Positions 1-64,000 are shown, numbered from the stretch's first letter. The stretch is 64,000 bases of DNA from an uncultured Bacilli bacterium (GCA_949505625.1 CATBQD010000002.1:1-64000); one strand, 5' to 3'. Notes: generated from the sequence alone by a model not told the origin. Made by a program: numbers and translations.

Positions 1-1
1 A

Positions 2-127
2 GATGAAGAATTATTAAAAATATATGTTCATGAAAAAGATATGGAAATAGGAAAAATATTGGATTGTTTTGAGATTGGTGTGCATTATGAAGAACCGAGA
101 CCTCTTGTTTATGAGATTATAAAATGA
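2..127 (+). CDS. C-terminal fragment of an unknown protein, cut by the window edge
   Basis: An open frame enters from the left edge and ends at the TGA at 125-127, leaving 41 residues that are acidic and end in ...YEIIK. I do not recognise the family. Its stop overlaps the ATG of the next gene (ATGA at 124-127), so the two are probably translationally coupled and belong to one operon. The start lies outside the window. Confidence 0.6.
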   Translation, partial: DEELLKIYVHEKDMEIGKILDCFEIGVHYEEPRPLVYEIIK

Positions 128-792
128 TAACAACAATTATAATTATTTTAACGATTTTAATTACATTAGTATATATAATTGCTTGTATGCTTGGAACCAT
201 GGTTTTTTATTTGAGAGTACCTATATTAATTCTTTTAATAGCTTGCATTCCAGTTGTTATTATAAAAATATATTATCAAATAAAAAAATATGGTGCAAAA
301 AAAGTTTTCCGAGTTTTTTCTAAAACATCAATAGAAAATGAGCAACAGAATTTAGTAGAACATATTTTAAGAAAATGGAAATCTATTCATTATATTCATA
401 AAACAAAAGAAAACCTGCTTCTTTTTATTTCTAAAAGTGGAATTTATATTATTAAAGTAATTGATTATTATGGAAATATAATTGGTGGAGAAAAGGATGA
501 TATATTAACTTTAAAAAATGAAAGTACTTCTATTATTGATAATTTCTTTAAAAGATTAAATGAGGTAGAAGTAGAATTAAAGGTGTATTTGCCAAATATA
601 CCAATTCAGAAAATAATTGTTTCAAAAGAAACATGTACAATTGGGATACCTTATAGTGATGAGTATTTAATTATTGGGATTCATAGTTTTTATTGTAGAA
701 CAAAAATATTAGAGAAAAATGTATTATTGTCAGAAGAAAAAGTAAAAGAGATTGATTTGATAATTCAAAATTATTTAGGAGAAAATTTATGA
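124..792 (+). CDS. membrane-anchored NERD-like protein (first of a tandem pair)
   Basis: This 222-residue protein begins with two hydrophobic segments (about residues 3-22 and 28-48), so it is probably membrane-anchored with a cytoplasmic C-terminal domain. The motif near residues 106-125 (GIYIIKV, then YGNIIGGEKDD) resembles the NERD nuclease-related domain, where GVFVIETKNYSGxIxG is typical. The usual ExK catalytic pair of that fold is not visible, so activity is doubtful. It overlaps the next gene by ATGA at 789-792. The next gene is a paralogue of similar size with the same two-helix start and the same core motif. The role is unknown; the NERD call is from motif reading only. Confidence 0.55.
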   Translation: MITTIIIILTILITLVYIIACMLGTMVFYLRVPILILLIACIPVVIIKIYYQIKKYGAKKVFRVFSKTSIENEQQNLVEHILRKWKSIHYIHKTKENLLLFISKSGIYIIKVIDYYGNIIGGEKDDILTLKNESTSIIDNFFKRLNEVEVELKVYLPNIPIQKIIVSKETCTIGIPYSDEYLIIGIHSFYCRTKILEKNVLLSEEKVKEIDLIIQNYLGENL

Positions 793-1445
793 TTACAGCC
801 GTTTTAACTTTTATAGTAACTTTTATAGCGATTGTTTTTTATACAATTTATTCATTTCGTTGGTTATCTCTTTTTGTTCTTCTTTTGTTATTTTTAATTA
901 TTTATATAAAAGTTAGAAGAGAAATAAAAAAGTATGGCCCAAAATCGATTTTTAGAGCTTTTCATCAATATCCAACAGAAAACGAACAACTGAAATTGGT
1001 TAAAAATATATTACTTTCTAAAACTAAAGTATATTCTTTATTTGAAATGGATTCAGAAATATTAGTGAGTATCACCAATAGTGGAATTTATATTATTAAA
1101 GTTTTAGGCGCGATCGGGAAAATATCTGGGGATAAAAAAGATTCATCTTTAATAGTAAGAAATGAAAAAGTAGAATATATTTCAAATTTTTTCTTAGAAT
1201 TAGACAATATAGAAATAGATATTAAAAAGCAAATAAAAAATATAAATATCAAAAAAGTGATTGTCAAAAAAGGAACTTGTTTAATAGAAATACCTTATTC
1301 AAAAGCGTATTTAATTGTTGGAATGCATAATTTTTATTATGAGTTAGAAAAATTAGAAAAAGAAAAGCAGTATTCTTTGAAGAAAATAACAGAAATAGAT
1401 TTAAACTTATCTCATATCTTGTCAAATAATGTCAAATTGAAATAG
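789..1445 (+). CDS. membrane-anchored NERD-like protein (second of a tandem pair)
   Basis: This 218-residue paralogue of the preceding protein has the same build: two N-terminal membrane segments, a KKYGPKSIFRAF stretch matching KKYGAKKVFRVF upstream, then a NERD-like core with SGIYIIKV and GKISGDKKD. The C-terminal half also aligns (IPYSKAYLIVGMHNFYYE against IPYSDEYLIIGIHSFYCR). Its ATG lies inside the stop of the first copy, so both are made from one transcript. As in the first copy, the acidic residue expected in the nuclease centre is replaced. The function is unknown. A tandem duplication followed by divergence is the simplest explanation. Confidence 0.55.
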   Translation: MITAVLTFIVTFIAIVFYTIYSFRWLSLFVLLLLFLIIYIKVRREIKKYGPKSIFRAFHQYPTENEQLKLVKNILLSKTKVYSLFEMDSEILVSITNSGIYIIKVLGAIGKISGDKKDSSLIVRNEKVEYISNFFLELDNIEIDIKKQIKNINIKKVIVKKGTCLIEIPYSKAYLIVGMHNFYYELEKLEKEKQYSLKKITEIDLNLSHILSNNVKLK

Positions 1446-1450
1446 AACAC

Positions 1451-1479
1451 TTGCACCAAACAAAATTCTAAGTTACAAT
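1451..1479 (+). promoter_or_regulatory. sigma-A promoter for rpoZ-recX-Nudix
   Basis: The -35 box TTGCAC (1451-1456) and -10 box TACAAT (1474-1479) are separated by 17 bp and sit just upstream of the rpoZ SD. This separates the three-gene operon from the NERD-like pair. Confidence 0.6.
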
Positions 1480-1499
1480 CAAAATAGGAGGGATTAGAA

Positions 1500-1694
1500 A
1501 TGATTTATCCATCAATTGATAAACTATTAAATCAAGTTGGTTCTAAATACTTATTAGTGAATATTGTATCAAAAAGAGCCAAGGAAATGAAAGAAACTGA
1601 ACATTATCAAATGAAAGATAATGAATATGTTTCTAAAAAAGAAATTGGAAAAGCTTTAGAAGAAGTTTCAAAAGACTTAATACATATGAAATAG
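1500..1694 (+). CDS. rpoZ: RNA polymerase omega subunit
   Basis: At 64 residues this is a typical short omega subunit. The N-terminus (PSIDKLLNQVGSKYLLVNIVSKRA) carries the hallmark pattern of the family, which wraps the C-terminal tail of beta-prime and helps core assembly. The SD AGGAGG lies about 8 bp before the ATG. It follows a recognisable promoter and is first in an operon with recX and a Nudix gene. In many Bacillota rpoZ follows gmk; gmk is not in this window. Confidence 0.9.
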   Translation: MIYPSIDKLLNQVGSKYLLVNIVSKRAKEMKETEHYQMKDNEYVSKKEIGKALEEVSKDLIHMK

Positions 1695-1724
1695 GTATTA
1701 AGTTTTCTTGTAATGGGAGAACTT

Positions 1725-2492
1725 ATGAAAATAGAACATATAAAAAAAATAGGAAAAAATAAATATGAAATAGAATTAGAAAGTGAAAAGATTAAAACTT
1801 ATGATACAGTAATGCTTAAATATCAAATTTCTTTAAAAAAAGAATTATCGGATCATATGATAGAAGAAATTAAAGCGGAAACAAAAACAGCTGAAATTTA
1901 TAATAAAACAATTGCTTTTTTGAATAAAAAATTGAGAAGCGAAAAAGAGGTAAAAGAGTATTTAAGAAAAGAAGGAGTCGAAGAACAAGATAAATTAATT
2001 GAAAAACTAAAAAGTCAAGGATTTTTTCGTGAAGATACTTATATAGAAGCTTATATTCATGATCGTTTTTCTTTTTCTCAAGATGGTCCAAATAAAATAA
2101 GAGAAGATTTATTAAGGCAAAATTTCTGTGTAGAAAAGGTAGAAAATGGAATTGCTCAAATTGATGAGAATGAAGTTATGCAAAAATTGTTTAAGTTAAT
2201 AAATAAGAAAATGAATTCTAATCATAAATATTCTGAGAAGTATTGTAAACAAAAAGTATTAGAAGCAATGCAACAATTAGGATATTCCAAATGCATGATT
2301 GAAAATATATTAGAGAATTTTGCTATTGATCATAAGGATATTTTAGAGAAAGAAGCAATAAAACTTTATCAGAAATATAAAATGAAGAAATCAGGAAAAG
2401 AATTATTTATGATTTTAAAACAAAAACTTTATCAAAAACAATATCCAATGGATGAAATAAATGAAGTTTTAGAAAAGATAGTAAGGGAGTAA
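1725..2492 (+). CDS. recX: RecX family regulator of RecA
   Basis: RecX binds RecA filaments and modulates recombination. The protein is built of three-helix repeats. The diagnostic stretch about residues 73-110 reads RSEKEVKEYLRKEG, then L..QGFF.ED.YIEAYIHDR and QDGPNKIREDL. I place the start at 1725 because GGGAGA (1715-1720) is an SD for it; the in-frame ATG at 1713 has no SD and itself overlaps these bases. The resulting 255 residues are normal for Gram-positive RecX. It is the second gene of the rpoZ operon and ends 5 bp before the Nudix gene. Confidence 0.85.
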   Translation: MKIEHIKKIGKNKYEIELESEKIKTYDTVMLKYQISLKKELSDHMIEEIKAETKTAEIYNKTIAFLNKKLRSEKEVKEYLRKEGVEEQDKLIEKLKSQGFFREDTYIEAYIHDRFSFSQDGPNKIREDLLRQNFCVEKVENGIAQIDENEVMQKLFKLINKKMNSNHKYSEKYCKQKVLEAMQQLGYSKCMIENILENFAIDHKDILEKEAIKLYQKYKMKKSGKELFMILKQKLYQKQYPMDEINEVLEKIVRE

Positions 2493-2497
2493 GATAA

Positions 2498-3055
2498 ATG
2501 AGCTTAGAATATTTTGATTTGTTAGATGAAGATGGTAATCTTATTGGAATTACCAAAGAAAGAAGCAAAGTTCATAGAGATGGAGATTGGCATAAGGCTA
2601 TTCATGTTTGGATTATCAATGAAAAAGGAGAAATCTTATTACAGCGTAGATGTGAAACCAAAGATAGCGATCCAAATATGCTAGATATTTCTTGTGCTGG
2701 GCATTTATCAGCTGGAGATAGTTCTTTAGAAGGAGCTTTAAGGGAATTAAAAGAAGAATTAAATTTAGAAGTTAATTCAAGTGAGTTAAGTTTTATTAAG
2801 ACGTTACGGAGAAGTTGGAAAGATAATCATGGATTTGTAGATAATGAATATGACGATTTATATATTTTAAGAACTAATCGAAAAATAGAAGATATGGTCT
2901 ATCAAAAAGAGGAAATTTCAGAAATCTTTTTTGTTCCCTATATGGAGTTTAAAAGAATGATTGCAAATAAACAGTCAGATATGGTAATGTATGAAGAAGA
3001 ATTTGAGATTTTATTTGAGATGTTTGACAGAGAATTTGATAATAAAAAATACTAG
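2498..3055 (+). CDS. Nudix hydrolase of the IPP-isomerase-like / YfcD group
   Basis: This 185-residue protein hydrolyses or isomerises a nucleoside-diphosphate-linked or isoprenoid diphosphate substrate; the substrate cannot be read from sequence. The HKAIHVWIINEKGEILLQRR stretch and the box G-x5-D-x7-RELKEELNL (about residues 67-89) are clear. The first acidic residue of the box is Asp instead of Glu, as in the IPP-isomerase-like branch. It is the last gene of the rpoZ-recX transcript, and its stop codon lies inside the terminator hairpin. Confidence 0.8.
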   Translation: MSLEYFDLLDEDGNLIGITKERSKVHRDGDWHKAIHVWIINEKGEILLQRRCETKDSDPNMLDISCAGHLSAGDSSLEGALRELKEELNLEVNSSELSFIKTLRRSWKDNHGFVDNEYDDLYILRTNRKIEDMVYQKEEISEIFFVPYMEFKRMIANKQSDMVMYEEEFEILFEMFDREFDNKKY

Positions 3056-3079
3056 AGATTAATCTAGTATTTTATTTTT
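3046..3079. terminator. bidirectional terminator between the Nudix gene and prsA
   Basis: An 11-bp stem (3046-3056 with 3063-3073) and a 6-nt loop are flanked by T-rich DNA on one side and A-rich DNA on the other. It can terminate both converging genes, and both stop codons are within or touching the stem. Confidence 0.8.
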
Positions 3080-4040
3080 CTAAATCTTTAATTGTATTAT
3101 TGTAAATTTTTTCAATAGCAGAGTCTTCTATTTTTAAATTATATTTTTTACGAATTTTAACCCATGCTTTGTTTCTTAGATTTGAATCAGCACTTATTTT
3201 CTCTAGTACTAAAGCATCTTTGACATCATCTTTAACATCTTCTAATTTTGGTCTTTCTTTTTGACTTACTCTTAAAATAATGTGATATCCATAAGTACTT
3301 TTTACTGGTTCTGCTGTATAATCTCCATCTTTTAAGCTACTTGCAGCAGTCCAGAATTCACTAACTACTTGATCTTTTGTGAATGTTAATTTTCCGCCTT
3401 CACTAGCAGTACCTTTGTCATCAGAATTTTCCCTTGCTAAAGTATCGAAATCTTCTCCAGCTTGAATTTTTTGAATTAAAGCTTCAGCTTCTTCTTTGGC
3501 TTTATTTTCAGCGGCTGTTTTTTCTTCATCTGTTGCGTTGTCTGCTACTTCTGGTGAAATTAAAATATGTTTTGCTGTAATTTCACCAAAAATTTCTTCA
3601 TCATAATATTTTTGAATTTCTTCATCAGTTAATTCGCTTGCAATGAAATCATCAGCAATAGTACTTTTTTTGTATTCTAATGCAACATATTCTTTATAAG
3701 TTTTTTCATTTTCAAATCCAGCATTAATTAAGGCATCTTCAAAGCTCATTCCACTTGCTTCATATTGTGCTTTTAATGTTTTTATTTGACTATCTGCATA
3801 AGTTTCAGCTTCTTTACTGTCTTTTGTTTCTTTTTCTACAATATATTTGTCGATTAAATCAACTAAAATAGCAGTCCCATAATATTGCTTCATTTCTTTG
3901 TATAGTTCATCGGCACTAAACTTTTTTCCATCTATACTAGCTGCAGCTTCTTCTCCATTTTTTAGCTTTGGAACTTTTCCGCATCCTGACAGTGTGAGCA
4001 TAATTGCACATAAACCAACAACTAATAATTTCTTTTTCAT
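3072..4040 (-). CDS. prsA: PrsA-type foldase lipoprotein (parvulin peptidyl-prolyl isomerase)
   Basis: This extracytoplasmic chaperone helps secreted proteins fold at the outer face of the membrane. The start at 4040 is set by a GGAGGGAG SD; a longer in-frame start at 4079 would add 13 residues ahead of the signal peptide. The N-terminus (MKKKLLVVGLCAIMLTLSGC) is a lipoprotein signal with lipobox LSGC. A parvulin domain lies at about residues 155-260 (ITAKHILIS, then DKGTASEGGKL, then STYGYHIILR). The 322-residue length fits PrsA. It converges with the rpoZ operon at a shared terminator. Confidence 0.88.
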   Translation of the reverse strand: MKKKLLVVGLCAIMLTLSGCGKVPKLKNGEEAAASIDGKKFSADELYKEMKQYYGTAILVDLIDKYIVEKETKDSKEAETYADSQIKTLKAQYEASGMSFEDALINAGFENEKTYKEYVALEYKKSTIADDFIASELTDEEIQKYYDEEIFGEITAKHILISPEVADNATDEEKTAAENKAKEEAEALIQKIQAGEDFDTLARENSDDKGTASEGGKLTFTKDQVVSEFWTAASSLKDGDYTAEPVKSTYGYHIILRVSQKERPKLEDVKDDVKDALVLEKISADSNLRNKAWVKIRKKYNLKIEDSAIEKIYNNTIKDLEK

Positions 4041-4197
4041 GTTTGTTCTCCCTCCAAAATTAATGGTTATTAGACCCATTACACATTAATAATCATATCA
4101 AAAAAAAAGAAAAAAGACAATAATTTCTAGAAAGTAATCACACAACTTTCATTTTTCCATAAAATAATGTGAAAGATAAAAAAAGGAGGAGAGACGT

Positions 4198-4284
4198 ATG
4201 TGTAATAATACAGGAGTAAGCGGAGCTGCAATCGTTTTAGTTTTATTCATACTTTTAATTATCATACTTGGAGCTTATATTTAA
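4198..4284 (+). CDS. tiny YjcZ-like membrane protein, 28 residues
   Basis: A strong SD (AAAGGAGGAGAG) precedes an ATG encoding MCNNTGVSGAAIVLVLFILL followed by IIILGAYI. It is one hydrophobic helix with a short Cys-Asn-rich head. This matches the YjcZ family of very small sporulation-associated proteins of Bacilli. It is followed 22 bp later by a second gene of the same type with its own strong SD. The two were probably transcribed together and stop at the terminator at 4435. Family assignment is by composition and pattern, so function is not certain. Confidence 0.65.
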   Translation: MCNNTGVSGAAIVLVLFILLIIILGAYI

Positions 4285-4306
4285 TTAATTAAAGGAGGTG
4301 TAATAT

Positions 4307-4435
4307 ATGGCATGTAACAATTCTTGTGGCAATGTTAGTTCAACTACTTGCTGCAACAATGGTTCTAATGGATTTGTAATTATTATCGTACTTTATATTT
4401 TACTTGCAATTATACTAGGTTCATGTTTCTTTTAA
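4307..4435 (+). CDS. tiny YjcZ-like membrane protein, 42 residues
   Basis: The SD AAAGGAGGTG precedes the ATG at 4307. The product has a Cys/Asn/Ser-rich head with five cysteines (including CNNSCG and TTCCNNG) and one C-terminal hydrophobic helix ending in LGSCFF. It is a longer relative of the 28-residue protein just upstream. Such proteins in Bacilli are often spore-associated, but they also occur in lineages whose sporulation is unproven, so the role here is open. The stop codon touches the terminator stem. Confidence 0.65.
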   Translation: MACNNSCGNVSSTTCCNNGSNGFVIIIVLYILLAIILGSCFF

Positions 4436-4460
4436 AAAGAGGTTTACCTCTTTTCTTTTT
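4435..4460 (+). terminator. intrinsic terminator after the YjcZ-like pair
   Basis: The 8-bp stem AAAAGAGG / CCTCTTTT with a TTTA loop (4435-4454) is followed by CTTTTT. Confidence 0.8.
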
Positions 4461-4491
4461 GTCTAAAATCTGTCTACCTATCAAAATTATA

Positions 4492-4520
4492 TTGCTGGAA
4501 TTTCAAATTTATACTATAAT
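4492..4520 (+). promoter_or_regulatory. promoter of the prepilin-like gene
   Basis: TTGCTG (4492-4497), a 17-bp spacer and a perfect TATAAT (4515-4520) precede the SD AGGAGAG and the ATG at 4546. Confidence 0.65.
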
Positions 4521-4545
4521 ATAAGAAAGATAGGAGAGGTCTTAT

Positions 4546-5679
4546 ATGAAAAAAAGAGGATTTACATTAACAGAAGTATTAGGAGTTATTGTTATTTTAG
4601 GTCTTATTGCCCTTATTATATTTCCTAATGTAAGTAAATCAATTAAAAATTCAAAAGAAAAGCTATATAAAGAACAAGTAGCACTTATTGAGGAAAATGC
4701 AAGAAAATGGGGAGTAGAGCATACAGCTCAATTACCTGATAGTGGTTCTTATTATTTGGAATTAAATGATTTGGTACTAGGTGGGTATGTTTCACAAAAA
4801 GAATTAAAGGATCCAAGAGATGAAAGCCCTATGGAAGGGTGTGTTGTCATTAGTTATGATCCTTCTTATAATCAATATAATTATACTTATACAGAAGCAT
4901 CTTGTGAAGATCAAAGACCAGTAGAGAAACCAACTTTAGTAGAAAAGGTAAATACGTCGTCAGAAGTAGCAACCAATGATCCAGATGGTAATAAAAGATA
5001 TGTAGGAGCCAATCCAAATAATTATGTAAAATTTAATAATGAATTATGGAGAATTATTGGAGTATTTAATGGACAAGTGAAAATAATAAAATCTGATTTT
5101 TATAAAACCGGAATTGCTTGGGATACAAATAATAGCAATGATTGGAGTAAAGCATCATTACAAACAGAATTAAATACTACTTATTGGGATACTATAGATA
5201 GTGATTCCCAAAATATGGTAGATCAAAATCATATATGGTATTTGGGTGGAGCAGCATATTCTGCTGCAAATTTTGAAAGATCAAATCTTTATGGTTTTGA
5301 AAGAGGGACATCTGTGTATAGTGGACGCCCAACAACATGGCAAGGAAAAGTTGGATTAATATATCCAAGTGATTATGGATATTCAACAAGCAGTATGAGT
5401 AATGATTGTAATTTAGATCTTAGTAATTGGAATAATTATTCAGATTGTTATAATAATAGTTGGATATATAGTTCCTTATATTATCAATGGACGATTACTT
5501 CAGATAACAGTCGACCGAGTTTTGTGTGGTGGATAGCTGGTACAGGTTATGTTGATCCATCAACAGCAAATTATACTAGTGATGTTTTAGGAGTGTATCC
5601 AGTCCTATATTTAAAAGCAGATGTGAAAGTTACTTCAGGTTCTGGAAGTAATACAAATCCATTTAATATAAGTCTCTAA
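4546..5679 (+). CDS. prepilin-type protein with a large Trp/Tyr/Asn-rich C-terminal domain
   Basis: The N-terminus MKKRG|FTLTEVLGVIVILGL is a class III (type IV prepilin) leader, with Gly at the cut and Glu at mature position 5, followed by the hydrophobic assembly helix. After a pilin-like stalk to about residue 120, a linker rich in Glu/Pro/Val leads to a domain from about residue 148 (RYVGANPNNYVKFNNELWRI, then IGVFNGQVKIIKSD). At 377 residues it is two to three times longer than ComGC-type pseudopilins, so the C-terminal half is an added module that I cannot name. It is transcribed alone, between its own promoter and the terminator at 5704. No prepilin peptidase or assembly ATPase is in the window. 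Confidence 0.7.
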   Translation: MKKRGFTLTEVLGVIVILGLIALIIFPNVSKSIKNSKEKLYKEQVALIEENARKWGVEHTAQLPDSGSYYLELNDLVLGGYVSQKELKDPRDESPMEGCVVISYDPSYNQYNYTYTEASCEDQRPVEKPTLVEKVNTSSEVATNDPDGNKRYVGANPNNYVKFNNELWRIIGVFNGQVKIIKSDFYKTGIAWDTNNSNDWSKASLQTELNTTYWDTIDSDSQNMVDQNHIWYLGGAAYSAANFERSNLYGFERGTSVYSGRPTTWQGKVGLIYPSDYGYSTSSMSNDCNLDLSNWNNYSDCYNNSWIYSSLYYQWTITSDNSRPSFVWWIAGTGYVDPSTANYTSDVLGVYPVLYLKADVKVTSGSGSNTNPFNISL

Positions 5680-5703
5680 TTCTGTGGAAAAAAATAAATA
5701 CTT

Positions 5704-5733
5704 GACACTTTATATTGTAAAGTGTCTTTTTTT
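5704..5733 (+). terminator. terminator after the prepilin-like gene
   Basis: The 9-bp stem GACACTTTA / TAAAGTGTC (5704-5726, 5-nt loop) is followed by seven T residues. It isolates the mraZ operon from upstream transcription. Confidence 0.85.
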
Positions 5734-5767
5734 ATCGCTATTTTTGTAAAAAAGCTGTGGAAAACTA

Positions 5768-5796
5768 TTTACAAAAAAAAGCCCCTAAGGTAAAAT
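5768..5796 (+). promoter_or_regulatory. sigma-A promoter of the mraZ (dcw) operon
   Basis: TTTACA (5768-5773) and TAAAAT (5791-5796) are 17 bp apart. The predicted transcription start falls inside the GTGG repeat array that follows directly. Confidence 0.75.
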
Positions 5797-5836
5797 AGTG
5801 GTACAGAGTGGGTAGCTGTGGAAAAAAGTGGGGTGA
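5797..5836 (+). promoter_or_regulatory. MraZ operator: four GTGG units at 10-bp spacing
   Basis: GTGG occurs at 5798, 5808, 5818 and 5828, an exact 10-bp period, in units AGTGGTACAG, AGTGGGTAGC, TGTGGAAAAA and AGTGGGGTGA. MraZ is known to bind direct repeats of this kind (TGGG-type or GTG-type boxes with 10-bp spacing) upstream of its own gene, putting one subunit per helical turn. The array lies between the -10 box and the mraZ ATG, and its last unit overlaps the SD, so binding would block both initiation and translation. The periodicity is seen directly; repression is inferred from the family. Confidence 0.85.
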
Positions 5837-5841
5837 TCCTA

Positions 5842-6273
5842 ATGCTAATGGGTGAATATCATCATAATCTTGATGAAAAAAACAGATTAATTATTCCTTC
5901 TAAACTACGAGAAGAAATGGGTGATCTATTTGTTTTAACACGTGGCTTAGATGGTTGCTTATTTATTTATCCAAAAGAAGAATGGAATCAAATCATTGAA
6001 AAGTATAAAGAATTACCTAATACCAGAGATGCTAGAAATTTTATGAGATTCTTTTTGGCAGGAGCAACAGAATGTTCTTTTGATAAACAAGGTAGAATTT
6101 CAATATCATCTCCACTCATGAGATATGCAGAGTTAGAAAAAGAATGTGTTATTATTGGTGTTAATGATCATTTAGAAGTTTGGTGTGAAGATCGTTGGGA
6201 AGACTTCATGAATACCAATGAAAGAGAATTCTCTGATATCGCAGATAATTTATTTTCGCCTAATATGAATTAG
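5842..6273 (+). CDS. mraZ: MraZ, transcriptional regulator of the division/cell wall operon
   Basis: MraZ is a ring-forming DNA-binding protein with two SpoVT/AbrB-like halves. The start at 5842 gives MLMGEYHHNLDEKNRLIIPS, the conserved N-terminus. The longer frame from GTG 5818 would begin inside the operator and is unlikely. The SD is GGGGTGAT within the last GTGG unit. The second half carries the repeat of the motif (ECSFDKQGRISIS at about residues 75-87). The 143-residue length is standard. It is the first gene of the dcw operon and is followed 21 bp later by rsmH. Confidence 0.95.
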   Translation: MLMGEYHHNLDEKNRLIIPSKLREEMGDLFVLTRGLDGCLFIYPKEEWNQIIEKYKELPNTRDARNFMRFFLAGATECSFDKQGRISISSPLMRYAELEKECVIIGVNDHLEVWCEDRWEDFMNTNEREFSDIADNLFSPNMN

Positions 6274-6294
6274 GACATCAAGGAGGGCCTATGC

Positions 6295-7206
6295 ATGCAT
6301 AAGAGTGTATTATTAGATGAATGTATTTATAATTTATCATTAAAAGGAGATAGCATCATTGTTGACTGTACACTTGGGTATGCAGGTCATAGTAGTGAGA
6401 TATTAAAAAAAATAAAAAATGGAAAACTGTATGCTTTTGATCAAGATCCAGTGGCAATCAAAGCAAGTAAAGAACGACTTAATTCAATTGCTTCTAATTA
6501 TGAGATTATTGAAAGTAATTTTGTATATTTAAAAGAAGAATTGGAAAAACGTAATGTTACTTCTGTTGATGGAATTTTATTTGATTTAGGAGTCTCAAGT
6601 CCACAATTAGATGAAGCAGAAAGAGGTTTTAGTTTTCATAAAGATGCTAGATTGGATATGAGAATGAACCCCAATCAAAAACTTTCAGCTTATGAAGTGG
6701 TAAATACTTATTGTCATGAAGACTTGGTACATATTTTTTATACATATGGAGAAGAAAAGTATAGTGCCAGTATTGCATCAGCGATTATAAAGCATAGACC
6801 AATTGAGACTACTCTGGAATTAGCAGAAATTATAAAAATGAGTGTTCCAGAAAAGTATAGAAGAGAAAAACATCCAGCTAGAAAAGTTTTTCAAGCAATT
6901 AGAATTGAAGTAAATGATGAATTAAATGTTTTAAAAAAAGCAATTAATGATGCTTTAGAACTTGTAAATGTGGGGGGCAGAGTTTGTGTTATTACATTCC
7001 ATTCATTAGAAGATAAAATTGTAAAAAAAATATTTAAAGAAGTAAGTAGTATTCCAACTGAACTAAAAGGGCTTCCGATTGTTCCTGAAGAATTAGAGGC
7101 AAAATTTAAAATGCTAGGAACGATTGAACCAACAGAAGAAGAACTATTAGAGAATAATCGTGCAAGAAGTGCGAAATTAAGAATCATTGAAAGAATAAAA
7201 AGGTGA
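6295..7206 (+). CDS. rsmH: 16S rRNA m4C1402 methyltransferase
   Basis: RsmH methylates N4 of C1402 in 16S rRNA, in the ribosomal P site. The sequence shows MHKSVLLDECI, the SAM-binding stretch DCTLGYAGHS, FDLGVSSPQLDEAERGFSF, RLDMRMN and the C-terminal RARSAKLRIIE. The start at 6295 follows AGGAGG by 8 bp; the ATG at 6291 is out of frame and stops at once. The 303-residue length is normal. It lies between mraZ and ftsL as in most bacteria. Confidence 0.96.
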   Translation: MHKSVLLDECIYNLSLKGDSIIVDCTLGYAGHSSEILKKIKNGKLYAFDQDPVAIKASKERLNSIASNYEIIESNFVYLKEELEKRNVTSVDGILFDLGVSSPQLDEAERGFSFHKDARLDMRMNPNQKLSAYEVVNTYCHEDLVHIFYTYGEEKYSASIASAIIKHRPIETTLELAEIIKMSVPEKYRREKHPARKVFQAIRIEVNDELNVLKKAINDALELVNVGGRVCVITFHSLEDKIVKKIFKEVSSIPTELKGLPIVPEELEAKFKMLGTIEPTEEELLENNRARSAKLRIIERIKR

Positions 7207-7210
7207 GAAA

Positions 7211-7507
7211 ATGGCAAAAAGAAAGGTAAGGACAATACGTTTTACCAAAGGGGAACGTTTGGTATATTTAAGTGCAATTGTAGCAACCGTGATGACGTTT
7301 GTTCTTCAGGTTTTTTGCAGTGCGAATGTTGGTAACTTAAATATGAGTATTGAGAATGTAAGATATCAAATAACAGAACAAGAAAAGAAAAATGAAAGTT
7401 TATCAATGCAAATTAGTGAATTAACTTCTTTTGATAAAGTAAAAGAGGTTGTAAAAGATATGGGACTAGCTTATAATAATGATAGTATTGTTATCATAAA
7501 TGAGTAG
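7211..7507 (+). CDS. ftsL: cell division protein FtsL
   Basis: This 98-residue bitopic protein has a basic cytoplasmic head, a membrane helix at about residues 17-38 and an extracellular coiled coil (SIENVRYQITEQEKKNESLS, then MQISELTS). Sequence conservation of FtsL is always low. The call rests on this topology and on position between rsmH and pbpB. It would bridge the divisome subcomplex with FtsB/DivIC and the transpeptidase. The SD AAGGTGAG overlaps the rsmH stop region. Confidence 0.85.
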   Translation: MAKRKVRTIRFTKGERLVYLSAIVATVMTFVLQVFCSANVGNLNMSIENVRYQITEQEKKNESLSMQISELTSFDKVKEVVKDMGLAYNNDSIVIINE

Positions 7508-7517
7508 AGGTGAGTCT

Positions 7518-9788
7518 GTGAAAGAAAAGAAAGAAAATAAAAAACAAACTTGGAATTATCCAAAGAGGTTGTTTTATCTCTTTCTTTTTTGCATTCTTCT
7601 ATTATATATTCAATATGGATATTTATCATTATCTTCTAGTGTTTATGGTAGAAGTATGCAAGAGTTTGCTAGAAATCGAGATACAGCAAGGACAATATTA
7701 GAAGCGAAACGTGGAACTATTTTTGATAGTGAGGGAAATACTCTTGCTTTAAATGTAACTTCTTATACAGTAATTGCTTATTTAGATGAATCGAGAACAA
7801 CAGATTCTAAATATCCAAAACATGTAGTTGATAAAGAAAAAACGGCAGAAGCTTTAGCTCCAGTTTTATCGATGGAGAAAGATACCTTATTACGATTGTT
7901 AAGTATGGAAGGTGCATATCAAGTAGAACTCGGACCCGGTGGTAGAGGTATTAGTGAATTAAAAAAAGAAGAAGTAGAAAATTTAGGACTAGATGGTATC
8001 GATTTTATAGAAAATACAAAACGTTATTATCCAAATGGAGATTTTGCGTCTTATATCATTGGATATGCAAAATCTTATCCGATTAAGCTAGATTATGAAA
8101 CGAATAAAGAATTAACAGAAGAGGAAATTGCTTTAAAAAAGAAAGAAAATCCAGATTATAATTATCGAAATTCTGAAAAGCTAGTTGGAGAACTTGGAAT
8201 TGAATTAAAATATGATGAAATGTTAAAAGGTACAGATGGAAAACTCATTTACCAAAGAGATAAATATGGGTATAAAATTCCAGATACGAAAGAAGAACGT
8301 ATTGACGCAGTAAATGGAAATGATATTTATTTAACCATTGATTCAGCCATTCAACGATTTGTAGAAGGTGCCTTAAAAGAACAAGCTGCAATTTATACTC
8401 CAGAATGGATGATGTTAACGGTCATGGATGCCAAAACAGGAGATATTTTAGCGACTGCTTCTACTCCTTCTTTTGATCCAAATATTAGAAATATTGTCAA
8501 TTATGAAAATCCGCTCACTTCTTATCTTTATGAACCTGGATCAACTATGAAAACATATACATATATGTGTGCTATGGAAAAGGGAACTTATAAAGGAGAT
8601 GCAACTTACGAATCAGGTTCTTACAAAATTGGAGAAGATATTATACAGGACTGGAATGCTGGAAAAGGTTGGGGATCTATTACTTTTGATAAAGGTTATG
8701 AATATTCTAGTAATGTTGGAGCGGTAAATGTTGTTAATCAATTTATAACCAAAAATGAACTAAGAGATTGTTTAGAAAAATATGGTTTTGGAAATGTGAC
8801 AGATATTGAACTTCCTAGGGAATTATCTGGAAGTATTAAATTTACTTATCCAGTAGAAGTTGCAGCAGCATCCTATGGTCAAGGTATTACGACAACTGCA
8901 ATTCAACAATTGCAAGGACTTACCCTTATTTCTAATAATGGAAAGATGTTAACACCTCATATTGTGAGTAAAATTGTAAATCCAAATACTGGGGAAGTTG
9001 TCTATGAAAGAAAAATAGAGGAAAGTGAACAAATTATAAGCAAAGATACAGTGAATAAGATGAAAGATCTTATGTATAATGTAGTTCATAACCGTGAGCA
9101 AGGATCTACTAGTGGAATACTATATGATATTGAAGGATTTGAAATCATTGGAAAAAGTGGTACAGCTCAGATCTATGATTCAAAAAATGGTGGATATTTA
9201 AAAGGAAGTAATGACTATATTTTTTCGTTTGGTGGAATGTATCCAAAAGAAAATCCAGAAATTATTGTTTATGGAGCAGTGAAACGCCCATCCTTGGGTC
9301 AAAATGCAGCGATTGCAAATGCTACACGATCTGTTATGAAAAGTATTGCCAAATATCGTAATATGTTTTCAGAAGAGGGAAATGTTTCTAATGCAGAAAA
9401 ATATCAGATGGAATCTGTTACCAATCGCTTTACTATAGATGTAAAAAATGATTTATCTTCCAAAGGGATAAAAGTTGTAACGATTGGAAATGGAGAAAAA
9501 ATTATATCTGCTTTTCCTAGCGCAGGAACAACAATTATTAACGGAGATCGAGTTTTCTTAATCACAAATGATAATAATATCACATTGGAAAATCTAAAAG
9601 GATGGAGCAGAATTGATGCCATGAATTATTTAAATTTACTTGATCTTAAAGTAACTTCAACTGGATATGGGTATGTAGATACACAAAGTTTGGAACCAGG
9701 AACACCAGTGACAAAAGGAATGGACATATCTCTAACCTTAGTGGATAAATATAATTTTTCATCGAATACCAAAAATGAAGAGTCATAA
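7518..9788 (+). CDS. pbpB: class B penicillin-binding protein, septal transpeptidase with PASTA domains
   Basis: This is the septal peptidoglycan transpeptidase. One N-terminal membrane helix is followed by a dimerisation region with EAKRGTIFDSEGNTLA, then the catalytic domain with STMK at about residue 340, SSN and KSGTAQ near 545. Two C-terminal PASTA-like repeats follow (from about residue 640 to the end). I prefer GTG 7518, because GAGGTGA (7507-7513) is a good SD for it; ATG 7500 overlaps ftsL and has no SD. Position after ftsL matches Bacillus pbpB. A weak TATAAT after it suggests the next genes have their own promoter. Confidence 0.92.
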   Translation: MKEKKENKKQTWNYPKRLFYLFLFCILLLYIQYGYLSLSSSVYGRSMQEFARNRDTARTILEAKRGTIFDSEGNTLALNVTSYTVIAYLDESRTTDSKYPKHVVDKEKTAEALAPVLSMEKDTLLRLLSMEGAYQVELGPGGRGISELKKEEVENLGLDGIDFIENTKRYYPNGDFASYIIGYAKSYPIKLDYETNKELTEEEIALKKKENPDYNYRNSEKLVGELGIELKYDEMLKGTDGKLIYQRDKYGYKIPDTKEERIDAVNGNDIYLTIDSAIQRFVEGALKEQAAIYTPEWMMLTVMDAKTGDILATASTPSFDPNIRNIVNYENPLTSYLYEPGSTMKTYTYMCAMEKGTYKGDATYESGSYKIGEDIIQDWNAGKGWGSITFDKGYEYSSNVGAVNVVNQFITKNELRDCLEKYGFGNVTDIELPRELSGSIKFTYPVEVAAASYGQGITTTAIQQLQGLTLISNNGKMLTPHIVSKIVNPNTGEVVYERKIEESEQIISKDTVNKMKDLMYNVVHNREQGSTSGILYDIEGFEIIGKSGTAQIYDSKNGGYLKGSNDYIFSFGGMYPKENPEIIVYGAVKRPSLGQNAAIANATRSVMKSIAKYRNMFSEEGNVSNAEKYQMESVTNRFTIDVKNDLSSKGIKVVTIGNGEKIISAFPSAGTTIINGDRVFLITNDNNITLENLKGWSRIDAMNYLNLLDLKVTSTGYGYVDTQSLEPGTPVTKGMDISLTLVDKYNFSSNTKNEES

Positions 9789-9845
9789 ATTATAATATTT
9801 GACAATTTTTAACTTTCATATTACACTTATAATGAGGAGGATGAC

Positions 9846-10646
9846 ATGAAATATTTAAAAATAAATATCTTTATGCTTCTCTTTTTTTGTTTTTTATGGA
9901 GTGGATGTAATAAAGAAAAAACATTACAAAATCCTGTAAAAATGTCTTTTATAGCTTGTGGCGAGGCAGATATTATTTTAATACAAAATAAAGAATATAC
10001 AGTATTAATAGATACAGGAGAAGATATTTGTTCTAATGAAGTTGTTGATTATTTAGAACAGAATATTGAATCCATAGATCTTATGATTTTAACACATCCA
10101 GATAAAGATCATATTGGGAATGCCGTAACCATAATGAAGAAATGGAATGTAAAAGAAGTTTATGCAAGTAAATATTTAAAAAATTCAGAATTGGAAAAAG
10201 AGTTACTTACTTATGTAGCAGAAAATAATATAAACTATATAACTTTAGAGAAAAACAAAACCCTTGTATTAGGTGATTTAGAATTCACGATAGAACCAAC
10301 TTTAAAGGAATATGATAGTTCTAATAACTCCTCTTTAATTACTTATTTGACAGTGGGGAAGATAAGAACTTTTTTTGGAGCAGATATTAAAAAGAAGAGA
10401 ATAGAAGATTTATTAGAACAAAGAATTTTAAAATCGGATATTGTAAAACTTCCTTATCATGGAAGATATATTTCCAATCTGGAAGAATTATTAAAAAGGT
10501 TAGATCCAAAATTGATCGTTGTAACATCTAATGAATTGGATTTAAAAACGAAAGAATTATTGGAAACGTTGAAAATAGATTATGTAGAAACAGTAAAGAC
10601 AGTTGTAATTGAACTAGATGGTGTTTCTTGGAAAAGAGGAATGTAA
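9846..10646 (+). CDS. lipoprotein with a ComEC-like metallo-beta-lactamase fold
   Basis: A lipoprotein signal with lipobox WSGC (Cys at about residue 21) precedes a metallo-beta-lactamase domain: LIDTGED, then THPDKDHIGN (the HxDxDH metal motif), and later LPYHGRYIS. The closest relatives are the detached C-terminal domains of the competence protein ComEC and MBL-fold lipoproteins of Bacillota, thought to be hydrolases or nucleases at the cell surface. The substrate is unknown. The SD GAGGAGG is strong. A TATAAT lies at 9828-9833. It directly abuts the LicD-like gene, and both interrupt the dcw cluster. Confidence 0.75.
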   Translation: MKYLKINIFMLLFFCFLWSGCNKEKTLQNPVKMSFIACGEADIILIQNKEYTVLIDTGEDICSNEVVDYLEQNIESIDLMILTHPDKDHIGNAVTIMKKWNVKEVYASKYLKNSELEKELLTYVAENNINYITLEKNKTLVLGDLEFTIEPTLKEYDSSNNSSLITYLTVGKIRTFFGADIKKKRIEDLLEQRILKSDIVKLPYHGRYISNLEELLKRLDPKLIVVTSNELDLKTKELLETLKIDYVETVKTVVIELDGVSWKRGM

Positions 10647-11510
10647 ATGGAAGAAAAATGGGTTTTAAAAACGAAAAAGGATGGTAGTGAGATTACGGTT
10701 CGTGATTTGCAATTATCAATATTGGATATCATGGATGAAGTGCACCGAGTATGTGTGAAAAATGATATTCCTTATGCTTTAATTGCTGGATCAGCACTTG
10801 GCATTTGTAATTATCAGGGGTTTATACCTTGGGATGATGATATTGACATGTGCATTGAAAGAAAAGATTGGAACCGTTTTATAAAAGCATTAGAAAAAGA
10901 TTTGGATAAAAATTTTTACTTTCAATGTTTTGAAAATGATAAAAAATATAATGTTTTAATTCCATCTATGAAAATTAGAAAAAGAGGAACTTATATTGAA
11001 GAAGTGAATACATTACTTAAAAATAGGTGTAAATCTGGAGATGGAATATTCGTAGATGTAGTTATTTATGATAGTGTTTCAGACAATAAATGGATTGATG
11101 AATGGAATCGATTTAAAATTAGAGCTTTAATGCCTATTATGGTACTTCTAGATAATTTACATATTAATCCAGTATTATTAAAAAAATGGGTACTTAGAAT
11201 ATCAGAAAAATATGCGAAGCGTAATGAGAAAAGTAATCTTGCTTCCCAAACAATTGCAATTCCATGGGAAAAATTTTTTAAAGAACCAAAATTTCCAAAG
11301 GAGGATGTTTATCCATTTACTCTTTATGACTTTGAAGGTAGAAAATATTATTCTTATCATAATGTAAAAAATGTAGTAACTGCTTGGTATGGACCAAATT
11401 GTTTGAAAAAATGGGATGGAGAAAAATGGTATGATCCGCTACCTGAAGAAAAAAGACATCCTAAACATGCTGTGGATCTTAATTTAGATGGGGAAGAACC
11501 AGAAAAATAA
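10647..11510 (+). CDS. LicD family phosphotransferase
   Basis: LicD proteins transfer phosphocholine or related phospho-groups to cell-surface glycans. The signature is clear: ITVRDLQLSILDIMDEVHRV, then PYALIAGSALG and GFIPWDDDIDMCIER with the acidic metal site at about residues 72-76. At 287 residues it is full length. The ATG directly follows the stop of the MBL lipoprotein, so the two are co-translated and may act on the same envelope polymer, which is inference. The substrate cannot be read. Confidence 0.88.
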   Translation: MEEKWVLKTKKDGSEITVRDLQLSILDIMDEVHRVCVKNDIPYALIAGSALGICNYQGFIPWDDDIDMCIERKDWNRFIKALEKDLDKNFYFQCFENDKKYNVLIPSMKIRKRGTYIEEVNTLLKNRCKSGDGIFVDVVIYDSVSDNKWIDEWNRFKIRALMPIMVLLDNLHINPVLLKKWVLRISEKYAKRNEKSNLASQTIAIPWEKFFKEPKFPKEDVYPFTLYDFEGRKYYSYHNVKNVVTAWYGPNCLKKWDGEKWYDPLPEEKRHPKHAVDLNLDGEEPEK

Positions 11511-11580
11511 CAACTTAAAAAGAGAAAAATGTTGACATTAATAGTGAAACAACGATTATAAGTTTTATAAATTTTTAAGA

Positions 11581-11612
11581 AAAATTAGATAAAAAAATAA
11601 TCTAATTTTTTT
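11581..11612 (+). terminator. probable terminator after the LicD gene
   Basis: The stem AAAATTAGAT / ATCTAATTTT (11581-11590 with 11600-11609), 9-nt A-rich loop, runs into T residues. The stem is AT-rich and so weak. Confidence 0.55.
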
Positions 11613-11709
11613 ATATTATATTTATAAATGCGCTAGAATATAAGGAAAATAAAGCGAAACTTCTACCATAGCCTAAAAAAGTATGCTATAATGTAGCTAG
11701 GTGATGTAA

Positions 11710-12165
11710 ATGGCTTATATAAAATATAAGGAAGTGACAAAGCAATTTAATTTTTCAAAAGCTTTAAATAAGGAGGATATGCCTGGTTATATCAAACATT
11801 ATATTCCAGAAGACGAACAAATTTTAGTAGCATATAAAACAAGTCGTGATCATGGAGTGTTTACAGATAAAAAAATCGTTTTATTTGATAATGTCAATAT
11901 GCGAGAAAAATCAAAGCAGATATATACAATTCCATATAAATCTATTTCTATATTAGATGTTGTTTTTGGAGAAAAGAATGCAGAATTAAATTTCTCATTA
12001 GATTGTGGATTTCCAATAAAACTTAAATTTGTTGATATGAAAGCGGAAGATAAAGTACGTCTACGTTTGCTTTATACTTGTATTAATAGAATTGTAAATG
12101 GTCAGGAACCTTTAAAAGAAGATGTAAAAAGATTAACAAGTGATGATGTTAGTTTTAAAAATTAA
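11710..12165 (+). CDS. bacterial PH-domain protein (bPH_1-like), first copy
   Basis: The core YIPEDEQILVAYKTSRD.GVFTDKKIVLFD, then IPYKSISILDV, is the pattern of the bacterial pleckstrin-homology domain found in YvbH-like proteins. The 151-residue protein has no signal peptide or membrane helix. A TATAAT at 11687-11692 and SD AGGTGA precede it. A second, shorter copy follows after about 180 bp with its own promoter, so they are duplicated but separately transcribed. The ligand and role are unknown. Confidence 0.65.
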   Translation: MAYIKYKEVTKQFNFSKALNKEDMPGYIKHYIPEDEQILVAYKTSRDHGVFTDKKIVLFDNVNMREKSKQIYTIPYKSISILDVVFGEKNAELNFSLDCGFPIKLKFVDMKAEDKVRLRLLYTCINRIVNGQEPLKEDVKRLTSDDVSFKN

Positions 12166-12346
12166 AATAGGGCTTTATAAAAAGTTATATAATGATATTA
12201 TAAAGAATAAAAGTTAGATTTTGTCTTTTATCATTTTTAGAATATGATTCTTTTGTTAAGAATAATTTATCTATGATGAGTTCATTTTCTAATCTTTTTT
12301 TTTTGATTTCTATATGTTATAATGAATATCGTAAGAGGGTGTAAGT

Positions 12347-12742
12347 ATGGCATATATAAAATTTAAAGAATTATCAAAATATTTTGATTTTAAGGAAGAA
12401 ATACTATCATTAGATGCATTACCAGAATATGCAAGGGAATATGTAGAAGAAGAGGAAAAAATATTATTGGCATATAAGAATTCAAAAGATTATATGGTTT
12501 TTACAAATAAGAAAATGGTATTATTTGATCGAGATACGATGGCTATGTACTATAAGAAAATACATATTATTCCATATAATTCTATTTCTACGAGTGCAAT
12601 TAATTTTAAACCTGGAAAGGTAGAAATATTGCTTAGCTTAGATAGTGGTTATCAAATGCATCTTAATTTTATTGATATGAATCATGATAAAAAAGAACAT
12701 ATCAAACAAGTATTTAAGATTATGATGAAAACAAAAATTTAA
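12347..12742 (+). CDS. bacterial PH-domain protein (bPH_1-like), second copy
   Basis: This 131-residue paralogue of the previous protein shares MAYIKxKE at the start, YVEEEEKILLAYKNSKDYMVFT.KKMVLFD and IPYNSIST. It lacks the last 20 or so residues of the first copy. A TATAAT (12318-12323) and an SD-like AGAGGGTG lie upstream, and a strong terminator begins at its stop codon. It ends just before the spoVD-like gene. Confidence 0.65.
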   Translation: MAYIKFKELSKYFDFKEEILSLDALPEYAREYVEEEEKILLAYKNSKDYMVFTNKKMVLFDRDTMAMYYKKIHIIPYNSISTSAINFKPGKVEILLSLDSGYQMHLNFIDMNHDKKEHIKQVFKIMMKTKI

Positions 12743-12767
12743 AGAAGAAAAAAATTCTTCTTTTTTT
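12741..12767 (+). terminator. terminator after the second PH-domain gene
   Basis: The 9-bp stem AAAGAAGAA / TTCTTCTTT with a loop of five A residues is followed by T residues. It closes the inserted gene block before spoVD. Confidence 0.75.
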
Positions 12768-12804
12768 GTGGACTAGCACATATCTTTTACTAGAGGTGAA
12801 TCCT

Positions 12805-14712
12805 ATGTTCTTTAAAGCCATTCATACTAGGATGAAAATTGTTTTATTAATGATCTTTTTATTTTTTATTCTTATTATTGGAAAAGTTTTCTATATCCAA
12901 GTTTTTCAATATAAGAAATTGAATAAATATGCTTCTAGTTTATGGAGTAGAAATTTACCAATAGAAGCAAATCGTGGAAAAATTTTTGATAGAAATGGAG
13001 TTGTATTAGCAGACAATATAACAACAACTTCTTTGGTATTAATTCCAAATCAAATTAAAGATAAAGAAAAAACGGCAGAAGCTTTAGCAAGTATTTTAAA
13101 TGTAACAAAAGAAGAAATGATGAAGCATGTAAGTAAAAAGACATCCATTGAAAGAGTACATCCAGAAGGTAGAAGGCTTTCCTATGAAATAGCAGATAAA
13201 ATAAATGATTTAAAACTTCCTGGAGTATATTTGGTAAAAGAATCAAAAAGGGAATATCCTTATGATACTGTCTTATCACATACATTAGGATTTGTAGGAA
13301 TTGATAATCAAGGGTTATCTGGATTAGAGTTGATGTATGATCAATATTTAACAGGTAGCTATGGAGCTATTAAATATTTTAGCGATGCGAAAGGTGCAAG
13401 ATTAAAATTAAATGAAGTTTATGAAAAACCGCAAGATGGAATTAATATGACTCTAACAATTAATTATGAAATACAAGCGTCCTTAGAAAGAGAACTTGAT
13501 AATGCAGTATCTAAATATAATCCAGATCAAGCTTTGGGAATTGCGATGGATCCTAAAACGGGAGAAATTTTAGCGATTTCTTCAAGACCAAATTTTTCTC
13601 CTAGTCATTATTCTGATTATACGATTGAAGAGATTAATAGAAATCTTCCAATCTGGGCTACTTATGAACCAGGAAGTACTTTTAAAATTATTACATTAGC
13701 AACTGCTTTAGAAGAAAATTTAGTAGATTTAGAAAAAGAAAAGTTTACAGATACAGGAAGTATTCAGGTAGAAAATGCTCGTATTAAATGTTGGAAGCAT
13801 GGTGGTCATGGAAATCAAACATTTTTGGAAGTAGTAGAAAATTCATGCAATCCAGGATTTGTGGTTTTAGGACAACGAATTGGAAAAGAAACGTTATTTG
13901 ATTATATTAAAAAGTTTGGCTTTGGGCAAAAAACAGGAGTGGATTTAAATGGAGAAGGAAGTGGAATTTTATTTAATTTAGATAAAGTAGGACCAGTAGA
14001 ACTTGCTACGACGGCATTTGGTCAAGGAGTTTCAGTTACACCAATTCAGCAAATTACTGCAGTTTCAGCGGCAATTAATGGCGGTACTTTATTTAAGCCT
14101 TATATTGTAAAGAGTCTAAATGAACCAGAAACGAATACCATTGTTAAAGAGACAACTCCTACAGTTGTTCGAAAAGTAATTAGTGAAGACACTAGTGAAA
14201 AGGTGAGAATGGCACTAGAAAGTGTTGTCAGTAATGGTACAGGTGGAAATGCTTTTATAGAAGGATATAGAGTTGGTGGGAAAACAGGAACAGCCCAAAA
14301 AGTAAAAGATGGAAGATATATGGTTGGAAATTATATCGTTTCTTTTATGGGGTTTCTTCCAGCCGATGATCCAGAGATTGTTGTTTATATTGCGATTGAC
14401 AATGCAAAAGGTGTTACTCAATATGGAGGAACAGTAGCAGCTCCTATTGCTAGAAATGTATTACTGGATGCTATTAATGCTTTAGGAATTGAAAAAAGAA
14501 CAGGTGCAAGTGAAAAAGAGTATAAATATGGTGAAAAAAAATATGTAGAAGTTCCAAATGTAACAGGGCTATCTGTAAAAGAAGCCATGACAAAGTTAGG
14601 AAGTTTTAAAGTAGAATTTTCTGGTACTGGAGAACTTGTTTCTTATCAGTCACCAACAGCAGGAGAAAAAATCTATGAAGGGGAAACGGTTCGTTTGATG
14701 TTAACTGAATAG
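12805..14712 (+). CDS. spoVD: class B penicillin-binding protein, SpoVD-like
   Basis: This transpeptidase has one N-terminal helix, EANRGKIFDRNGVVLA, the active site STFK (about residue 292), the SCN motif in ENSCNPGF, KTGTAQ (about residue 493) and one C-terminal PASTA domain starting VEVPNVTGLS. SpoVD also has a single PASTA repeat and stands between pbpB and the mra genes in Bacillus, which supports the name. The start at 12805 follows AGAGGTGA by 5 bp; the upstream in-frame ATG at 12766 lies against the T-tract of the terminator. Whether it serves spores or only septation cannot be read. Confidence 0.85.
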   Translation: MFFKAIHTRMKIVLLMIFLFFILIIGKVFYIQVFQYKKLNKYASSLWSRNLPIEANRGKIFDRNGVVLADNITTTSLVLIPNQIKDKEKTAEALASILNVTKEEMMKHVSKKTSIERVHPEGRRLSYEIADKINDLKLPGVYLVKESKREYPYDTVLSHTLGFVGIDNQGLSGLELMYDQYLTGSYGAIKYFSDAKGARLKLNEVYEKPQDGINMTLTINYEIQASLERELDNAVSKYNPDQALGIAMDPKTGEILAISSRPNFSPSHYSDYTIEEINRNLPIWATYEPGSTFKIITLATALEENLVDLEKEKFTDTGSIQVENARIKCWKHGGHGNQTFLEVVENSCNPGFVVLGQRIGKETLFDYIKKFGFGQKTGVDLNGEGSGILFNLDKVGPVELATTAFGQGVSVTPIQQITAVSAAINGGTLFKPYIVKSLNEPETNTIVKETTPTVVRKVISEDTSEKVRMALESVVSNGTGGNAFIEGYRVGGKTGTAQKVKDGRYMVGNYIVSFMGFLPADDPEIVVYIAIDNAKGVTQYGGTVAAPIARNVLLDAINALGIEKRTGASEKEYKYGEKKYVEVPNVTGLSVKEAMTKLGSFKVEFSGTGELVSYQSPTAGEKIYEGETVRLMLTE

Positions 14713-14721
14713 GAGGTATCT

Positions 14722-15714
14722 ATGCTTATATTGACAAAGTCTGTTTTTGCAATGATGATTGGATTTTTATTGGCAGTATTTTTTGGTATTTTCTTAATTC
14801 CTATTTTAAAAAATTTAAAAGCAGGGCAATCTCTTAGTATTTATTTAAGAGAGACGCACTCTAAAAAAAGTGGGACTCCAACAATGGGAGGATTTATCTT
14901 TCTTTTACCAACTATTCTTACGATTTTATTACTTTATTTATTAGATAAAATTGATTTTTCCTATAGTTTATTAATTGTTTTGTTTACTTTTATTGGATAT
15001 GCATTCATTGGTTTTATAGATGATTATTTAATTATTGTAAAACATAATAATAAAGGATTATCAGAAAAAGCCAAAATGATTTTACAATTAATTATTGCTG
15101 TTATTTTCTTCTATCTTTTTATGAAAGGTGGAAATGAACCATTACTGTGGATACATACCTTTCATATTAAGCTTCATATTGGATGGCTCTATGGTTTATT
15201 TATTTTATTTATATTAGTAGCCAGTAGTAATGCTGTAAATTTAACAGATGGATTGGATGGCTTAGCGGGTGGTCTATCTGTAATTGCTTTTCTTGCATTT
15301 GGGCTGATTGCTTGGAATACAGGATGGTTAGAAGGTTATGATTCTTTAGCTATATTTTCATTTATTTTAGTGGGAGCTTTATTAGGATTTCTGATATTTA
15401 ATGTAAGTCCAGCAAAAGTATTTATGGGAGATACTGGGTCATTAGCATTAGGAGCTACATTAGGAGCGATGGCTATTTTAACACGACATGAGTTATTGCT
15501 TATTATTATTGGAATTGTATTTGTAGCAGAAACTGTTTCTTGTTTAATTCAACGCGGATATTATAAACTAACACATAAACGTATATTTCCAATGACTCCT
15601 ATTCATCATACTTTTGAAAAACTAGGTTGGAATGAAAGAGATATTGTAAAACTATTTTGGATTATTGGTTTAATTGGCGCTATGATAGCACTTGCATTTG
15701 GAGTGTGGTTATAG
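14722..15714 (+). CDS. mraY: phospho-MurNAc-pentapeptide transferase
   Basis: MraY makes lipid I at the membrane. The 330-residue polytopic protein shows HSKKSGTPTMGG, the DDY pair in GFIDDYLI, NAVNLTDGLDGLAGG, FMGDTGSLALG and PIHHTFEKLGW, all family landmarks for undecaprenyl-phosphate and UDP-substrate binding. The SD AGGAGG is 6 bp before the ATG. The ftsW gene overlaps its stop by 1 bp. murE and murD, which flank mraY in Bacillus, are absent here. Confidence 0.97.
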   Translation: MLILTKSVFAMMIGFLLAVFFGIFLIPILKNLKAGQSLSIYLRETHSKKSGTPTMGGFIFLLPTILTILLLYLLDKIDFSYSLLIVLFTFIGYAFIGFIDDYLIIVKHNNKGLSEKAKMILQLIIAVIFFYLFMKGGNEPLLWIHTFHIKLHIGWLYGLFILFILVASSNAVNLTDGLDGLAGGLSVIAFLAFGLIAWNTGWLEGYDSLAIFSFILVGALLGFLIFNVSPAKVFMGDTGSLALGATLGAMAILTRHELLLIIIGIVFVAETVSCLIQRGYYKLTHKRIFPMTPIHHTFEKLGWNERDIVKLFWIIGLIGAMIALAFGVWL

Positions 15715-16805
15715 TGAAAGAGAAAAAGTTTAATTTGTTATTATTCTTAAGCATTTTAGCAATTTCTATATTTGGATTAATTATGATATATTCTGCTTCT
15801 TATATTTGGGCAGAATATAAATTTCATGATCCTTTTAAATTTGTTAAAAATCAAGGATTATTTTTCTTGATTGGAGTTGTTTTAATGATCTTTATTAGTA
15901 GAATTGATTTTAGGCTTTATAGGAAACATGCTAATAAGATTTTAGGACTTTGTATTTTATTATTAATTCTGGTATTAATTCCTGGAGTTGGAACTGTTCG
16001 TAATGGAAGTCGTAGTTGGTTCGGAATTGGTTCTTTTGGAATACAACCGAGTGAGTTTACAAAACTTGGATTAATTATTTTTACTTCTAAGTATTTATGT
16101 AAGAATGAAAAAGATATGAAAAGTGTAAAAAGGGGAGTATTACCAATATTAGGTTTGACACTTTCTATATTTGGTCTTATTATGCTACAACCTGATTTTG
16201 GGACAGGAACAATTATTGTAATGACCATTATTGGAATTTTGTTTGTAGGTGGTGTTAGTTTTAAGTTTTTCTTTAAAATTGGAATTGTGGGGGTTATTGG
16301 CATTGTAGGACTAATTGCAATTGCTCCTTATCGTTTGGCTCGTATTTTATCATTTTTAGATCCTTGGAAAGATCCTTTGGGTAGTGGATTTCAAATTATT
16401 CAGTCATTATATGCAATAGGTCCAGGAGGATTATTAGGTTTAGGATTTGGTAACTCTATTCAAAAGCATTTTTATTTACCAGAACCACAAACAGATTTTA
16501 TTTTTTCTATTATCAGTGAAGAATTTGGCTTTTTAGGGGTTTTGATAGTGACATCTTTATTTCTATGTATTATTATTAGTGGTTTTAAAATTGCACATGA
16601 ATCTTCAGATTTATTTGGAAAGTATTTAGCATTTGGAATTATTTTTCAACTTTCTTTTCAAGCAATTTTAAATCTATGTGTAGTTGTAGGGTTAATACCT
16701 GTAACAGGAGTAACCCTTCCATTTCTTTCTTATGGGGGTTCTAGTTTATTAATTACATTATGTAGTATGGGAATTGTTTTAAATATTTCTAGAAGTGGTA
16801 GGTGA
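15714..16805 (+). CDS. ftsW: SEDS peptidoglycan polymerase FtsW/SpoVE
   Basis: This SEDS-family glycosyltransferase partners with class B PBPs. About ten hydrophobic helices are visible. Landmarks are GSRSWFGIGSFGIQPSEF, DFGTG, PYRLARILSFLDPW and LPFLSYGGSS. The start is GTG 15714, whose first base is the last base of the mraY stop, with GGAGTG as SD; an upstream in-frame ATG at 15657 reads through mraY and is rejected. Position after mraY corresponds to spoVE in Bacillus, so either name is defensible. Confidence 0.92.
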   Translation: MKEKKFNLLLFLSILAISIFGLIMIYSASYIWAEYKFHDPFKFVKNQGLFFLIGVVLMIFISRIDFRLYRKHANKILGLCILLLILVLIPGVGTVRNGSRSWFGIGSFGIQPSEFTKLGLIIFTSKYLCKNEKDMKSVKRGVLPILGLTLSIFGLIMLQPDFGTGTIIVMTIIGILFVGGVSFKFFFKIGIVGVIGIVGLIAIAPYRLARILSFLDPWKDPLGSGFQIIQSLYAIGPGGLLGLGFGNSIQKHFYLPEPQTDFIFSIISEEFGFLGVLIVTSLFLCIIISGFKIAHESSDLFGKYLAFGIIFQLSFQAILNLCVVVGLIPVTGVTLPFLSYGGSSLLITLCSMGIVLNISRSGR

Positions 16806-16810
16806 ATATA

Positions 16811-16851
16811 AAAAGGAGGTAGACATTCGGTTTTGGAGACTATTGGCGTAG
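16811..16851 (+). other. orphan strong SD followed by a dead reading frame
   Basis: AAAAGGAGGT (16811-16820) is a near-perfect SD directly after ftsW. The codon at normal distance is ATT, followed by CGG TTT TGG and a stop at 16849-16851. No gene uses this SD. The remaining bases to 17091 hold only a TATAAT (17027-17032) for the lipoprotein gene. In Bacillus the gene in this slot is murG, so this may be the scar of a lost gene; that is inference. Confidence 0.35.
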
Positions 16852-17091
16852 GTTCATTAATAAAGTAATATAAAATTTATATTGGAATTTAGAAGTAATT
16901 TATCTATCTGCTTTGTAAAAAAAGATAAGCAAAGATTTTGTAAACAAATAACAATACTTTCAAACTGTTTTCTGTCTTGAAATTCTGCATAGAATAGGAA
17001 CAATTTTATTTTTCTATAAACTTTGATATAATGATATTGAAATAGTGAAAAATATTTAAGTTTTATGTATTATGAAAGGCTGAATTTAGTA

Positions 17092-17517
17092 ATGAAAAAA
17101 TATAATGTTGTGATTTTACTACTTGTATCTTGCTTTTTAATATCAGGATGTTTTAATAAGAATTTATCATCCAATAAAGAAACGATTATTATGAAAAAAG
17201 ATGATTTAAAAAATACTAAAAAAATAAATATAAAAAATACAAACTCAACAGAAATAATAAAAATCATTAGTGATACAAATGAGATTGATCAAATTGTAGA
17301 TGTTATTATATCTGGTAGACTCATTAAGGATGATGAGAATATAGTATATATTGGTGCGTCTTACGTTTTGGAAATGATTGACGAAAAGGGAAATATTTTT
17401 GAAACAATCGATTTATTTGTTCCATATGGTGTTTCTAAGTTTATAAGTTTAAATCAATTAAATGAATATTATTATGTAGATGTTGATAAAATATTGGCAA
17501 TTTTTAATGAAAAATAA
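17092..17517 (+). CDS. small lipoprotein of unknown function
   Basis: This 141-residue protein starts MKKYNVVILLLVSCFLISGC, a lipoprotein signal with lipobox ISGC. The mature part is polar, Lys/Asn-rich at first and then a compact alpha/beta region. I recognise no family. The start at 17092 puts Lys-Lys next to the hydrophobic core; the frame extends 27 bp upstream to 17065 without a better SD. It ends 15 bp before a bidirectional terminator shared with the convergent HExxH gene. Confidence 0.6.
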   Translation: MKKYNVVILLLVSCFLISGCFNKNLSSNKETIIMKKDDLKNTKKINIKNTNSTEIIKIISDTNEIDQIVDVIISGRLIKDDENIVYIGASYVLEMIDEKGNIFETIDLFVPYGVSKFISLNQLNEYYYVDVDKILAIFNEK

Positions 17518-17532
17518 AATTTTATTTAGAAA

Positions 17533-17562
17533 AAAAATAGTATGAGAAATCATACTATTTTT
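17533..17562. terminator. bidirectional terminator with GAAA loop
   Basis: A perfect 13-bp stem (17533-17545 with 17550-17562) is capped by a GAAA tetraloop, with A and T tracts forming its base. It serves the converging lipoprotein and HExxH genes; the stop codon of the latter lies in the stem. Confidence 0.85.
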
Positions 17563-18436
17563 GATACATTCTTAATACTTTTTCAGTAGCTTTTATTGTT
17601 TCTTTATTCTTTAGAGAAGTATTTGTTTCTTGTAATAATTGCTCTACTGTAATTTGATGAGTAATGGCTTTTTGAATTAACTCTTTTATTTGATTTGGAT
17701 TTTCTTTATATAATTCGAATAAACGTAATGCATAAATAGTAGAAATTATATAAGAATAACTATTATGTGCAGAATATTCAATAGGAATATAATCATTTAC
17801 TCCTGCAGTTCTAAGAGTGATACATTGTGAATATTCTTCTAAATGATCACGAAATGTTTTGATTCTGATATCCAAATAATATTTTAAGAGATTTGGATCT
17901 TTTAGTGTTTCTTCAAAACGGATGGTGGCAATTAATTCCATTAAAATCGGAAGTAGCTCATTATAATGGATATGAAATCCTTTTTGAGGAGCTGGATTAT
18001 TAAATAAAATATGTGTATTTTCATGAACCAAAGATAATGCACTATAAGATAGATCTGTTCTAAAAAGAACAATTTTGGAAGCTGTGATTGTTCTTTTCTC
18101 TTCATCATAACAAAATAATGTACCTCCATCAAATAAATTCATTGCTTGTTTTTCGATTGGCAAAGTAAGAAGTGCATTTCCAGTATTTTCTCCCAGCATA
18201 GATTCTGTAAAAGCAACTGCTTCTTTTTTATTTGTTTCTAAATCTACTTTTTTAAAATCCCTAGAATAAGGGAAAATAGCAGATGTTTTGAGTGCTTCTT
18301 GTTTTAGATGTTCAAAATTTCTTGCTCCTTGTTTATCAAACATATCAATATGTTTGATAGAAAAACCAAAAGATTTTGCTTCTCTAAAAAAAGATATTCC
18401 ATTTTCCATTGCTACAGATAACTCGGATTGTTCCAT
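17555..18436 (-). CDS. HExxH putative metallopeptidase
   Basis: The 293-residue protein has no signal peptide. Residues 138-142 read HENTH inside the hydrophobic helix pattern ALSLVHENTHILF, a zincin HExxH motif; acidic residues in NELLPILMELIATIRFEE (about 158-175) are candidates for the third ligand. The SD GGGGGAA is placed well for 18436. It is divergent from another HExxH protein at 18550, with about 110 bp between starts. The family is unknown to me; catalysis is inferred from the motif alone. Confidence 0.6.
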   Translation of the reverse strand: MEQSELSVAMENGISFFREAKSFGFSIKHIDMFDKQGARNFEHLKQEALKTSAIFPYSRDFKKVDLETNKKEAVAFTESMLGENTGNALLTLPIEKQAMNLFDGGTLFCYDEEKRTITASKIVLFRTDLSYSALSLVHENTHILFNNPAPQKGFHIHYNELLPILMELIATIRFEETLKDPNLLKYYLDIRIKTFRDHLEEYSQCITLRTAGVNDYIPIEYSAHNSYSYIISTIYALRLFELYKENPNQIKELIQKAITHQITVEQLLQETNTSLKNKETIKATEKVLRMYQK

Positions 18437-18492
18437 AAAAATTCCCCCTTTTTTTCTGCATATAATAGCATAATTTTACCTAAAATACAAAT

Positions 18493-18521
18493 TTGACAAT
18501 GCATTTCATTGATGTTATAGT
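18493..18521 (+). promoter_or_regulatory. consensus promoter of the second HExxH gene
   Basis: TTGACA (18493-18498), exactly 17 bp, then TATAGT (18516-18521). Because the -35 occupies the first codons of the longest open frame, the real start must be downstream at 18550. Confidence 0.8.
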
Positions 18522-18549
18522 ATGCAACATTAATAAAGGGGATATTAGT

Positions 18550-19641
18550 ATGCTTAAATCATATTATGAAGCATTAGAGCTTTTTGGTATTCAGTCTGGT
18601 TTTGTAGAAGAACAAATAGAGGAAATTTATTCTTCTTTAAAAAATATTTATAAACCAGAAGATTTTGAATTTTTTAGTCCAGAATATATGGAAATGAGTG
18701 ATAAAAGGCATCAGTTGAATATGGCATATTTTAGATTACGTAGTTCACTTTCCCATTATATTGTAGACCAAAATTCTACAAGTATGAATGAAGAACAAAT
18801 GATAGCAGAAATATCAAAGCTAATTTATGACTATACAAAAAAAGGAATCAATCTTGATAAAAAATTTATTGCAAAATTAGTAGAGATTTTAGTATCTTTT
18901 AAGAGTTTGCATCAATATGTAAGAGATGTTGAATTTAATATTTATGAAAAAGATACAATAGCTACATATCAAAGGGCAGGAAGACTAACCATATATGAAC
19001 ACAATTTACAAAAGATATCAAATAATTTAGAGGGTACTGTAAAGATTTATTATCCTTTCTATCGAACTGTTTCGGTAGTTCGTCACGAGATAGAACATGC
19101 AGATTGGAGAAAACAAGTAGATCGCAGGAAAACTGGTATTCGTACTTTTCTTTGTCAGGCTTGTGAGACTTATCAAAAAAATTATGATGAAAATTTTGAA
19201 CGTATTGTTCAGTTACCAAGTCTTATATTTGAAATTTTACATGTTTTATTAAAACTTGAATTTTTTATACAAGATCGAAAATATGACAAAAACTGGTTAT
19301 ATAGTCCAAAAGAAAGAGTCGCTGAAATTAGTGGGAATTCTTTAGTGCTTTCTTTAATTGATCAAGCTCCAAATAAAGAAATATTGCAAGAAATTCAAAA
19401 TAGTTTTATAGATTCAATTACACAGATTTTGTTTTCTGGGTATGATAAACCATTAGGGCCAACAGATTTTTATTTATCAAGATTTTATCAGTTTGAAGAT
19501 TGTTTACAAATTTTAGAAATGTCAAAAACATTAAGTTTAGAAGAGCGATTATTATTTGGTTTAAAGGTAACTCCTGAAGAACTTAAGCAGGCTATATCAA
19601 ATAAAGAAAAAGTTTTATCAGGAATTAGAAAAATATGTTAG
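18550..19641 (+). CDS. HExxH putative metallopeptidase, larger divergent partner
   Basis: This 363-residue soluble protein has HEIEH at residues 179-183 in the context VSVVRHEIEHADW. Glu256 or Glu259 in YSPKERVAEISGN could be the third zinc ligand. The start at 18550 follows AAAGGGGA by 7 bp and sits 29 bp after the -10 box; the longer frame begins inside the promoter. The N-terminal 170 residues are helical and unrecognised. The divergent gene at 17555-18436 also carries HExxH, but the two proteins share little else that I can see. Function is unknown. Confidence 0.6.
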   Translation: MLKSYYEALELFGIQSGFVEEQIEEIYSSLKNIYKPEDFEFFSPEYMEMSDKRHQLNMAYFRLRSSLSHYIVDQNSTSMNEEQMIAEISKLIYDYTKKGINLDKKFIAKLVEILVSFKSLHQYVRDVEFNIYEKDTIATYQRAGRLTIYEHNLQKISNNLEGTVKIYYPFYRTVSVVRHEIEHADWRKQVDRRKTGIRTFLCQACETYQKNYDENFERIVQLPSLIFEILHVLLKLEFFIQDRKYDKNWLYSPKERVAEISGNSLVLSLIDQAPNKEILQEIQNSFIDSITQILFSGYDKPLGPTDFYLSRFYQFEDCLQILEMSKTLSLEERLLFGLKVTPEELKQAISNKEKVLSGIRKIC

Positions 19642-19661
19642 AACAACTTTGTTCTTTTTTT
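19640..19661 (+). terminator. terminator after the 18550 gene
   Basis: The stem AGAACA / TGTTCT with loop ACTT (19640-19655) is followed by six T residues. Confidence 0.75.
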
Positions 19662-19715
19662 CTTTAATTATAGACTTTAATTTTAAAAATGTGTTACAAT
19701 GAATTTGGTGGTTTT

Positions 19716-20444
19716 ATGCTTTATACTTCTATCGATAATAAAAAAATAAAAGATTTGAAAAAATTGGGTACTAAAAAGTATCGTGATAAAATGGGACTTT
19801 TTTTAGTAGAAGGAAAACACTTGGTATTAGAAGCATATAAAACGGGTCACTTAAAAGAGTTATTATTAGAGAAAGATGAACTTTTTCCTCTTTCTGTTCC
19901 TACTAATTATTTAAGTAATAATGTGATTCATTATATTACAGATGTAGAAAGTCCAGGAACTGTTTTTGGAGTTTGTGAAAAACCAGATTCTCAAGAAATA
20001 TATGGAAAAAGAATTGTTATTTTAGATGGAATTCAAGACCCGGGAAATCTGGGAACAATAATTAGAAGCGCAGTTGCGTTTCATGCAGATATGATTATAC
20101 TAAGCCCAAATACTGTAGATGCTTATAATTCTAAAGTTGTTCGTTCCAGCCAAGGTATGGTTTTTCATATACCAATTATTGGTAAAGATTTATATGAAGT
20201 AATTCCAGAGCTTCAAAAACAACAGTATAAGATATTTGGAACAAAAGTGACTCATGGAAAAAATATAAAAGACCTTGAAAAAAGTGAAAAGTTTGCTATA
20301 ATAATGGGAAATGAAGGCCAAGGGGTAGAAGAAGCAATTTTAGATTTGTGTGACGAATATTTATATATTGAAATGGATGAGCGTTGTGAAAGTTTAAATG
20401 TAGGTGTTGCAACAAGCATTATTTTATATGAACTAGATAAGTAG
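19716..20444 (+). CDS. TrmH/SpoU family RNA 2'-O-methyltransferase
   Basis: This SPOUT-fold enzyme uses SAM to methylate a ribose in rRNA or tRNA. The N-terminal substrate domain (KYRDKMGLFLVEGKHLVLEA) is followed by the knot domain with LDGIQDPGNLGTIIRSA, then IMGNEGQGV and ESLNVGVATSIILYE. The start at 19716 follows GGTGG; the ATG at 19689 overlaps the apparent -10 TACAAT (19695-19700). It lies 7 bp before rimM, so it leads an RNA-maturation operon. The exact target cannot be told. A second family member, rlmB, is at 31343. Confidence 0.87.
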   Translation: MLYTSIDNKKIKDLKKLGTKKYRDKMGLFLVEGKHLVLEAYKTGHLKELLLEKDELFPLSVPTNYLSNNVIHYITDVESPGTVFGVCEKPDSQEIYGKRIVILDGIQDPGNLGTIIRSAVAFHADMIILSPNTVDAYNSKVVRSSQGMVFHIPIIGKDLYEVIPELQKQQYKIFGTKVTHGKNIKDLEKSEKFAIIMGNEGQGVEEAILDLCDEYLYIEMDERCESLNVGVATSIILYELDK

Positions 20445-20451
20445 GTGTAAT

Positions 20452-20946
20452 ATGGATTATATATATATTGGAGAAATTGTTAACACCCATGGAATAAAAG
20501 GTGAAGTACGATTACTTTCTGATTTTGAATATAAAAAAGAAGCATTTGTAGTTGGCAAAAAAATTTATATTGGAAAAAACAAAGAAGAAGTTGTGATAAA
20601 AACGCATCGAGTACATAAAGAGTATAATATGTTTACGTTTGAAGGTATTGAAGATATTAATGATGTTATTATATACAAAGGCGAAAAAGCATACATGAAA
20701 AGAGAAGATATTTCTGTGGAAGGATATTTTAAAGAAGATGTGATTGGTCTTACTGCTTATGATAAGGATACCCCAATAGGAATCGTGACTTTCATTATGA
20801 AAAGTAAAGCACATGATATTTTAGTAATAACAGATCATGATAAAAAACATTTAGTTCCTTATATTCCAGAGTTCATAGAGAATATTGATCTGAATCACAA
20901 ACGAATTAATATTCATGTGATGGAAGGATTGCTAAATGAAAATTGA
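20452..20946 (+). CDS. rimM: ribosome maturation factor RimM
   Basis: RimM helps 16S 3'-domain assembly and binds S19. The start reads [20 protein letters not shown], the family signature, and the C-terminal PRC-barrel shows HDILVI, then [14 protein letters not shown]. The 164-residue length is typical. It overlaps trmD by 11 bp, the usual rimM-trmD arrangement. Confidence 0.95.
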
Positions 20947-21607
20947 TATTCTAACGCTATTTCCTTCTATGTTCGATGGATTTCTTAATGAATCGATTAT
21001 AAAACGTGCGATTGAATTTGGGAAAGTCATTATTGAAATTCATGATATTCGAGATTTTACTTTAGATAAACATAAAAAAGTAGATGATTATGGATTTGGT
21101 GGAGGAAAAGGCATGGTATTAATGCCACAGCCAGTATTTGATGCAGTAGAACATTATAAAAAAGAAAATTCTAAAGTGATTTTGGTAACTCCTCAAGGAG
21201 AAACTTGGAAACAAGCAAAAGCCTATGAATTTTCTAAAATGGAACATTTAATTTTTATATGTGGACATTATGAAGGATTTGATGAAAGAATTCGAACACT
21301 TGCTGATTATGAAGTCAGTATTGGAGATTATGTATTAACTGGTGGAGAGCTTCCTAGTATGGTAATTACAGATAGTATTGTAAGATTATTAGACGGAGTG
21401 ATAAAAGAAGAATCACATGTCGAAGATTCTTTTCATAACAATTTATTAGATTATCCTGTTTATACGAAGCCAGTAGATTTTAGGGGAATGAAAGTACCAG
21501 AAATATTATTAAGTGGACATCATGCTAATATAGAAAAATGGCGATATGAAGAACAATTAAAAAGAACAAAATTGAGAAGACCTGATTTATTAGAAAGAGA
21601 TGATTAA
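20936..21607 (+). CDS. trmD: tRNA (guanine-37 N1) methyltransferase
   Basis: TrmD forms m1G37 in tRNAs, which prevents frameshifting. Landmarks are [44 protein letters not shown] and the trefoil-knot stretch [13 protein letters not shown]. The 223-residue length is slightly short but complete. The ATG lies inside rimM, so expression is coupled. Confidence 0.97.
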
Positions 21608-21608
21608 T

Positions 21609-22073
21609 ATGAAAAAACACTATTCTATTATAAAAGGAAAATATGATAATCAATCTATGGTTATTGATTGTCAAAAATTAAGTGGTTATCGCTTAGTTCC
21701 TAAAAATAATATCGAATATGATGGAATTATGGTAAATCAACTTGTGATTATTAATCAGTCTTTTATTGAAAAAGTATTAAAAAAGAAAATTAAAAGAAAA
21801 TTGGATTTATATTTAAAATTGATTATAGATACTTTGAGTGAAGATGATTCATCAGATGTTGGTGTAAGTCTTAGAAATGCACTGAATGACTTATCTCGGT
21901 ATAGAGATATTGTAGAATTTAAATATCAAAAGTATTTGGATGAAAAATATGTATCATTACTTCTTCAAAAAATTGCTCTTTTAGAACATGAATTAAAGCA
22001 AAAGTTAATTTATTTAATTGATAAACCAGTTATGGAAGAGGAAGAAAAAAGCGTTGGTGGAAGAAGAAGGTAA
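21609..22073 (+). CDS. unknown protein of the trmD operon
   Basis: This 154-residue protein (or 157 from the ATG at 21600, which overlaps the trmD stop) is rich in Lys, Leu and Tyr and ends in a charged tail EEEEKSVGGRRR. The middle looks like two long helices. I recognise no domain. It continues the rimM-trmD transcript and is followed by a promoter for rplS. AGAGAT before 21609 is a weak SD. Confidence 0.6.
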   Translation: MKKHYSIIKGKYDNQSMVIDCQKLSGYRLVPKNNIEYDGIMVNQLVIINQSFIEKVLKKKIKRKLDLYLKLIIDTLSEDDSSDVGVSLRNALNDLSRYRDIVEFKYQKYLDEKYVSLLLQKIALLEHELKQKLIYLIDKPVMEEEEKSVGGRRR

Positions 22074-22157
22074 AAAAATCTTTTTCTTTCTTTTTATACA
22101 AAAGAAACTATACAGATAAAAAATACCTATAAATAGTTGTATAATTGGATATTTTAC

Positions 22158-22186
22158 TTGCATATATTAAAAATATATGATAAAAT
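22158..22186 (+). promoter_or_regulatory. promoter of rplS
   Basis: TTGCAT (22158-22163), 17-bp spacer and TAAAAT (22181-22186). Transcripts would begin near 22193 and carry about 60 nt of leader. Confidence 0.7.
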
Positions 22187-22193
22187 CTATTAC

Positions 22194-22252
22194 GTCGTGA
22201 TCCGCTGGATAATAAGAACTATGATCATAGATTTTATAGAGGAGAGTGTAAC
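22194..22252 (+). ncRNA. candidate L19 autoregulatory leader
   Basis: The untranslated leader of rplS contains complementary arms GTGATC and GATCAT around a region with GCTGGATAATAAGAACTAT, ahead of the SD GAGGAGAG. Bacillota often carry an L19 leader here that binds the protein and represses it. The pairing is seen; the identity as that Rfam family is inferred from position. Confidence 0.45.
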
Positions 22253-22612
22253 ATGAATTTAGTAGAAAAGATTACATTAAGTCAAATTAGAACAGATATT
22301 CCAGAATTTCGTGTTGGAGATACTGTAAGAGTTGATGTAAAAATTATCGAAGGAAAAAGAGAAAGAATTCAGGCTTTTGAAGGATTCGTAACAGCAATTC
22401 AAGGTAGTGGAGTTGGAAAAACTTTTACTGTTAGAAAAATTTCAAGTGGAGTTGGGGTAGAAAGAATTTTCCCTGTTAATTCACCAAAGATTGATTCTGT
22501 AACTGTAGTAAGACGTGGTAAAGTAAGACAAGCCAAACTTCGTTATTTAAGAGATATCAAAGGTCAAGTTCGAATTAAAGAAAGAAGAAATAAGGAAAAT
22601 AAGGCTGCATAG
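22253..22612 (+). CDS. rplS: 50S ribosomal protein L19
   Basis: L19 sits at the 30S/50S interface. The 119 residues show [42 protein letters not shown] and [14 protein letters not shown], all diagnostic. The SD GAGGAGAG is strong. In Bacillus rplS follows trmD and precedes rbgA; here one unknown gene separates it from trmD, and rbgA is about 7.5 kb away. Confidence 0.98.
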
Positions 22613-22623
22613 TCTTATTTTTG
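22596..22623 (+). terminator. possible weak terminator at the end of rplS
   Basis: AAAATAAG / CTTATTTT (22596-22603 with 22614-22621) encloses a 10-nt loop and the rplS stop codon, then runs into T residues. It may give partial readthrough to lepB. Confidence 0.4.
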
Positions 22624-22636
22624 CTATGGTGATATT

Positions 22637-23128
22637 ATGGAATGGATAAAAAGGTGTATCCCTTATGTTGTAATTATTTTAGTTGTTATTTTAACTCGAA
22701 CATTTATTGTAACTCCAGTTCGAGTAGATGGAACTTCAATGTATCCAACATTAAAGGATAAAGATATTATTTTATTAAAAAAATATGATCAAAATTACCA
22801 ATATGGGGATATTGTTATTTTAAATTATATGAAAACGAAACTTGTAAAAAGAATTATAGGAGTTCCTGGTGATTCTATAGAAGTAGTAGATGGAAAGCTT
22901 TATATCAATATGAAAAAGGTAGATGATCCTTATAGTAGTATAACAGCAGATTTTTCATTATTAGAACTAGGATATTCAAAAATCCCAGAAGGCTATTATT
23001 TTGTAATGGGTGATAACCGTAGTGCATCTAGTGATAGTAGAATGATAGGATTAATTAAAAAGAGTGATATATTAGGAACGGCAAGTTTCAGGATTTTTCC
23101 TTTTAATGCATTTGGAAGCGTAAAATAA
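22637..23128 (+). CDS. lepB: signal peptidase I
   Basis: This membrane serine protease cleaves Sec signal peptides. One N-terminal helix (about residues 8-27) anchors it. The catalytic Ser34 is in DGTSMYPTL and the general base Lys71 in LVKRIIGVPGDS; GDNRSASSDSR is also present. The 163-residue length fits the compact Gram-positive type. The SD is GGTGAT. Confidence 0.95.
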   Translation: MEWIKRCIPYVVIILVVILTRTFIVTPVRVDGTSMYPTLKDKDIILLKKYDQNYQYGDIVILNYMKTKLVKRIIGVPGDSIEVVDGKLYINMKKVDDPYSSITADFSLLELGYSKIPEGYYFVMGDNRSASSDSRMIGLIKKSDILGTASFRIFPFNAFGSVK

Positions 23129-23148
23129 TTTCTTTTTGCGCTTTTTTT
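23116..23148 (+). terminator. terminator after lepB
   Basis: AAGCG / CGCTT (23116-23120 with 23139-23143) is extended by A-rich and T-rich arms and followed by T residues; it overlaps the lepB stop. Confidence 0.6.
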
Positions 23149-23167
23149 AAATCTGTGGTAATATAGG

Positions 23168-23183
23168 CCCCTAAGAAGAGGGG
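23168..23183 (+). promoter_or_regulatory. hairpin that hides the SD of the 23191 gene
   Basis: CCCCT (23168-23172) can pair with AGGGG (23179-23183), and AGAGGGG (23177-23183) is the SD of the ATG at 23191. The stem is followed by TTTTATT, so it could also act as a weak terminator. Regulation through the hairpin is inference. Confidence 0.4.
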
Positions 23184-23190
23184 TTTTATT

Positions 23191-23943
23191 ATGGATGCAT
23201 ATAAAGTTTATAATCATGTTAAAAAGGGACATGAAGAAGTATTAAAAATGACAGAAGAAGTAATTCAATTATTTGAAAGAACGTATGGTTTTTGTTTTTT
23301 TCCTCCATTTTATAATTCACTTATGAAATTAAATGTTTTACTAGAAAATGGATATGGTGGAATTTTATGGCCAATATTAGAAAAATTAGGATATAGTTAC
23401 GAATTTGAAATCCAAGAGATTTTAGCCACCATGGATTCTTTATTACGAAATAATATGTCAGTAATCGCTTCTGTAAAATGGACATGTTATTATTCCATGC
23501 ATTCGCTTACAAAACTTCAAGATTGTTATGTATTAGATACAAAAGCTGGAACATTAATTACAACACCACTTACAGAATGGAAAGAAAATCTAAAAATGTG
23601 GGAATATGCAAATAGAAGAGGTTATTATGGCTTCTGCCATGATGCAGTAGAACGTTTTTTAAAAGAAAATCTAGAGTATCAGGCTGTAACTAGTTTAATA
23701 CCACATCAGTTTGGACGAAAGCATTATCATAGTTATATTAAACATGAGGGTAAAATATTAGACTTGTCTCATAATGCTTGTATTGATGAAGAAACTTATA
23801 ACAAGATAATGAATCCAATCCCATTAAATCAAGTTTATGGTTATGAATTAGAAAGCGAAGAAAGAAAGTTGGGTAGTGATGAATTAGGTCCAGAAAAATG
23901 TTTGCTTGTAAGATTGGCAGTAGCAAAACAAAGAAGGGGGTAA
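23191..23943 (+). CDS. unknown 250-residue protein with a possible Cys-His-Asp triad
   Basis: No signal peptide or membrane helix is seen. Conserved-looking residues are Cys in YYGFCHDAVERF (about 152), His in RKHYHSYIKHEGK (about 180-182) and Asp in ILDLSHN (about 191). The order and spacing resemble papain-like or transglutaminase-like folds, but I recognise no family. It is monocistronic, lying between the lepB terminator and the TATAAT at 24022. Codon use and composition match its neighbours. Confidence 0.5.
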   Translation: MDAYKVYNHVKKGHEEVLKMTEEVIQLFERTYGFCFFPPFYNSLMKLNVLLENGYGGILWPILEKLGYSYEFEIQEILATMDSLLRNNMSVIASVKWTCYYSMHSLTKLQDCYVLDTKAGTLITTPLTEWKENLKMWEYANRRGYYGFCHDAVERFLKENLEYQAVTSLIPHQFGRKHYHSYIKHEGKILDLSHNACIDEETYNKIMNPIPLNQVYGYELESEERKLGSDELGPEKCLLVRLAVAKQRRG

Positions 23944-24045
23944 CCTCTTTTTTTAGATTGTGAAGTGTATATTGCTTTAAATAAACATTTTAATGAATTT
24001 ACTTCATTATAGAATACATGTTATAATGAAAACGGTGATGGACAA

Positions 24046-25653
24046 ATGTTTGGAGCAAAAGGATCAGTGAAAAATCGAATTTATCAATTCTGGTTGATTC
24101 GAATGTGGAGAAAAAGAAGAAAGAAGAAGAAAGAAGAACAATTATTCAGAAGAAAACAATTGGAAGAAAAACAAAAAAGAGTGATTGAAGAAGTTATTGG
24201 AGTAAGAGATACTAGAAAATGGAAACTTTCGCCAGTTCCAACTGCATTATGTAAAAAAGAAGGAATTGTAGTTCAATTATCTCCAGCAGGAAAGAAACCA
24301 GCTCGAGTAGTAGAAGTAATAGAAGAAAAACCGAAGGTTGGAATCGGAGATCAGACAGAATTAGAGAAAAAATTAGAAAAAATAGAAGTAGAAACTACAG
24401 TCGTTGTTGCTAAAGTAAAGCAAGATATGAAACCATCTGATCCAAAAGATTTAGAAAATAAGAAAAGAAACTTAGAACAAGATTTACAAAAAATAGAAAA
24501 GCTTCAAATAGAATATCAAATAATTACAAAAAAAGATCCTAAATTATTAAATATGACTTTAGTCAAAAATATAAAAGATAAAAGAACTGTAAAAGATAGT
24601 GTGAAAGTATTAGAAGAAACTGAAGTGATATGTAAACAAGAACTTGTTCGTGTAGAAAAAGCTTTAAAAGATTCTATTGTATTAAATTCAGTAGAAGAAA
24701 CTAAAACAAAAGAGAAAAATTCTAAAGAAAATTCAAGTAATGATTTTGAAAAAACAGAAAAAACAACAAATGATAAAACGCAATATAAAAAAGATCCTGT
24801 ATTAACTCCTATCAAAACAGGAGCAGTGGTAGCAACTGTAGCTGGTGGAACTTTAATTGCCTTTCCAGCTCTACTACAAAAAAGTCTTCAAAATAAAAAA
24901 GAGAAAAAGAAATCTGATAAAAAGAAAGAGAATAAAACAATTGTTGATAAAAATGATAAATCGAAAAAATTAGAAAATAATGAATCATTAGCTATGAAAG
25001 ATAATCCGGAAGCTCTAAATAAAGAAAATCCTAAGTTAAAACTTTATCGTTCTAAATTAGAAGCAAGTAAAGAAGCAGAAATTATCATTAAAGCAGAATT
25101 AGAAAGACAAAAAAATTATTTGCGGAGATTGAATGAAAAGGTAGGGAAAATGGATGTTACAAAAAGAGTAGAATATCGTTTTAAGGGAATTCACCGTTTA
25201 TTAGAACATGTTTTAACTTTTGCATTAGGAATATTTACGATTCCATTTTCAAGACGTCGTATTTTTGGAACAGCTCTAGGGCTTACATTAATTGGTAATA
25301 GTATCAGAGGAATTCGAAATAGTCTTAGACCAACAAAAGAAGAGCAAATTTATATTGAATGGAAAGATTTTACAAAAGCAATATACAGTGAACAAATGGC
25401 TTTAAAACAATTAAACAATATGGTAATAGATTCACTAAGTCAAGCAAAGGGATTAAAAGAGGATATTGAAAGAGAATTTTATGGAAAAATTTCATTTCAA
25501 GAATATGATGAGATGAAAACAAAATTAGAAGCTATGGAATTAAAACTTCTTGAAAAACAAAAACAAATAGAAGAAATGGAAGAACAATTACAAAAAGCAG
25601 AAGAAAAAAATAAGATTAAAGTAAAACAGATGGAAGAAATTTCACATCATTAA
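24046..25653 (+). CDS. 535-residue charged coiled-coil protein with a central hydrophobic segment
   Basis: The basic N-terminus (WRKRRKKKKEEQ) is followed by long Lys/Glu coiled coils. There is a hydrophobic stretch at about residues 259-283 (VLTPIKTGAVVATVAGGTLIA) and a second at about 393-425 that includes LGIFTIPFSRRRIFG and ALGLTLIGNS; the C-terminus is a coiled coil. A TATAAT at 24022-24027 and the SD GGTGATGG (24034-24041) support the start. I know no family. It may be a membrane-associated scaffold, which is inference. Confidence 0.55.
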   Translation: MFGAKGSVKNRIYQFWLIRMWRKRRKKKKEEQLFRRKQLEEKQKRVIEEVIGVRDTRKWKLSPVPTALCKKEGIVVQLSPAGKKPARVVEVIEEKPKVGIGDQTELEKKLEKIEVETTVVVAKVKQDMKPSDPKDLENKKRNLEQDLQKIEKLQIEYQIITKKDPKLLNMTLVKNIKDKRTVKDSVKVLEETEVICKQELVRVEKALKDSIVLNSVEETKTKEKNSKENSSNDFEKTEKTTNDKTQYKKDPVLTPIKTGAVVATVAGGTLIAFPALLQKSLQNKKEKKKSDKKKENKTIVDKNDKSKKLENNESLAMKDNPEALNKENPKLKLYRSKLEASKEAEIIIKAELERQKNYLRRLNEKVGKMDVTKRVEYRFKGIHRLLEHVLTFALGIFTIPFSRRRIFGTALGLTLIGNSIRGIRNSLRPTKEEQIYIEWKDFTKAIYSEQMALKQLNNMVIDSLSQAKGLKEDIEREFYGKISFQEYDEMKTKLEAMELKLLEKQKQIEEMEEQLQKAEEKNKIKVKQMEEISHH

Positions 25654-25672
25654 TGATTGGAGTGAAAAGTAA

Positions 25673-26086
25673 GTGAGAATATTTATAATATCAAGTGCAT
25701 CTTTTTATGATAGACTAGCACCAATAAAAGAATATTTAGAAAAGAAGGGGGTTAAAGTAATTATGCCAAATACTTATGATACTCCAAATCTAGAAAAAGA
25801 GACTTGGAAGAAAGGACATAAAGCCCATGCAGAGTTGATAAAGGAATTATTTCATTTAAGTGAACAGAAAATAAAAAGTGTTGATGCAGTTTTATGTGTC
25901 AATTTTGAAAAACATGGAATTCCTAATTATATAGGAGGAGCAACTTTTATTGAGATTTATGAAGCTTTTAAAAATAACAAAATGATATATTTATATCATG
26001 ATATTCCAAATGGAATGTTGTATGATGAAATCGCAGGATTTGATCCTATTATAATTCATGAAGACTTAGATTTGATAAAGAAATAA
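25673..26086 (+). CDS. nucleoside 2-deoxyribosyltransferase-like protein
   Basis: This 137-residue Rossmann-like protein begins RIFIISSASFYDRLAPIKEY and contains VDAVLCVNFEKHGIPNYIGG followed by ATFIEIYEA. That matches the small nucleoside 2-deoxyribosyltransferase / DUF4406-type fold, in which a Glu near the FIEIYEA helix acts. It starts at GTG with SD GGAGTGA and is followed by an HD hydrolase and a methyltransferase. A second protein of the broader family lies at 27451. The substrate is not known. Confidence 0.5.
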   Translation: MRIFIISSASFYDRLAPIKEYLEKKGVKVIMPNTYDTPNLEKETWKKGHKAHAELIKELFHLSEQKIKSVDAVLCVNFEKHGIPNYIGGATFIEIYEAFKNNKMIYLYHDIPNGMLYDEIAGFDPIIIHEDLDLIKK

Positions 26087-26112
26087 ACATAACGAATTTA
26101 AAGGGGGATATT

Positions 26113-26691
26113 ATGGAAATACTATTTGAAATTTTAATGTCAGAAAAACCAAGTGTATTAATAAGAGAACGTGAAGATCATATATTTTCTTTGATTCCAA
26201 GTTTACAGTTATGTAAAGGGTTTAAACAAAATAATCATTGGCATATTTATGATGTATATGATCATATTCTTCATGTTGTAGATGGTGTACCAAATGTCTT
26301 GATTCTTAGATTAGCAGCATTATTTCATGATGTAGGGAAACCTTTTACATATACTGAAGATGAAAACGGGGTAGGACACTTTTATAATCATTGGAAAAAA
26401 TCACAAGAAATTTTTCTTGAGTTTTCTAAAAAATACAATTTAGAAGAAGAGCTTAATGAAAAAGTATCTAAACTTATTTTTTACCATGACTTGCAGTTTG
26501 AGAAACTTAGTGAAAACGAATTAGAAGAAATACTCGCTCAATTTGATAAATCAGAAATCGATATGCTATTTGCTTTAAAATCGAGTGATTTATTAGCACA
26601 AAATCCAGAATTTCATTATTTGTTAGATAGTTATGAATTAGAAAAAGAAAGAGTATTAAAAAAATTATTGTATTTAAGAAAGCGTGATTAA
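26113..26691 (+). CDS. HD-domain phosphohydrolase
   Basis: The metal-binding HD signature is present: HWHIYDVYDHILHVVD, then RLAALFHDVGKP with the His-Asp pair at about residues 72-73, and YHDLQ downstream. The pattern is like the HD module attached to some CCA-adding enzymes, here standing alone in 192 residues. It would hydrolyse a phosphate ester or nucleotide. The SD AAGGGGG is strong, and the methyltransferase gene follows 1 bp after its stop. Confidence 0.75.
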   Translation: MEILFEILMSEKPSVLIREREDHIFSLIPSLQLCKGFKQNNHWHIYDVYDHILHVVDGVPNVLILRLAALFHDVGKPFTYTEDENGVGHFYNHWKKSQEIFLEFSKKYNLEEELNEKVSKLIFYHDLQFEKLSENELEEILAQFDKSEIDMLFALKSSDLLAQNPEFHYLLDSYELEKERVLKKLLYLRKRD

Positions 26692-26692
26692 T

Positions 26693-27337
26693 ATGAATAA
26701 TAAAAAAAATACAAAAGATGCGTATAATGCTATCGCAAATAGATATTACGAAGAATATAAAAATGATACAAAGGATTTTAAATATATAGATAGATTTTTG
26801 AATAAGTGTCATTTTAAGATATTGGATTTAGGTTGTGGAATGGGGCATTATTCAAAATATATAAAATCTAAAGGGTTTCAAGTTTGTGGAGTAGATTTTT
26901 CAGATCAATTACTTAATATAGCGAGAGAACATAATCCTGAAATACAATTTATTGAAGCTGATATATGTGATCTTCCAGAAAATCTGGGTCAAAATTTTGA
27001 TGGTATTTTATTAGCTTATGTTATTCAACATTTATCAAAGGAAGAAACGAAAAAAGTATTATTGGATTGTCACAATTATATAACCGATTTATGTCAAGTG
27101 CTGATTTTTTTTAGAGCTGGTAATCAGTTGAAAAAAGAAAAGGAACCTTTTGATGAATCTTTTGAATATACAATAAAGGAGTATAATGAAAAAGAAATAA
27201 CAGCACTTTTAAATGAATGTGGATATGATGTAATAGAGATAGAAGAACAACCTTTTGTAGATGATGAATATTCATTGTGTCCAACAACATTAGTTTTATA
27301 TGCCCAAAAAGCAAAAACTTTAAAAAAAGTTAATTAA
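26693..27337 (+). CDS. class I SAM-dependent methyltransferase
   Basis: Motif I is ILDLGCGMGHYSKYI, followed by VCGVDFSDQLLNIARE and FDGILLAYVIQHL, typical of the Methyltransf_11/25 type. At 214 residues it is a small-molecule methyltransferase of unknown substrate. I use the ATG at 26693; a GTG at 26684 would overlap the HD gene. It is coupled to the HD gene. Confidence 0.75.
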   Translation: MNNKKNTKDAYNAIANRYYEEYKNDTKDFKYIDRFLNKCHFKILDLGCGMGHYSKYIKSKGFQVCGVDFSDQLLNIAREHNPEIQFIEADICDLPENLGQNFDGILLAYVIQHLSKEETKKVLLDCHNYITDLCQVLIFFRAGNQLKKEKEPFDESFEYTIKEYNEKEITALLNECGYDVIEIEEQPFVDDEYSLCPTTLVLYAQKAKTLKKVN

Positions 27338-27450
27338 TACAAAGGGTAATAGAAAAAATTAAATTTAATAGTTTCTAATAATGATTGAAACATAGAAGGA
27401 ATTATACGGAATGAATAACATAAATAATGGTTAAAGAAAGCGGTGTAAGT

Positions 27451-27972
27451 ATGATAATTAATTATTCAGACCAGGAAGTTATAAAAGGAAAAAAATCTGT
27501 TTTTTTGGCAGGGCCAACTCCACGAGGAGAGGATATTGTTTCTTGGAGAACAGAAGCATGTGCAATTTTAGAACAGATAGGATTTAATGGAGTAGTTTAT
27601 GTTCCAGAATATTCTTCTTGGAAGCCAAAAGCAGATTATGTAGATCAAGCGATGTGGGAAAGAGAAGCATTAATTAATGCAACAGTTATTGTTTTCTGGG
27701 TACCTAGAAAATTACCTGATATGGCAGCGTTTACAACCAATGTAGAATTTGGCTATTGGTTACATAGTGGTAAAGTTATTTATGGAAGACCAGAAGAGGC
27801 AACTAAAATAAAATATTTGGATTGGTTGTATAAGATAGATTATGATAAGGAACCATACTCTGATTTGTATCATCTTTTAGTAGAAGCAAAAAATTTGGTA
27901 ATTCAACTATATGATGAAAAGAAAAAAGAAATTTTGCCATTAGAAAAAAGAAAAATTTTGGAGAAAAAATAG
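27451..27972 (+). CDS. nucleoside 2-deoxyribosyltransferase-like protein
   Basis: This 173-residue protein shows SVFLAGPTPRGEDIVSWR, YVPEYSSW, MWEREALINATVIVFWVPR and NVEFGYWLHSGKVIYGRP, which is the Nuc_deoxyrib_tr_2 pattern. These enzymes handle N-glycosidic bonds of nucleosides. The start at 27451 has the SD GGTGTAAG; a longer frame from 27427 has none. It is transcriptionally near the HD and methyltransferase genes, about 110 bp downstream of them. It is the last ordinary gene before the disturbed region at 28 kb. Confidence 0.65.
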   Translation: MIINYSDQEVIKGKKSVFLAGPTPRGEDIVSWRTEACAILEQIGFNGVVYVPEYSSWKPKADYVDQAMWEREALINATVIVFWVPRKLPDMAAFTTNVEFGYWLHSGKVIYGRPEEATKIKYLDWLYKIDYDKEPYSDLYHLLVEAKNLVIQLYDEKKKEILPLEKRKILEKK

Positions 27973-27978
27973 AATTAG

Positions 27979-28173
27979 AAGAATGTTGTTTATTATAAAC
28001 TTGATATAAATAAAGAAATAATAGTGAAAAGAGATAATTTAGATATTCAAGCTCAATTGTTTATAAAATATATGAAAACGCCCATTGATAAATATGGTGA
28101 ATTATATAATCAAATATGTTCAGAGTTCTTAAATAAAATTTATGCAATATTATCTAATAAAAATATTATGTAA
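27979..28173 (+). pseudogene. gene remnant without a start codon
   Basis: An open stretch of 64 codons (YYKLDINKEIIVKRDNLDIQ, then AQLFIKYMKTPIDKYGELYN) ends at TAA 28171-28173. It has no good start or SD and reads like the C-terminal end of a helical protein. It ends exactly where the degenerate copy of the rbgA start begins. I treat it as a truncated remnant; a short gene starting at GTG 28024 is the alternative. Confidence 0.4.
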
Positions 28174-28251
28174 TAAATAAAAAGGAAGCGATTAAAAATG
28201 GAAAATCGACAAGATAGAGCAAATAATATAAATTGGTTGATTACGATTTAA
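28173..28251 (+). repeat. degenerate duplicate of the rbgA gene start (left copy)
   Basis: The run AATAAATAA..AAAGGAAG.GATTAA..ATGGA, then AATCGACAA and TATAAATTGGT, repeats the SD, start codon and first codons of rbgA at 30061-30131. The left copy encodes only MENRQDRANNINWLITI before a stop, sharing NRQ and NINW with the true rbgA start. By eye about four bases in five agree, with small indels. From 28252 to 28455 I see no gene, only AT-rich DNA before the SD of the KilA-N gene. Confidence 0.65.
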
Positions 28252-28455
28252 TTAAACCAATAAGCAAATCCTTATAAATAAAGGGACTATGCAAAATTTA
28301 GATCTTGCATAATTTAATCGCACATTAGTAAAAATAACTAAAAATGATAAAATTTTAATGAAATTGGTCAATTTTAAGATAAGAATCAGAAAGGTGATTA
28401 CGACATTTAAACTCCATTCAAAAATGAATACTAAATATAGAAAAGAGGTGAATAT

Positions 28456-29301
28456 ATGACAAATAAAATGATCGAAGTTCAAAATATTAAAGTTAATATA
28501 ACAAATATGAATGATAGTGACTATATTTGTATTTCTGATTTTACTAAGTTTAAAGAAGGAAAATCTACTTCAGATGATATTATTAGAAATTGGTTAAGAA
28601 ATAGAATTACATTGGAATTTTTAGGAACTTGGGAATCAATTTATAATCCAAATTTTAATTCCGTCGAATTCGACGGGTTTAAAAAAGAAGCTGGACTTCA
28701 TACTTTTACAATGAGTGTTACTGAGTGGTGTAATAAGACTAATGCAATTGGTATATATTCGAAACGAGGTAAATATGGTGGTACATATGCGCACAAGGAT
28801 ATAGCATTTGAATTTGCATCATCAATCAGTCCAGTTTTTAAGCTATATTTAATAAAAGAATTTGAAAGATTAAAACAATTAGAAAATCAAAATAGAGAAT
28901 GGGATGTAAAAAGAATTTTAACAAAGAACAATTACTTAATACATACCGATGCTATTAAAATTTATATATTGCCTGATAATAATTACTTCAAAGATAAAGA
29001 GTGGCTTAAATATGCAGAGGAAGCAGATATTTTAAATGTAGCATTATTTCATACGACTGCTAAAAAATGGAGAGAATTAAATCCTGATTTAGCAAAAAAT
29101 TCTAATATTAGAGATTATGCTTCAATAAATGAATTAACGGTGTTATCTAATTTAGAATCACATAATGCAGAATTGATTAAAGAAGGGAAAGTCAAAGAAG
29201 AAAGATTTGAAATGTTAAGTGAAATCGCTAAGTACCAATTAGATATACTTAATAATGCAGAAAGGATAAAATTATTAGGAGATAAAAATGATGACGAATA
29301 G
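28456..29301 (+). CDS. KilA-N domain protein
   Basis: KilA-N is a DNA-binding domain of phages, viruses and mobile elements. Here it spans about residues 1-135 (DYICISDFTKFKEGKSTSDD, IIRNWLRNR, TLEFLGTWE, FTMSVTEWC, GTYAHKDIAFEFAS). The C-terminal half (IHTDAIKIYILPD onward) matches the stand-alone bacterial members. At 281 residues it is complete. The SD AGAGGTGA is good. It starts an insert that lies between two copies of the rbgA start, and its stop is overlapped by a small ORF. Confidence 0.85.
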   Translation: MTNKMIEVQNIKVNITNMNDSDYICISDFTKFKEGKSTSDDIIRNWLRNRITLEFLGTWESIYNPNFNSVEFDGFKKEAGLHTFTMSVTEWCNKTNAIGIYSKRGKYGGTYAHKDIAFEFASSISPVFKLYLIKEFERLKQLENQNREWDVKRILTKNNYLIHTDAIKIYILPDNNYFKDKEWLKYAEEADILNVALFHTTAKKWRELNPDLAKNSNIRDYASINELTVLSNLESHNAELIKEGKVKEERFEMLSEIAKYQLDILNNAERIKLLGDKNDDE

Positions 29302-29576
29302 TAAATATAATATTGAAGAAATAAAAGAAAAACTGGATAAATGCAAAAAATATGAAACTAGAAGATGTTACTTTAGATGATGTAGACGAAATAAGTTCTA
29401 TAAAAATTGATAGAAGGAAATCAAGTGAAGAGAGAATATTAGATTTTTTGACTGAGGTTAAAAATCCATATATATTTAAATGTAATGGACATTTGGTTAG
29501 AATGAGATTTTCAGAAAATATAGATTTAATAGCAGATGACTGTTTAATTAGGGTGTTAGAAAATTTGTATAGATAA
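29288..29576 (+). pseudogene. DUF6870-like small protein, apparently split by a frameshift in an A6 run
   Basis: A 30-codon ORF (29288-29380, good SD AGGAGAT, overlapping the KilA-N stop) and a 74-codon ORF (29352-29576, no SD) overlap in different frames. Joining them at the A6 run 29345-29350, with one base fewer, gives one protein of about 95 residues: a helix IEEIKEKLDKCKN, then MKLEDVTLDDVDEISSIKID, ERILDFLTEVKNPYIFKCNG and HLVRMRFSE. The C-terminal part matches the DUF6870 pattern of integrative elements. It could be a sequencing error, a broken gene or slippage. Function is unknown. Confidence 0.55.
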
Positions 29577-29602
29577 TTAATAATAATTTGAGGTGAATTA
29601 AA

Positions 29603-30064
29603 ATGAACTTAGACTATGAAATAAATAATAATAGATTTAATGCTAGAGTATCAGCGATTATATATAATTGTAATAAAACAAAAATTCTATTATTTAAAAT
29701 GAATAATAGGGAGTTTTATATGTTGCCTGGTGGTCGAATTGAATTAAATGAAGATAGTTTATCAGCAATAAAAAGAGAAATTATTGAAGAGTTGGGATTT
29801 CAATTAGATTTTCAATTATGTGCGATACAAGAAAACTTTCTAAAACTTTCAAGTAAAAATATAATGCAGTATTGCTTTTGCTTTAAAGCAATATATGATG
29901 GTAATATAGAAAATGAAAAATTCGTTTGCAAAGACAATGATAGCCAAGTTTTTGAATGGATAGAATTAAATAAATTAACGAATATAATAATTAAACCATC
30001 TTCAACTTTAAAGTTAGCACTAGATGATAAAAATGAAATAGAACATTTGCTAGAATATGAATAA
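29603..30064 (+). CDS. Nudix hydrolase of the inserted segment
   Basis: The box GGRIELNEDSLSAIKREIIE followed by ELGF fits G-x5-E-x7-REUxEExGU exactly, at about residues 48-70. The rest (RVSAIIYNCNKTKILLFKMN, MLPGG) is typical of MutT-like NTP or NDP-sugar hydrolases. The 153 residues are complete. The SD GAGGTGA is 9 bp upstream. It ends 24 bp before the intact rbgA and is the last gene of the inserted block. Confidence 0.85.
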   Translation: MNLDYEINNNRFNARVSAIIYNCNKTKILLFKMNNREFYMLPGGRIELNEDSLSAIKREIIEELGFQLDFQLCAIQENFLKLSSKNIMQYCFCFKAIYDGNIENEKFVCKDNDSQVFEWIELNKLTNIIIKPSSTLKLALDDKNEIEHLLEYE

Positions 30065-30131
30065 ATAACTAAAAGGAAGTGATTAAGTATGGACAATAAT
30101 AATCGACAAAATTCAACAAATATAAATTGGT
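30061..30131 (+). repeat. rbgA gene start (right copy of the direct repeat)
   Basis: This is the intact SD, start and first codons of rbgA, matched by the degenerate copy at 28173-28237. The pair brackets the KilA-N/DUF6870/Nudix block like the ends of an integrated element. Confidence 0.6.
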
Positions 30132-30976
30132 ATCCAGGACATATGGCTAAGACAAAACGTTTAATCAAAGAAAACTTAGAGCAAATAGATATTGTTTATG
30201 AAGTAGTAGATGCAAGAATGCCTTATTCTTCTAAAATAAGAGATTTAGATGAAATTATAAGAAATAAACCAAAGATTATGATTATGACCAAATATGATCT
30301 ATGTGATAAAACAGAAACAAAAAAATGGATAGAATATTACCAAAAACAAAATTATCATGTTATTGCGATGGATATTGAACACCAATTTGGGAAGAAACAG
30401 ATTCTGCAATTAACAGAGGAATTATTAAAAGAAAAATGGGAAAAATTAGAAGCAAAAGGAATGTTAAAAAGTCGTGCTAGAGCTTTAGTTATAGGTATTC
30501 CAAATGTAGGGAAATCGACCCTTATCAATCGCTTGGTTGGAAAAAATGTAGTAGGAACAGGAAATCGCCCTGGAGTTACTAAAGAATTAAATTGGATTCG
30601 AATTAGTGATTCTATAGAATTATTAGATAGTCCTGGTATATTATGGCCTAAAATTGATATTGGAAATGTTGCTTATAATTTGGCTAGTTTAACAGCAATC
30701 AAAGAAGAAATTTTGCCATTATTTGATGTTATAGAATATATATTAAGAACTCTTGAAAAATATTATCCAAATATCTTAACAGAAAGGTATGGAATAGAAA
30801 CAGTAGAAGAAGATGTAGTTGAAACATTAGAAGTAATTGGTAAAAGAAGAGGTTGCCTTATTAAAGGTGGAGAAATTGATTATGATAAAGTCATTGCTAT
30901 TATTATGAATGATGTAAAAAGTGGGATTGTAAAAAATATAACATTTGATAGAATTGAGGATTTGAATGAAAGCTAA
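30089..30976 (+). CDS. rbgA: ribosome biogenesis GTPase RbgA/YlqF
   Basis: This circularly permuted GTPase acts late in 50S assembly. The motif order is G4 TKYD (67-70), G1 GIPNVGKST (136-144), the G2-region GVTK, then G3 DSPG (180-183), the permutation diagnostic of the family. The N-terminus has INWYPGHMAK. At 295 residues it is full length. It overlaps mrnC by 11 bp. Its upstream region has been altered by the inserted block, so its promoter is unclear and it may be read through from the Nudix gene. Confidence 0.96.
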   Translation: MDNNNRQNSTNINWYPGHMAKTKRLIKENLEQIDIVYEVVDARMPYSSKIRDLDEIIRNKPKIMIMTKYDLCDKTETKKWIEYYQKQNYHVIAMDIEHQFGKKQILQLTEELLKEKWEKLEAKGMLKSRARALVIGIPNVGKSTLINRLVGKNVVGTGNRPGVTKELNWIRISDSIELLDSPGILWPKIDIGNVAYNLASLTAIKEEILPLFDVIEYILRTLEKYYPNILTERYGIETVEEDVVETLEVIGKRRGCLIKGGEIDYDKVIAIIMNDVKSGIVKNITFDRIEDLNES

Positions 30977-31367
30977 TGAGTTAAATGTTTTAGCGCTTGC
31001 TTATTTAGGAGATAGTATTTATGAGATTTATGTTCGAAAGTTTTTGATTGAAAAAGGCATTGTAAAAGTAAAAGAGCTTCAAGCAGGAGCTATTAAATAT
31101 GTAAGTGCAAAAGGACAAGCTTATTATTTGAAGGTCTGGCAAGAAAAAGAATTACTTACTAAAGAAGAGCTTGAAATTGTTAGTCGTGCTAGAAATCATA
31201 AAGGAAGTAGACATCCCAAAAATACGGATATTTTAACTTATAAGCATGCAACTGCACTAGAAGCATTAATTGGCTTTTGGTATTTGGAAAAAGATTTTCA
31301 AAGATTAGATCAAATGATGTCTTTAATATTGGAGGAACATGTATGTACGTATATGGAAAAAATGTAG
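30966..31367 (+). CDS. mrnC: Mini-ribonuclease III
   Basis: Mini-III matures the ends of 23S rRNA. It is an RNase III catalytic domain without the dsRNA-binding domain. Visible landmarks are LALAYLGDSIYEIYVRKFLI, RARNHK and ALEALIGFWYLE with the acidic metal residues. The 133-residue length is typical. It overlaps rbgA and rlmB on either side, so the three are one tight unit, and rRNA processing and modification fit together. Confidence 0.95.
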   Translation: MKANELNVLALAYLGDSIYEIYVRKFLIEKGIVKVKELQAGAIKYVSAKGQAYYLKVWQEKELLTKEELEIVSRARNHKGSRHPKNTDILTYKHATALEALIGFWYLEKDFQRLDQMMSLILEEHVCTYMEKM

Positions 31368-32038
31368 TGACAGAGATTTTGAAAAAAAAGGAAAAAATAG
31401 ATAAAGTTTATATTTCGGAACATTTTCGTGATGATTTTATTGAATCTGTTATACAGAAATTAAAAATTAATACTGAAATTTTAACAAAAAAAGAATTAGA
31501 TAAACTTGCAATTGGAAATCATCAAGGTATAATTGTATCTGTTCCTGATTACCAGTATTACGAATTGGATGAATTATTGGTACAAGAAAATCCTTTTTTA
31601 ATTTTGCTAGATCATTTAGAGGATCCACATAACTTAGGAGCAATTATAAGAACAGCAGAAGCAGCTGGAGTAGATGGAATAGTAATTCCTAAAAACCGTT
31701 CTGTGAGCGTGAATGCAACAGTATTAAAAACAAGTGCAGGAGCAGCTCAGAATATGAAAGTAGCGCTTGTCACAAATTTAAAGCAAACAATGGAATATTT
31801 AAAAAGACAAGGCTTTTGGATTGTAGGAACTGATATGACTGGAACGAACTTCGAAGAAATTGATTATCGAGGAAAAATAGCTATCGTAATTGGAAACGAA
31901 GGAAGTGGAATGAGCCGATTGGTAAAAGAAAACTGCGATTTTATTGCATCTATTCCAATGTATGGAAAGGTGAATAGTTTAAATGCATCTGTAGCAACAG
32001 GAATTATGATATACGAGGCGGTTAAACAAAGAAAGTAG
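31343..32038 (+). CDS. rlmB: 23S rRNA 2'-O-methyltransferase RlmB
   Basis: This TrmH-family enzyme methylates Gm2251-equivalent in 23S rRNA. It begins MYVYGKNVVTEILKKKEK, and contains LLDHLEDPHNLGAIIRTAEA, VIGNEGSGMSRLV and SLNASVATGIMIYEA. The start at 31343 follows GGAGGAAC; it overlaps mrnC by 25 bp. A nearby ATG at 31339 is in another frame. The 231-residue length is usual. Order mrnC-rlmB-sigH is as in Bacillus. Confidence 0.93.
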   Translation: MYVYGKNVVTEILKKKEKIDKVYISEHFRDDFIESVIQKLKINTEILTKKELDKLAIGNHQGIIVSVPDYQYYELDELLVQENPFLILLDHLEDPHNLGAIIRTAEAAGVDGIVIPKNRSVSVNATVLKTSAGAAQNMKVALVTNLKQTMEYLKRQGFWIVGTDMTGTNFEEIDYRGKIAIVIGNEGSGMSRLVKENCDFIASIPMYGKVNSLNASVATGIMIYEAVKQRK

Positions 32039-32045
32039 GGAGAAC

Positions 32046-32660
32046 GTGGAGTATAGAGATTTTAATGATTATGAATTATTATCATTTATAGGGGAAAATA
32101 ATGAAGAAGCAGGCGATATATTATATAAAAAATATCAACCTCTTATTAGCGCAACAGCAACAAGAATGTATAATCATACGAAAGGAAAAATTGGAATAGA
32201 ACTTTCAGATTTGATTCAGGAAGGAATGGTAGGACTTAGTTATGCCATTCATAACTTTGATGATAGAAATGGAGCTTTATTTTATACATATGCGAAAACA
32301 TGTATTGAACGAAAAATTTTATCAGCGATTATTGGTGCACAAAGATTAAAACATAAAATATTGAATGAGTCGCTTCCTATTAGTACTGAAATAAATGGTG
32401 AGGAGCAGACCGAAATTGAATCTATTTTATCTGATAATAGTATGAATCCAGAACGTTTGCTGATTGATAATGAAGAGGAAGAAGAGTTACAACTTTCAAT
32501 TTATCAAGAATTAAATGATCAAGAAAGACAAATTCTAGAACTTAGAATTAATGGTTTTACTTACATTGAAATCTCTAAATTGTTAGGAATTAATAAGAAA
32601 AAGGTAGATAATGTAGTTCAGAAAATTCGTACAAAATTAAAAAAAATGACAAATAAGTAA
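32046..32660 (+). CDS. sigH: sigma factor of the SigH (Spo0H/sigma-30) type
   Basis: In Bacillus sigma-H drives early stationary-phase, competence and sporulation genes. The 204-residue protein has region 2 (KYQPLISATATRMY, LIQEGMVGLSYAIHNFD) and region 4 (LNDQERQILELRINGFTYIE, then ISKLLGINKKKVDN). The start is GTG 32046 with SD GGGAGA. Position after rlmB supports sigH over other ECF-like factors. The acidic linker (about residues 118-145) is longer than I expect. The full set of sporulation genes cannot be judged from this window. Confidence 0.82.
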   Translation: MEYRDFNDYELLSFIGENNEEAGDILYKKYQPLISATATRMYNHTKGKIGIELSDLIQEGMVGLSYAIHNFDDRNGALFYTYAKTCIERKILSAIIGAQRLKHKILNESLPISTEINGEEQTEIESILSDNSMNPERLLIDNEEEEELQLSIYQELNDQERQILELRINGFTYIEISKLLGINKKKVDNVVQKIRTKLKKMTNK

Positions 32661-32690
32661 AAAAAAGAAAATTAAGTCTTTCTTTTTTTT
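32659..32690 (+). terminator. terminator after sigH
   Basis: AAAAAAGAAA / TTTCTTTTTT (32661-32670 with 32679-32688) around an 8-nt loop, followed by T residues. Two -10-like boxes (32702, 32716) follow it. Confidence 0.6.
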
Positions 32691-32768
32691 CTGAAAAATG
32701 TTATAATAACGATGTTATAGTATAGAGTAAGGAGAAACTCTAGCATAAAAGAAAAAGGGGAAGATAGA

Positions 32769-33620
32769 ATGAAAGAAGAATTAATGAATGAAATACCAGT
32801 AGAAACTCCTGAAAATGAATTGATTGATGCGATGAATGAAGACTTTTTTGATAATGTAGAAGAGTCTGGACCATCTCTTGATTTAGATGATTCATCAAAT
32901 GAATCATTTAAAGAAGACTTTGATTTGCCTAATTTTAGTTCTGAAAATAGAGAAAGAGCAGCAGAAGGAAACACATCTAATTTTGATCAATTGTTTGATA
33001 GCCTTTATAGTGATGTAGCTGGAGCAAATAGTTTAATTACTGAATTGATAGAAAGAAAAAAATCAATTAATAATAATGAAAACTTATTATCTGAATTAAA
33101 AGAAAAAATGGAGCAAGAAAAGAGCGATTTTAGTCGTTATGTTGACGAGCAAAAGAAAGCGCTTCAAGCTGAAAAAGATCAAATTAATGACTATGTAAAA
33201 ACACAAAAAATTAGAATTCAGAATGAAGAAGAAAAATTTAATGCAGATTGTGATGCAACAAGAACAGAGATTAGTCTTGCTAAACAATCTTTAGAAGCAG
33301 AAAAAGAAAGATTTGCCCTTGAAAAGGAACAATTTGAAAAGTATAAACAATTAGAAGAAGAAAAATTAAAGAATGAAAAAATTAAATTAGATCAAGGTAG
33401 AGAACAATTTGAAAAAGAAAGAACTGTATCAGAAGAAAGTATCAAAGCTTCACAGAGAGAATTAGAAACACAACAAGAACAATTTGAAAAATATAAAGAA
33501 TTAGAAGAGAAAAAACTTGAATTAGGAAATAGTAATTTATCACAAAGTGTAGCTCGTTTCAAAGAATTAGTATCTCAATTTAATTCTGGATTCTCACAAT
33601 TACCTTCAGAAAATAAATAG
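32769..33620 (+). CDS. acidic coiled-coil protein, first of a pair
   Basis: Residues 1-80 are acidic and probably disordered. From about 100 to 255 there is an unbroken coiled coil with a repeated phrase (FEKYKQLEEEKLKNEKIKLD; FEKYKELEEKKLELGNSNL). The C-terminal tail NLSQSVARFKELVSQFNSGF is shared in form with the next protein. The SD AAAGGGGAAG lies 6 bp upstream. No membrane segment is seen. The role may be structural, possibly with its neighbour; this is inference. Confidence 0.6.
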   Translation: MKEELMNEIPVETPENELIDAMNEDFFDNVEESGPSLDLDDSSNESFKEDFDLPNFSSENRERAAEGNTSNFDQLFDSLYSDVAGANSLITELIERKKSINNNENLLSELKEKMEQEKSDFSRYVDEQKKALQAEKDQINDYVKTQKIRIQNEEEKFNADCDATRTEISLAKQSLEAEKERFALEKEQFEKYKQLEEEKLKNEKIKLDQGREQFEKERTVSEESIKASQRELETQQEQFEKYKELEEKKLELGNSNLSQSVARFKELVSQFNSGFSQLPSENK

Positions 33621-33632
33621 TGGACTATTTGG

Positions 33633-34421
33633 ATGAAGAATAGAGATTTATTAGTGAATGATTTCTTATTAGAAGAACCAGTAGTTTTAGAAGAAAATGA
33701 GGAAAATGAATCAGTTGATAATGAAGAATTAGAAGAAATATCAGAATCAACTGATTTTGACCTTGAAACAGAAAAGCCTGAAGAATTGAAAGAATCAAAT
33801 GAACAAACAAATTTGAAAGCAGAAACATTAGAAGATAACAAACCGCTTCCTAATGAAACAGATATCAATAATATTTTCAAAATGGCTAATAATAATGTAA
33901 AAGAGGCAACTAATATTTTTCATAAAAATATGGAAATGAAGCTTAAGATAGAAGAAAAATATAAACAATTCAAAAGAGAAAAAGAAGATTTTGAACTTAA
34001 GAAAGTGGCCGCTCAAAAAAAGATTGATGCATATAAAGAAGAAGTTTATGGAAAATTAAAATCTAAAAAGAATGAGATTGAGGTAGAAATAAACAATTTG
34101 AAAATAGCTCAGAAAAAATTGGAACAAGATAAATCAAATTTTGAAGAACAAAAGAGAGAAGAACTGGCTAGAATTAGACAAGAAAAAAATAAAGAATTAG
34201 AAGAAGTTCAAGAAAAGCGTTCTGAATTAGAAACATTAGAAGTTAGTCTTCGTTTAGAAAGAGAAAATATAGAAGAAGAAAAAAGGCAATTAGAACTTGA
34301 TCGTATTAAATATGAAAGTGATATGAGTGAGCTAACAAATAATTTGTTAAAATTTAATGAATTAGTTGGTGATTTCTCAGATGGTATGGAAAGATTTAAT
34401 GAAAATAAAACAGAAGAATAA
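33633..34421 (+). CDS. acidic coiled-coil protein, second of a pair
   Basis: This 262-residue protein has the same plan as its upstream neighbour: an acidic Glu/Asn-rich N-terminus (1-75), a coiled coil (about 95-235) and a short tail ELTNNLLKFNELVGDFSDGM. The tail aligns with the neighbour's (L..S+.+FxELVxxFxxG), which suggests a common ancestor or a common binding partner. It starts 12 bp after the first gene with a weak SD, so the two are co-transcribed and end at the terminator at 34407. Confidence 0.6.
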   Translation: MKNRDLLVNDFLLEEPVVLEENEENESVDNEELEEISESTDFDLETEKPEELKESNEQTNLKAETLEDNKPLPNETDINNIFKMANNNVKEATNIFHKNMEMKLKIEEKYKQFKREKEDFELKKVAAQKKIDAYKEEVYGKLKSKKNEIEVEINNLKIAQKKLEQDKSNFEEQKREELARIRQEKNKELEEVQEKRSELETLEVSLRLERENIEEEKRQLELDRIKYESDMSELTNNLLKFNELVGDFSDGMERFNENKTEE

Positions 34422-34440
34422 TCTTCTGTTTTTGACTTTT
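34407..34440 (+). terminator. terminator after the coiled-coil pair
   Basis: The 11-bp stem AAAACAGAAGA / TCTTCTGTTTT (34407-34417 with 34422-34432) contains the stop codon in its loop and is followed by a T-rich run. Confidence 0.8.
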
Positions 34441-34483
34441 TCTAGGTTTCTGTTATAATATCATCGTAAACAGGGGGATGAAT

Positions 34484-35542
34484 ATGGCAAATGTTTCAAA
34501 AAAAACCAGTGGAAGATATAGATTAGTATGTTTAAATGGAAATCGAAAGGTAGCCACAATAATTTGTGACCCAATAACCGGAAGGATATTAGCTCCTACT
34601 GGTAAAAAGATTGTTGGAGCAGATTTAGAAACCTTAGATATTTATATTTTAAAAAATTTTAAAAATGAAAAAGAATTACTTTTGTATTTGAGAAAAATAG
34701 GTTATCCAGTAACTGAAACTGATACTTGTTATTTTGCTTACCAACACGATGGTACAACTAAACATTTAGATTTGGTATATCAAAATATGGAATTATACGA
34801 TTTAGCAGTTTTATGTAAACAATATAAAAAGCAATTCTCTGGTTATGCGGCACGGAATAAAGTTTCAAGTAAAGAACTTAGAAAATTGATATCTAAAGAA
34901 ATTAGTTATGAACAATTATGGAAAGATTTTTATGATCATTTACTTTCTGATATTCATAATCCATATTTTTATGATTATGTTGTAAGAGAGCCTTTATTAG
35001 GAGATCGTGCAATTGGCTTTATTACTGATTATTTAAATAATGAAGGTTGTGTTAATAGAGAACAACAGGATGCTTTTAATTCAGCAAAATATTATTTAAT
35101 TGATACTTTTACTGCATATAAACCAATACGTGGAATGATAGTATCTAGAATAAATTATTTTAAGTCTATTTTGAAACCAGGTGCTATTACTTCTTTCGGA
35201 TCAAAAAGGCCAGGACGAAAAGTGAGCTATTTTGGAAGTGTAAATCCATGTGATTTAATATCAGAAACTCAACTTTGGTATTTAGAAGATCATTCATATT
35301 TTAATAATTTGTCCAAAGTAGAACAAGATGATTTCATACTTTCTAGTCTTGGTTTAACTAGAATTCCATGGTATGAGAGAACAATTTATCCTGTTAGTCT
35401 AGACCAAGTAAAAGTCCTAGAAGAACAACCCGATTTTTCAGGATTAACATATTTAGAAAAAATCAGATATGCCAATAAATTGTTATCTAGTGAAATAAGT
35501 CCAAGTGAAGAACAGTCTTCCTATCAGAAGAAAAAAGTTTAA
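34484..35542 (+). CDS. unknown 352-residue soluble protein
   Basis: The N-terminus (RYRLVCLNGNRKVATIICDP, then GRILAPTGKKIVGADLETLD) looks like a small beta domain; the rest is mixed alpha/beta and Tyr/Phe-rich with no signal peptide or membrane helix. I recognise no family. The start at 34484 is 5 bp after AGGGGGA; the ATG at 34478 overlaps that SD. TATAAT lies at about 34455. It is monocistronic, with terminators on both sides. Confidence 0.55.
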   Translation: MANVSKKTSGRYRLVCLNGNRKVATIICDPITGRILAPTGKKIVGADLETLDIYILKNFKNEKELLLYLRKIGYPVTETDTCYFAYQHDGTTKHLDLVYQNMELYDLAVLCKQYKKQFSGYAARNKVSSKELRKLISKEISYEQLWKDFYDHLLSDIHNPYFYDYVVREPLLGDRAIGFITDYLNNEGCVNREQQDAFNSAKYYLIDTFTAYKPIRGMIVSRINYFKSILKPGAITSFGSKRPGRKVSYFGSVNPCDLISETQLWYLEDHSYFNNLSKVEQDDFILSSLGLTRIPWYERTIYPVSLDQVKVLEEQPDFSGLTYLEKIRYANKLLSSEISPSEEQSSYQKKKV

Positions 35543-35559
35543 TTTTTCTTCTTTTTTTT
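35526..35559 (+). terminator. terminator before xerC
   Basis: The stem AGAAGAAAAA / TTTTTCTTCT (35526-35535 with 35543-35552), loop AGTTTAA, is followed by T residues and contains the stop codon. Confidence 0.8.
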
Positions 35560-35600
35560 GTATTTAAAATATGTTATGATGAAAAAAAGGTAGTGGTACA

Positions 35601-36491
35601 ATGGGAGGACAAATTAATAATTTTTTAATTTATATTAAAGAACAAAAAAAGTATTCTGAATATACCGTAGTTGGATATCAAAACGATTTAGAACAGTTTT
35701 TAAAATTTTTAGATTTTCAAAAGATTTCAAAATTCTCAAAGTGTGATTATGACATTTTGCGAAAATATCTTTTGTTTTTGCACAACCAAGGATATCAGAA
35801 TAAAACAATTTGTAGACATATAAGTACATTAAGGAGCTTTTTTAAATATTTGAAGGCACGTCATATCATTGCTGATAATCCTATGTTATTAATTAGCAAT
35901 CCTAAAGTAGAAAAAAAACTTCCAAAATTTTTATATTATCAAGATTTAGAAAAATTGTTAGAAAGTCCAGATTCCAAAACTCCAATTGGAATTAGGGATC
36001 AATTATTATTAGAACTTTTATATTCAACAGGGGTGCGTGTTAGTGAATTAATTTCTATTAAAATAGCCGATATTAAAAAAAATGAACAAAAGATTTATAT
36101 TACTGGAAAAGGAAATAAAGAAAGAATTGTTTTCTATGGAATTGTTTGCAAAAGAAAATTAGAACATTATTTAGAGGTTCGTAACTCTTTTTTGAAAGAT
36201 GAAAATTCTGATTATTTATTATTGAGTAATAAGGGAACTTCGTTAACTTCACAAGGCGTTCGATATATTGTAAATCAGATAATTAAAAAAAGTGCATTAT
36301 CATTTCATGTTCATCCTCATATGTTAAGACATACATTCGCAACACATTTATTAAATGAGGGAGCCGATTTAAAAACTGTTCAAGATTTGTTAGGTCATGA
36401 AAATTTAGAGACAACTGGGATTTATACTCATGTTTCTAATGAGGGGTTAAGAAAAAGTTATCTGGAACATCATCCAAGAGCTCGAAAATAA
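35601..36491 (+). CDS. xerC: tyrosine recombinase XerC
   Basis: XerC with XerD resolves chromosome dimers at dif. All catalytic residues are present: Arg146 (STGVRVSEL), Lys170 (GKGNKER), His240 and Arg243 (HPHMLRHTFATH), His266 (LGHENL) and Tyr275 (GIYTHV). The SAM-like N-terminal domain (YSEYTVVGYQNDL, ISTLRSFFKYL) and 296-residue length fit housekeeping Xer proteins, and the HHPRAR ending resembles XerC. The SD is weak (AAAAGGTAG, at a long distance). I do not read it as part of the 28-kb insert. Confidence 0.88.
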   Translation: MGGQINNFLIYIKEQKKYSEYTVVGYQNDLEQFLKFLDFQKISKFSKCDYDILRKYLLFLHNQGYQNKTICRHISTLRSFFKYLKARHIIADNPMLLISNPKVEKKLPKFLYYQDLEKLLESPDSKTPIGIRDQLLLELLYSTGVRVSELISIKIADIKKNEQKIYITGKGNKERIVFYGIVCKRKLEHYLEVRNSFLKDENSDYLLLSNKGTSLTSQGVRYIVNQIIKKSALSFHVHPHMLRHTFATHLLNEGADLKTVQDLLGHENLETTGIYTHVSNEGLRKSYLEHHPRARK

Positions 36492-36509
36492 TTTGTAGGA
36501 TAAAATTCC

Positions 36510-36538
36510 TTGTTTCTATAAAAAATATCTGTTATACT
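36510..36538 (+). promoter_or_regulatory. promoter of ppdK
   Basis: TTGTTT (36510-36515), 17-bp spacer, TATACT (36533-36538), followed by a short leader and SD AAGGAGGG. Confidence 0.6.
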
Positions 36539-36570
36539 TATATTGTGTAAACAATACAAGGAGGGATTTG

Positions 36571-39195
36571 ATGACAAAGTTTGTTTATGCCTTTCATGAA
36601 GGAAACAAAGACATGCGTAATTTGCTTGGAGGAAAAGGAGCTAATTTAGCTGAAATGACAAATATTGGACTTCCAGTTCCACAAGGATTCACAGTTACAA
36701 CAGAAGCTTGTAATCAATATTACAAAGATAATGAAGTAATTAGTGATGAAATTAAGACTCAAATTTTTGAGAAACTTGCTGAATTGGAAGAAAAATCTGG
36801 TAAGAAATTTGGAGACAAAGAAAATCCATTATTGGTATCTGTACGTAGTGGTGCAAGAGCAAGTATGCCTGGAATGATGGATACTGTGCTTAATCTTGGA
36901 CTTAATGATGAAGTAGCAGAAGGATTTGCGAGAGTCTCAGGAAACCCTAGATTTATTTATGACTCTTATCGTAGATTTATTCAAATGTTTGCTGATGTAG
37001 TAAAAGGATATCCAAAAGCTTCTTTTGAACGTTTATTAGATAAAATTAAGGAAGAAAAAGGAGCATCTTATGATACTGATTTAACAGCCGAAGATATGAT
37101 GGAAGTAACAGAAAAATTTAAGGTTGTCTATAAAGAACTTGCAGGAGTAGATTTTCCACAAGATCCACGTGCTCAATTAATGGAAGCTGTAGGAGCTGTA
37201 TTCCGTTCTTGGAATAATGAAAGAGCAAATATCTATAGAAGAATGAATGATATTCCATATAGCTGGGGAACAGCAGTTAATGTCCAAGAAATGGTATATG
37301 GTAATAGAGGGGATAATTGTGGAACAGGAGTAGCATTTACAAGAAACCCAGCAACAGGTGAAAACAAACTTTATGGTGAATATTTAATCAATGCGCAAGG
37401 TGAAGACGTTGTTGCAGGAATTCGTACTCCAGAATCAATTGAAACTTTAGCAACTGCAATGCCAGAAGTTTATAAAGAATTTGATAGAGTTGCTCATATT
37501 TTAGAAAATCATTATAAAGATATGCAAGATATGGAATTTACGATTGAAAATGGAAAACTTTATATGCTTCAAACTAGAAATGGAAAAAGAACTGCAGCAG
37601 CAGCAATTAAAGTAGCAGTGGATTTGGTATCTGAGGGAATGATTTCCAAAGAAGAAGCAATTCTTCGTGTAGAACCAAAACAATTAGATCAGTTATTACA
37701 TCCAACATTTAAAGCAGAAACTTTAAAGAGTGTTACACCAATTGCCAAAGGATTAGCAGCTTCTCCAGGAGCAGCAGCAGGTAAAATTTATTTTACAGCA
37801 GAAGAAGTTAGTGAAGCATCTAAAAATGGCCCAACAATTTTAGTTCGTTTAGAAACATCACCAGAAGATATTCAAGGAATGAATGATGCCCAAGGGATTT
37901 TAACGATCCGTGGTGGAATGACTAGCCATGCTGCAGTAGTTGCTCGTGGAATGGGTAGATGTTGTGTAAGTGGTTGTGGTGAACTTACAATTGATGAAGA
38001 AGCTAAAACGATAACAACAAAAGCTGGACTTACTTTAAAAGAAGGAGATTTTATTTCATTAGATGGTTCGACTGGAGCTGTTTATGAGGGAAAATTAGAA
38101 TCTGTAGAACCTGAGATTAGTGGAGACTTTGAAACATTCATGTCATGGGCAGATGAGGTAAGGACTTTACAAGTTCGTACGAATGCGGACACTCCAAGGG
38201 ATGCAGCACAAGCTAAGGCGTTTGGCGCAGAAGGAATTGGATTATGTCGTACAGAGCATATGTTCTTTGAAGAAGAAAGAATTTTTGCAGTTCGTCAAAT
38301 GATTACTGCTGAAACAGTAGAGCAAAGAGAAGCAGCACTAGAAAAAATCCTTCCAATGCAAAGAGGAGACTTTGAAAAATTATTCGAAGAAATGGATGGA
38401 CTAACAGTTACAATTCGCTATTTAGATCCACCATTACATGAGTTCTTACCACATACAGATGAAGAAATCAAACCTCTTGCAGATGCATTAGGAATGACGT
38501 TTGAAACATTAAAAGCAAGAATTGATTCCTTAAAAGAGTTTAACCCAATGATGGGACATCGTGGATGTCGTTTAGCAATCACTTATCCAGAAATTGCTAG
38601 AATGCAAACAAGAGCAGTGATTGAAGCAGCAATCAATGTAAGTAAAAAAGGTATTAATGTAAAACCAGAAATTATGATTCCATTAGTTGGAGATGAAAAT
38701 GAATTATTATTTGTCAAGAAGATTGTTGATGAGGAAGCTCAAAAACTTATCAAAGAATCCGGAATAGAGCTTACTTATGAAGTAGGAACTATGATTGAAA
38801 TCCCAAGAGCTTGTATTATTGCTGATAAAATAGCAGAATCAGCAGAATTCTTTAGTTTTGGAACAAACGATTTAACACAATTGTCTTATGGTTTTTCTAG
38901 AGATGATGCTGGAAAGTTCTTAAATGATTATTATGATGCCAAAATATTTGAAAGTGATCCATTTGCAAAACTAGATCAAACTGGTGTTGGAGAGCTTGTA
39001 AAAATGGCAGTAGAAAAAGGAAGAAAAACAAGACCAAATATTCATTTAGGAATTTGTGGGGAACATGGAGGAGACCCAGCCAGTGTAGAATTCTGTCATA
39101 GAATAGGGCTTACTTATGTATCTTGTTCTCCATATCGCGTTCCAATAGCACGTTTGGCAGCAGCTCAAGCCGCAGTAAAAGAAAAATTAAATTAA
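36571..39195 (+). CDS. ppdK: pyruvate, phosphate dikinase
   Basis: PPDK interconverts ATP, Pi and pyruvate with AMP, PPi and PEP, and in anaerobes it often runs in glycolysis. The ATP-grasp domain starts KFVYAFHEGNKDMRNLLGGK; the phospho-His is in GGMTSHAAVVARGMG (about residue 455) and the PEP/pyruvate site has CGEHGGDPAS with Cys at about 828. The 874-residue length is normal. The ATG at 36571 has SD AAGGAGGG; a TTG just before it is not needed. It fits with POR at 54959 in anaerobic pyruvate use. Confidence 0.97.
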   Translation: MTKFVYAFHEGNKDMRNLLGGKGANLAEMTNIGLPVPQGFTVTTEACNQYYKDNEVISDEIKTQIFEKLAELEEKSGKKFGDKENPLLVSVRSGARASMPGMMDTVLNLGLNDEVAEGFARVSGNPRFIYDSYRRFIQMFADVVKGYPKASFERLLDKIKEEKGASYDTDLTAEDMMEVTEKFKVVYKELAGVDFPQDPRAQLMEAVGAVFRSWNNERANIYRRMNDIPYSWGTAVNVQEMVYGNRGDNCGTGVAFTRNPATGENKLYGEYLINAQGEDVVAGIRTPESIETLATAMPEVYKEFDRVAHILENHYKDMQDMEFTIENGKLYMLQTRNGKRTAAAAIKVAVDLVSEGMISKEEAILRVEPKQLDQLLHPTFKAETLKSVTPIAKGLAASPGAAAGKIYFTAEEVSEASKNGPTILVRLETSPEDIQGMNDAQGILTIRGGMTSHAAVVARGMGRCCVSGCGELTIDEEAKTITTKAGLTLKEGDFISLDGSTGAVYEGKLESVEPEISGDFETFMSWADEVRTLQVRTNADTPRDAAQAKAFGAEGIGLCRTEHMFFEEERIFAVRQMITAETVEQREAALEKILPMQRGDFEKLFEEMDGLTVTIRYLDPPLHEFLPHTDEEIKPLADALGMTFETLKARIDSLKEFNPMMGHRGCRLAITYPEIARMQTRAVIEAAINVSKKGINVKPEIMIPLVGDENELLFVKKIVDEEAQKLIKESGIELTYEVGTMIEIPRACIIADKIAESAEFFSFGTNDLTQLSYGFSRDDAGKFLNDYYDAKIFESDPFAKLDQTGVGELVKMAVEKGRKTRPNIHLGICGEHGGDPASVEFCHRIGLTYVSCSPYRVPIARLAAAQAAVKEKLN

Positions 39196-39205
39196 AATGT
39201 ATATT

Positions 39206-39234
39206 AGACTGAGATTTTAATCTTGGTCTTTTTG
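39206..39234 (+). terminator. terminator after ppdK
   Basis: AGACTGAGAT / ATCTTGGTCT (39206-39215 with 39220-39229, two G-U pairs, TTTA loop) followed by TTTTT. Confidence 0.8.
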
Positions 39235-39309
39235 CATTTTGAGTGTAGAAAATGATTGATTTGCTTATTCTTTTTTGCTAATATAATTTATAAAAAAGGA
39301 GAAATGAAT

Positions 39310-40245
39310 ATGGAAACATCAAAACAATATCATAAAATCAATCCAGTACTCGCTAATGCTGGACATATTTTATTAACAAAGTTGTTATTTCCAACGACAG
39401 AATATCGAAAAGATATATTAAAAGAGAAGTCTTATATTTTCGCACCAAATCATACAAATAATTTAGATGGTTATATTATTTGGTGTTTACTAAGTCATGA
39501 ATTTGATATTGATGTTTTTATGTTTAAAGAGTTTTGGAATCGTTTTCCTAAATTATCAATAATTTTGCCTTTATTTAATACTTATCCTATAACTCGTGAT
39601 AAATTAGTACCTAGTGAACTAAAAGAAGAATTAAGAAAATTAAAAGATGAATTACATTCACTTGTTATATTTCCACAAGGAAGACATGTTGATCCAAAAG
39701 TTATGTTAAATTTGGCTAGATATCATTTAAATACAATTCCAATGGGAGCTTTTTATGTAGCTGCAAAAGCTAATAAGCCATTGGTTCCAATTTATATGGA
39801 GCCACAAAAAGCTTTTAGTCAAAATGCAGTTGTCTATGGAAATATATTAAATCCAGAAGATTATAATGTCATCTCTAATAATGGACGTTTGCAAAAAGAC
39901 AATCTAATATATTTTGCAAAAGCTTGGTTAGAAGAAGTTAATAAAGCTTATCAATTAGCGCCTCAGTTAGCTAATAGGCAGATGAGAGATTATCCTATAC
40001 ATTTAAATTATACAGATGCAAGTGGTTCGGCGGAGCCTTTGACAGATCCAAATAATATAGTAAAGTATTTTAATGAATTAAAATTGTTATCAGAGTATAG
40101 TTCTAAAAGCGGCATTACAGATATATATACTTTGGGAAAAATTATTGGAATTCCTTTAGAAGATATAGAGAAAATTGATGAAGTAAAAAGAGTTTATGAA
40201 CAGCACTTATTAAGAAGTAGTAAAGTTAAAATGAAGACTATGTAA
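39310..40245 (+). CDS. PlsC-type lysophospholipid acyltransferase
   Basis: The acyltransferase block I is NHTNNLDG (NHx4D variant) and block III is FPQGRH; these catalyse acyl transfer to a glycerophosphate or related acceptor at the membrane. The C-terminal 120 residues after the PlsC domain are extra and end without a known motif. I choose 39310 (SD AAGGAG, 8 bp); ATG 39304 is only 2 bp from the SD. The gene is alone between two terminators. Confidence 0.75.
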   Translation: METSKQYHKINPVLANAGHILLTKLLFPTTEYRKDILKEKSYIFAPNHTNNLDGYIIWCLLSHEFDIDVFMFKEFWNRFPKLSIILPLFNTYPITRDKLVPSELKEELRKLKDELHSLVIFPQGRHVDPKVMLNLARYHLNTIPMGAFYVAAKANKPLVPIYMEPQKAFSQNAVVYGNILNPEDYNVISNNGRLQKDNLIYFAKAWLEEVNKAYQLAPQLANRQMRDYPIHLNYTDASGSAEPLTDPNNIVKYFNELKLLSEYSSKSGITDIYTLGKIIGIPLEDIEKIDEVKRVYEQHLLRSSKVKMKTM

Positions 40246-40387
40246 TTATATTATTCAAAGTTTTTAGTACAAGTATATTGTATAAAATTTTTAATTAATG
40301 ATGTAATGTATTAAATCTATTTAATGCTTATTTTTATTAATTCGTAAAAGATGACAGCTTAAGCTACACTAAAAGAGAATTTAGGAC

Positions 40388-40421
40388 AAAAAGAAAGAGT
40401 GAATTTCTATTTCTTTTTTTT
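40388..40421 (+). terminator. possible terminator upstream of 40481
   Basis: AAAAAGAAA / TTTCTTTTT (40388-40396 with 40410-40418) and a T run; it is some 140 bp past the acyltransferase. A TATAAT-like box follows at about 40427. Confidence 0.4.
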
Positions 40422-40480
40422 CGTGATATAATGATTTTATCAAATGTATCAATAAATAAGTCTGAAAGTGAGCTAAAAAT

Positions 40481-40900
40481 ATGGAATTAAATAAAATAGA
40501 GAAATTTATAGATAAACAAAAAGTAAGTTTTATATGTTCTATTGATGAGAATAATTATCCTAATGTTAAAGCAATGTTAAAGCCTAGAAAAAGAAACGGG
40601 TTGAAAGAATTTTATTTTTCAACAAATACTTCATCTATGAGGGTAAAGCAATATATAGATAACCCTAATGCTAGCATTTACTTTTATCATAAAGGGTTAA
40701 TAAAGTATGTTGGCGTGATGTTAAAAGGGAAAATGGAAGTATTAACAGATCAAAATACTAAAGATATGATATGGAAAAAAGGTGATATCATGTTTTATAA
40801 AAAAGGTGTTACAGATCCTGATTATTGTGTATTAAAGTTTACTGCCTCCAATGGTAGATATTATTGTGATTTAAAGACAGAGACTTTTCATATAGAATAA
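40481..40900 (+). CDS. pyridoxamine 5'-phosphate oxidase-fold flavin protein
   Basis: The 139-residue split-barrel protein shows KVSFICSIDENNYPNVKAML, then FYFSTNTSSMRVKQYIDNPN and ASIYFYHKG, the pattern of small general-stress FMN-binding relatives of PNPOx. It probably binds a flavin or similar cofactor. The cofactor and substrate are unknown. It is followed 32 bp later by an SRPBCC protein. Confidence 0.78.
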   Translation: MELNKIEKFIDKQKVSFICSIDENNYPNVKAMLKPRKRNGLKEFYFSTNTSSMRVKQYIDNPNASIYFYHKGLIKYVGVMLKGKMEVLTDQNTKDMIWKKGDIMFYKKGVTDPDYCVLKFTASNGRYYCDLKTETFHIE

Positions 40901-40932
40901 CATAAATGATACTTTGAAATGGAGTTGATATT

Positions 40933-41334
40933 ATGATTAAGTCAAATATAAAAACTGTATTTGATTGTGATAGAGATAAACTATGGGATACAATAACAGA
41001 CAATCATAATTATGCTTGGAGAACTGATCTATCAAAAATAGAAATTATTGATGAAACACATTTTGTGGAATATACTAGTGATAATTATCCTACTAGTTTT
41101 ACAATTACTAAAAAAGAAAAGTTAGATATATACGAATTTGAAATAAAAAATACAAATTTGAAAGGAAAATGGATTGGAAGATTTAGAGAACTAGAAAATG
41201 GGACGATTGAACTAGATTTTACAGAACAAATAGAAACAACTAATTGGATTATGAAATTATTAGCAAAGCCTTATTTGAAGAAAATGCAAAAAAGATATAT
41301 TAAAGATTTAAAAAAAGAATTAAATAGAAAATAA
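40933..41334 (+). CDS. SRPBCC-fold small-molecule-binding protein
   Basis: The 133-residue protein begins with the first strand and helix of a START/SRPBCC fold (KTVFDCDRDKLWDTITDNHN) and ends with the long C-terminal helix (LLAKPYLKKMQKRYIKDLKK). This family binds lipids or hydrophobic ligands. It has an SD GGAGTTGA and lies in tandem with the PNPOx-fold gene. Nothing tells the ligand. Confidence 0.65.
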   Translation: MIKSNIKTVFDCDRDKLWDTITDNHNYAWRTDLSKIEIIDETHFVEYTSDNYPTSFTITKKEKLDIYEFEIKNTNLKGKWIGRFRELENGTIELDFTEQIETTNWIMKLLAKPYLKKMQKRYIKDLKKELNRK

Positions 41335-41441
41335 TTACCATTTATATATCTAGTGTTAAATAGCTTTGACAAATTTCCAAAACTTTTTGGTAGATTGATT
41401 TAAGCTTATTTATTATAATAATTGTAAAAGAGGTGATTATA

Positions 41442-42182
41442 GTGACACTAGGGAAAAATATTTTATGTTTAAGGAAGAAAAAAGGTCTTTCACAAGAAGA
41501 ACTAGGTGAAAAAATAAATGTCACAAGGCAAACAATATCAAATTGGGAATTGGATAGCACAGCACCAAATCCAGAACAATTGAAACAATTATCTAAAGTT
41601 TTAAATATTAGTGTTGATGAATTAATAGGTAATGATGTTTATATAGATAAACAAAAATCATATCGCAATGAATATGAATATGTAAGTAAAATAAAAATAA
41701 AAGGAATTCCATTTGTTCATATTAATATAGGACGAAGTTTTAGAAAGGCAAGAGGAATAATAGCGATTGGTAATATTGCTCAAGGTGTTATTGCTATTGG
41801 AGGAATGGCAATTGGAATATTTTCTTTTGGAGGATTAAGTTTAGGATTACTTTCCTTAGGAGGCTTAGCAATTGGAATATTGTTATCATTGGGTGGAATC
41901 TCAATAGGCAGTTTTGCAATTGGTGGGATAGCGTTAGGATTGTTTTCTATAGGAGGATTATCAATAGGATTATACTCAATAGGGGGATATTCTATTGCGA
42001 AATATGTTGCTAGTGGTGATTATGCCAAAGGATATATTGCAATAGGAAACCATGTAAGAGGAACGGTTGAGTTGATTCAATCACAGTCTACTTCAAATGA
42101 AATAAAAGAAATCATACTAGAAGAGTTTCCTAGAACTTGGAAATTTATAGTAGAAATAATATCCAATGTTAGTTTTCATTAA
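41442..42182 (+). CDS. XRE-type HTH regulator with a glycine-rich ten-residue repeat domain
   Basis: Residues 1-65 form a classic XRE helix-turn-helix (LRKKKGLSQEELGEKINVTR, then QTISNWE). From about residue 105 to 185 a repeat GGxxxGxxx(S/A) with 10-residue period runs about seven times (FGGLSLGLLS, LGGLAIGILL, IGGIALGLFS, IGGLSIGLYS). This may be a membrane bundle or a parallel beta-solenoid. The start at GTG 41442 has SD GAGGTGAT; GTG 41433 lies in that SD. A small two-helix membrane protein follows. Confidence 0.75.
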   Translation: MTLGKNILCLRKKKGLSQEELGEKINVTRQTISNWELDSTAPNPEQLKQLSKVLNISVDELIGNDVYIDKQKSYRNEYEYVSKIKIKGIPFVHINIGRSFRKARGIIAIGNIAQGVIAIGGMAIGIFSFGGLSLGLLSLGGLAIGILLSLGGISIGSFAIGGIALGLFSIGGLSIGLYSIGGYSIAKYVASGDYAKGYIAIGNHVRGTVELIQSQSTSNEIKEIILEEFPRTWKFIVEIISNVSFH

Positions 42183-42216
42183 GTATATTACAATTTGGAA
42201 TGGAGTGGAAAATTGT

Positions 42217-42438
42217 ATGAAGGGAAAAATTTCTTTATATGTTTGTATGATGATTATGTCAATCATATTATTTATCTTATCTCTAACATTTTTAGGCAAC
42301 ACCATCTTTATAGCACCAATATTGATTGTGATAAGTATATATTTGTTTTTGGGAAGTCTTATTAAATTATGTAAGATGAATGATAAGTTTAAAAATTCGA
42401 TATTATGCATCATTGATTTACTGTTTTGGTTACCATAG
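42217..42438 (+). CDS. small two-helix membrane protein
   Basis: This 73-residue protein has two hydrophobic segments (about residues 6-27 and 31-51). It follows the HTH-repeat gene by 34 bp and could be its partner. The ATG at 42217 is about 10 bp after GGAGTGG. The family is unknown. A terminator hairpin is 40 bp downstream. Confidence 0.5.
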   Translation: MKGKISLYVCMMIMSIILFILSLTFLGNTIFIAPILIVISIYLFLGSLIKLCKMNDKFKNSILCIIDLLFWLP

Positions 42439-42480
42439 TATAAACTATAAATTCATGAGTAGGTCCTACTAGAAAATTAA

Positions 42481-42508
42481 CTATTTAATTTTTAAATAGC
42501 TTTTTTTA
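42481..42508 (+). terminator. terminator after the 42217 gene
   Basis: CTATTTAA / TTAAATAG with a TTT loop (42481-42499) followed by CTTTTTTT. From there to 42728 I see only a TATAAT (about 42643) for the next gene. Confidence 0.7.
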
Positions 42509-42728
42509 TATCATAAAAGTTTAATAAAATTAATGGAGTAATAACAATTTTGTATCAACGAAAATAAAACATTATGATTGAATTTATCAAACTAATTGAA
42601 AAAGAAATATGATGGTGTTGGAAAAAGAAAAGATAACGCAGTATAATACAATTTATGAAACTCTCACTCTATGTCCTGTTAATATTTTTATTATAAATAT
42701 ATAATTCTTTTTGAAAGGAGTTAAAATT

Positions 42729-43286
42729 ATGAATCAAGAAAAAATCGGGAGTTTTATAGCAGAGTTAAGAAAAGAAAAAAGTATTACGCAAGAAGAATTG
42801 GCAGAAACATTGGGGGTTAATGTAAAAAGTGTTAGTAGATGGGAAAATGGTAGGAATTTACCAGATCATTCAATATTAAAAGAATTATGCAGTTTATTTG
42901 GTATTTCCATTAATGAATTATATGAAGGGCAAAAGATTACCAAAACAAAAAAGGTAAGACAAATATTCTTATTTTATAGTTTGGTAAGTTTAACAGGCAT
43001 ATTTGTTTTACCAACATTAGGACTTATTGCTCCAACATTTATTCTAGGATCTATATTATGTCCTATCTTAGGATTAATAAAGTTGGTATCATATTTTTTT
43101 AGGATTGATATACCAATTATGATGGTTCAAATCGGAAACAGTGCACTAAATCCAATTATAGGTTTTGTTGTTGTGTTAATATTGAGTGTTGTTTTATATG
43201 TGACTGGTATGGGGGCTTGGAAACTATTGATTAAATATATTCATGCTGTTTCTGAAACAAAGAAAAAGTTATATCTTGACTTATAA
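42729..43286 (+). CDS. XRE-type HTH regulator with membrane segments
   Basis: An XRE domain (LRKEKSITQEELAETLGVNV, KSVSRWENGRNLPD, residues about 12-48) is joined to two or three hydrophobic segments (about 75-112 and 135-160). Such membrane-bound HTH proteins are common in Bacillota and often regulate a neighbour in response to an envelope signal; no target is evident. The start at 42729 follows AAAGGAG by 9 bp; a TTG-like longer frame at 42711 is ignored. Confidence 0.75.
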   Translation: MNQEKIGSFIAELRKEKSITQEELAETLGVNVKSVSRWENGRNLPDHSILKELCSLFGISINELYEGQKITKTKKVRQIFLFYSLVSLTGIFVLPTLGLIAPTFILGSILCPILGLIKLVSYFFRIDIPIMMVQIGNSALNPIIGFVVVLILSVVLYVTGMGAWKLLIKYIHAVSETKKKLYLDL

Positions 43287-43375
43287 TTAGAAATAATACT
43301 TTATTAGATAGAACATCTACCAAGGGAGTTTTATTTTTGATATAATGAGGATAGAAAAATTATGAGGTAATGATT

Positions 43376-44047
43376 ATGAAAGATGAATTGAATTTAAAGG
43401 ATCTAAAACTAAATATTAATGGGCTATTAGATATTGGTTTTGTAGAAGAAAGTGAATATTATAAATATGAAACAACAATTATAAACAATCAATTTCATTT
43501 AATTATTAAAATAGAAAAAAATGGAGTTATTGTATCTGACTGTTTTGAAATTTCTACAAAAGAAAAATTAATGCCCTATTATGTATCATCAGCATCAGGT
43601 GATTTTATGGGCCAAATAAAAGATGAATATGATCGAATTATTCAAACTGTGAAAGAAAAATGTTGTATTAAAAACATATTTAAAAGTGAATATTCTGCCC
43701 TTGTTATTGAATATGTTAAGAATAAATATAATGATGAATTAGAATATTTATGGAAAAAGTTTCCTAATAACGCTATATGGAGAAATAAGGGAAATCAAAA
43801 ATGGTATGGAGCTTTACTTGTTGTTGAAAAATCAAAATTAGGAATCAATGAAGCTGGAATTATTGAAATTATAGATTTATTGTTAGAACCAGAACGAATA
43901 GAGCAATTGGTTGATAATAAAAAATATTTTGAAGGTTATCATATGAATAAAAAACATTGGATTACAGTAAAACTAGATGGTTCTGTTGATATTAATGAAA
44001 TATATAAACTTATAGATAATAGTTATCATTTATCTAAAAATAAATAG
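43376..44047 (+). CDS. MmcQ/YjbR family protein
   Basis: The C-terminal 110 residues (LEYLWKKFPNNAIWRNKGNQ, then KWYGALLVVEKSKLGI and KKHWITVKLDGSVDINEIYK) are the MmcQ/YjbR fold, a CyaY-like DNA-binding domain. The N-terminal 100 residues are a separate acidic alpha/beta part (SDCFEISTKEKLMPYYV) that occurs in longer members. The start at 43376 is 8 bp from GAGG; ATG 43370 is too near. It is monocistronic, with a TATAAT at about 43340 and a terminator at 44071. Confidence 0.78.
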   Translation: MKDELNLKDLKLNINGLLDIGFVEESEYYKYETTIINNQFHLIIKIEKNGVIVSDCFEISTKEKLMPYYVSSASGDFMGQIKDEYDRIIQTVKEKCCIKNIFKSEYSALVIEYVKNKYNDELEYLWKKFPNNAIWRNKGNQKWYGALLVVEKSKLGINEAGIIEIIDLLLEPERIEQLVDNKKYFEGYHMNKKHWITVKLDGSVDINEIYKLIDNSYHLSKNK

Positions 44048-44070
44048 TGTCTAAAGAAAAATAGAACTTT

Positions 44071-44101
44071 AGAAAGAGCAAAATTCTCTTTCTTTTTTTT
44101 T
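44071..44101 (+). terminator. terminator after the MmcQ/YjbR gene
   Basis: AGAAAGAG / CTCTTTCT (44071-44078 with 44086-44093) followed by T residues. Confidence 0.82.
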
Positions 44102-44133
44102 GAAACTAATGATATAATAAATAAGGTGATACT

Positions 44134-45033
44134 ATGAAAATATTATGTATAGGACATGTAGCATATGACATAACAGTTCCTTTAGACGAGTTTCCAGTTG
44201 AAAATACAAAAAATAGAGTCCAAGAAAGAGTAGAATGTGGAGGAGGACCTGCTAGTAATGCAGCCTATTTACTTGGAAAATGGGGTATGGATGTTTCTAT
44301 TGCTGGAGTTGTTGGAAATGATGAATATGGTAAAAAAATAAAAAAAGAGTTTGAAGATATTGGTGTAAATACAACTTATTTAGAACTTAACACAGAACAT
44401 CAAACGACATCTAGCTTTATTATAGCGAATAAAGGAAATGGATCTAGGACAATATTTACTTATAGACCTAGTACTGTAAAAATGAAGCCAATCAAATTAA
44501 ATTTTGAACCAGATATAATTTTAATTGATGGACAGGAAGTTGAGATCTCAAAAGAAATTATCAGAAGCTATCCAAATGCAATCAGTATTATTGATGCTGG
44601 AAGACCCAAACCAGAAATTATTGAACTTTCTAAAATGGTAAATTATACAGTTTGCTCTAAAGAATTTGCAGAAAGTGTTACAGGAATGACAATCGATTAT
44701 GAAAAAACAAGTACTTTAATAGAACTTTATAAGAAAATGGAGTCTATTTTTAAAAATAATATTGTTGTTACTTTAGAGTCTAAAGGTGCATTATATAAAT
44801 ATCAGAATCAGGTTAAAATAATGCCATCGATTAAAGTAAAGGCTTTAGACTCGACAGGAGCTGGAGACTTATTTCATGGCGCTTTTGCATATGGAATCGC
44901 AAAAAATATGGCATATGAAGAAGTAATTAAACTTTCAAATATAACAGGAGCTCTATCAGTAACCAGAGTGGGTGGTCGTTTTTCTGCTCCGAGTGTAGAA
45001 GAAGTAAAGAGTGTATATCATGACTTTGAATGA
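44134..45033 (+). CDS. PfkB family sugar kinase
   Basis: This ribokinase-fold kinase phosphorylates a sugar or nucleoside. Signature 1 is GGGPASNAAYLLGKWG (about residues 36-51) and signature 2 is DSTGAGDLFHGAFAYG (239-254) with the catalytic Asp245. At 299 residues it is full length. The substrate cannot be assigned. SD AAGGTGAT and TATAAT (about 44112) precede it. It overlaps the Smr-domain gene by 14 bp. Confidence 0.87.
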   Translation: MKILCIGHVAYDITVPLDEFPVENTKNRVQERVECGGGPASNAAYLLGKWGMDVSIAGVVGNDEYGKKIKKEFEDIGVNTTYLELNTEHQTTSSFIIANKGNGSRTIFTYRPSTVKMKPIKLNFEPDIILIDGQEVEISKEIIRSYPNAISIIDAGRPKPEIIELSKMVNYTVCSKEFAESVTGMTIDYEKTSTLIELYKKMESIFKNNIVVTLESKGALYKYQNQVKIMPSIKVKALDSTGAGDLFHGAFAYGIAKNMAYEEVIKLSNITGALSVTRVGGRFSAPSVEEVKSVYHDFE

Positions 45034-45286
45034 TATTATTTTTATAGAACAATATCCAAAGTTAGATCTCCATGGATATGATAGAGAAACAGCCCGAGTA
45101 GCTATTTTGGATTTTATTAATGAAAATAAAAAAATGAGGCAGGAAATATTTGTTATTGTTCATGGAATTGGTAGCGGAATATTGAGAGAAACAACAAAGC
45201 AGGTCTTATCTAAAAATAAATATGTATTGGAATTTAAAACCTATTATTACAACAATGGTTGTACAATTGTTCAAATTTCTTTATAA
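45020..45286 (+). CDS. stand-alone Smr domain protein
   Basis: The 88 residues are one Smr domain: KLDLHGYDRETARVAILDFI, then IVHGIGSGILRETTKQVL and YYYNNGCTIVQI. Smr domains are nucleases, found at the C-terminus of MutS2 or alone, and some act on stalled-ribosome mRNAs. The ATG lies within pfkB, so it is translationally coupled; a GTG at 45011 is an alternative. No SD is clear. Confidence 0.85.
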   Translation: MTLNDIIFIEQYPKLDLHGYDRETARVAILDFINENKKMRQEIFVIVHGIGSGILRETTKQVLSKNKYVLEFKTYYYNNGCTIVQISL

Positions 45287-45364
45287 AATATGATAAAATT
45301 GTGAAAAAAGTTTGACAAGTGAGTGAAAAAGGTGCTACCATAAAAATAAATAGGAGGAATGCTT

Positions 45365-47011
45365 ATGTATAGAAGTAGGGAAGATGGATTTGTCTTAACT
45401 GATATTATTCTACAAATTCTGTTTTTCGTATTGTTTATATTCGCTTTGATATGGTTATTTCCTACCAAAGGATTCGTGAATAATATGAAAAAACAAGTTT
45501 CTGGAACAAGTGCTGATTATCAAGTTTTATCTAATAGAATTTTTAATGAAAATTTACTTGATATGAAAACAGCAGCAGAAAGTTATTATACAATTCCAAG
45601 ATTGCCAAGAAATACAGGTGATAAAGTATCAATGACGTTAAGTGAAATGATAGATAAAAAACTTGTATTGCCAATTCAAGATAAAAATGGGAATAGTTGT
45701 GATATTAATGATTCATATGTTGAGGTTATAAAAAGAGCTGATGAATATGAATTAAAGGTTGTTTTAAATTGCTCAGATAAAGAAGATTATTTAGTTGTAC
45801 ATTTGGGATGTTATCAATATTGTGAAAATGATATTTGTGAAAAAACAAATGACACTAATACTGTTACAAATTCTAATTCAGGACAAACAACTGTTGTGAA
45901 AAATATAGTAACAACTGAAAGACCAGTAATTAATAATAATATTACAATAAATAATTGTATTGATTGTGAAGAAGGGCCAGTTAGAACTGAACCAATATAT
46001 TATTGTAAATATATAAATGGAAAGTATTATGGCAAAAATGGAAATTTGGTAGATAGTACAACATATCAAAAAGAGTGTATTGTAGAGCCAGTATATTATT
46101 GTCAATACGTAAATGGGAAGTATTATGGTAAAAATGGAAATGTAGTAGATAGTGCAACATACCAAAAAGAGTGTATTGTAGAGCCAGTATATTATTGCCA
46201 ATATGTAAATGGAAAATACTATGGTAAAAATGGAAATGTAGTAAGTGCAACGATTTATCAAAAAGAATGTGTTGCAGAACCTGTAAAAACACTTTATTAT
46301 GAATATCGAACAAAAACTTTAGTTTCTAATGAAGTTGCAACGAAAATGTGTACATATTATCCAGTAGAAGAGACAAGCGAGTATGTTTATACCTTGGGGT
46401 ATACTGGAAGTGATATTATAGATATTTCAAGATATCCATATGCAATAAAATTACCTGTTGGTGCAACGAATGTTCAAATAAATCGTATTTCATATGGACA
46501 AGAAACATTTAATTTATCAACCTGGAAAGGATTAAAAACAAATAGTTCTATTTATAATTATGAATATGATGATTCAAAATGGAGTGCAAAAGATACCATT
46601 ACAACAACAAGATTTAAAAATTCAGCACTCAGTAAAAAACACTTTAGCGATGTTAGAGTTCTTAATACCAAAACAGTATCATATAGTAATTATGTAGAAT
46701 ATAGGATTGATTATCGTGTACAGTTTAATCGTACTAATATTTTGAAAGATAGATATTTATATACATACAATGATAGTAATGTAGGAAATATTTACTATGT
46801 ACCTATACGCTTTCATTTAACATATGATATTGTAAGTTCAAAAACGAAAACAAGACCATGTTCAAATTTAACTCAAAAAGAAAATAATCATGTAATAAAA
46901 CGATATACAGATTATGATATGGAAACAAGTTATGAATATGGGCCAAGAAAGTGGACAATGAATCCAAATTTAAAGGGTGTTGAGTATACAGGTAAAACAG
47001 AATGGAGATAA
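45365..47011 (+). CDS. surface protein with three Cys-flanked 32-residue repeats, paralogue A
   Basis: The N-terminus (MYRSREDGFVLTDIILQILF) leads into a membrane helix and looks like a prepilin leader with Asp in place of Glu at position +5. A conserved region follows (ESYYTIPRLPRNTGDKVSMT, LSEMIDKKLVLPIQDKNGN, SYVEVI). After an Asn/Thr linker come three repeats (YYCxYxNGKYYGKNGNxV, ..YQKEC) at 45998-46285. The last 240 residues are beta-rich and Tyr/Thr-rich. The 549 residues have no sorting signal, so it is held by the N-terminal helix. The ATG at 45365 is 7 bp after AGGAGG. TTGACA is at 45312. Confidence 0.7.
   Translation: MYRSREDGFVLTDIILQILFFVLFIFALIWLFPTKGFVNNMKKQVSGTSADYQVLSNRIFNENLLDMKTAAESYYTIPRLPRNTGDKVSMTLSEMIDKKLVLPIQDKNGNSCDINDSYVEVIKRADEYELKVVLNCSDKEDYLVVHLGCYQYCENDICEKTNDTNTVTNSNSGQTTVVKNIVTTERPVINNNITINNCIDCEEGPVRTEPIYYCKYINGKYYGKNGNLVDSTTYQKECIVEPVYYCQYVNGKYYGKNGNVVDSATYQKECIVEPVYYCQYVNGKYYGKNGNVVSATIYQKECVAEPVKTLYYEYRTKTLVSNEVATKMCTYYPVEETSEYVYTLGYTGSDIIDISRYPYAIKLPVGATNVQINRISYGQETFNLSTWKGLKTNSSIYNYEYDDSKWSAKDTITTTRFKNSALSKKHFSDVRVLNTKTVSYSNYVEYRIDYRVQFNRTNILKDRYLYTYNDSNVGNIYYVPIRFHLTYDIVSSKTKTRPCSNLTQKENNHVIKRYTDYDMETSYEYGPRKWTMNPNLKGVEYTGKTEWR
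45998..46285 (+). repeat. three tandem 96-bp in-frame repeats
   Basis: Each unit encodes YYC(K/Q)Y(I/V)NGKYYGKNGN followed by a variable stretch ending in YQKEC and (I/V)xEPV. Units start at 45998, 46094 and 46190. Two Cys per unit suggest one disulfide each. Confidence 0.85.
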
Positions 47012-47033
47012 AGATGTATTAACATCTTTTTTT
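47010..47033 (+). terminator. terminator between the two surface-protein genes
   Basis: AAAGATGT / ACATCTTT (47010-47017 with 47022-47029), ATTA loop, followed by T residues. Confidence 0.82.
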
Positions 47034-47153
47034 CATTCAAAATTTGTTGATTTTTCAAGCGAAACAAGGGTTCTGAAATTGACAAAGATTAATAACTATG
47101 ATATGATGAAAACACATAGGCATTTTTGTATAAATAAAGAATTTTGTAGAAAT

Positions 47154-47182
47154 TTGACAATGTCTGTGTTTTGTGATATTAT
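47154..47182 (+). promoter_or_regulatory. consensus promoter of surface protein B
   Basis: TTGACA (47154-47159), 17-bp spacer, TATTAT (47177-47182). It lies 32 bp before the ATG at 47214 and excludes the much longer upstream reading frame from 46977. Confidence 0.8.
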
Positions 47183-47213
47183 AACGCAACCAATTGAGAA
47201 GGGGGAATTTATT

Positions 47214-48860
47214 ATGTATGAATATGATGAAAGAAAAGATAAAAGCTCAATTAAAGGGGTGGTTATTCAAATACTATTAATGGTAATGTTCATATTTATT
47301 TTAATATGCTTATTTCCTAGTAAAAGTGATTTGGATAAATTAAAGACAACAGAAAGTATTAGTTCATTAGAACCGTTATATGATCGTATTTTTAATGATA
47401 ATATTATTGCAATGAAAGATGCAGCTAAAAGTTATTATACAACTCCAAGATTACCTAAAAATGTTGGAGATAAAGTATCGATGACTTTAAGCGAAATGCT
47501 TGATAAAAAAATAATTTTGCCTTTTGTTGATAGAGAAGGTAATCAATGTGATCTTAAAGAGTCATATGTAAGTATTACAAAAGAAGATGAAGAATTCATT
47601 ATGAAAGTAAACTTGAAATGTACTAATCAAGAGAACTATTTATTAGTTGTGATGGGATGCTACAATTACTGTGAAACAGGAATTTGTGAGAAAAATGAGG
47701 AAGATATAAAATCTCCAACTGTCAATCCATCTGGACCTACTACAATTATTAAAGAAACTATAGTTAGGCCAATTATTAATAATAATATTACAATTAATAA
47801 TTGTGTAAGTGATAACTGCAAACCTGGAAAATATTATTGCCAATATGTTAATGGAAACTATTATGGAGTAAATGGTGATCTAGTTGATAAAGCTACTTAT
47901 GATAAGGAATGTAAGTTAGAAGAAAAGTATTACTGTAAATTTGTAAATGGAGCTTATTACGGAAAAAATGGTAATATTGTAAGTGAAGAAACATATAAAA
48001 AAGAATGTGAAGATGCTCCTACTCCAACTTATATTTGTAAGTTTGTAGATGGAAAATACTATGGTAAAAATGGAAATGTAGTAGATAAAGCTACTTATGA
48101 TAAAGAATGTACTACTCAAAAGGAATATCAATGTAAGTACATGAAGACAACAAATAGCAGTTATGGTCCTTGGTCTTCTTGGTCAGACTGGTCTGAGAGA
48201 AGATTATCTACAAGCAATTTAAGACAAGAACGCTATAAAACAGTTACACAGCAAAAGCAAGAAAATCAAATTATTGGATATAAAACAGTAACATATAAAG
48301 ATCCAAATAAACCAATTTATGGTCCAAAACAAGTGTTAATTGGTACTAGAATTGAAAAAGAATGTGCTGAGTATGGGTATGTAATTACTTCTACTGGAAG
48401 TGTTAGTAATAATGTAACATATGGAGCATGGAAATCTGCTGGATTGGTGAAACTTTATTCAACTCCAACAAATACAAGTACAACAAGATATACAAAGGTA
48501 TCAGTTGGAACAGAAACTTGTGGTGATTGTGGAGCTAGATTATATACAATTTATAAAAAAGAAACTAGAACAGTAAGTAAAGGTTCATCAACAACAAGTG
48601 AAAATTCTGTATATCAATGTTTAAGAACAGTTCAACATGAAGTACCAGTATATGGAACTCAAAATGTGATTATTGATTATGACACATCAACAAAAAGAGA
48701 AGCTGTATATGGTTTAGTAACTGTAGAAAGAGATATAACCCTTTATAGTTATAGAACGAGAGATATTATTGGTGGAAAAACGGATTATCAAATTAGTAAT
48801 TGTAATGATACAAACTTGTTAAATAATGGATATCAAATTATTGATAAATGGGAAATATAG
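47214..48860 (+). CDS. surface protein with Cys-flanked repeats and a WSxWSxWS segment, paralogue B
   Basis: This 548-residue paralogue of protein A has one N-terminal helix (about residues 17-37), then the shared conserved region (KSYYTTPRLPKNVGDKVSMT, LSEMLDKKIILPFVDREGNQ). The linker (RPIINNNITINNC) is nearly the same, followed by three repeats at 47832-48119. The C-terminal 240 residues differ from A and start with GPWSSWSDWSERR, a Trp pattern like thrombospondin-type modules, with many Cys and Tyr. The SD is AAGGGGG. It has its own strong promoter and probably continues into the 48881 gene. Confidence 0.7.
   Translation: MYEYDERKDKSSIKGVVIQILLMVMFIFILICLFPSKSDLDKLKTTESISSLEPLYDRIFNDNIIAMKDAAKSYYTTPRLPKNVGDKVSMTLSEMLDKKIILPFVDREGNQCDLKESYVSITKEDEEFIMKVNLKCTNQENYLLVVMGCYNYCETGICEKNEEDIKSPTVNPSGPTTIIKETIVRPIINNNITINNCVSDNCKPGKYYCQYVNGNYYGVNGDLVDKATYDKECKLEEKYYCKFVNGAYYGKNGNIVSEETYKKECEDAPTPTYICKFVDGKYYGKNGNVVDKATYDKECTTQKEYQCKYMKTTNSSYGPWSSWSDWSERRLSTSNLRQERYKTVTQQKQENQIIGYKTVTYKDPNKPIYGPKQVLIGTRIEKECAEYGYVITSTGSVSNNVTYGAWKSAGLVKLYSTPTNTSTTRYTKVSVGTETCGDCGARLYTIYKKETRTVSKGSSTTSENSVYQCLRTVQHEVPVYGTQNVIIDYDTSTKREAVYGLVTVERDITLYSYRTRDIIGGKTDYQISNCNDTNLLNNGYQIIDKWEI
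47832..48119 (+). repeat. three diverged repeats of the 32-residue module
   Basis: Units read YYCQYVNGNYYGVNGDLVDK, YYCKFVNGAYYGKNGNIVSE and YICKFVDGKYYGKNGNVVDK, each closing with a Tyr-x-Lys-Glu-Cys-type end. They are less alike than those of protein A, as expected if A's copies were recently amplified or homogenised. Confidence 0.8.
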
Positions 48861-48880
48861 AATAAGAGGGAGATGTGAAT

Positions 48881-51442
48881 ATGGAAGTTTTAAATGATAT
48901 AATAGCAAAAAGAATGGTAGCTATAGAAACTGATATTATAGCAGGAGCTTTTTCAAATAAAGATGAATTTAATGCTGAAATCGACCGCTTGATTTCTGTA
49001 ATGACAAAAACAGCTATTTTAAAAGGAATTGATAAGGATGCAGCAGAAAATTATCTTCAAGAAAATTTTGCACCTCAAGCTAATGAAATTTATGAAAGAA
49101 ATGTAGTTTCTTCAGGTGCTGCAGATATGCCAATTGATTATGCATTTGCTGAACGTCAGAAAGAAATAGAAAGATTAATTGAGGCAGGAGATTTAGAAGA
49201 GGCAGATAAAAAAATTGATCAAATCTTAGCTGTTTTGGAAGATGATGATTATGTTAAAGATTCAATTGCAGATGGAGCTTTTTCACAGGCAGATGTTGAT
49301 TATTTTAAAAATGTTGCATATCCTTATTTTCAAGAATTAAAAGATGAAATGATTATTCCAGAACCTGAAAAGCAAGGATTGTTACAGAGAATTAAAAATG
49401 GTGCAATATTTGTTGTAACAGGAAAAAATCCTTATGATAATAAAACTGTTAAAATAGAACATGAAAAAAAATCTTTAAAAGAAAAATTCTTAGATAGCAA
49501 ATTAGTAGAATGGGCAAGAAGACATAAAGTTGTTGTAACAGCTGCTGGTTTAGCAGTAGTTTTAGGAGCTGGGATCTTTATTGGTGGAAAATTCTTGCAT
49601 AGTCGTGCTGAAAGTAATTCAGATGATTCTACTACTAAGCAAGAACAATTACAAGATGTTAATGTAACAATGGCAACGTTTGAAGTAGATGAAGAACATA
49701 ATTTCAATATAAATGATCAGGTGACTCATACAGAAAAATTGCAATTATTGGCAAAAGTAATGATGGAACGTGGGGTACCAGTAGTTTCGGAAAAAGAGTG
49801 TATGGAACTTAGCAATGAAGGAAAATTAGCAGTCTCTCCTGAACAGTTAAATAATTGGTTAATCTCTATGAATTTAGAAGATATGGATGAATTAACTTTT
49901 ACTAAATTATTAGCAGATAGTGAGACTGATAAGGAAGAATTAAGTAGTGATTTCACAAGAGTTAGTAATATTTTAGGTTCTATTTATACTACAAAAGAAG
50001 AAAATGCATTTATTTATGAGTTTATTTCAAATAAAGAATATAGTGAATATATTAAGGCTTATGAAGAATCTATTATTCAAAATCAAAAAGGTGAATCTGA
50101 AAGTTTAGTTACATTAATTAAAAGTAGAGTGTATAATCCAGTGGCAGCTACTAGTAGTGGATCTTTAGGAATGCTTTCAACTTCATTAGTTTATCAACAA
50201 GCTAATGTTTATAATGCACAAGTAATTGGTCAAGACATTATGGATTTATATAATGTGAATTATGATTGTAAGACAGATACAACTTCTACTTTTTATTCAG
50301 ATGATTGGGCAGAATATATGAGGAAGTTAAACTCAAAATTTGATGCTGCAATCACATATACAGGATCAGAAGTTGCTGCTTACACAGAGTATGTTTTAAC
50401 ATTAACAGATGCTCAAGATGATAATAAAGTATATATTGAAGATCAGGTATTACCTTATTTAGAAAAGAATGGTATTACATTAGGTGAATGGGATGCTTTA
50501 GAAAATATTGATAATAATAATCACCAAGTAGGATATCAGGGAACTGGTGATACCAAAGGAAATGGTACCACAGTATCAACTCCTCCAGAGGTAACAGCAG
50601 TCACAACCATTGTAAAAGCGCCAGAAACAGAAGATGAAAAGAAGGTGCAAGATCAAGTAGAAGCTGGACTTGAAGGAGAAAATCGTCAAAATTTTGAAGA
50701 TGTAGTAGATGGTTTCGCGGCATCTCAAGGTGGAGTAGTAACAGATGAAAGCAGAGTAACGATTACGAATCTAAATGTTTATATAGATGGAAAAGGCAAT
50801 ATTATTGATAAGACAACAGGGGATAAAGTTGTTACTGGTACAAAAGAGGAAATCGATGAAATTTTAAATCGTCATCCTGGATTGTCAGATTGGACAACAG
50901 TAGAAGATGGAAGAATTCATTATTCAGAAGTAGATGATTATATTCCTCAAGATTCTCGTCCAGGATCAAGTTATTCAGAAAGTGGTGTTCAACAACCAAC
51001 AATACCTCCACAATCAAATTCTGTATTGGATAGCGTTGATCAAGAAGTTTTGGGGACATTAACTCCAGAAGAGCAGGCCGCATTAGAAGAAATGTTAAAT
51101 GCAGGAAATGGTCCAGTAGCTGGTGAAACTGTAGAAGAAGTCTTTAGTGATATCGTATATGGAAATTATACAGTGCCACAATTAATGGGAAATCCATCTT
51201 TATGTAAGAATATTCCAGAAAATATTTTGAAAAATCAATTTCCTGAAATTTGGGCAGTTTATCAAAATTGGTTAGAAACACAAAAGCAAGAAGAAGTGGC
51301 ACTTCAGTCAGATGAAACACAAATTGTATCTTCTAATACAGCAATTGATGAAATAGCAGCTCAAAAAACAGCTTTAGAAGAAGTAAGAGCACAATTAACT
51401 GGTGATGGACAATCGTTAGAAGAATCTGAAAAAACATTATAA
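48881..51442 (+). CDS. large single-pass membrane protein of unknown function
   Basis: The 853-residue protein has a soluble acidic N-terminal part (1-200, helical, with two similar-looking segments near 20-60 and 100-145), a membrane helix at about residues 216-237 (VVVTAAGLAVVLGAGIFIGG) and a long external part. The external part is Asp/Glu/Thr-rich with a Pro/Thr linker near 560-610 and a Gln/Glu-rich tail. No family is known to me. The start at 48881 follows AGAGGGAGA; GTG 48875 is inside the SD region. It directly follows surface protein B and is probably co-transcribed, so it may anchor or export the repeat proteins. That is inference. Confidence 0.6.
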   Translation: MEVLNDIIAKRMVAIETDIIAGAFSNKDEFNAEIDRLISVMTKTAILKGIDKDAAENYLQENFAPQANEIYERNVVSSGAADMPIDYAFAERQKEIERLIEAGDLEEADKKIDQILAVLEDDDYVKDSIADGAFSQADVDYFKNVAYPYFQELKDEMIIPEPEKQGLLQRIKNGAIFVVTGKNPYDNKTVKIEHEKKSLKEKFLDSKLVEWARRHKVVVTAAGLAVVLGAGIFIGGKFLHSRAESNSDDSTTKQEQLQDVNVTMATFEVDEEHNFNINDQVTHTEKLQLLAKVMMERGVPVVSEKECMELSNEGKLAVSPEQLNNWLISMNLEDMDELTFTKLLADSETDKEELSSDFTRVSNILGSIYTTKEENAFIYEFISNKEYSEYIKAYEESIIQNQKGESESLVTLIKSRVYNPVAATSSGSLGMLSTSLVYQQANVYNAQVIGQDIMDLYNVNYDCKTDTTSTFYSDDWAEYMRKLNSKFDAAITYTGSEVAAYTEYVLTLTDAQDDNKVYIEDQVLPYLEKNGITLGEWDALENIDNNNHQVGYQGTGDTKGNGTTVSTPPEVTAVTTIVKAPETEDEKKVQDQVEAGLEGENRQNFEDVVDGFAASQGGVVTDESRVTITNLNVYIDGKGNIIDKTTGDKVVTGTKEEIDEILNRHPGLSDWTTVEDGRIHYSEVDDYIPQDSRPGSSYSESGVQQPTIPPQSNSVLDSVDQEVLGTLTPEEQAALEEMLNAGNGPVAGETVEEVFSDIVYGNYTVPQLMGNPSLCKNIPENILKNQFPEIWAVYQNWLETQKQEEVALQSDETQIVSSNTAIDEIAAQKTALEEVRAQLTGDGQSLEESEKTL

Positions 51443-51443
51443 T

Positions 51444-51470
51444 AAAAAGTCGTATTTTACGACTTTTTTT
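51444..51470 (+). terminator. terminator of the surface locus
   Basis: An 11-bp perfect stem AAAAAGTCGTA / TACGACTTTTT with a TTT loop. Confidence 0.85.
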
Positions 51471-51501
51471 AATGTCTTAATGTTTTAGATAAGATAATTC
51501 A

Positions 51502-51531
51502 TTGACAAGACCTTTTATTTTTTGATATAAT
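51502..51531 (+). promoter_or_regulatory. promoter of the 51580 gene
   Basis: TTGACA (51502-51507) and perfect TATAAT (51526-51531) with an 18-bp spacer. Confidence 0.75.
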
Positions 51532-51579
51532 AAGATAGATTTAGAGAGTCCATAATTATCAAGAAGAGGAGGGGGAAAT

Positions 51580-51999
51580 ATGAAGGGTACATTTCTTTTT
51601 GAGTATGTAAATGAAAATGAATTTAAAAAGTTAGAGAGATCTTTAAAAAAGTATAATATGTTGGCATATAAGAAATTGTACTTTGAATATTATCCTGCAT
51701 TAAAAGAAGGTAATTTTCTTGGTGAATTGGTATCTACAAATAAGGCAAAAGGAACAAAGACCTATGAATTGAAATTGCCAACAGATGCGATGTTTTCAAA
51801 AGTGCATGGTGATATAAAATTACATTATATTGTATATGAAAAAGAGTCTATTGTAATGTTAAATACATTAACTCCAGAAGATATTTTAGCGGAAGGTCAT
51901 CAGTCTGAACTTGTTACATTTAAAGGAGTTATGGTTTCAAAAGAACACTCTGAAAAAGATATGTTTAAAATTAATTTATTAAATATGTTACAGAAGTAA
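51580..51999 (+). CDS. unknown 139-residue protein
   Basis: A soluble, basic protein beginning KGTFLFEYVNENEFKKLERS, with an alternating strand-like pattern later (GDIKLHYIVYEKESIVMLNT). I recognise no family. It has a near-consensus promoter, a very strong SD (GAGGAGGGGG) and its own terminator, so it is expected to be well expressed. Composition is like its neighbours. It converges with the tRNA genes. Confidence 0.55.
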   Translation: MKGTFLFEYVNENEFKKLERSLKKYNMLAYKKLYFEYYPALKEGNFLGELVSTNKAKGTKTYELKLPTDAMFSKVHGDIKLHYIVYEKESIVMLNTLTPEDILAEGHQSELVTFKGVMVSKEHSEKDMFKINLLNMLQK

Positions 52000-52018
52000 G
52001 AAAAACTTACTTTTTTAT
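51994..52018 (+). terminator. terminator after the 51580 gene
   Basis: AAGTAAG / CTTACTT with a loop of five A residues, overlapping the stop codon and followed by T residues. Confidence 0.82.
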
Positions 52019-52042
52019 TATATATTTTGAAACTTTATAGTA

Positions 52043-52068
52043 TAAAAAAACAGGAATTACATCCTGTT
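52043..52068 (-). terminator. terminator of the tRNA transcript
   Basis: On the minus strand AACAGGA / TCCTGTT with a 6-nt loop is followed by a run of T and then ATA, just downstream of tRNA-Leu. Confidence 0.8.
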
Positions 52069-52077
52069 AATTTTATA

Positions 52078-52162
52078 TGGTGCAGGTGAAGGGACTTGAA
52101 CCCCCATGCCTTGCGGCGCTAGATCCTAAGTCTAGTGCGTCTGCCAATTTCGCCACACCTGC
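52078..52162 (-). tRNA. tRNA-Leu (anticodon TAG)
   Basis: On the minus strand GCAGGTG pairs with CACCTGC in the acceptor stem; the anticodon arm is CTAGA-CTTAGGA-TCTAG, giving TAG. A long variable arm (GCGCCGCAAGGC region) and the TTCAAGTCC T-loop are present, as expected for a type II leucine tRNA. The 3' CCA is encoded (52078-52080). It is the second gene of a two-tRNA transcript. Confidence 0.93.
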
Positions 52163-52172
52163 AAATAAATAG

Positions 52173-52249
52173 TGGTGGACCTTGTAGGACTCGAACCTAC
52201 GACCGCCCGGTTATGAGCCGGATGCTCTAACCAACTGAGCTAAAGGTCC
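52173..52249 (-). tRNA. tRNA with anticodon CAT, probably tRNA-Ile2 (or elongator tRNA-Met)
   Basis: On the minus strand GGACCTT pairs with AAGGTCC; the D arm is TAGCTCAGTTGGTTAGAGC; the anticodon loop CTCATAA gives CAT; TTCGAGTCC is the T loop, and CCA is encoded. The body resembles the lysidine-modified isoleucine tRNA (reads AUA) of Bacilli more than elongator Met, but I cannot settle that by eye. It lacks the C1-A72 mismatch of an initiator. AUA codons are abundant here, so an Ile2 tRNA is needed. Confidence 0.88.
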
Positions 52250-52268
52250 GTTCGCAATTTACTAATAT

Positions 52269-52297
52269 ATAATATCATACTAATTTATAATATGCAA
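52269..52297 (-). promoter_or_regulatory. promoter of the two-tRNA operon
   Basis: On the minus strand TTGCAT (52292-52297), 17-bp spacer, TATTAT (52269-52274), ending 20 bp before the first tRNA. Confidence 0.65.
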
Positions 52298-52371
52298 TAA
52301 TTTTTTAGAAATTTCCATTTAAAAGTGTATCAAATGTTGTATAATTACTTATAGTAGAGTAGGTGAGAAAA

Positions 52372-53358
52372 ATGAACGAATTAATAGGAAATACACCTTT
52401 AATTAAAATTAATTATAGATTGAATGGTATAGAAAATTCTATTTATGTAAAATTAGAATCTTATAATTTATCTGGGAGTATTAAAGATAGGGTTGCTTTT
52501 TATATTTTAGAAAAGGCAAAACAGAGAGGTGAATGGGAAGAAGGAAAACATATTGTTGAAGTAACTAGTGGTAATACAGGGATAGCTTTAGCAGCGTTAG
52601 GTGCATATTATAAATCTCCAGTTACTATTTTCATGCCAGAATGGGTTAGTAAGGAAAGAATAAAATTATTAGAGTTATATGGTGCCAATATTGTTTTAGC
52701 AAAAAAAGAAGAAGGAGGGTTTGAAGAGTGTATTAAAAGAGCAAATGCATTAGCTTTACAGGTAAATGGATATCGTCCAAATCAGTTTGATAATGAAGAT
52801 AATGTAAATGCACATTATGTGGGAATTGCTGAAGAAATATTAAAACAAACTCCAGTATTGATAGATGCATTTGTTTCAGGAGTAGGAACAGGTGGAACTT
52901 TAATGGGAGTAGGAAAAAAGTTAAAAGAAAAAAATTCAAGAACACAAATTATTGCAATAGAGCCAGAAGGAGCAGCAATTTTAAAAAATGGATATGTTGA
53001 AAAAGAGAGCCATATGATTGAGGGAATTGGGGATGGCCTAATTCCAAAAATTATAAATCAGAATATCATTGATGATATTTATTTGATTGATGATGCAGAT
53101 GCAGTTAATATGAGCCGTTTGCTTGCACAAAAATTAGGGTTAGCTGTTGGCATTTCTTCAGGGGCAAACTTATTAGGAGCAATATTATTTCAAAAATCCA
53201 ACAGAGGTACAGTAGTTACAGTCTTTCCAGATGATAACAAAAAATATCTTTCAACAGAATTAGCCAAATCATTAGATCCCAATCCTAATTTTCTTTCAAA
53301 TCAAATTGAATTATTAAGTTATGAAATCGTTGCTTCTAAAGAAAAAAATATGCTATAA
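52372..53358 (+). CDS. cysK: cysteine synthase / PLP-dependent beta-replacing enzyme
   Basis: Fold-type II PLP enzyme. It starts MNELIGNTPLIKI, the PLP Lys is in NLSGSIKDRVA, the phosphate loop residues are TSGNTGIALA and GVGTGGTLMGVG, and GISSGANL follows. These fit O-acetylserine sulfhydrylase or the closely related cystathionine beta-synthase-like enzymes, and 328 residues is right. The start at 52372 follows GGTGAG; a GTG at 52363 is less likely. It lies 20 bp before cysS, so cysteine synthesis and charging are linked. No T-box is seen upstream. Confidence 0.85.
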   Translation: MNELIGNTPLIKINYRLNGIENSIYVKLESYNLSGSIKDRVAFYILEKAKQRGEWEEGKHIVEVTSGNTGIALAALGAYYKSPVTIFMPEWVSKERIKLLELYGANIVLAKKEEGGFEECIKRANALALQVNGYRPNQFDNEDNVNAHYVGIAEEILKQTPVLIDAFVSGVGTGGTLMGVGKKLKEKNSRTQIIAIEPEGAAILKNGYVEKESHMIEGIGDGLIPKIINQNIIDDIYLIDDADAVNMSRLLAQKLGLAVGISSGANLLGAILFQKSNRGTVVTVFPDDNKKYLSTELAKSLDPNPNFLSNQIELLSYEIVASKEKNML

Positions 53359-53378
53359 TGAAATCAGAAGGTGATAAA

Positions 53379-54776
53379 ATGAAACTATATAATACATTAA
53401 CAAAAAAAGTAGAAGATTTTTCTACGCATGAAAAGGGAATTGTAAAGATGTATACCTGTGGACCAACTGTTTATCATTTTGCGCATATTGGAAATCTTAG
53501 AACTTATGTTTTTGAAGACATTTTGCAGAAATCTTTAGAATATTTGGGATATGATGTAAAACGTGTTATGAATATTACGGATGTTGGACATATGACTAGT
53601 GATGGTGACACTGGAGAAGATAAAATGCAAAAAGGTGCTGAAAGAGAGCATAAAACGGTTTATGAAATTGCTGACTTTTATACTGAAGCATTTATGAATG
53701 ATATTGATAAACTGAATATAAAGCGTCCAGCTATTATTGAAAAAGCATCCGACCATATTGATACTTATATTGAGATGATTCAGGTATTATTAGAAAAAGG
53801 ATATGCTTATCAAGCTGGAGGAAATATTTATTTTGATGTAACTAAATTTCCAAATTATTATGAACTTTCTGGAAAGAATCCAGAAGATTTGTTAATCGGT
53901 GTAAGAGAGGATGTAGAAGAAGACAAGGCAAAAAGAAATCCTGCTGATTTTGGTCTTTGGTTTACACTTTCTAAATTTGAAAATCAAGTAATGCAATGGG
54001 ATAGTCCTTGGGGAAGAGGATATCCAGGATGGCATATTGAATGTTCTGGAATTTCTTATAAATACCTAGGAGAATATTTAGACATTCATTGTGGTGGAGT
54101 AGATAATATTTTCCCTCATCATACCAATGAAATCGCACAGTCAGAAAGTTTTCTTGGACATAAGTGGTGTAACTATTGGTGTCATGGGGAGCATTTGAAT
54201 GATAATAGTGGAAAAATGAGCAAATCTAAAGGAGAGTTTTTGACGCTTTCTTTACTAGAGAGCAAAGGATATGAACCACTTGTATATCGTTTGTTCTGTT
54301 TAAATAGCCATTATAGAAGTCAGTTGGTATTTAGCTATGAAGCAATAGAGGCAACAAAAAGTGCTTATCAGAAATTGTTGAGTAAAGTTTCTTCTATTAG
54401 GAATAATCGTTCTGGTGAAAAGGAATTTGACCGAATTGAACAATATGAACAAGCTTTTAAAGTAGCTCTAGAAAATGACTTAAATACAGCTAATGCTATG
54501 ACTGTATTATATGATGTATTAAAATCAGATTGTAATAATGAGACAAAACTTTATTTGATAGAATCTTTTGATAGTGTATTATCTTTAGCACTTTTAAAAG
54601 AAGTTGAGGTTAATCCAGAATTAGAACAATATATAGAAGAACAAATTCAAAAAAGAAATGAAGCAAAAAAAGAAAAGAATTATGAATTGGCAGATAAGAT
54701 AAGAGATAATCTTTTAGAAAAAGGAATTGAATTAAAAGATAGTAGAGAAGGTACTACTTATATGTTTAGAAAGTAG
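53379..54776 (+). CDS. cysS: cysteinyl-tRNA synthetase
   Basis: Class I synthetase charging tRNA-Cys. HIGN lies at 36-39 after the zinc ligand Cys27 (MYTCGPTVYHFAHIGNLRTY), the zinc-site residues are around WHIECSG and HHTNE (about 218-253), and KMSKS is at 279-283. At 465 residues it is complete. The start at 53379 has SD AAGGTGAT; the frame extends back to 53358 within the previous stop region. It is coupled to the cysK-type gene. Confidence 0.97.
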   Translation: MKLYNTLTKKVEDFSTHEKGIVKMYTCGPTVYHFAHIGNLRTYVFEDILQKSLEYLGYDVKRVMNITDVGHMTSDGDTGEDKMQKGAEREHKTVYEIADFYTEAFMNDIDKLNIKRPAIIEKASDHIDTYIEMIQVLLEKGYAYQAGGNIYFDVTKFPNYYELSGKNPEDLLIGVREDVEEDKAKRNPADFGLWFTLSKFENQVMQWDSPWGRGYPGWHIECSGISYKYLGEYLDIHCGGVDNIFPHHTNEIAQSESFLGHKWCNYWCHGEHLNDNSGKMSKSKGEFLTLSLLESKGYEPLVYRLFCLNSHYRSQLVFSYEAIEATKSAYQKLLSKVSSIRNNRSGEKEFDRIEQYEQAFKVALENDLNTANAMTVLYDVLKSDCNNETKLYLIESFDSVLSLALLKEVEVNPELEQYIEEQIQKRNEAKKEKNYELADKIRDNLLEKGIELKDSREGTTYMFRK

Positions 54777-54792
54777 AGCTTTCTTTTTTTAT
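54768..54792 (+). terminator. terminator after cysS
   Basis: AGAAAG / CTTTCT with loop TAGAG (54768-54784) followed by T residues. Confidence 0.72.
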
Positions 54793-54902
54793 TTATCGAA
54801 AAGTGCTTTTTGAAATATGACCATTGACGAATAAATTTGAAATGTGATATACTCTCTATTAGAAAAGAGTTATATTTATATATTTACTTTTTGTGCTTCT
54901 AA

Positions 54903-54931
54903 TTGTTTGTATAAAAAAATAGTGTTATAAT
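54903..54931 (+). promoter_or_regulatory. promoter of the POR gene
   Basis: TTGTTT (54903-54908), 17-bp spacer and perfect TATAAT (54926-54931). Confidence 0.65.
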
Positions 54932-54958
54932 GAAAATAGAAAAAAGGAGATGACTAAC

Positions 54959-57900
54959 ATGATAAAAAAAATTACAGTAGATGGAAATGAAGCTTGTGCT
55001 AGAACATCTTATTATTTTACAGAAGTAGCTGGAATTTATCCAATTACCCCATCTAGTCCAATGGCAGAACACGTCGATGAATGGAGTAGCCAAGGAGTTA
55101 CGAATTTATTTGATGACCGAGTAAAGGTAGTAGAAATGCAAAGTGAAGCTGGAGCAGCAGGAATGGTTCACGGTTCTCTACAAGCTGGTTGTTTAACAAG
55201 TACTTATACCGCTAGTCAAGGATTGTTACTTATGATACCGAATATGTATAAGATGGCAGGGGAAATGTTACCTTGCGTTATGCATGTAGCTGCTAGGTCT
55301 TTATCTACTCATGCTCTTAGTATTTTTGGTGACCATCAGGATATTTATGCTGCTAGAAGTACAGGTTTTTGTATGTTAGCGTCTTCTTCCGTACAGGATA
55401 CTGCTTATCTTTCAGCAATTGCTCATTTGTCTGCAATTAAAGCAAGTCTTCCTTTTATGCACTTCTTTGATGGTTTTAGAACAAGTCATGAACTTTCAAA
55501 AATTGAAGTGTTAGAAAAATCAGATTTTATGGAAATGATAGATGAAGAAGCATTGAATCAATTTCGAGGAAAAGCGTTAAATCCATTGAATCCAGTTATT
55601 CGTGGAACTACAGAAAATGATGATATTTATTTTCAAATGACAGAAGTAAGAAATAAGGATTATGATATTGTTCCAGATATTGTGAATAATTATATGAATA
55701 TATTAAATCAAAAAGCAGGAACAAAGTATGAGCCATTTATGTATTATGGTGATAGGAATGCAGATAAGATGATTGTTGCAATGGGTTCTGTATGTGAAAC
55801 AATCAAAGAAACGATTGATGTCTTAAATCAGAGTGGTTATTGTTGTGGATTGTTAGAAGTCCATTTATATCGTCCATTTAGTCAAGACTATTTCTTAAAA
55901 AACATTCCTACTACAATAAAAAAAGTAGCCGTTTTAGATAGGACCAAAGAAGCTGGAAGTAATGGAGAACCATTATATCTGGATGTTGTAAATGCTCTAA
56001 AAGAGAAAAAAGATGTTCAGATTGTAGGTGGTCGTTATGGCTTATCTAGTAAAAATACAACTCCTTCTATGATTAAAGCAGTTTATGATATGTTAGAAGA
56101 AAACATGAAAAATAATTTTACGATTGGAATTATTGATGATTTAACAAAGTTAAGTTTACCTGAAGACCAAAACTTTAAAATTAAGAAAAGTCGTGAATTT
56201 TTAATTTATGGTTATGGTAGTGATGGAATGGTAAGTGCTTCTAAAAGTATTATGAAGTTGATAGGAGATACAACAGAAGATTATGTACAAGGATATTTTG
56301 AGTATGATTCTAAAAAATCTGGTGGTGTGACTGTCAGCCACTTGAGATTTTCAAATGAGCCAATTCGTTCTACTTATTATGTTGAAAACCCTAGTGTTGT
56401 TGTGGTAACAAAGGAAAGTTATTTACATCGTTTTTCTATTTTGGAACAAATTGAAGAAAATGGGATTTTCCTTTTAAATACAAGTAAAACGAAGGAAGAG
56501 GTTATGGAATCACTTCCAGATGAAGTCAAAAGAATTTTAGTAGAACGTCATATTAAATGTTATATGATTAATGCTTATGAATTAGCGCGTAAAGTTGGAC
56601 TTCAAAATAAAATTAGTACAATTTTAGAAGCTATTATTATAAAAATCTCTGATTTGTTAGATTATGATTTAGCAAAAACAAAGATGAAAGAATATGCTAG
56701 AAATAAGTTCTTTAAAAAAGGAGAAGCAGTTTTGAATGCGAATTTTATTGCAATCGAAGAAGCTGCAAATTATATTACTGAGTTTACTCCTACAGATGTT
56801 TCTTTAGAGAAAACTGAAAAAGATGATATTCATGATGTTTATATGATGATGACGAAACGTCTTGGGAATGAACTTACAACATGTGATATGTTGCCATATA
56901 AAGATGGTAGTTTTATTCCGGGGACTGCTAGTGAGGAAAAAAGAGCTATTAGTGATATTGTACCGAGATGGATTCAAGATAATTGTATAGAATGTAATCA
57001 ATGTTCTTTTGTATGTCCGCATGGAGTCATTCGTCCATTTTTACTTAGTGAAGAAGAATATGAAAAAGCACCTGATTATGTAAAAAGAACTTGTAAAAAG
57101 GCAATTGGAAATCATTATTATTTTGTGCTTGCAATTTCTCCAAAGGATTGTACGGGTTGTGGGGTTTGTTTAAAAACTTGTCCTGGAAAAAAAGGAATGA
57201 AGGCATTAGAAACAACAAAGTTAGATAATTCTTTAAAGGAAAGAACACAAGAGATTTTTGATTATTTATTGAAAAATGTTACAGTAAAACAAGAAGAGAT
57301 AAAAAATACAATCAAAGGAACTCAGTTTGTCTCTCCGAAATTTGCTTTTTCTGGAGCATGTGCTGGATGTGGTGAAACTGCTTATATAAAGCTTTTAACA
57401 CAAATTTTTGGTGAGTCTTTGGTGATTGCAAATGCAACAGGTTGTTCTTCTATTTATGGTGGGAGTATGCCTAGTATGCCTTATACAGTTGCTTGGGCTA
57501 GCTCTTTATTTGAAGATAATGCTGAATATGGATATGGAATGTTAACAGCAAGTCAGACTATAAAAAATCGGCTAATGAGAAAAATGGAAACATTGATAGA
57601 AGAAAATAATTCTAATAAAGAATTGTTGCAAGAATATTTAAATCAATCTGATAGCTATGAAATAACAAAAAGAATATATCATTCTTTAGATTATGAATCT
57701 CTGCCTTCAGAGTTTAAAATTTTGAAAGATTATTTACCTGCTAGAACTCATTGGGCAATTGGTGGAGATGGTTGGGCTTATGACATTGGTTTTAGTGGAA
57801 TTGACCATGTCTTAGCAAGCAACGATAATATTAATATTTTGGTATTGGATAGTCAAGTATATTCTAATACGGGAGGACAGTCTTCTAAAGCAAGTCCAAA

Positions 57901-58399
57901 AGGAGCCATTGCATCATTTGCTTCTAATGGTAAAAAAACATCAAAGAAAGACTTGGCTAGAATTGCTTTATCATATCCAAATGCTTATGTAGCACAAGTT
58001 TCTTTAGGAGCTAATGGAATGCAGTTAATAAAGGCTTTAAAAGAAGCTGCAGAACATAATGGACCATCAATTGTAATTGCTTATACTCCTTGTATTTCAC
58101 ATGGAATAAAAGGTGGTATGGAAAATAGTGTAGAGATGGAAAAAATGGCAACGGCTTCTGGTTATTATCCAATATTCCGTTATAATCCAGATACAAATAC
58201 ATTTACACTAGATAGTAAAAATGTGAATTTTGATTTGTATGAGGAATTTTTGATGAAACAAACAAGGTATGCAATGTTGAATGCAATTAATCCTAATCAT
58301 GCAAAAGAATTGTTAGCGAATCAAAAAGAAGAAGCAATCAAAAGATATGAATATTATAAAATATTAGCAGAAGGTAAAAATAAAGAAATAGAAGAATGA
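54959..58399 (+). CDS. nifJ: pyruvate:ferredoxin (flavodoxin) oxidoreductase, single-chain
   Basis: POR converts pyruvate and CoA to acetyl-CoA and CO2, reducing ferredoxin, in anaerobes. The single 1146-residue chain begins KKITVDGNEACARTSYYFTE (domain I). It has two 4Fe-4S motifs at about residues 675 (CIECNQCSFVCP) and 730 (CTGCGVCLKTCP), a CAGCGE site near 802, and the thiamine pyrophosphate motif GDGWAYDIGFSGIDHVLASN at about 934 with NTGGQSSK. The SD AAAGGAGA is 8 bp from the ATG at 54959; the ATG at 54950 overlaps the SD. Confidence 0.96.
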   Translation: MIKKITVDGNEACARTSYYFTEVAGIYPITPSSPMAEHVDEWSSQGVTNLFDDRVKVVEMQSEAGAAGMVHGSLQAGCLTSTYTASQGLLLMIPNMYKMAGEMLPCVMHVAARSLSTHALSIFGDHQDIYAARSTGFCMLASSSVQDTAYLSAIAHLSAIKASLPFMHFFDGFRTSHELSKIEVLEKSDFMEMIDEEALNQFRGKALNPLNPVIRGTTENDDIYFQMTEVRNKDYDIVPDIVNNYMNILNQKAGTKYEPFMYYGDRNADKMIVAMGSVCETIKETIDVLNQSGYCCGLLEVHLYRPFSQDYFLKNIPTTIKKVAVLDRTKEAGSNGEPLYLDVVNALKEKKDVQIVGGRYGLSSKNTTPSMIKAVYDMLEENMKNNFTIGIIDDLTKLSLPEDQNFKIKKSREFLIYGYGSDGMVSASKSIMKLIGDTTEDYVQGYFEYDSKKSGGVTVSHLRFSNEPIRSTYYVENPSVVVVTKESYLHRFSILEQIEENGIFLLNTSKTKEEVMESLPDEVKRILVERHIKCYMINAYELARKVGLQNKISTILEAIIIKISDLLDYDLAKTKMKEYARNKFFKKGEAVLNANFIAIEEAANYITEFTPTDVSLEKTEKDDIHDVYMMMTKRLGNELTTCDMLPYKDGSFIPGTASEEKRAISDIVPRWIQDNCIECNQCSFVCPHGVIRPFLLSEEEYEKAPDYVKRTCKKAIGNHYYFVLAISPKDCTGCGVCLKTCPGKKGMKALETTKLDNSLKERTQEIFDYLLKNVTVKQEEIKNTIKGTQFVSPKFAFSGACAGCGETAYIKLLTQIFGESLVIANATGCSSIYGGSMPSMPYTVAWASSLFEDNAEYGYGMLTASQTIKNRLMRKMETLIEENNSNKELLQEYLNQSDSYEITKRIYHSLDYESLPSEFKILKDYLPARTHWAIGGDGWAYDIGFSGIDHVLASNDNINILVLDSQVYSNTGGQSSKASPKGAIASFASNGKKTSKKDLARIALSYPNAYVAQVSLGANGMQLIKALKEAAEHNGPSIVIAYTPCISHGIKGGMENSVEMEKMATASGYYPIFRYNPDTNTFTLDSKNVNFDLYEEFLMKQTRYAMLNAINPNHAKELLANQKEEAIKRYEYYKILAEGKNKEIEE

Positions 58400-58430
58400 A
58401 AATAATATATGAATATTTTTGTTGAAATTG

Positions 58431-58462
58431 GAAGAAATGAAATTAAGATTTCTTCTTTTTTA
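58431..58462 (+). terminator. terminator after the POR gene
   Basis: GAAGAAAT / ATTTCTTC (58431-58438 with 58448-58455) with a 9-nt loop followed by T residues. Confidence 0.78.
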
Positions 58463-58502
58463 TATAATTAAATAGAGTTTGTTTTTATAATATTGTTATC
58501 TA

Positions 58503-58532
58503 TTGACAACTAATGGTTCCTAATTATATAAT
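58503..58532 (+). promoter_or_regulatory. promoter of the radical SAM gene
   Basis: TTGACA (58503-58508), 18-bp spacer, TATAAT (58527-58532). Confidence 0.75.
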
Positions 58533-58572
58533 AACGGAAATTATGACGAGATATTAGCGAAAGGAATGTAGT

Positions 58573-59418
58573 ATGAAAAAAAATTATGATGGATTAGCAA
58601 TCTTTTTTGAATCTTTTTTATGTGATAAAAATTGTCCATATTGTATTGCTAAAGATAATATTCAATTTTTAAATGAGAATGAAAATTTTGATAAGTTAGA
58701 AGAACTTTTAAAACGATTTTCAGAAAATGGGTTACACTTTGATAAATTTATTTTATCAGGAAATGGAGAAACAAGTTTACAAAGCTATGAAACATTAGAA
58801 AGAATAGCGCATATTATTTTCAAATATCAACATTTGTTTGATAGCAGGCGTTTTTATACCTCTGGAAATTTATTTTTTGATAATCAAAAATTTGAACTTG
58901 TAAATCAATATTTTGACCAAATTAATATTATGGTCAATTCTTTGAATCCAGAATTAGATATGCAAATAACAAAGTATGATAAAGCAATATGGAAAAATCA
59001 TAATATAAAACAAGCTAAAAATATAAAATTAGATATTTCATTAACAAAATATTTAGATGTCAAAACTTTTGTAGAAGATATTGAAGAACGTTTAAAATTA
59101 TTTCCAAATATAAAAAAAATTAAATTAAAAAGATTAAAATATCATGGAGAAGAGACAAAACAAAGTAAATGGATTAAAGAAAACCGTTTATCTGAAAAAG
59201 ATATTGATGAATTAGGTGATGAATTATCAAGACATTATCCTAAATATACGAATTCAAAGGATTCTTATTTTAAAATCAATGAGGATTGTAATTTGATATT
59301 GAATGCCGCAGGAAGAAAAAATCCAACAAAATGGATATTTATAAAAAATGATAAAGTATTTAATTATTATGATGAAGAATTGCAAATGGAAAAAGTATTG
59401 AGAGGAGAAGCATTATGA
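58573..59418 (+). CDS. radical SAM protein
   Basis: Cys17, Cys21 and Cys24 (FLCDKNCPYCIAK) form the CxxxCxxC 4Fe-4S motif. The following FILSGNGETSL is the GGE-like SAM-contact loop (here GNGE). The 281 residues make a minimal TIM-barrel without an added SPASM or other C-terminal cluster. It has a clear promoter and SD AAAGGAA. Its last four bases overlap the start of the NDPK-like gene, so the two are made together. The substrate is unknown. Confidence 0.82.
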   Translation: MKKNYDGLAIFFESFLCDKNCPYCIAKDNIQFLNENENFDKLEELLKRFSENGLHFDKFILSGNGETSLQSYETLERIAHIIFKYQHLFDSRRFYTSGNLFFDNQKFELVNQYFDQINIMVNSLNPELDMQITKYDKAIWKNHNIKQAKNIKLDISLTKYLDVKTFVEDIEERLKLFPNIKKIKLKRLKYHGEETKQSKWIKENRLSEKDIDELGDELSRHYPKYTNSKDSYFKINEDCNLILNAAGRKNPTKWIFIKNDKVFNYYDEELQMEKVLRGEAL

Positions 59419-60035
59419 GTAAGTCGTTTATTATGTTAAAACCTGAGTCAGCACTTTATGTTACAGAAATTATAGAGGAATTAAAAAAAGAAAAATTTTC
59501 GATATTAGAGTCATGTTTAATTGAAAATTATAATTCTTTTGCACAAGATATTTATTATATCGCTAATTACATAAAAGACCCTAAATATTATGAGATTATA
59601 AGAGCTTGCATTGAAGCAGAAGTGATTTTGTTTGGAAATAATGGTTTATTATTAGGGGTTCAAAATGAAGAAGCATTAATGCAACATTTAATTCATTTGG
59701 ATAGAATAAAAAGTAGAATTAGAAAAGCAATTTCTTTAAGCAAAAGAAAAAGTTTACAAGCATTCATTGATGTGGATAGATTGGGTATAGATTGTTCATC
59801 AGCAACATATGGTGATATTCATATCTTACAGAATGGATGTCCTCAAGAAATGTATAAGGCAAATACAGCTCCAGGAAATTTCGCATGTTTTTATTTAAGT
59901 TATATGCATACAATAGACCCAGAACAAGATATATATCAAAAAACAACTCAACTAATTCAAAATTCACAACAGCTTAGGACATTATCATCTAGTGAATTTC
60001 AAATTGCTCAGAAGTATAAGACTTATCACTTATAA
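59415..60035 (+). CDS. nucleoside-diphosphate-kinase-like protein lacking the active-site motif
   Basis: The N-terminus (KSFIMLKPESALYVTEIIEE, LKKEKFSILES) resembles the first strand, phosphate-binding Lys-Pro and helix of NDP kinase. The usual NxxHGSD catalytic His segment is absent, and the 206 residues are longer than the typical 135-150. It may bind a nucleotide or a modified substrate for the radical SAM partner; that is inference. Its ATG overlaps the upstream gene by ATGA-type coupling. An alternative is a novel alpha/beta fold with chance similarity. Confidence 0.45.
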   Translation: MSKSFIMLKPESALYVTEIIEELKKEKFSILESCLIENYNSFAQDIYYIANYIKDPKYYEIIRACIEAEVILFGNNGLLLGVQNEEALMQHLIHLDRIKSRIRKAISLSKRKSLQAFIDVDRLGIDCSSATYGDIHILQNGCPQEMYKANTAPGNFACFYLSYMHTIDPEQDIYQKTTQLIQNSQQLRTLSSSEFQIAQKYKTYHL

Positions 60036-60062
60036 AAAGTTATATTATGAAAGTATTGATTC

Positions 60063-60102
60063 AAAAATATATCATAAATTTGATATATTTTTAATTTTTA
60101 TT
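60063..60102 (+). terminator. terminator after the NDPK-like gene
   Basis: A 12-bp perfect but AT-only stem (60063-60074 with 60081-60092), loop TAAATT, followed by AATTTTTATT. Confidence 0.7.
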
Positions 60103-60162
60103 ACATAAATAAGAAAATCCTTTATTTATAAGATAAAAAAGGCAACTTAAAAGATATTTTCT

Positions 60163-60191
60163 TTGCAAAGGCCTAAAATTTTTGATATAAT
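60163..60191 (+). promoter_or_regulatory. promoter of parE-parC
   Basis: TTGCAA (60163-60168), 17-bp spacer, perfect TATAAT (60186-60191). Confidence 0.72.
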
Positions 60192-60236
60192 GAGTAAGAA
60201 TGATAATAAATAGAAAAAATAGTTGGGGGCAGATTT

Positions 60237-62141
60237 ATGGTTAAATATGATGAAAGTTCCATTAAAATATTAGAAGGACTAGAAGCAGTAAGAAAACGTC
60301 CAGGAATGTATATTGGTTCTACCGATAAAAGAGGTTTACATCATCTTATATGGGAGATTGTAGATAATGGAATTGATGAAGTTATTAATGGATACGGAAA
60401 TAAAATAAAAATCACATTGCATGCAGACCATAGTGTTAGTGTAGAAGATGAAGGACGTGGTGTACCAGTTGGAACACATACAAGTGGGAAAAGTACACCA
60501 GAAGTTATTTATACAGTTTTACATGCAGGTGGAAAATTTGAAGAAGGCGGATATAAAGTATCAGGAGGTTTACATGGAGTAGGTGCTAGTGTTGTGAATG
60601 CTCTTTCTTCATGGATGGAAGTGACTATTAAACGTGATGGTTATGAACACTTTATTCGTTTTAAAGATGGAGGAAAACTAGATATTCCTTTAAAGAAACT
60701 TGAAAAAACAAGTAAAACAGGAACCAAAGTTCACTTTATGCCAGATGCTGAGATTTTTTCGACAACCAATTTCTCTTATACAACCGTATGTGAAAGAATG
60801 CAGGAAAGTGCTTTTCTATTAAAAGGTCTTACAATTGAAGTGATTGATGAAGAAGATAAAAAACGAGATATATTTCATTATGAAAATGGATTAAAAGCAT
60901 TTGTAGAATATGTCAATGAAGATAAAACAGCATTACATGAAGCTGTTCGCTTTGAAGGAATGAAAGATAAAATAGAAGTAGATGTCGCTTTCCAATATAC
61001 AGATACTTATTCAGAAAATATCATTTCATTTGTAAATAATGTTAAGACAAGTGATGGAGGAACTCATGAAGTAGGGTTTAAATCAGCACTTACAAGAGTA
61101 TTCAATGACTATGCTAGAACAAATGGATATTTAAAACCAAAAGATAAGAATTTAGAAGGCGCAGATACTAGAGAAGGATTAACTGCTATTGTAAGTTTAA
61201 AAATACCAGAAGATTTGTTACAATTTGAAGGTCAAACAAAAGGAAAACTTGGAACTCCAGAAGCTAGAAATGCAGTTGATAATGTTGTTAGTGAAAAACT
61301 TCAATTTTTCTTAGAAGAAAATAAAGCAATAGCCACTAAAATTCTAGATAAAATGGTAAAAAGCAAAATGGTAAGAGAAGCTGCTAGAAAAGCGAGAGAT
61401 GAAGCGAGAGCAGGAAAAGATAAAAATAAAAAAGAAAGAGCTTTATCTGGAAAACTTACACCAGCCCAAGTGAAAAATCCAAAGAAAAATGAATTATTTT
61501 TAGTCGAAGGAGACTCAGCTGGAGGAAGCGCAAAACAAGGAAGAGACCGTAAATTTCAAGCTATTTTACCACTTCGAGGAAAAGTATTAAATACAGAAAA
61601 AGCGAAATTAGATGAAATTTGGAAAAATGAAGAAATCAATACGATGATTCATACGATTGGAGCAGGAGTTGGAAGTGATTTTGAAATTGAAGACTCAAAC
61701 TATGATAAAATCATTATTATGAGTGATGCTGATGTTGATGGAGCACATATTCAAATTCTTCTTTTAACATTCTTTTATCGTTATATGAAACCATTAATAG
61801 AAGCAGGAAAAGTTTATATTGCAATGCCACCACTTTATAAACTATTTAATGGTAAAACAGTTCATTATGCTTGGACAGATGAAGAGCGAAATGAAATATT
61901 AAAGAAAAGTAAAGTAAAATTAGAAACACAAAGATATAAAGGATTAGGAGAAATGAATGCAGACCAATTATGGGAAACAACGATGAATCCAGAAACGAGA
62001 AGCTTAGTAAAAGTAAATATTACAGATGTTGCTTTGGCAGAAAAGCGAGTAAGTGTTTTAATGGGAGATAAAGTAGAACCTAGAAAAGAATGGATTAATG
62101 AAAATGTAGAATTCTCATTGGAAGATGATTATCAAATTTAA
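60237..62141 (+). CDS. parE: topoisomerase IV subunit B
   Basis: ParE is the ATPase subunit that with ParC decatenates chromosomes. The GHKL site shows EIVDNGIDEV, DEGRGVPV and SGGLHGVGASVVNALS; the TOPRIM domain has EGDSAGGSAKQGRD, followed by DADVDGAHI. At 634 residues it is typical. It is named parE rather than gyrB because it pairs with a parC-type gene 20 bp downstream. The SD is GGGGG. Confidence 0.93.
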   Translation: MVKYDESSIKILEGLEAVRKRPGMYIGSTDKRGLHHLIWEIVDNGIDEVINGYGNKIKITLHADHSVSVEDEGRGVPVGTHTSGKSTPEVIYTVLHAGGKFEEGGYKVSGGLHGVGASVVNALSSWMEVTIKRDGYEHFIRFKDGGKLDIPLKKLEKTSKTGTKVHFMPDAEIFSTTNFSYTTVCERMQESAFLLKGLTIEVIDEEDKKRDIFHYENGLKAFVEYVNEDKTALHEAVRFEGMKDKIEVDVAFQYTDTYSENIISFVNNVKTSDGGTHEVGFKSALTRVFNDYARTNGYLKPKDKNLEGADTREGLTAIVSLKIPEDLLQFEGQTKGKLGTPEARNAVDNVVSEKLQFFLEENKAIATKILDKMVKSKMVREAARKARDEARAGKDKNKKERALSGKLTPAQVKNPKKNELFLVEGDSAGGSAKQGRDRKFQAILPLRGKVLNTEKAKLDEIWKNEEINTMIHTIGAGVGSDFEIEDSNYDKIIIMSDADVDGAHIQILLLTFFYRYMKPLIEAGKVYIAMPPLYKLFNGKTVHYAWTDEERNEILKKSKVKLETQRYKGLGEMNADQLWETTMNPETRSLVKVNITDVALAEKRVSVLMGDKVEPRKEWINENVEFSLEDDYQI

Positions 62142-62161
62142 TTTTTTGGGGGGATAGTACT

Positions 62162-64000
62162 ATGGAAGAAATAATAAAGAGAATATATGATTACTCCTTA
62201 GAAGAAATTATGGGAGAACGTTTTGGAAGCTATGCCAAAGCGATTATTCAAGACCGTGCTTTACCAGATGTAAGGGATGGATTAAAACCTGTTCAAAGAA
62301 GAATTCTATATGCAATGTATCGAGACCATAACACTTATGATAAAGGATATAAAAAATCCGCTAAAACGGTTGGAAATGTCATGGGATTTTATCATCCACA
62401 TGGAGATACTAGTATTTATGAAGCCCTTGTTCGTATGAGCCAGTGGTGGAAACAAAATACAGTTTATGTTGATATGCATGGAAACAATGGCTCTATGGAT
62501 GGAGATGGAGCAGCAGCCATGCGTTATACAGAAGCAAGATTAGCAAAAATTAGTAATGAACTTTTAAAAGATTTGGATAAAGAAACCATTACTTGGGCTC
62601 CTAATTATGATGATACATTAAAAGAACCAACAGTTTTACCAGCGAAATTTCCAAACTTACTTGTGAATGGTTCTAGTGGAATCAGTGCAGGATATGCAAC
62701 CAATATACCACCTCATAACTTAGGAGAAATTATAGATGCTACTATCAAAAGGATTGATAGTCCAAATTGTTATTTGGAAACAATTTTAGAAATTGTAAAA
62801 GGACCAGATTTTCCAACAGGCGGAATTGCTCGCGGAAAGAATGGTTTATTAGATGCCTACAAAACTGGTAGAGGGCGTATTATGGTTCAGTCAAAGTATG
62901 AATTTGTGAAGAATAAAGGCAAAGACCAAATTGTTGTTAGTGAAATACCTTATGAAGTAAATAAAGCAGCACTAGTAAAAAAAATAGATGATATTCGTAT
63001 TGACAAAAAGATAGAAGGAATAGCGGAAGTCAGAGATGAATCAGACTTAGAACATCCAGAGACCATTGTAATTGATTTAAAAAAAGACGCTAACCAAGAT
63101 TTAATTATTAACTATTTATTAAAAAATACAGATTTACAAGTATCTTATAACTTTAATATGGTAGCAATTGTGAATCGTAGGCCAATGACTTTAGGAATCT
63201 TAGAAATATTGGATGCTTATATTGCTCATCAACGGGAGGTCATTGAAAAAAGAACCAAGTTTGATTTAGAAACGGCAAAAGCAAGAATGCATATTGTAGA
63301 AGGATTCTTAAAGATGATGTCTATTTTAGACGAGGTTATAGCAACCATTCGTTCTAGTAAAGATAAAGGCGATGCAGTCATAAATTTAGTTAAAAAGTTT
63401 GAATTTAGTGAACTTCAAGCGGATGCCATTGTAAAATTGCAATTATATCGCTTAACCAATACTGATGTTACAGAACTAGAAGAAGAATATAAACGATTAG
63501 AACTTATTGTAAAAGGATTAGAGGCAATTCTTAATGATGAGAATAAATTAAAAAATGTGATGAAAGAAGAACTTAGAGCAATCAAAAAAGAATATGCAGT
63601 AGAAAGAAAAACACAGATTGAAGACGAACTTGTTGAAATTAAGATAGATACAACTTCAATGATACCAAAAGAGGATTGTATTGTAGTTGTAACAAAAGAG
63701 GGATATGTAAAACGTGTTACGACAAGAAGCTATAGTGCAAGTGATGATGAAACCGCTTTAAAAGAAGGCGATTATCCATTAGGAATTTATGAAATGAATA
63801 CGTTAGATACCATTTTGTTATTTACCGATTTAGGAAATTATTTATATGTTCCTGTTCATGAACTTCCAGATTTGAAATGGAAAGAGTTAGGAAAACATAT
63901 TAGTAATCTTATCAAAATTGAAGCTGGAGAAAGTGTGGTAGCAAGCATTCCAGTCTATAACTTTGAAGAAGAAACATATATTACCATGTTCTCTAAAGAT
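62162..64000 (+). CDS. parC: topoisomerase IV subunit A, N-terminal 613 codons
   Basis: The frame is open from the ATG (SD GGGGGG just upstream) to the right edge, so the C-terminal part is missing. The start region SYAKAIIQDRALPDVRDGLK, then PVQRRILYAM, is the ParC/GyrA core, with catalytic Tyr122 in AAMRYTEARL. The quinolone-pocket sequence is HPHGDTSIYEA, with Thr83 at the position of ParC Ser80 and Glu87 at that of Glu84. The order parE-parC and the SIYEA type favour ParC over GyrA. Confidence 0.94.
   Translation, partial: MEEIIKRIYDYSLEEIMGERFGSYAKAIIQDRALPDVRDGLKPVQRRILYAMYRDHNTYDKGYKKSAKTVGNVMGFYHPHGDTSIYEALVRMSQWWKQNTVYVDMHGNNGSMDGDGAAAMRYTEARLAKISNELLKDLDKETITWAPNYDDTLKEPTVLPAKFPNLLVNGSSGISAGYATNIPPHNLGEIIDATIKRIDSPNCYLETILEIVKGPDFPTGGIARGKNGLLDAYKTGRGRIMVQSKYEFVKNKGKDQIVVSEIPYEVNKAALVKKIDDIRIDKKIEGIAEVRDESDLEHPETIVIDLKKDANQDLIINYLLKNTDLQVSYNFNMVAIVNRRPMTLGILEILDAYIAHQREVIEKRTKFDLETAKARMHIVEGFLKMMSILDEVIATIRSSKDKGDAVINLVKKFEFSELQADAIVKLQLYRLTNTDVTELEEEYKRLELIVKGLEAILNDENKLKNVMKEELRAIKKEYAVERKTQIEDELVEIKIDTTSMIPKEDCIVVVTKEGYVKRVTTRSYSASDDETALKEGDYPLGIYEMNTLDTILLFTDLGNYLYVPVHELPDLKWKELGKHISNLIKIEAGESVVASIPVYNFEEETYITMFSKD

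Follow-up and report, generated by a model that had tools for sequence, protein, structure and literature searches.

Two neighbouring genes of an uncultured gut bacterium (Bacilli), designated A and B, encode paralogous proteins whose conserved PRLP..GDK domain is, by profile comparison, the globular domain of a type IV pilin. As a rule, type IV pilins are regarded solely as subunits of a filament. In our opinion A and B are probably pilin-derived surface display proteins, with an unprocessed pilin base, an exchangeable stalk and tip, and the product of the next gene, C, as a partner. We also lean towards the wider reading that they belong to an order-wide family in which the pilin domain is a permanent, unprocessed membrane base for stalks and tips, independent of the pilus and outlasting its loss.

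In the preferred explanation we infer membrane retention without processing, the geometry of display and the binding function. The base would be a pilin domain formed by a membrane helix, an amphipathic helix and a sheet. Because the prepilin-peptidase site is lost, the protein would stay in the membrane with its N-terminus inside, outside any filament. An interchangeable stalk (Cys-locked hairpin-helix repeats, a Pro-rich linker or other repeats) would carry the tip outward through the envelope. Tip B may be a long two-stranded ribbon whose distal subdomain probably binds host glycan, mucus or another cell. A would be a genus-level duplicate bearing another tip, and C a single-pass partner, evolving rapidly, that could connect the surface complex with the inside of the cell.

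Layout of the locus

The genes lie in the window, i.e., the whole stretch of 64,000 nucleotides that was analysed; the source genome is a 1.49 Mb assembly in 31 contigs. Residue numbers for A, apart from its length of 548 aa, run from the ATG at 45359.

44134-45033, plus strand: PfkB-type sugar kinase, a conserved upstream neighbour
45011-45286, plus strand: stand-alone Smr domain protein, a conserved upstream neighbour
45365-47011, plus strand: gene A, 548 aa, with a membrane helix, a pilin-like base, an Asn/Ile-rich linker, three Cys repeats and tip A
45392-45457, plus strand: membrane helix of A, preceded by the pilin-like start DGFVLTD; helix 12-33 in the model
45509-45838, plus strand: pilin-like globular base of A, the second half of the long helix and an antiparallel sheet
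45998-46078, 46094-46174 and 46190-46270, plus strand: two-Cys repeats of A, each a predicted hairpin and short helix
46286-47008, plus strand: tip A, with homologous tips on other bases (L039, L040); the AF2 model has no confident structure here
47214-48860, plus strand: gene B, 548 aa, built like A with a different tip; the order-wide member
47250-47312, plus strand: membrane helix of B, preceded by KDKSSIKG
47370-47687, plus strand: pilin-like globular base of B, from profile searches and the AF2 model
47832-47912, 47928-48008 and 48030-48110, plus strand: two-Cys repeats of B, from motif match and the AF2 model
48126-48857, plus strand: tip B, modelled by AF2 as two strands, each of about 56 residues (48222-48389, 48603-48770), separated by a subdomain
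48881-51442, plus strand: gene C, an 853-aa single-pass protein with an acidic tail, of a divergent family adjoining B
49529-49585, plus strand: membrane segment of C, a single hydrophobic segment (residues 217-235)
51580-51999, plus strand: 139-aa protein of no known family (Pfam and PHROGs searched), a conserved downstream neighbour

All three genes were confirmed where an earlier reading of the sequence alone had placed them. Its starts proved correct, as ribosome sites suit 45365, 47214 and 48881: AGGAGG stands 7 nt ahead of the ATG of A, AAGGGGG precedes that of B, and C, whose start gives 853 aa, begins 20 bp after B. A longer reading frame for B, starting at 46977, was discarded because the start at 47214 has a ribosome site and agrees with relatives.

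The sequence-only reading described A and B as paralogues with a common N-terminal helix, conserved domain and set of three modules of two Cys each, and with different C-terminal domains. Alignment bears this out: identity is 51% over 158 residues of the base and only 23% in the tips. It also knew no named family for the repeat, and profile searches matched none, either for the repeat or for A, B and C. In particular, searches of A, B and C against Pfam, NCBIfam and PHROGs gave no curated family above the cut-off, and relatives have scattered weak family matches in Pfam. When the base and the full B family were searched as profiles against the PDB sequences, no chain matched.

A prophage or plasmid origin of the locus was discarded, given no phage, plasmid or PHROGs match and a stable chromosomal neighbourhood; a viral fold library yielded only ribbon-type matches of poor geometry. 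Sortase anchoring was also discarded. A ends with EYTGKTEWR and B with IIDKWEI, both without an LPXTG sorting signal; the genome does carry sortases.

The base domain and the prepilin signal

A profile of the base matched three bona fide pilins of the lineage (L136-L138), which start KKKGFTMVELLAVI. A profile that contains the membrane helix might match through hydrophobicity; therefore, it was rebuilt without the helix to rule out this effect. Among 2,532 ORFs, the helix-free profile matched outside the family only the same three canonical pilins (E 1.7e-8 to 3e-11), and the next best match had E 0.08. On whole genomes, secondary matches reached E 1e-4 to 1e-16. Most of them start with GFTLxE, GFTMxE or AFTLIE, and they come from several independent genomes. 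The pilin matches aligned at the equivalent place behind the helix (18 pilins were collected and part of the alignments was inspected).

Structure prediction points the same way. The AF2 models of A and B have helices at 13-33 and 53-74 followed by an antiparallel sheet, with a pLDDT of about 75-90 in this block; a long alpha1 helix and then an antiparallel sheet is the pilin topology. A Foldseek search of both models against the PDB found no significant match to solved pilins. Among the listed matches one pilin recurred, ComZ, whose probability was 0.28 with the model of A and 0.69 with that of B (E-value 0.8 for B). ComZ is a large minor pilin, and from its name we take it to be a competence pilin working in a pilus.

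The absence of a significant match in solved-structure searches and the low pairwise similarity of the base to pilins would suit a resemblance by chance or convergence, with A and B being ordinary single-pass adhesins. We consider this very improbable: the matches of the helix-free profile are almost all pilins, from separate genomes and in the same position relative to the helix.

The class III signal of a type IV pilin has a leader that ends in a small residue (Gly or Ala) at -1, followed by a hydrophobic tract in which position +5 is as a rule Glu (PMC8179133, PMC10191384). The 78 proteins of the family have largely lost it: only 8 carry Gly at -1, and Glu at +5 is absent throughout (54 have Asp there), although 61 retain Phe at +1. 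B, with K at -1 and G at +5, lacks the signal. A keeps Gly at -1 and Phe at +1, yet has Asp rather than Glu at +5; since the first two residues are retained, A might still be processed by prepilin peptidase. The pilus genes of the source genome (PilB, PilC, PilD and pilins) are grouped on another contig, apart from B, and the genome encodes about 20 N_methyl proteins. Judged by the loss of signal residues and by the distance from the pilus genes, A and B are not ordinary pilins.

They could nevertheless be working minor pilins with a divergent signal, i.e., modular adhesins at the tip of a type IV pilus. The homology of the base to pilins is what this explanation expects, ComZ as the recurring pilin of the fold search is itself a large minor pilin, A retains DGFVLTD, and most genomes of the order carry pilus genes (PilD in 258 of 288, PilC in 271 of 288). 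Moreover, a capping minor pilin may lack Glu5 (PMC10191384), and odd leaders are tolerated in processing. However, the defining signal includes Gly or Ala at -1 (PMC8179133), and Gly is gone in about 90% of the family; the gene also lies outside the pilus cluster. Together with the genomes that have lost the pilus (see below), this makes a minor-pilin role unlikely in our view.

Several other pilin-like genes were observed in the window and in relatives. At 4546-5679 the window encodes a 377-aa protein with a canonical pilin start, MKKRGFTLTEVLGVIVILG, and an N_methyl match above the cut-off; because of this start it is likely a modular pilin. On contig 1 of G000, a genome of the genus (L125:2581-4740), one protein joins a canonical pilin start to Ig-like domains and an ALK/LTK glycine-rich domain (Pfam E 7e-76). 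Contig 10 of G000 carries, at about 56-64 kb, a second T2SSE/T2SSF gene set near a pilin-like gene and a sortase, perhaps a Tad-type system. Six further loci (L212, L213, L215, L217, L221:2335-3444 and L222:8161-9300) encode membrane proteins of about 370-600 aa with a pilin-like globular domain and without the prepilin signal. Several of these end with GTxxxPYIIK-like sequences, and the group is possibly a second recruited pilin family.

Stalks, tips and gene neighbours

The stalk varies within the family. The repeat module of A and B follows the pattern Y-x-C...G-x-YYG..G...Y..EC, three times in each; 20,000 shuffles of A did not yield even one module. AF2 predicts a hairpin and a short helix for it (pLDDT about 70-88). 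Within the family, surveyed at 76 loci, Cys repeats occur in 13 of the 78 proteins in 2-8 copies (family range 0-8), a Pro-rich linker replaces them in 25, and the stalks of genus g52 are built of other repeats. One relative of B (L044) has eight copies, and L045 of the same genus has none.

Tips are exchanged as well. In L039 a homologue of tip A follows Big2-like domains, and in L040 one is carried by a divergent base. Tip B is modelled with a pLDDT mostly of 80-90; read from their order, its two long strands would pair. A C-terminal end of the GYxxTGNK type is conserved in most relatives of B. Since stalks vary, tip A recurs on other bases and identity is so much higher in the base than in the tip, the sequences indicate that base, stalk and tip recombine as modules. 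The modular scheme of shared base and stalk with different tips, proposed from the sequence alone, thus stands and is strengthened by the variation in repeat number and the tip swaps; it had missed the identity of the base as a type IV pilin domain. The role of the tip is predicted to be adhesion, which we regard as probable.

Gene C was described in the same reading as a large single-pass protein with a long external part, right behind B. One hydrophobic segment was indeed found, and the external part follows from orientation: because basic residues flank the N side of the segment, about 215 aa would lie inside and about 600 aa outside. A C-type protein is the next gene in about half of the loci, and it is absent from the Faecisoma subgroup among the 76 loci surveyed. 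The C sequences form a dozen BLAST clusters, most of which are tied to one large cluster by profile comparison with probability 92-99, values to which composition bias may contribute. Its position suggests that C is a partner of B.

The usual gene order over the 76 loci is sugar kinase, Smr, B, optional C and the 139-aa protein. The neighbourhood is thus conserved, and neither the repeat nor the tips matched a named family, so neither observation that would have refuted the sequence-only reading was made. Of 73 loci whose sequence extends far enough, 62 have Smr no more than 600 bp upstream; the 139-aa gene follows at a distance of up to 4.5 kb in 27 of 41 loci. The 139-aa protein shows 98-99% identity in two relatives of the genus and recurs downstream of B across the family.

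Named relatives of the source organism are uncultured Bacilli, Tenericutes and Mycoplasmatota MAGs, including Candidatus Faecisoma merdavium, which GTDB places in order RF39, family CAG-822 (PMC8035907). Judging by this relative, the order of the source genome is probably RF39. Within the order the base domain is nearly universal, with matches in 263 of 288 genomes. In a sample of 247 genomes of the class it was matched in 30, all from the window's own family, and not found in the other families sampled. Gene A is present in full length in G000, G001 and G005, three of the six genomes belonging to the genus; therefore, it looks like a genus-level duplicate.

Such near-universality in the order, together with a form of only 164 aa without stalk or tip (L175, L176), makes a core envelope role the main rival. 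The protein would then be a component of the envelope or of sensing (e.g., in envelope assembly, or in surface sensing with C), and the tips would be sensors or spacers. The fixed Smr neighbour, the predicted cytoplasmic part of C and the higher conservation of the base relative to the stalk inside the genus agree with this; the tipless form, in turn, is unaccounted for by pure display. On the other hand, large, repetitive and exchangeable stalks and tips with changing copy number typify surface ligands, C is missing from a whole subgroup, and family profile searches recognized no catalytic or signalling domain. We therefore regard an envelope or sensing role as improbable, though it is the first alternative to be considered beside surface display.

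Loss of the pilus and comparison with known systems

Genus g52 bears directly on the relation to the pilus. In its four genomes (G059, G121, G173, G217; completeness 91-94%), profile searches found no PilB, no PilC and no N_methyl match; N_methyl proteins number about 9 or more in the family's other genera. All four genomes have the base domain of B (E about 1e-41 to 1e-43). The genes are intact, encode about 600-880 aa with stalk repeats of their own, and adjoin Smr in three of the four. In the order as a whole, PilC was not found in 17 genomes, of which 16 have the base domain, a count in which single missing genes of incomplete genomes mean little outside g52. Both observations speak against minor pilins. 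We infer from the genomes that in g52 B is kept independently of PilB/PilC assembly. Since B persists in these relatives although pilus motor and pilins are gone, a building block of the pilus has apparently turned into a fixed base for exchangeable tips. Against surface display counts the prepilin peptidase of g52 (L227-L230), retained with intact GxGD and CxxC motifs though there is no recognizable pilin substrate.

If the preferred reading of A and B as display proteins is true, they would document a step in the disassembly and reuse of such a machine, with a pilin domain decoupled from its filament, and would give a handle on surface protein presentation in an order of gut bacteria that is mostly uncultured. 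As the family shows, profile searches that depend on the N-terminal signal overlook pilin-derived proteins in which it is missing. We found no description of a pilin-derived membrane base kept after pilus loss in the open-access literature.

Parts of A and B recall known domains. The Cys repeat has the GxYYxxxG pattern of KOW and MORN_2 repeats (Pfam) and, in addition, paired Cys; no single copy among the proteins listed is above the Pfam threshold for these families. Tip B shares the WSxWSxW start of the thrombospondin type 1 repeat (Pfam TSP1_spondin). Its assignment to that family was rejected, with E 0.019 in one relative and 15.6 bits vs a cut-off of 41.

Among pilins, ComZ of Thermus thermophilus (PDB 6qvi) aligns with both models at 3.4-3.5 A over 65-68 columns, which is not significant (E 0.5 or worse). 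Tip-capping minor pilins (PMC10191384) have lost Glu5 as this family has; B additionally lacks the small residue at -1. Modular type IV pilins, among them PilB and PilC of Streptococcus sanguinis (PMC8179133), provide a close parallel in architecture. Like them, A and B consist of an N-terminal pilin module and a grafted C-terminal module, the function of which is predicted here. Unlike them, the A/B family mostly lacks the class III signal peptide, its gene lies outside the pilus cluster, and it is retained in a genus without PilB, PilC and recognizable pilins.
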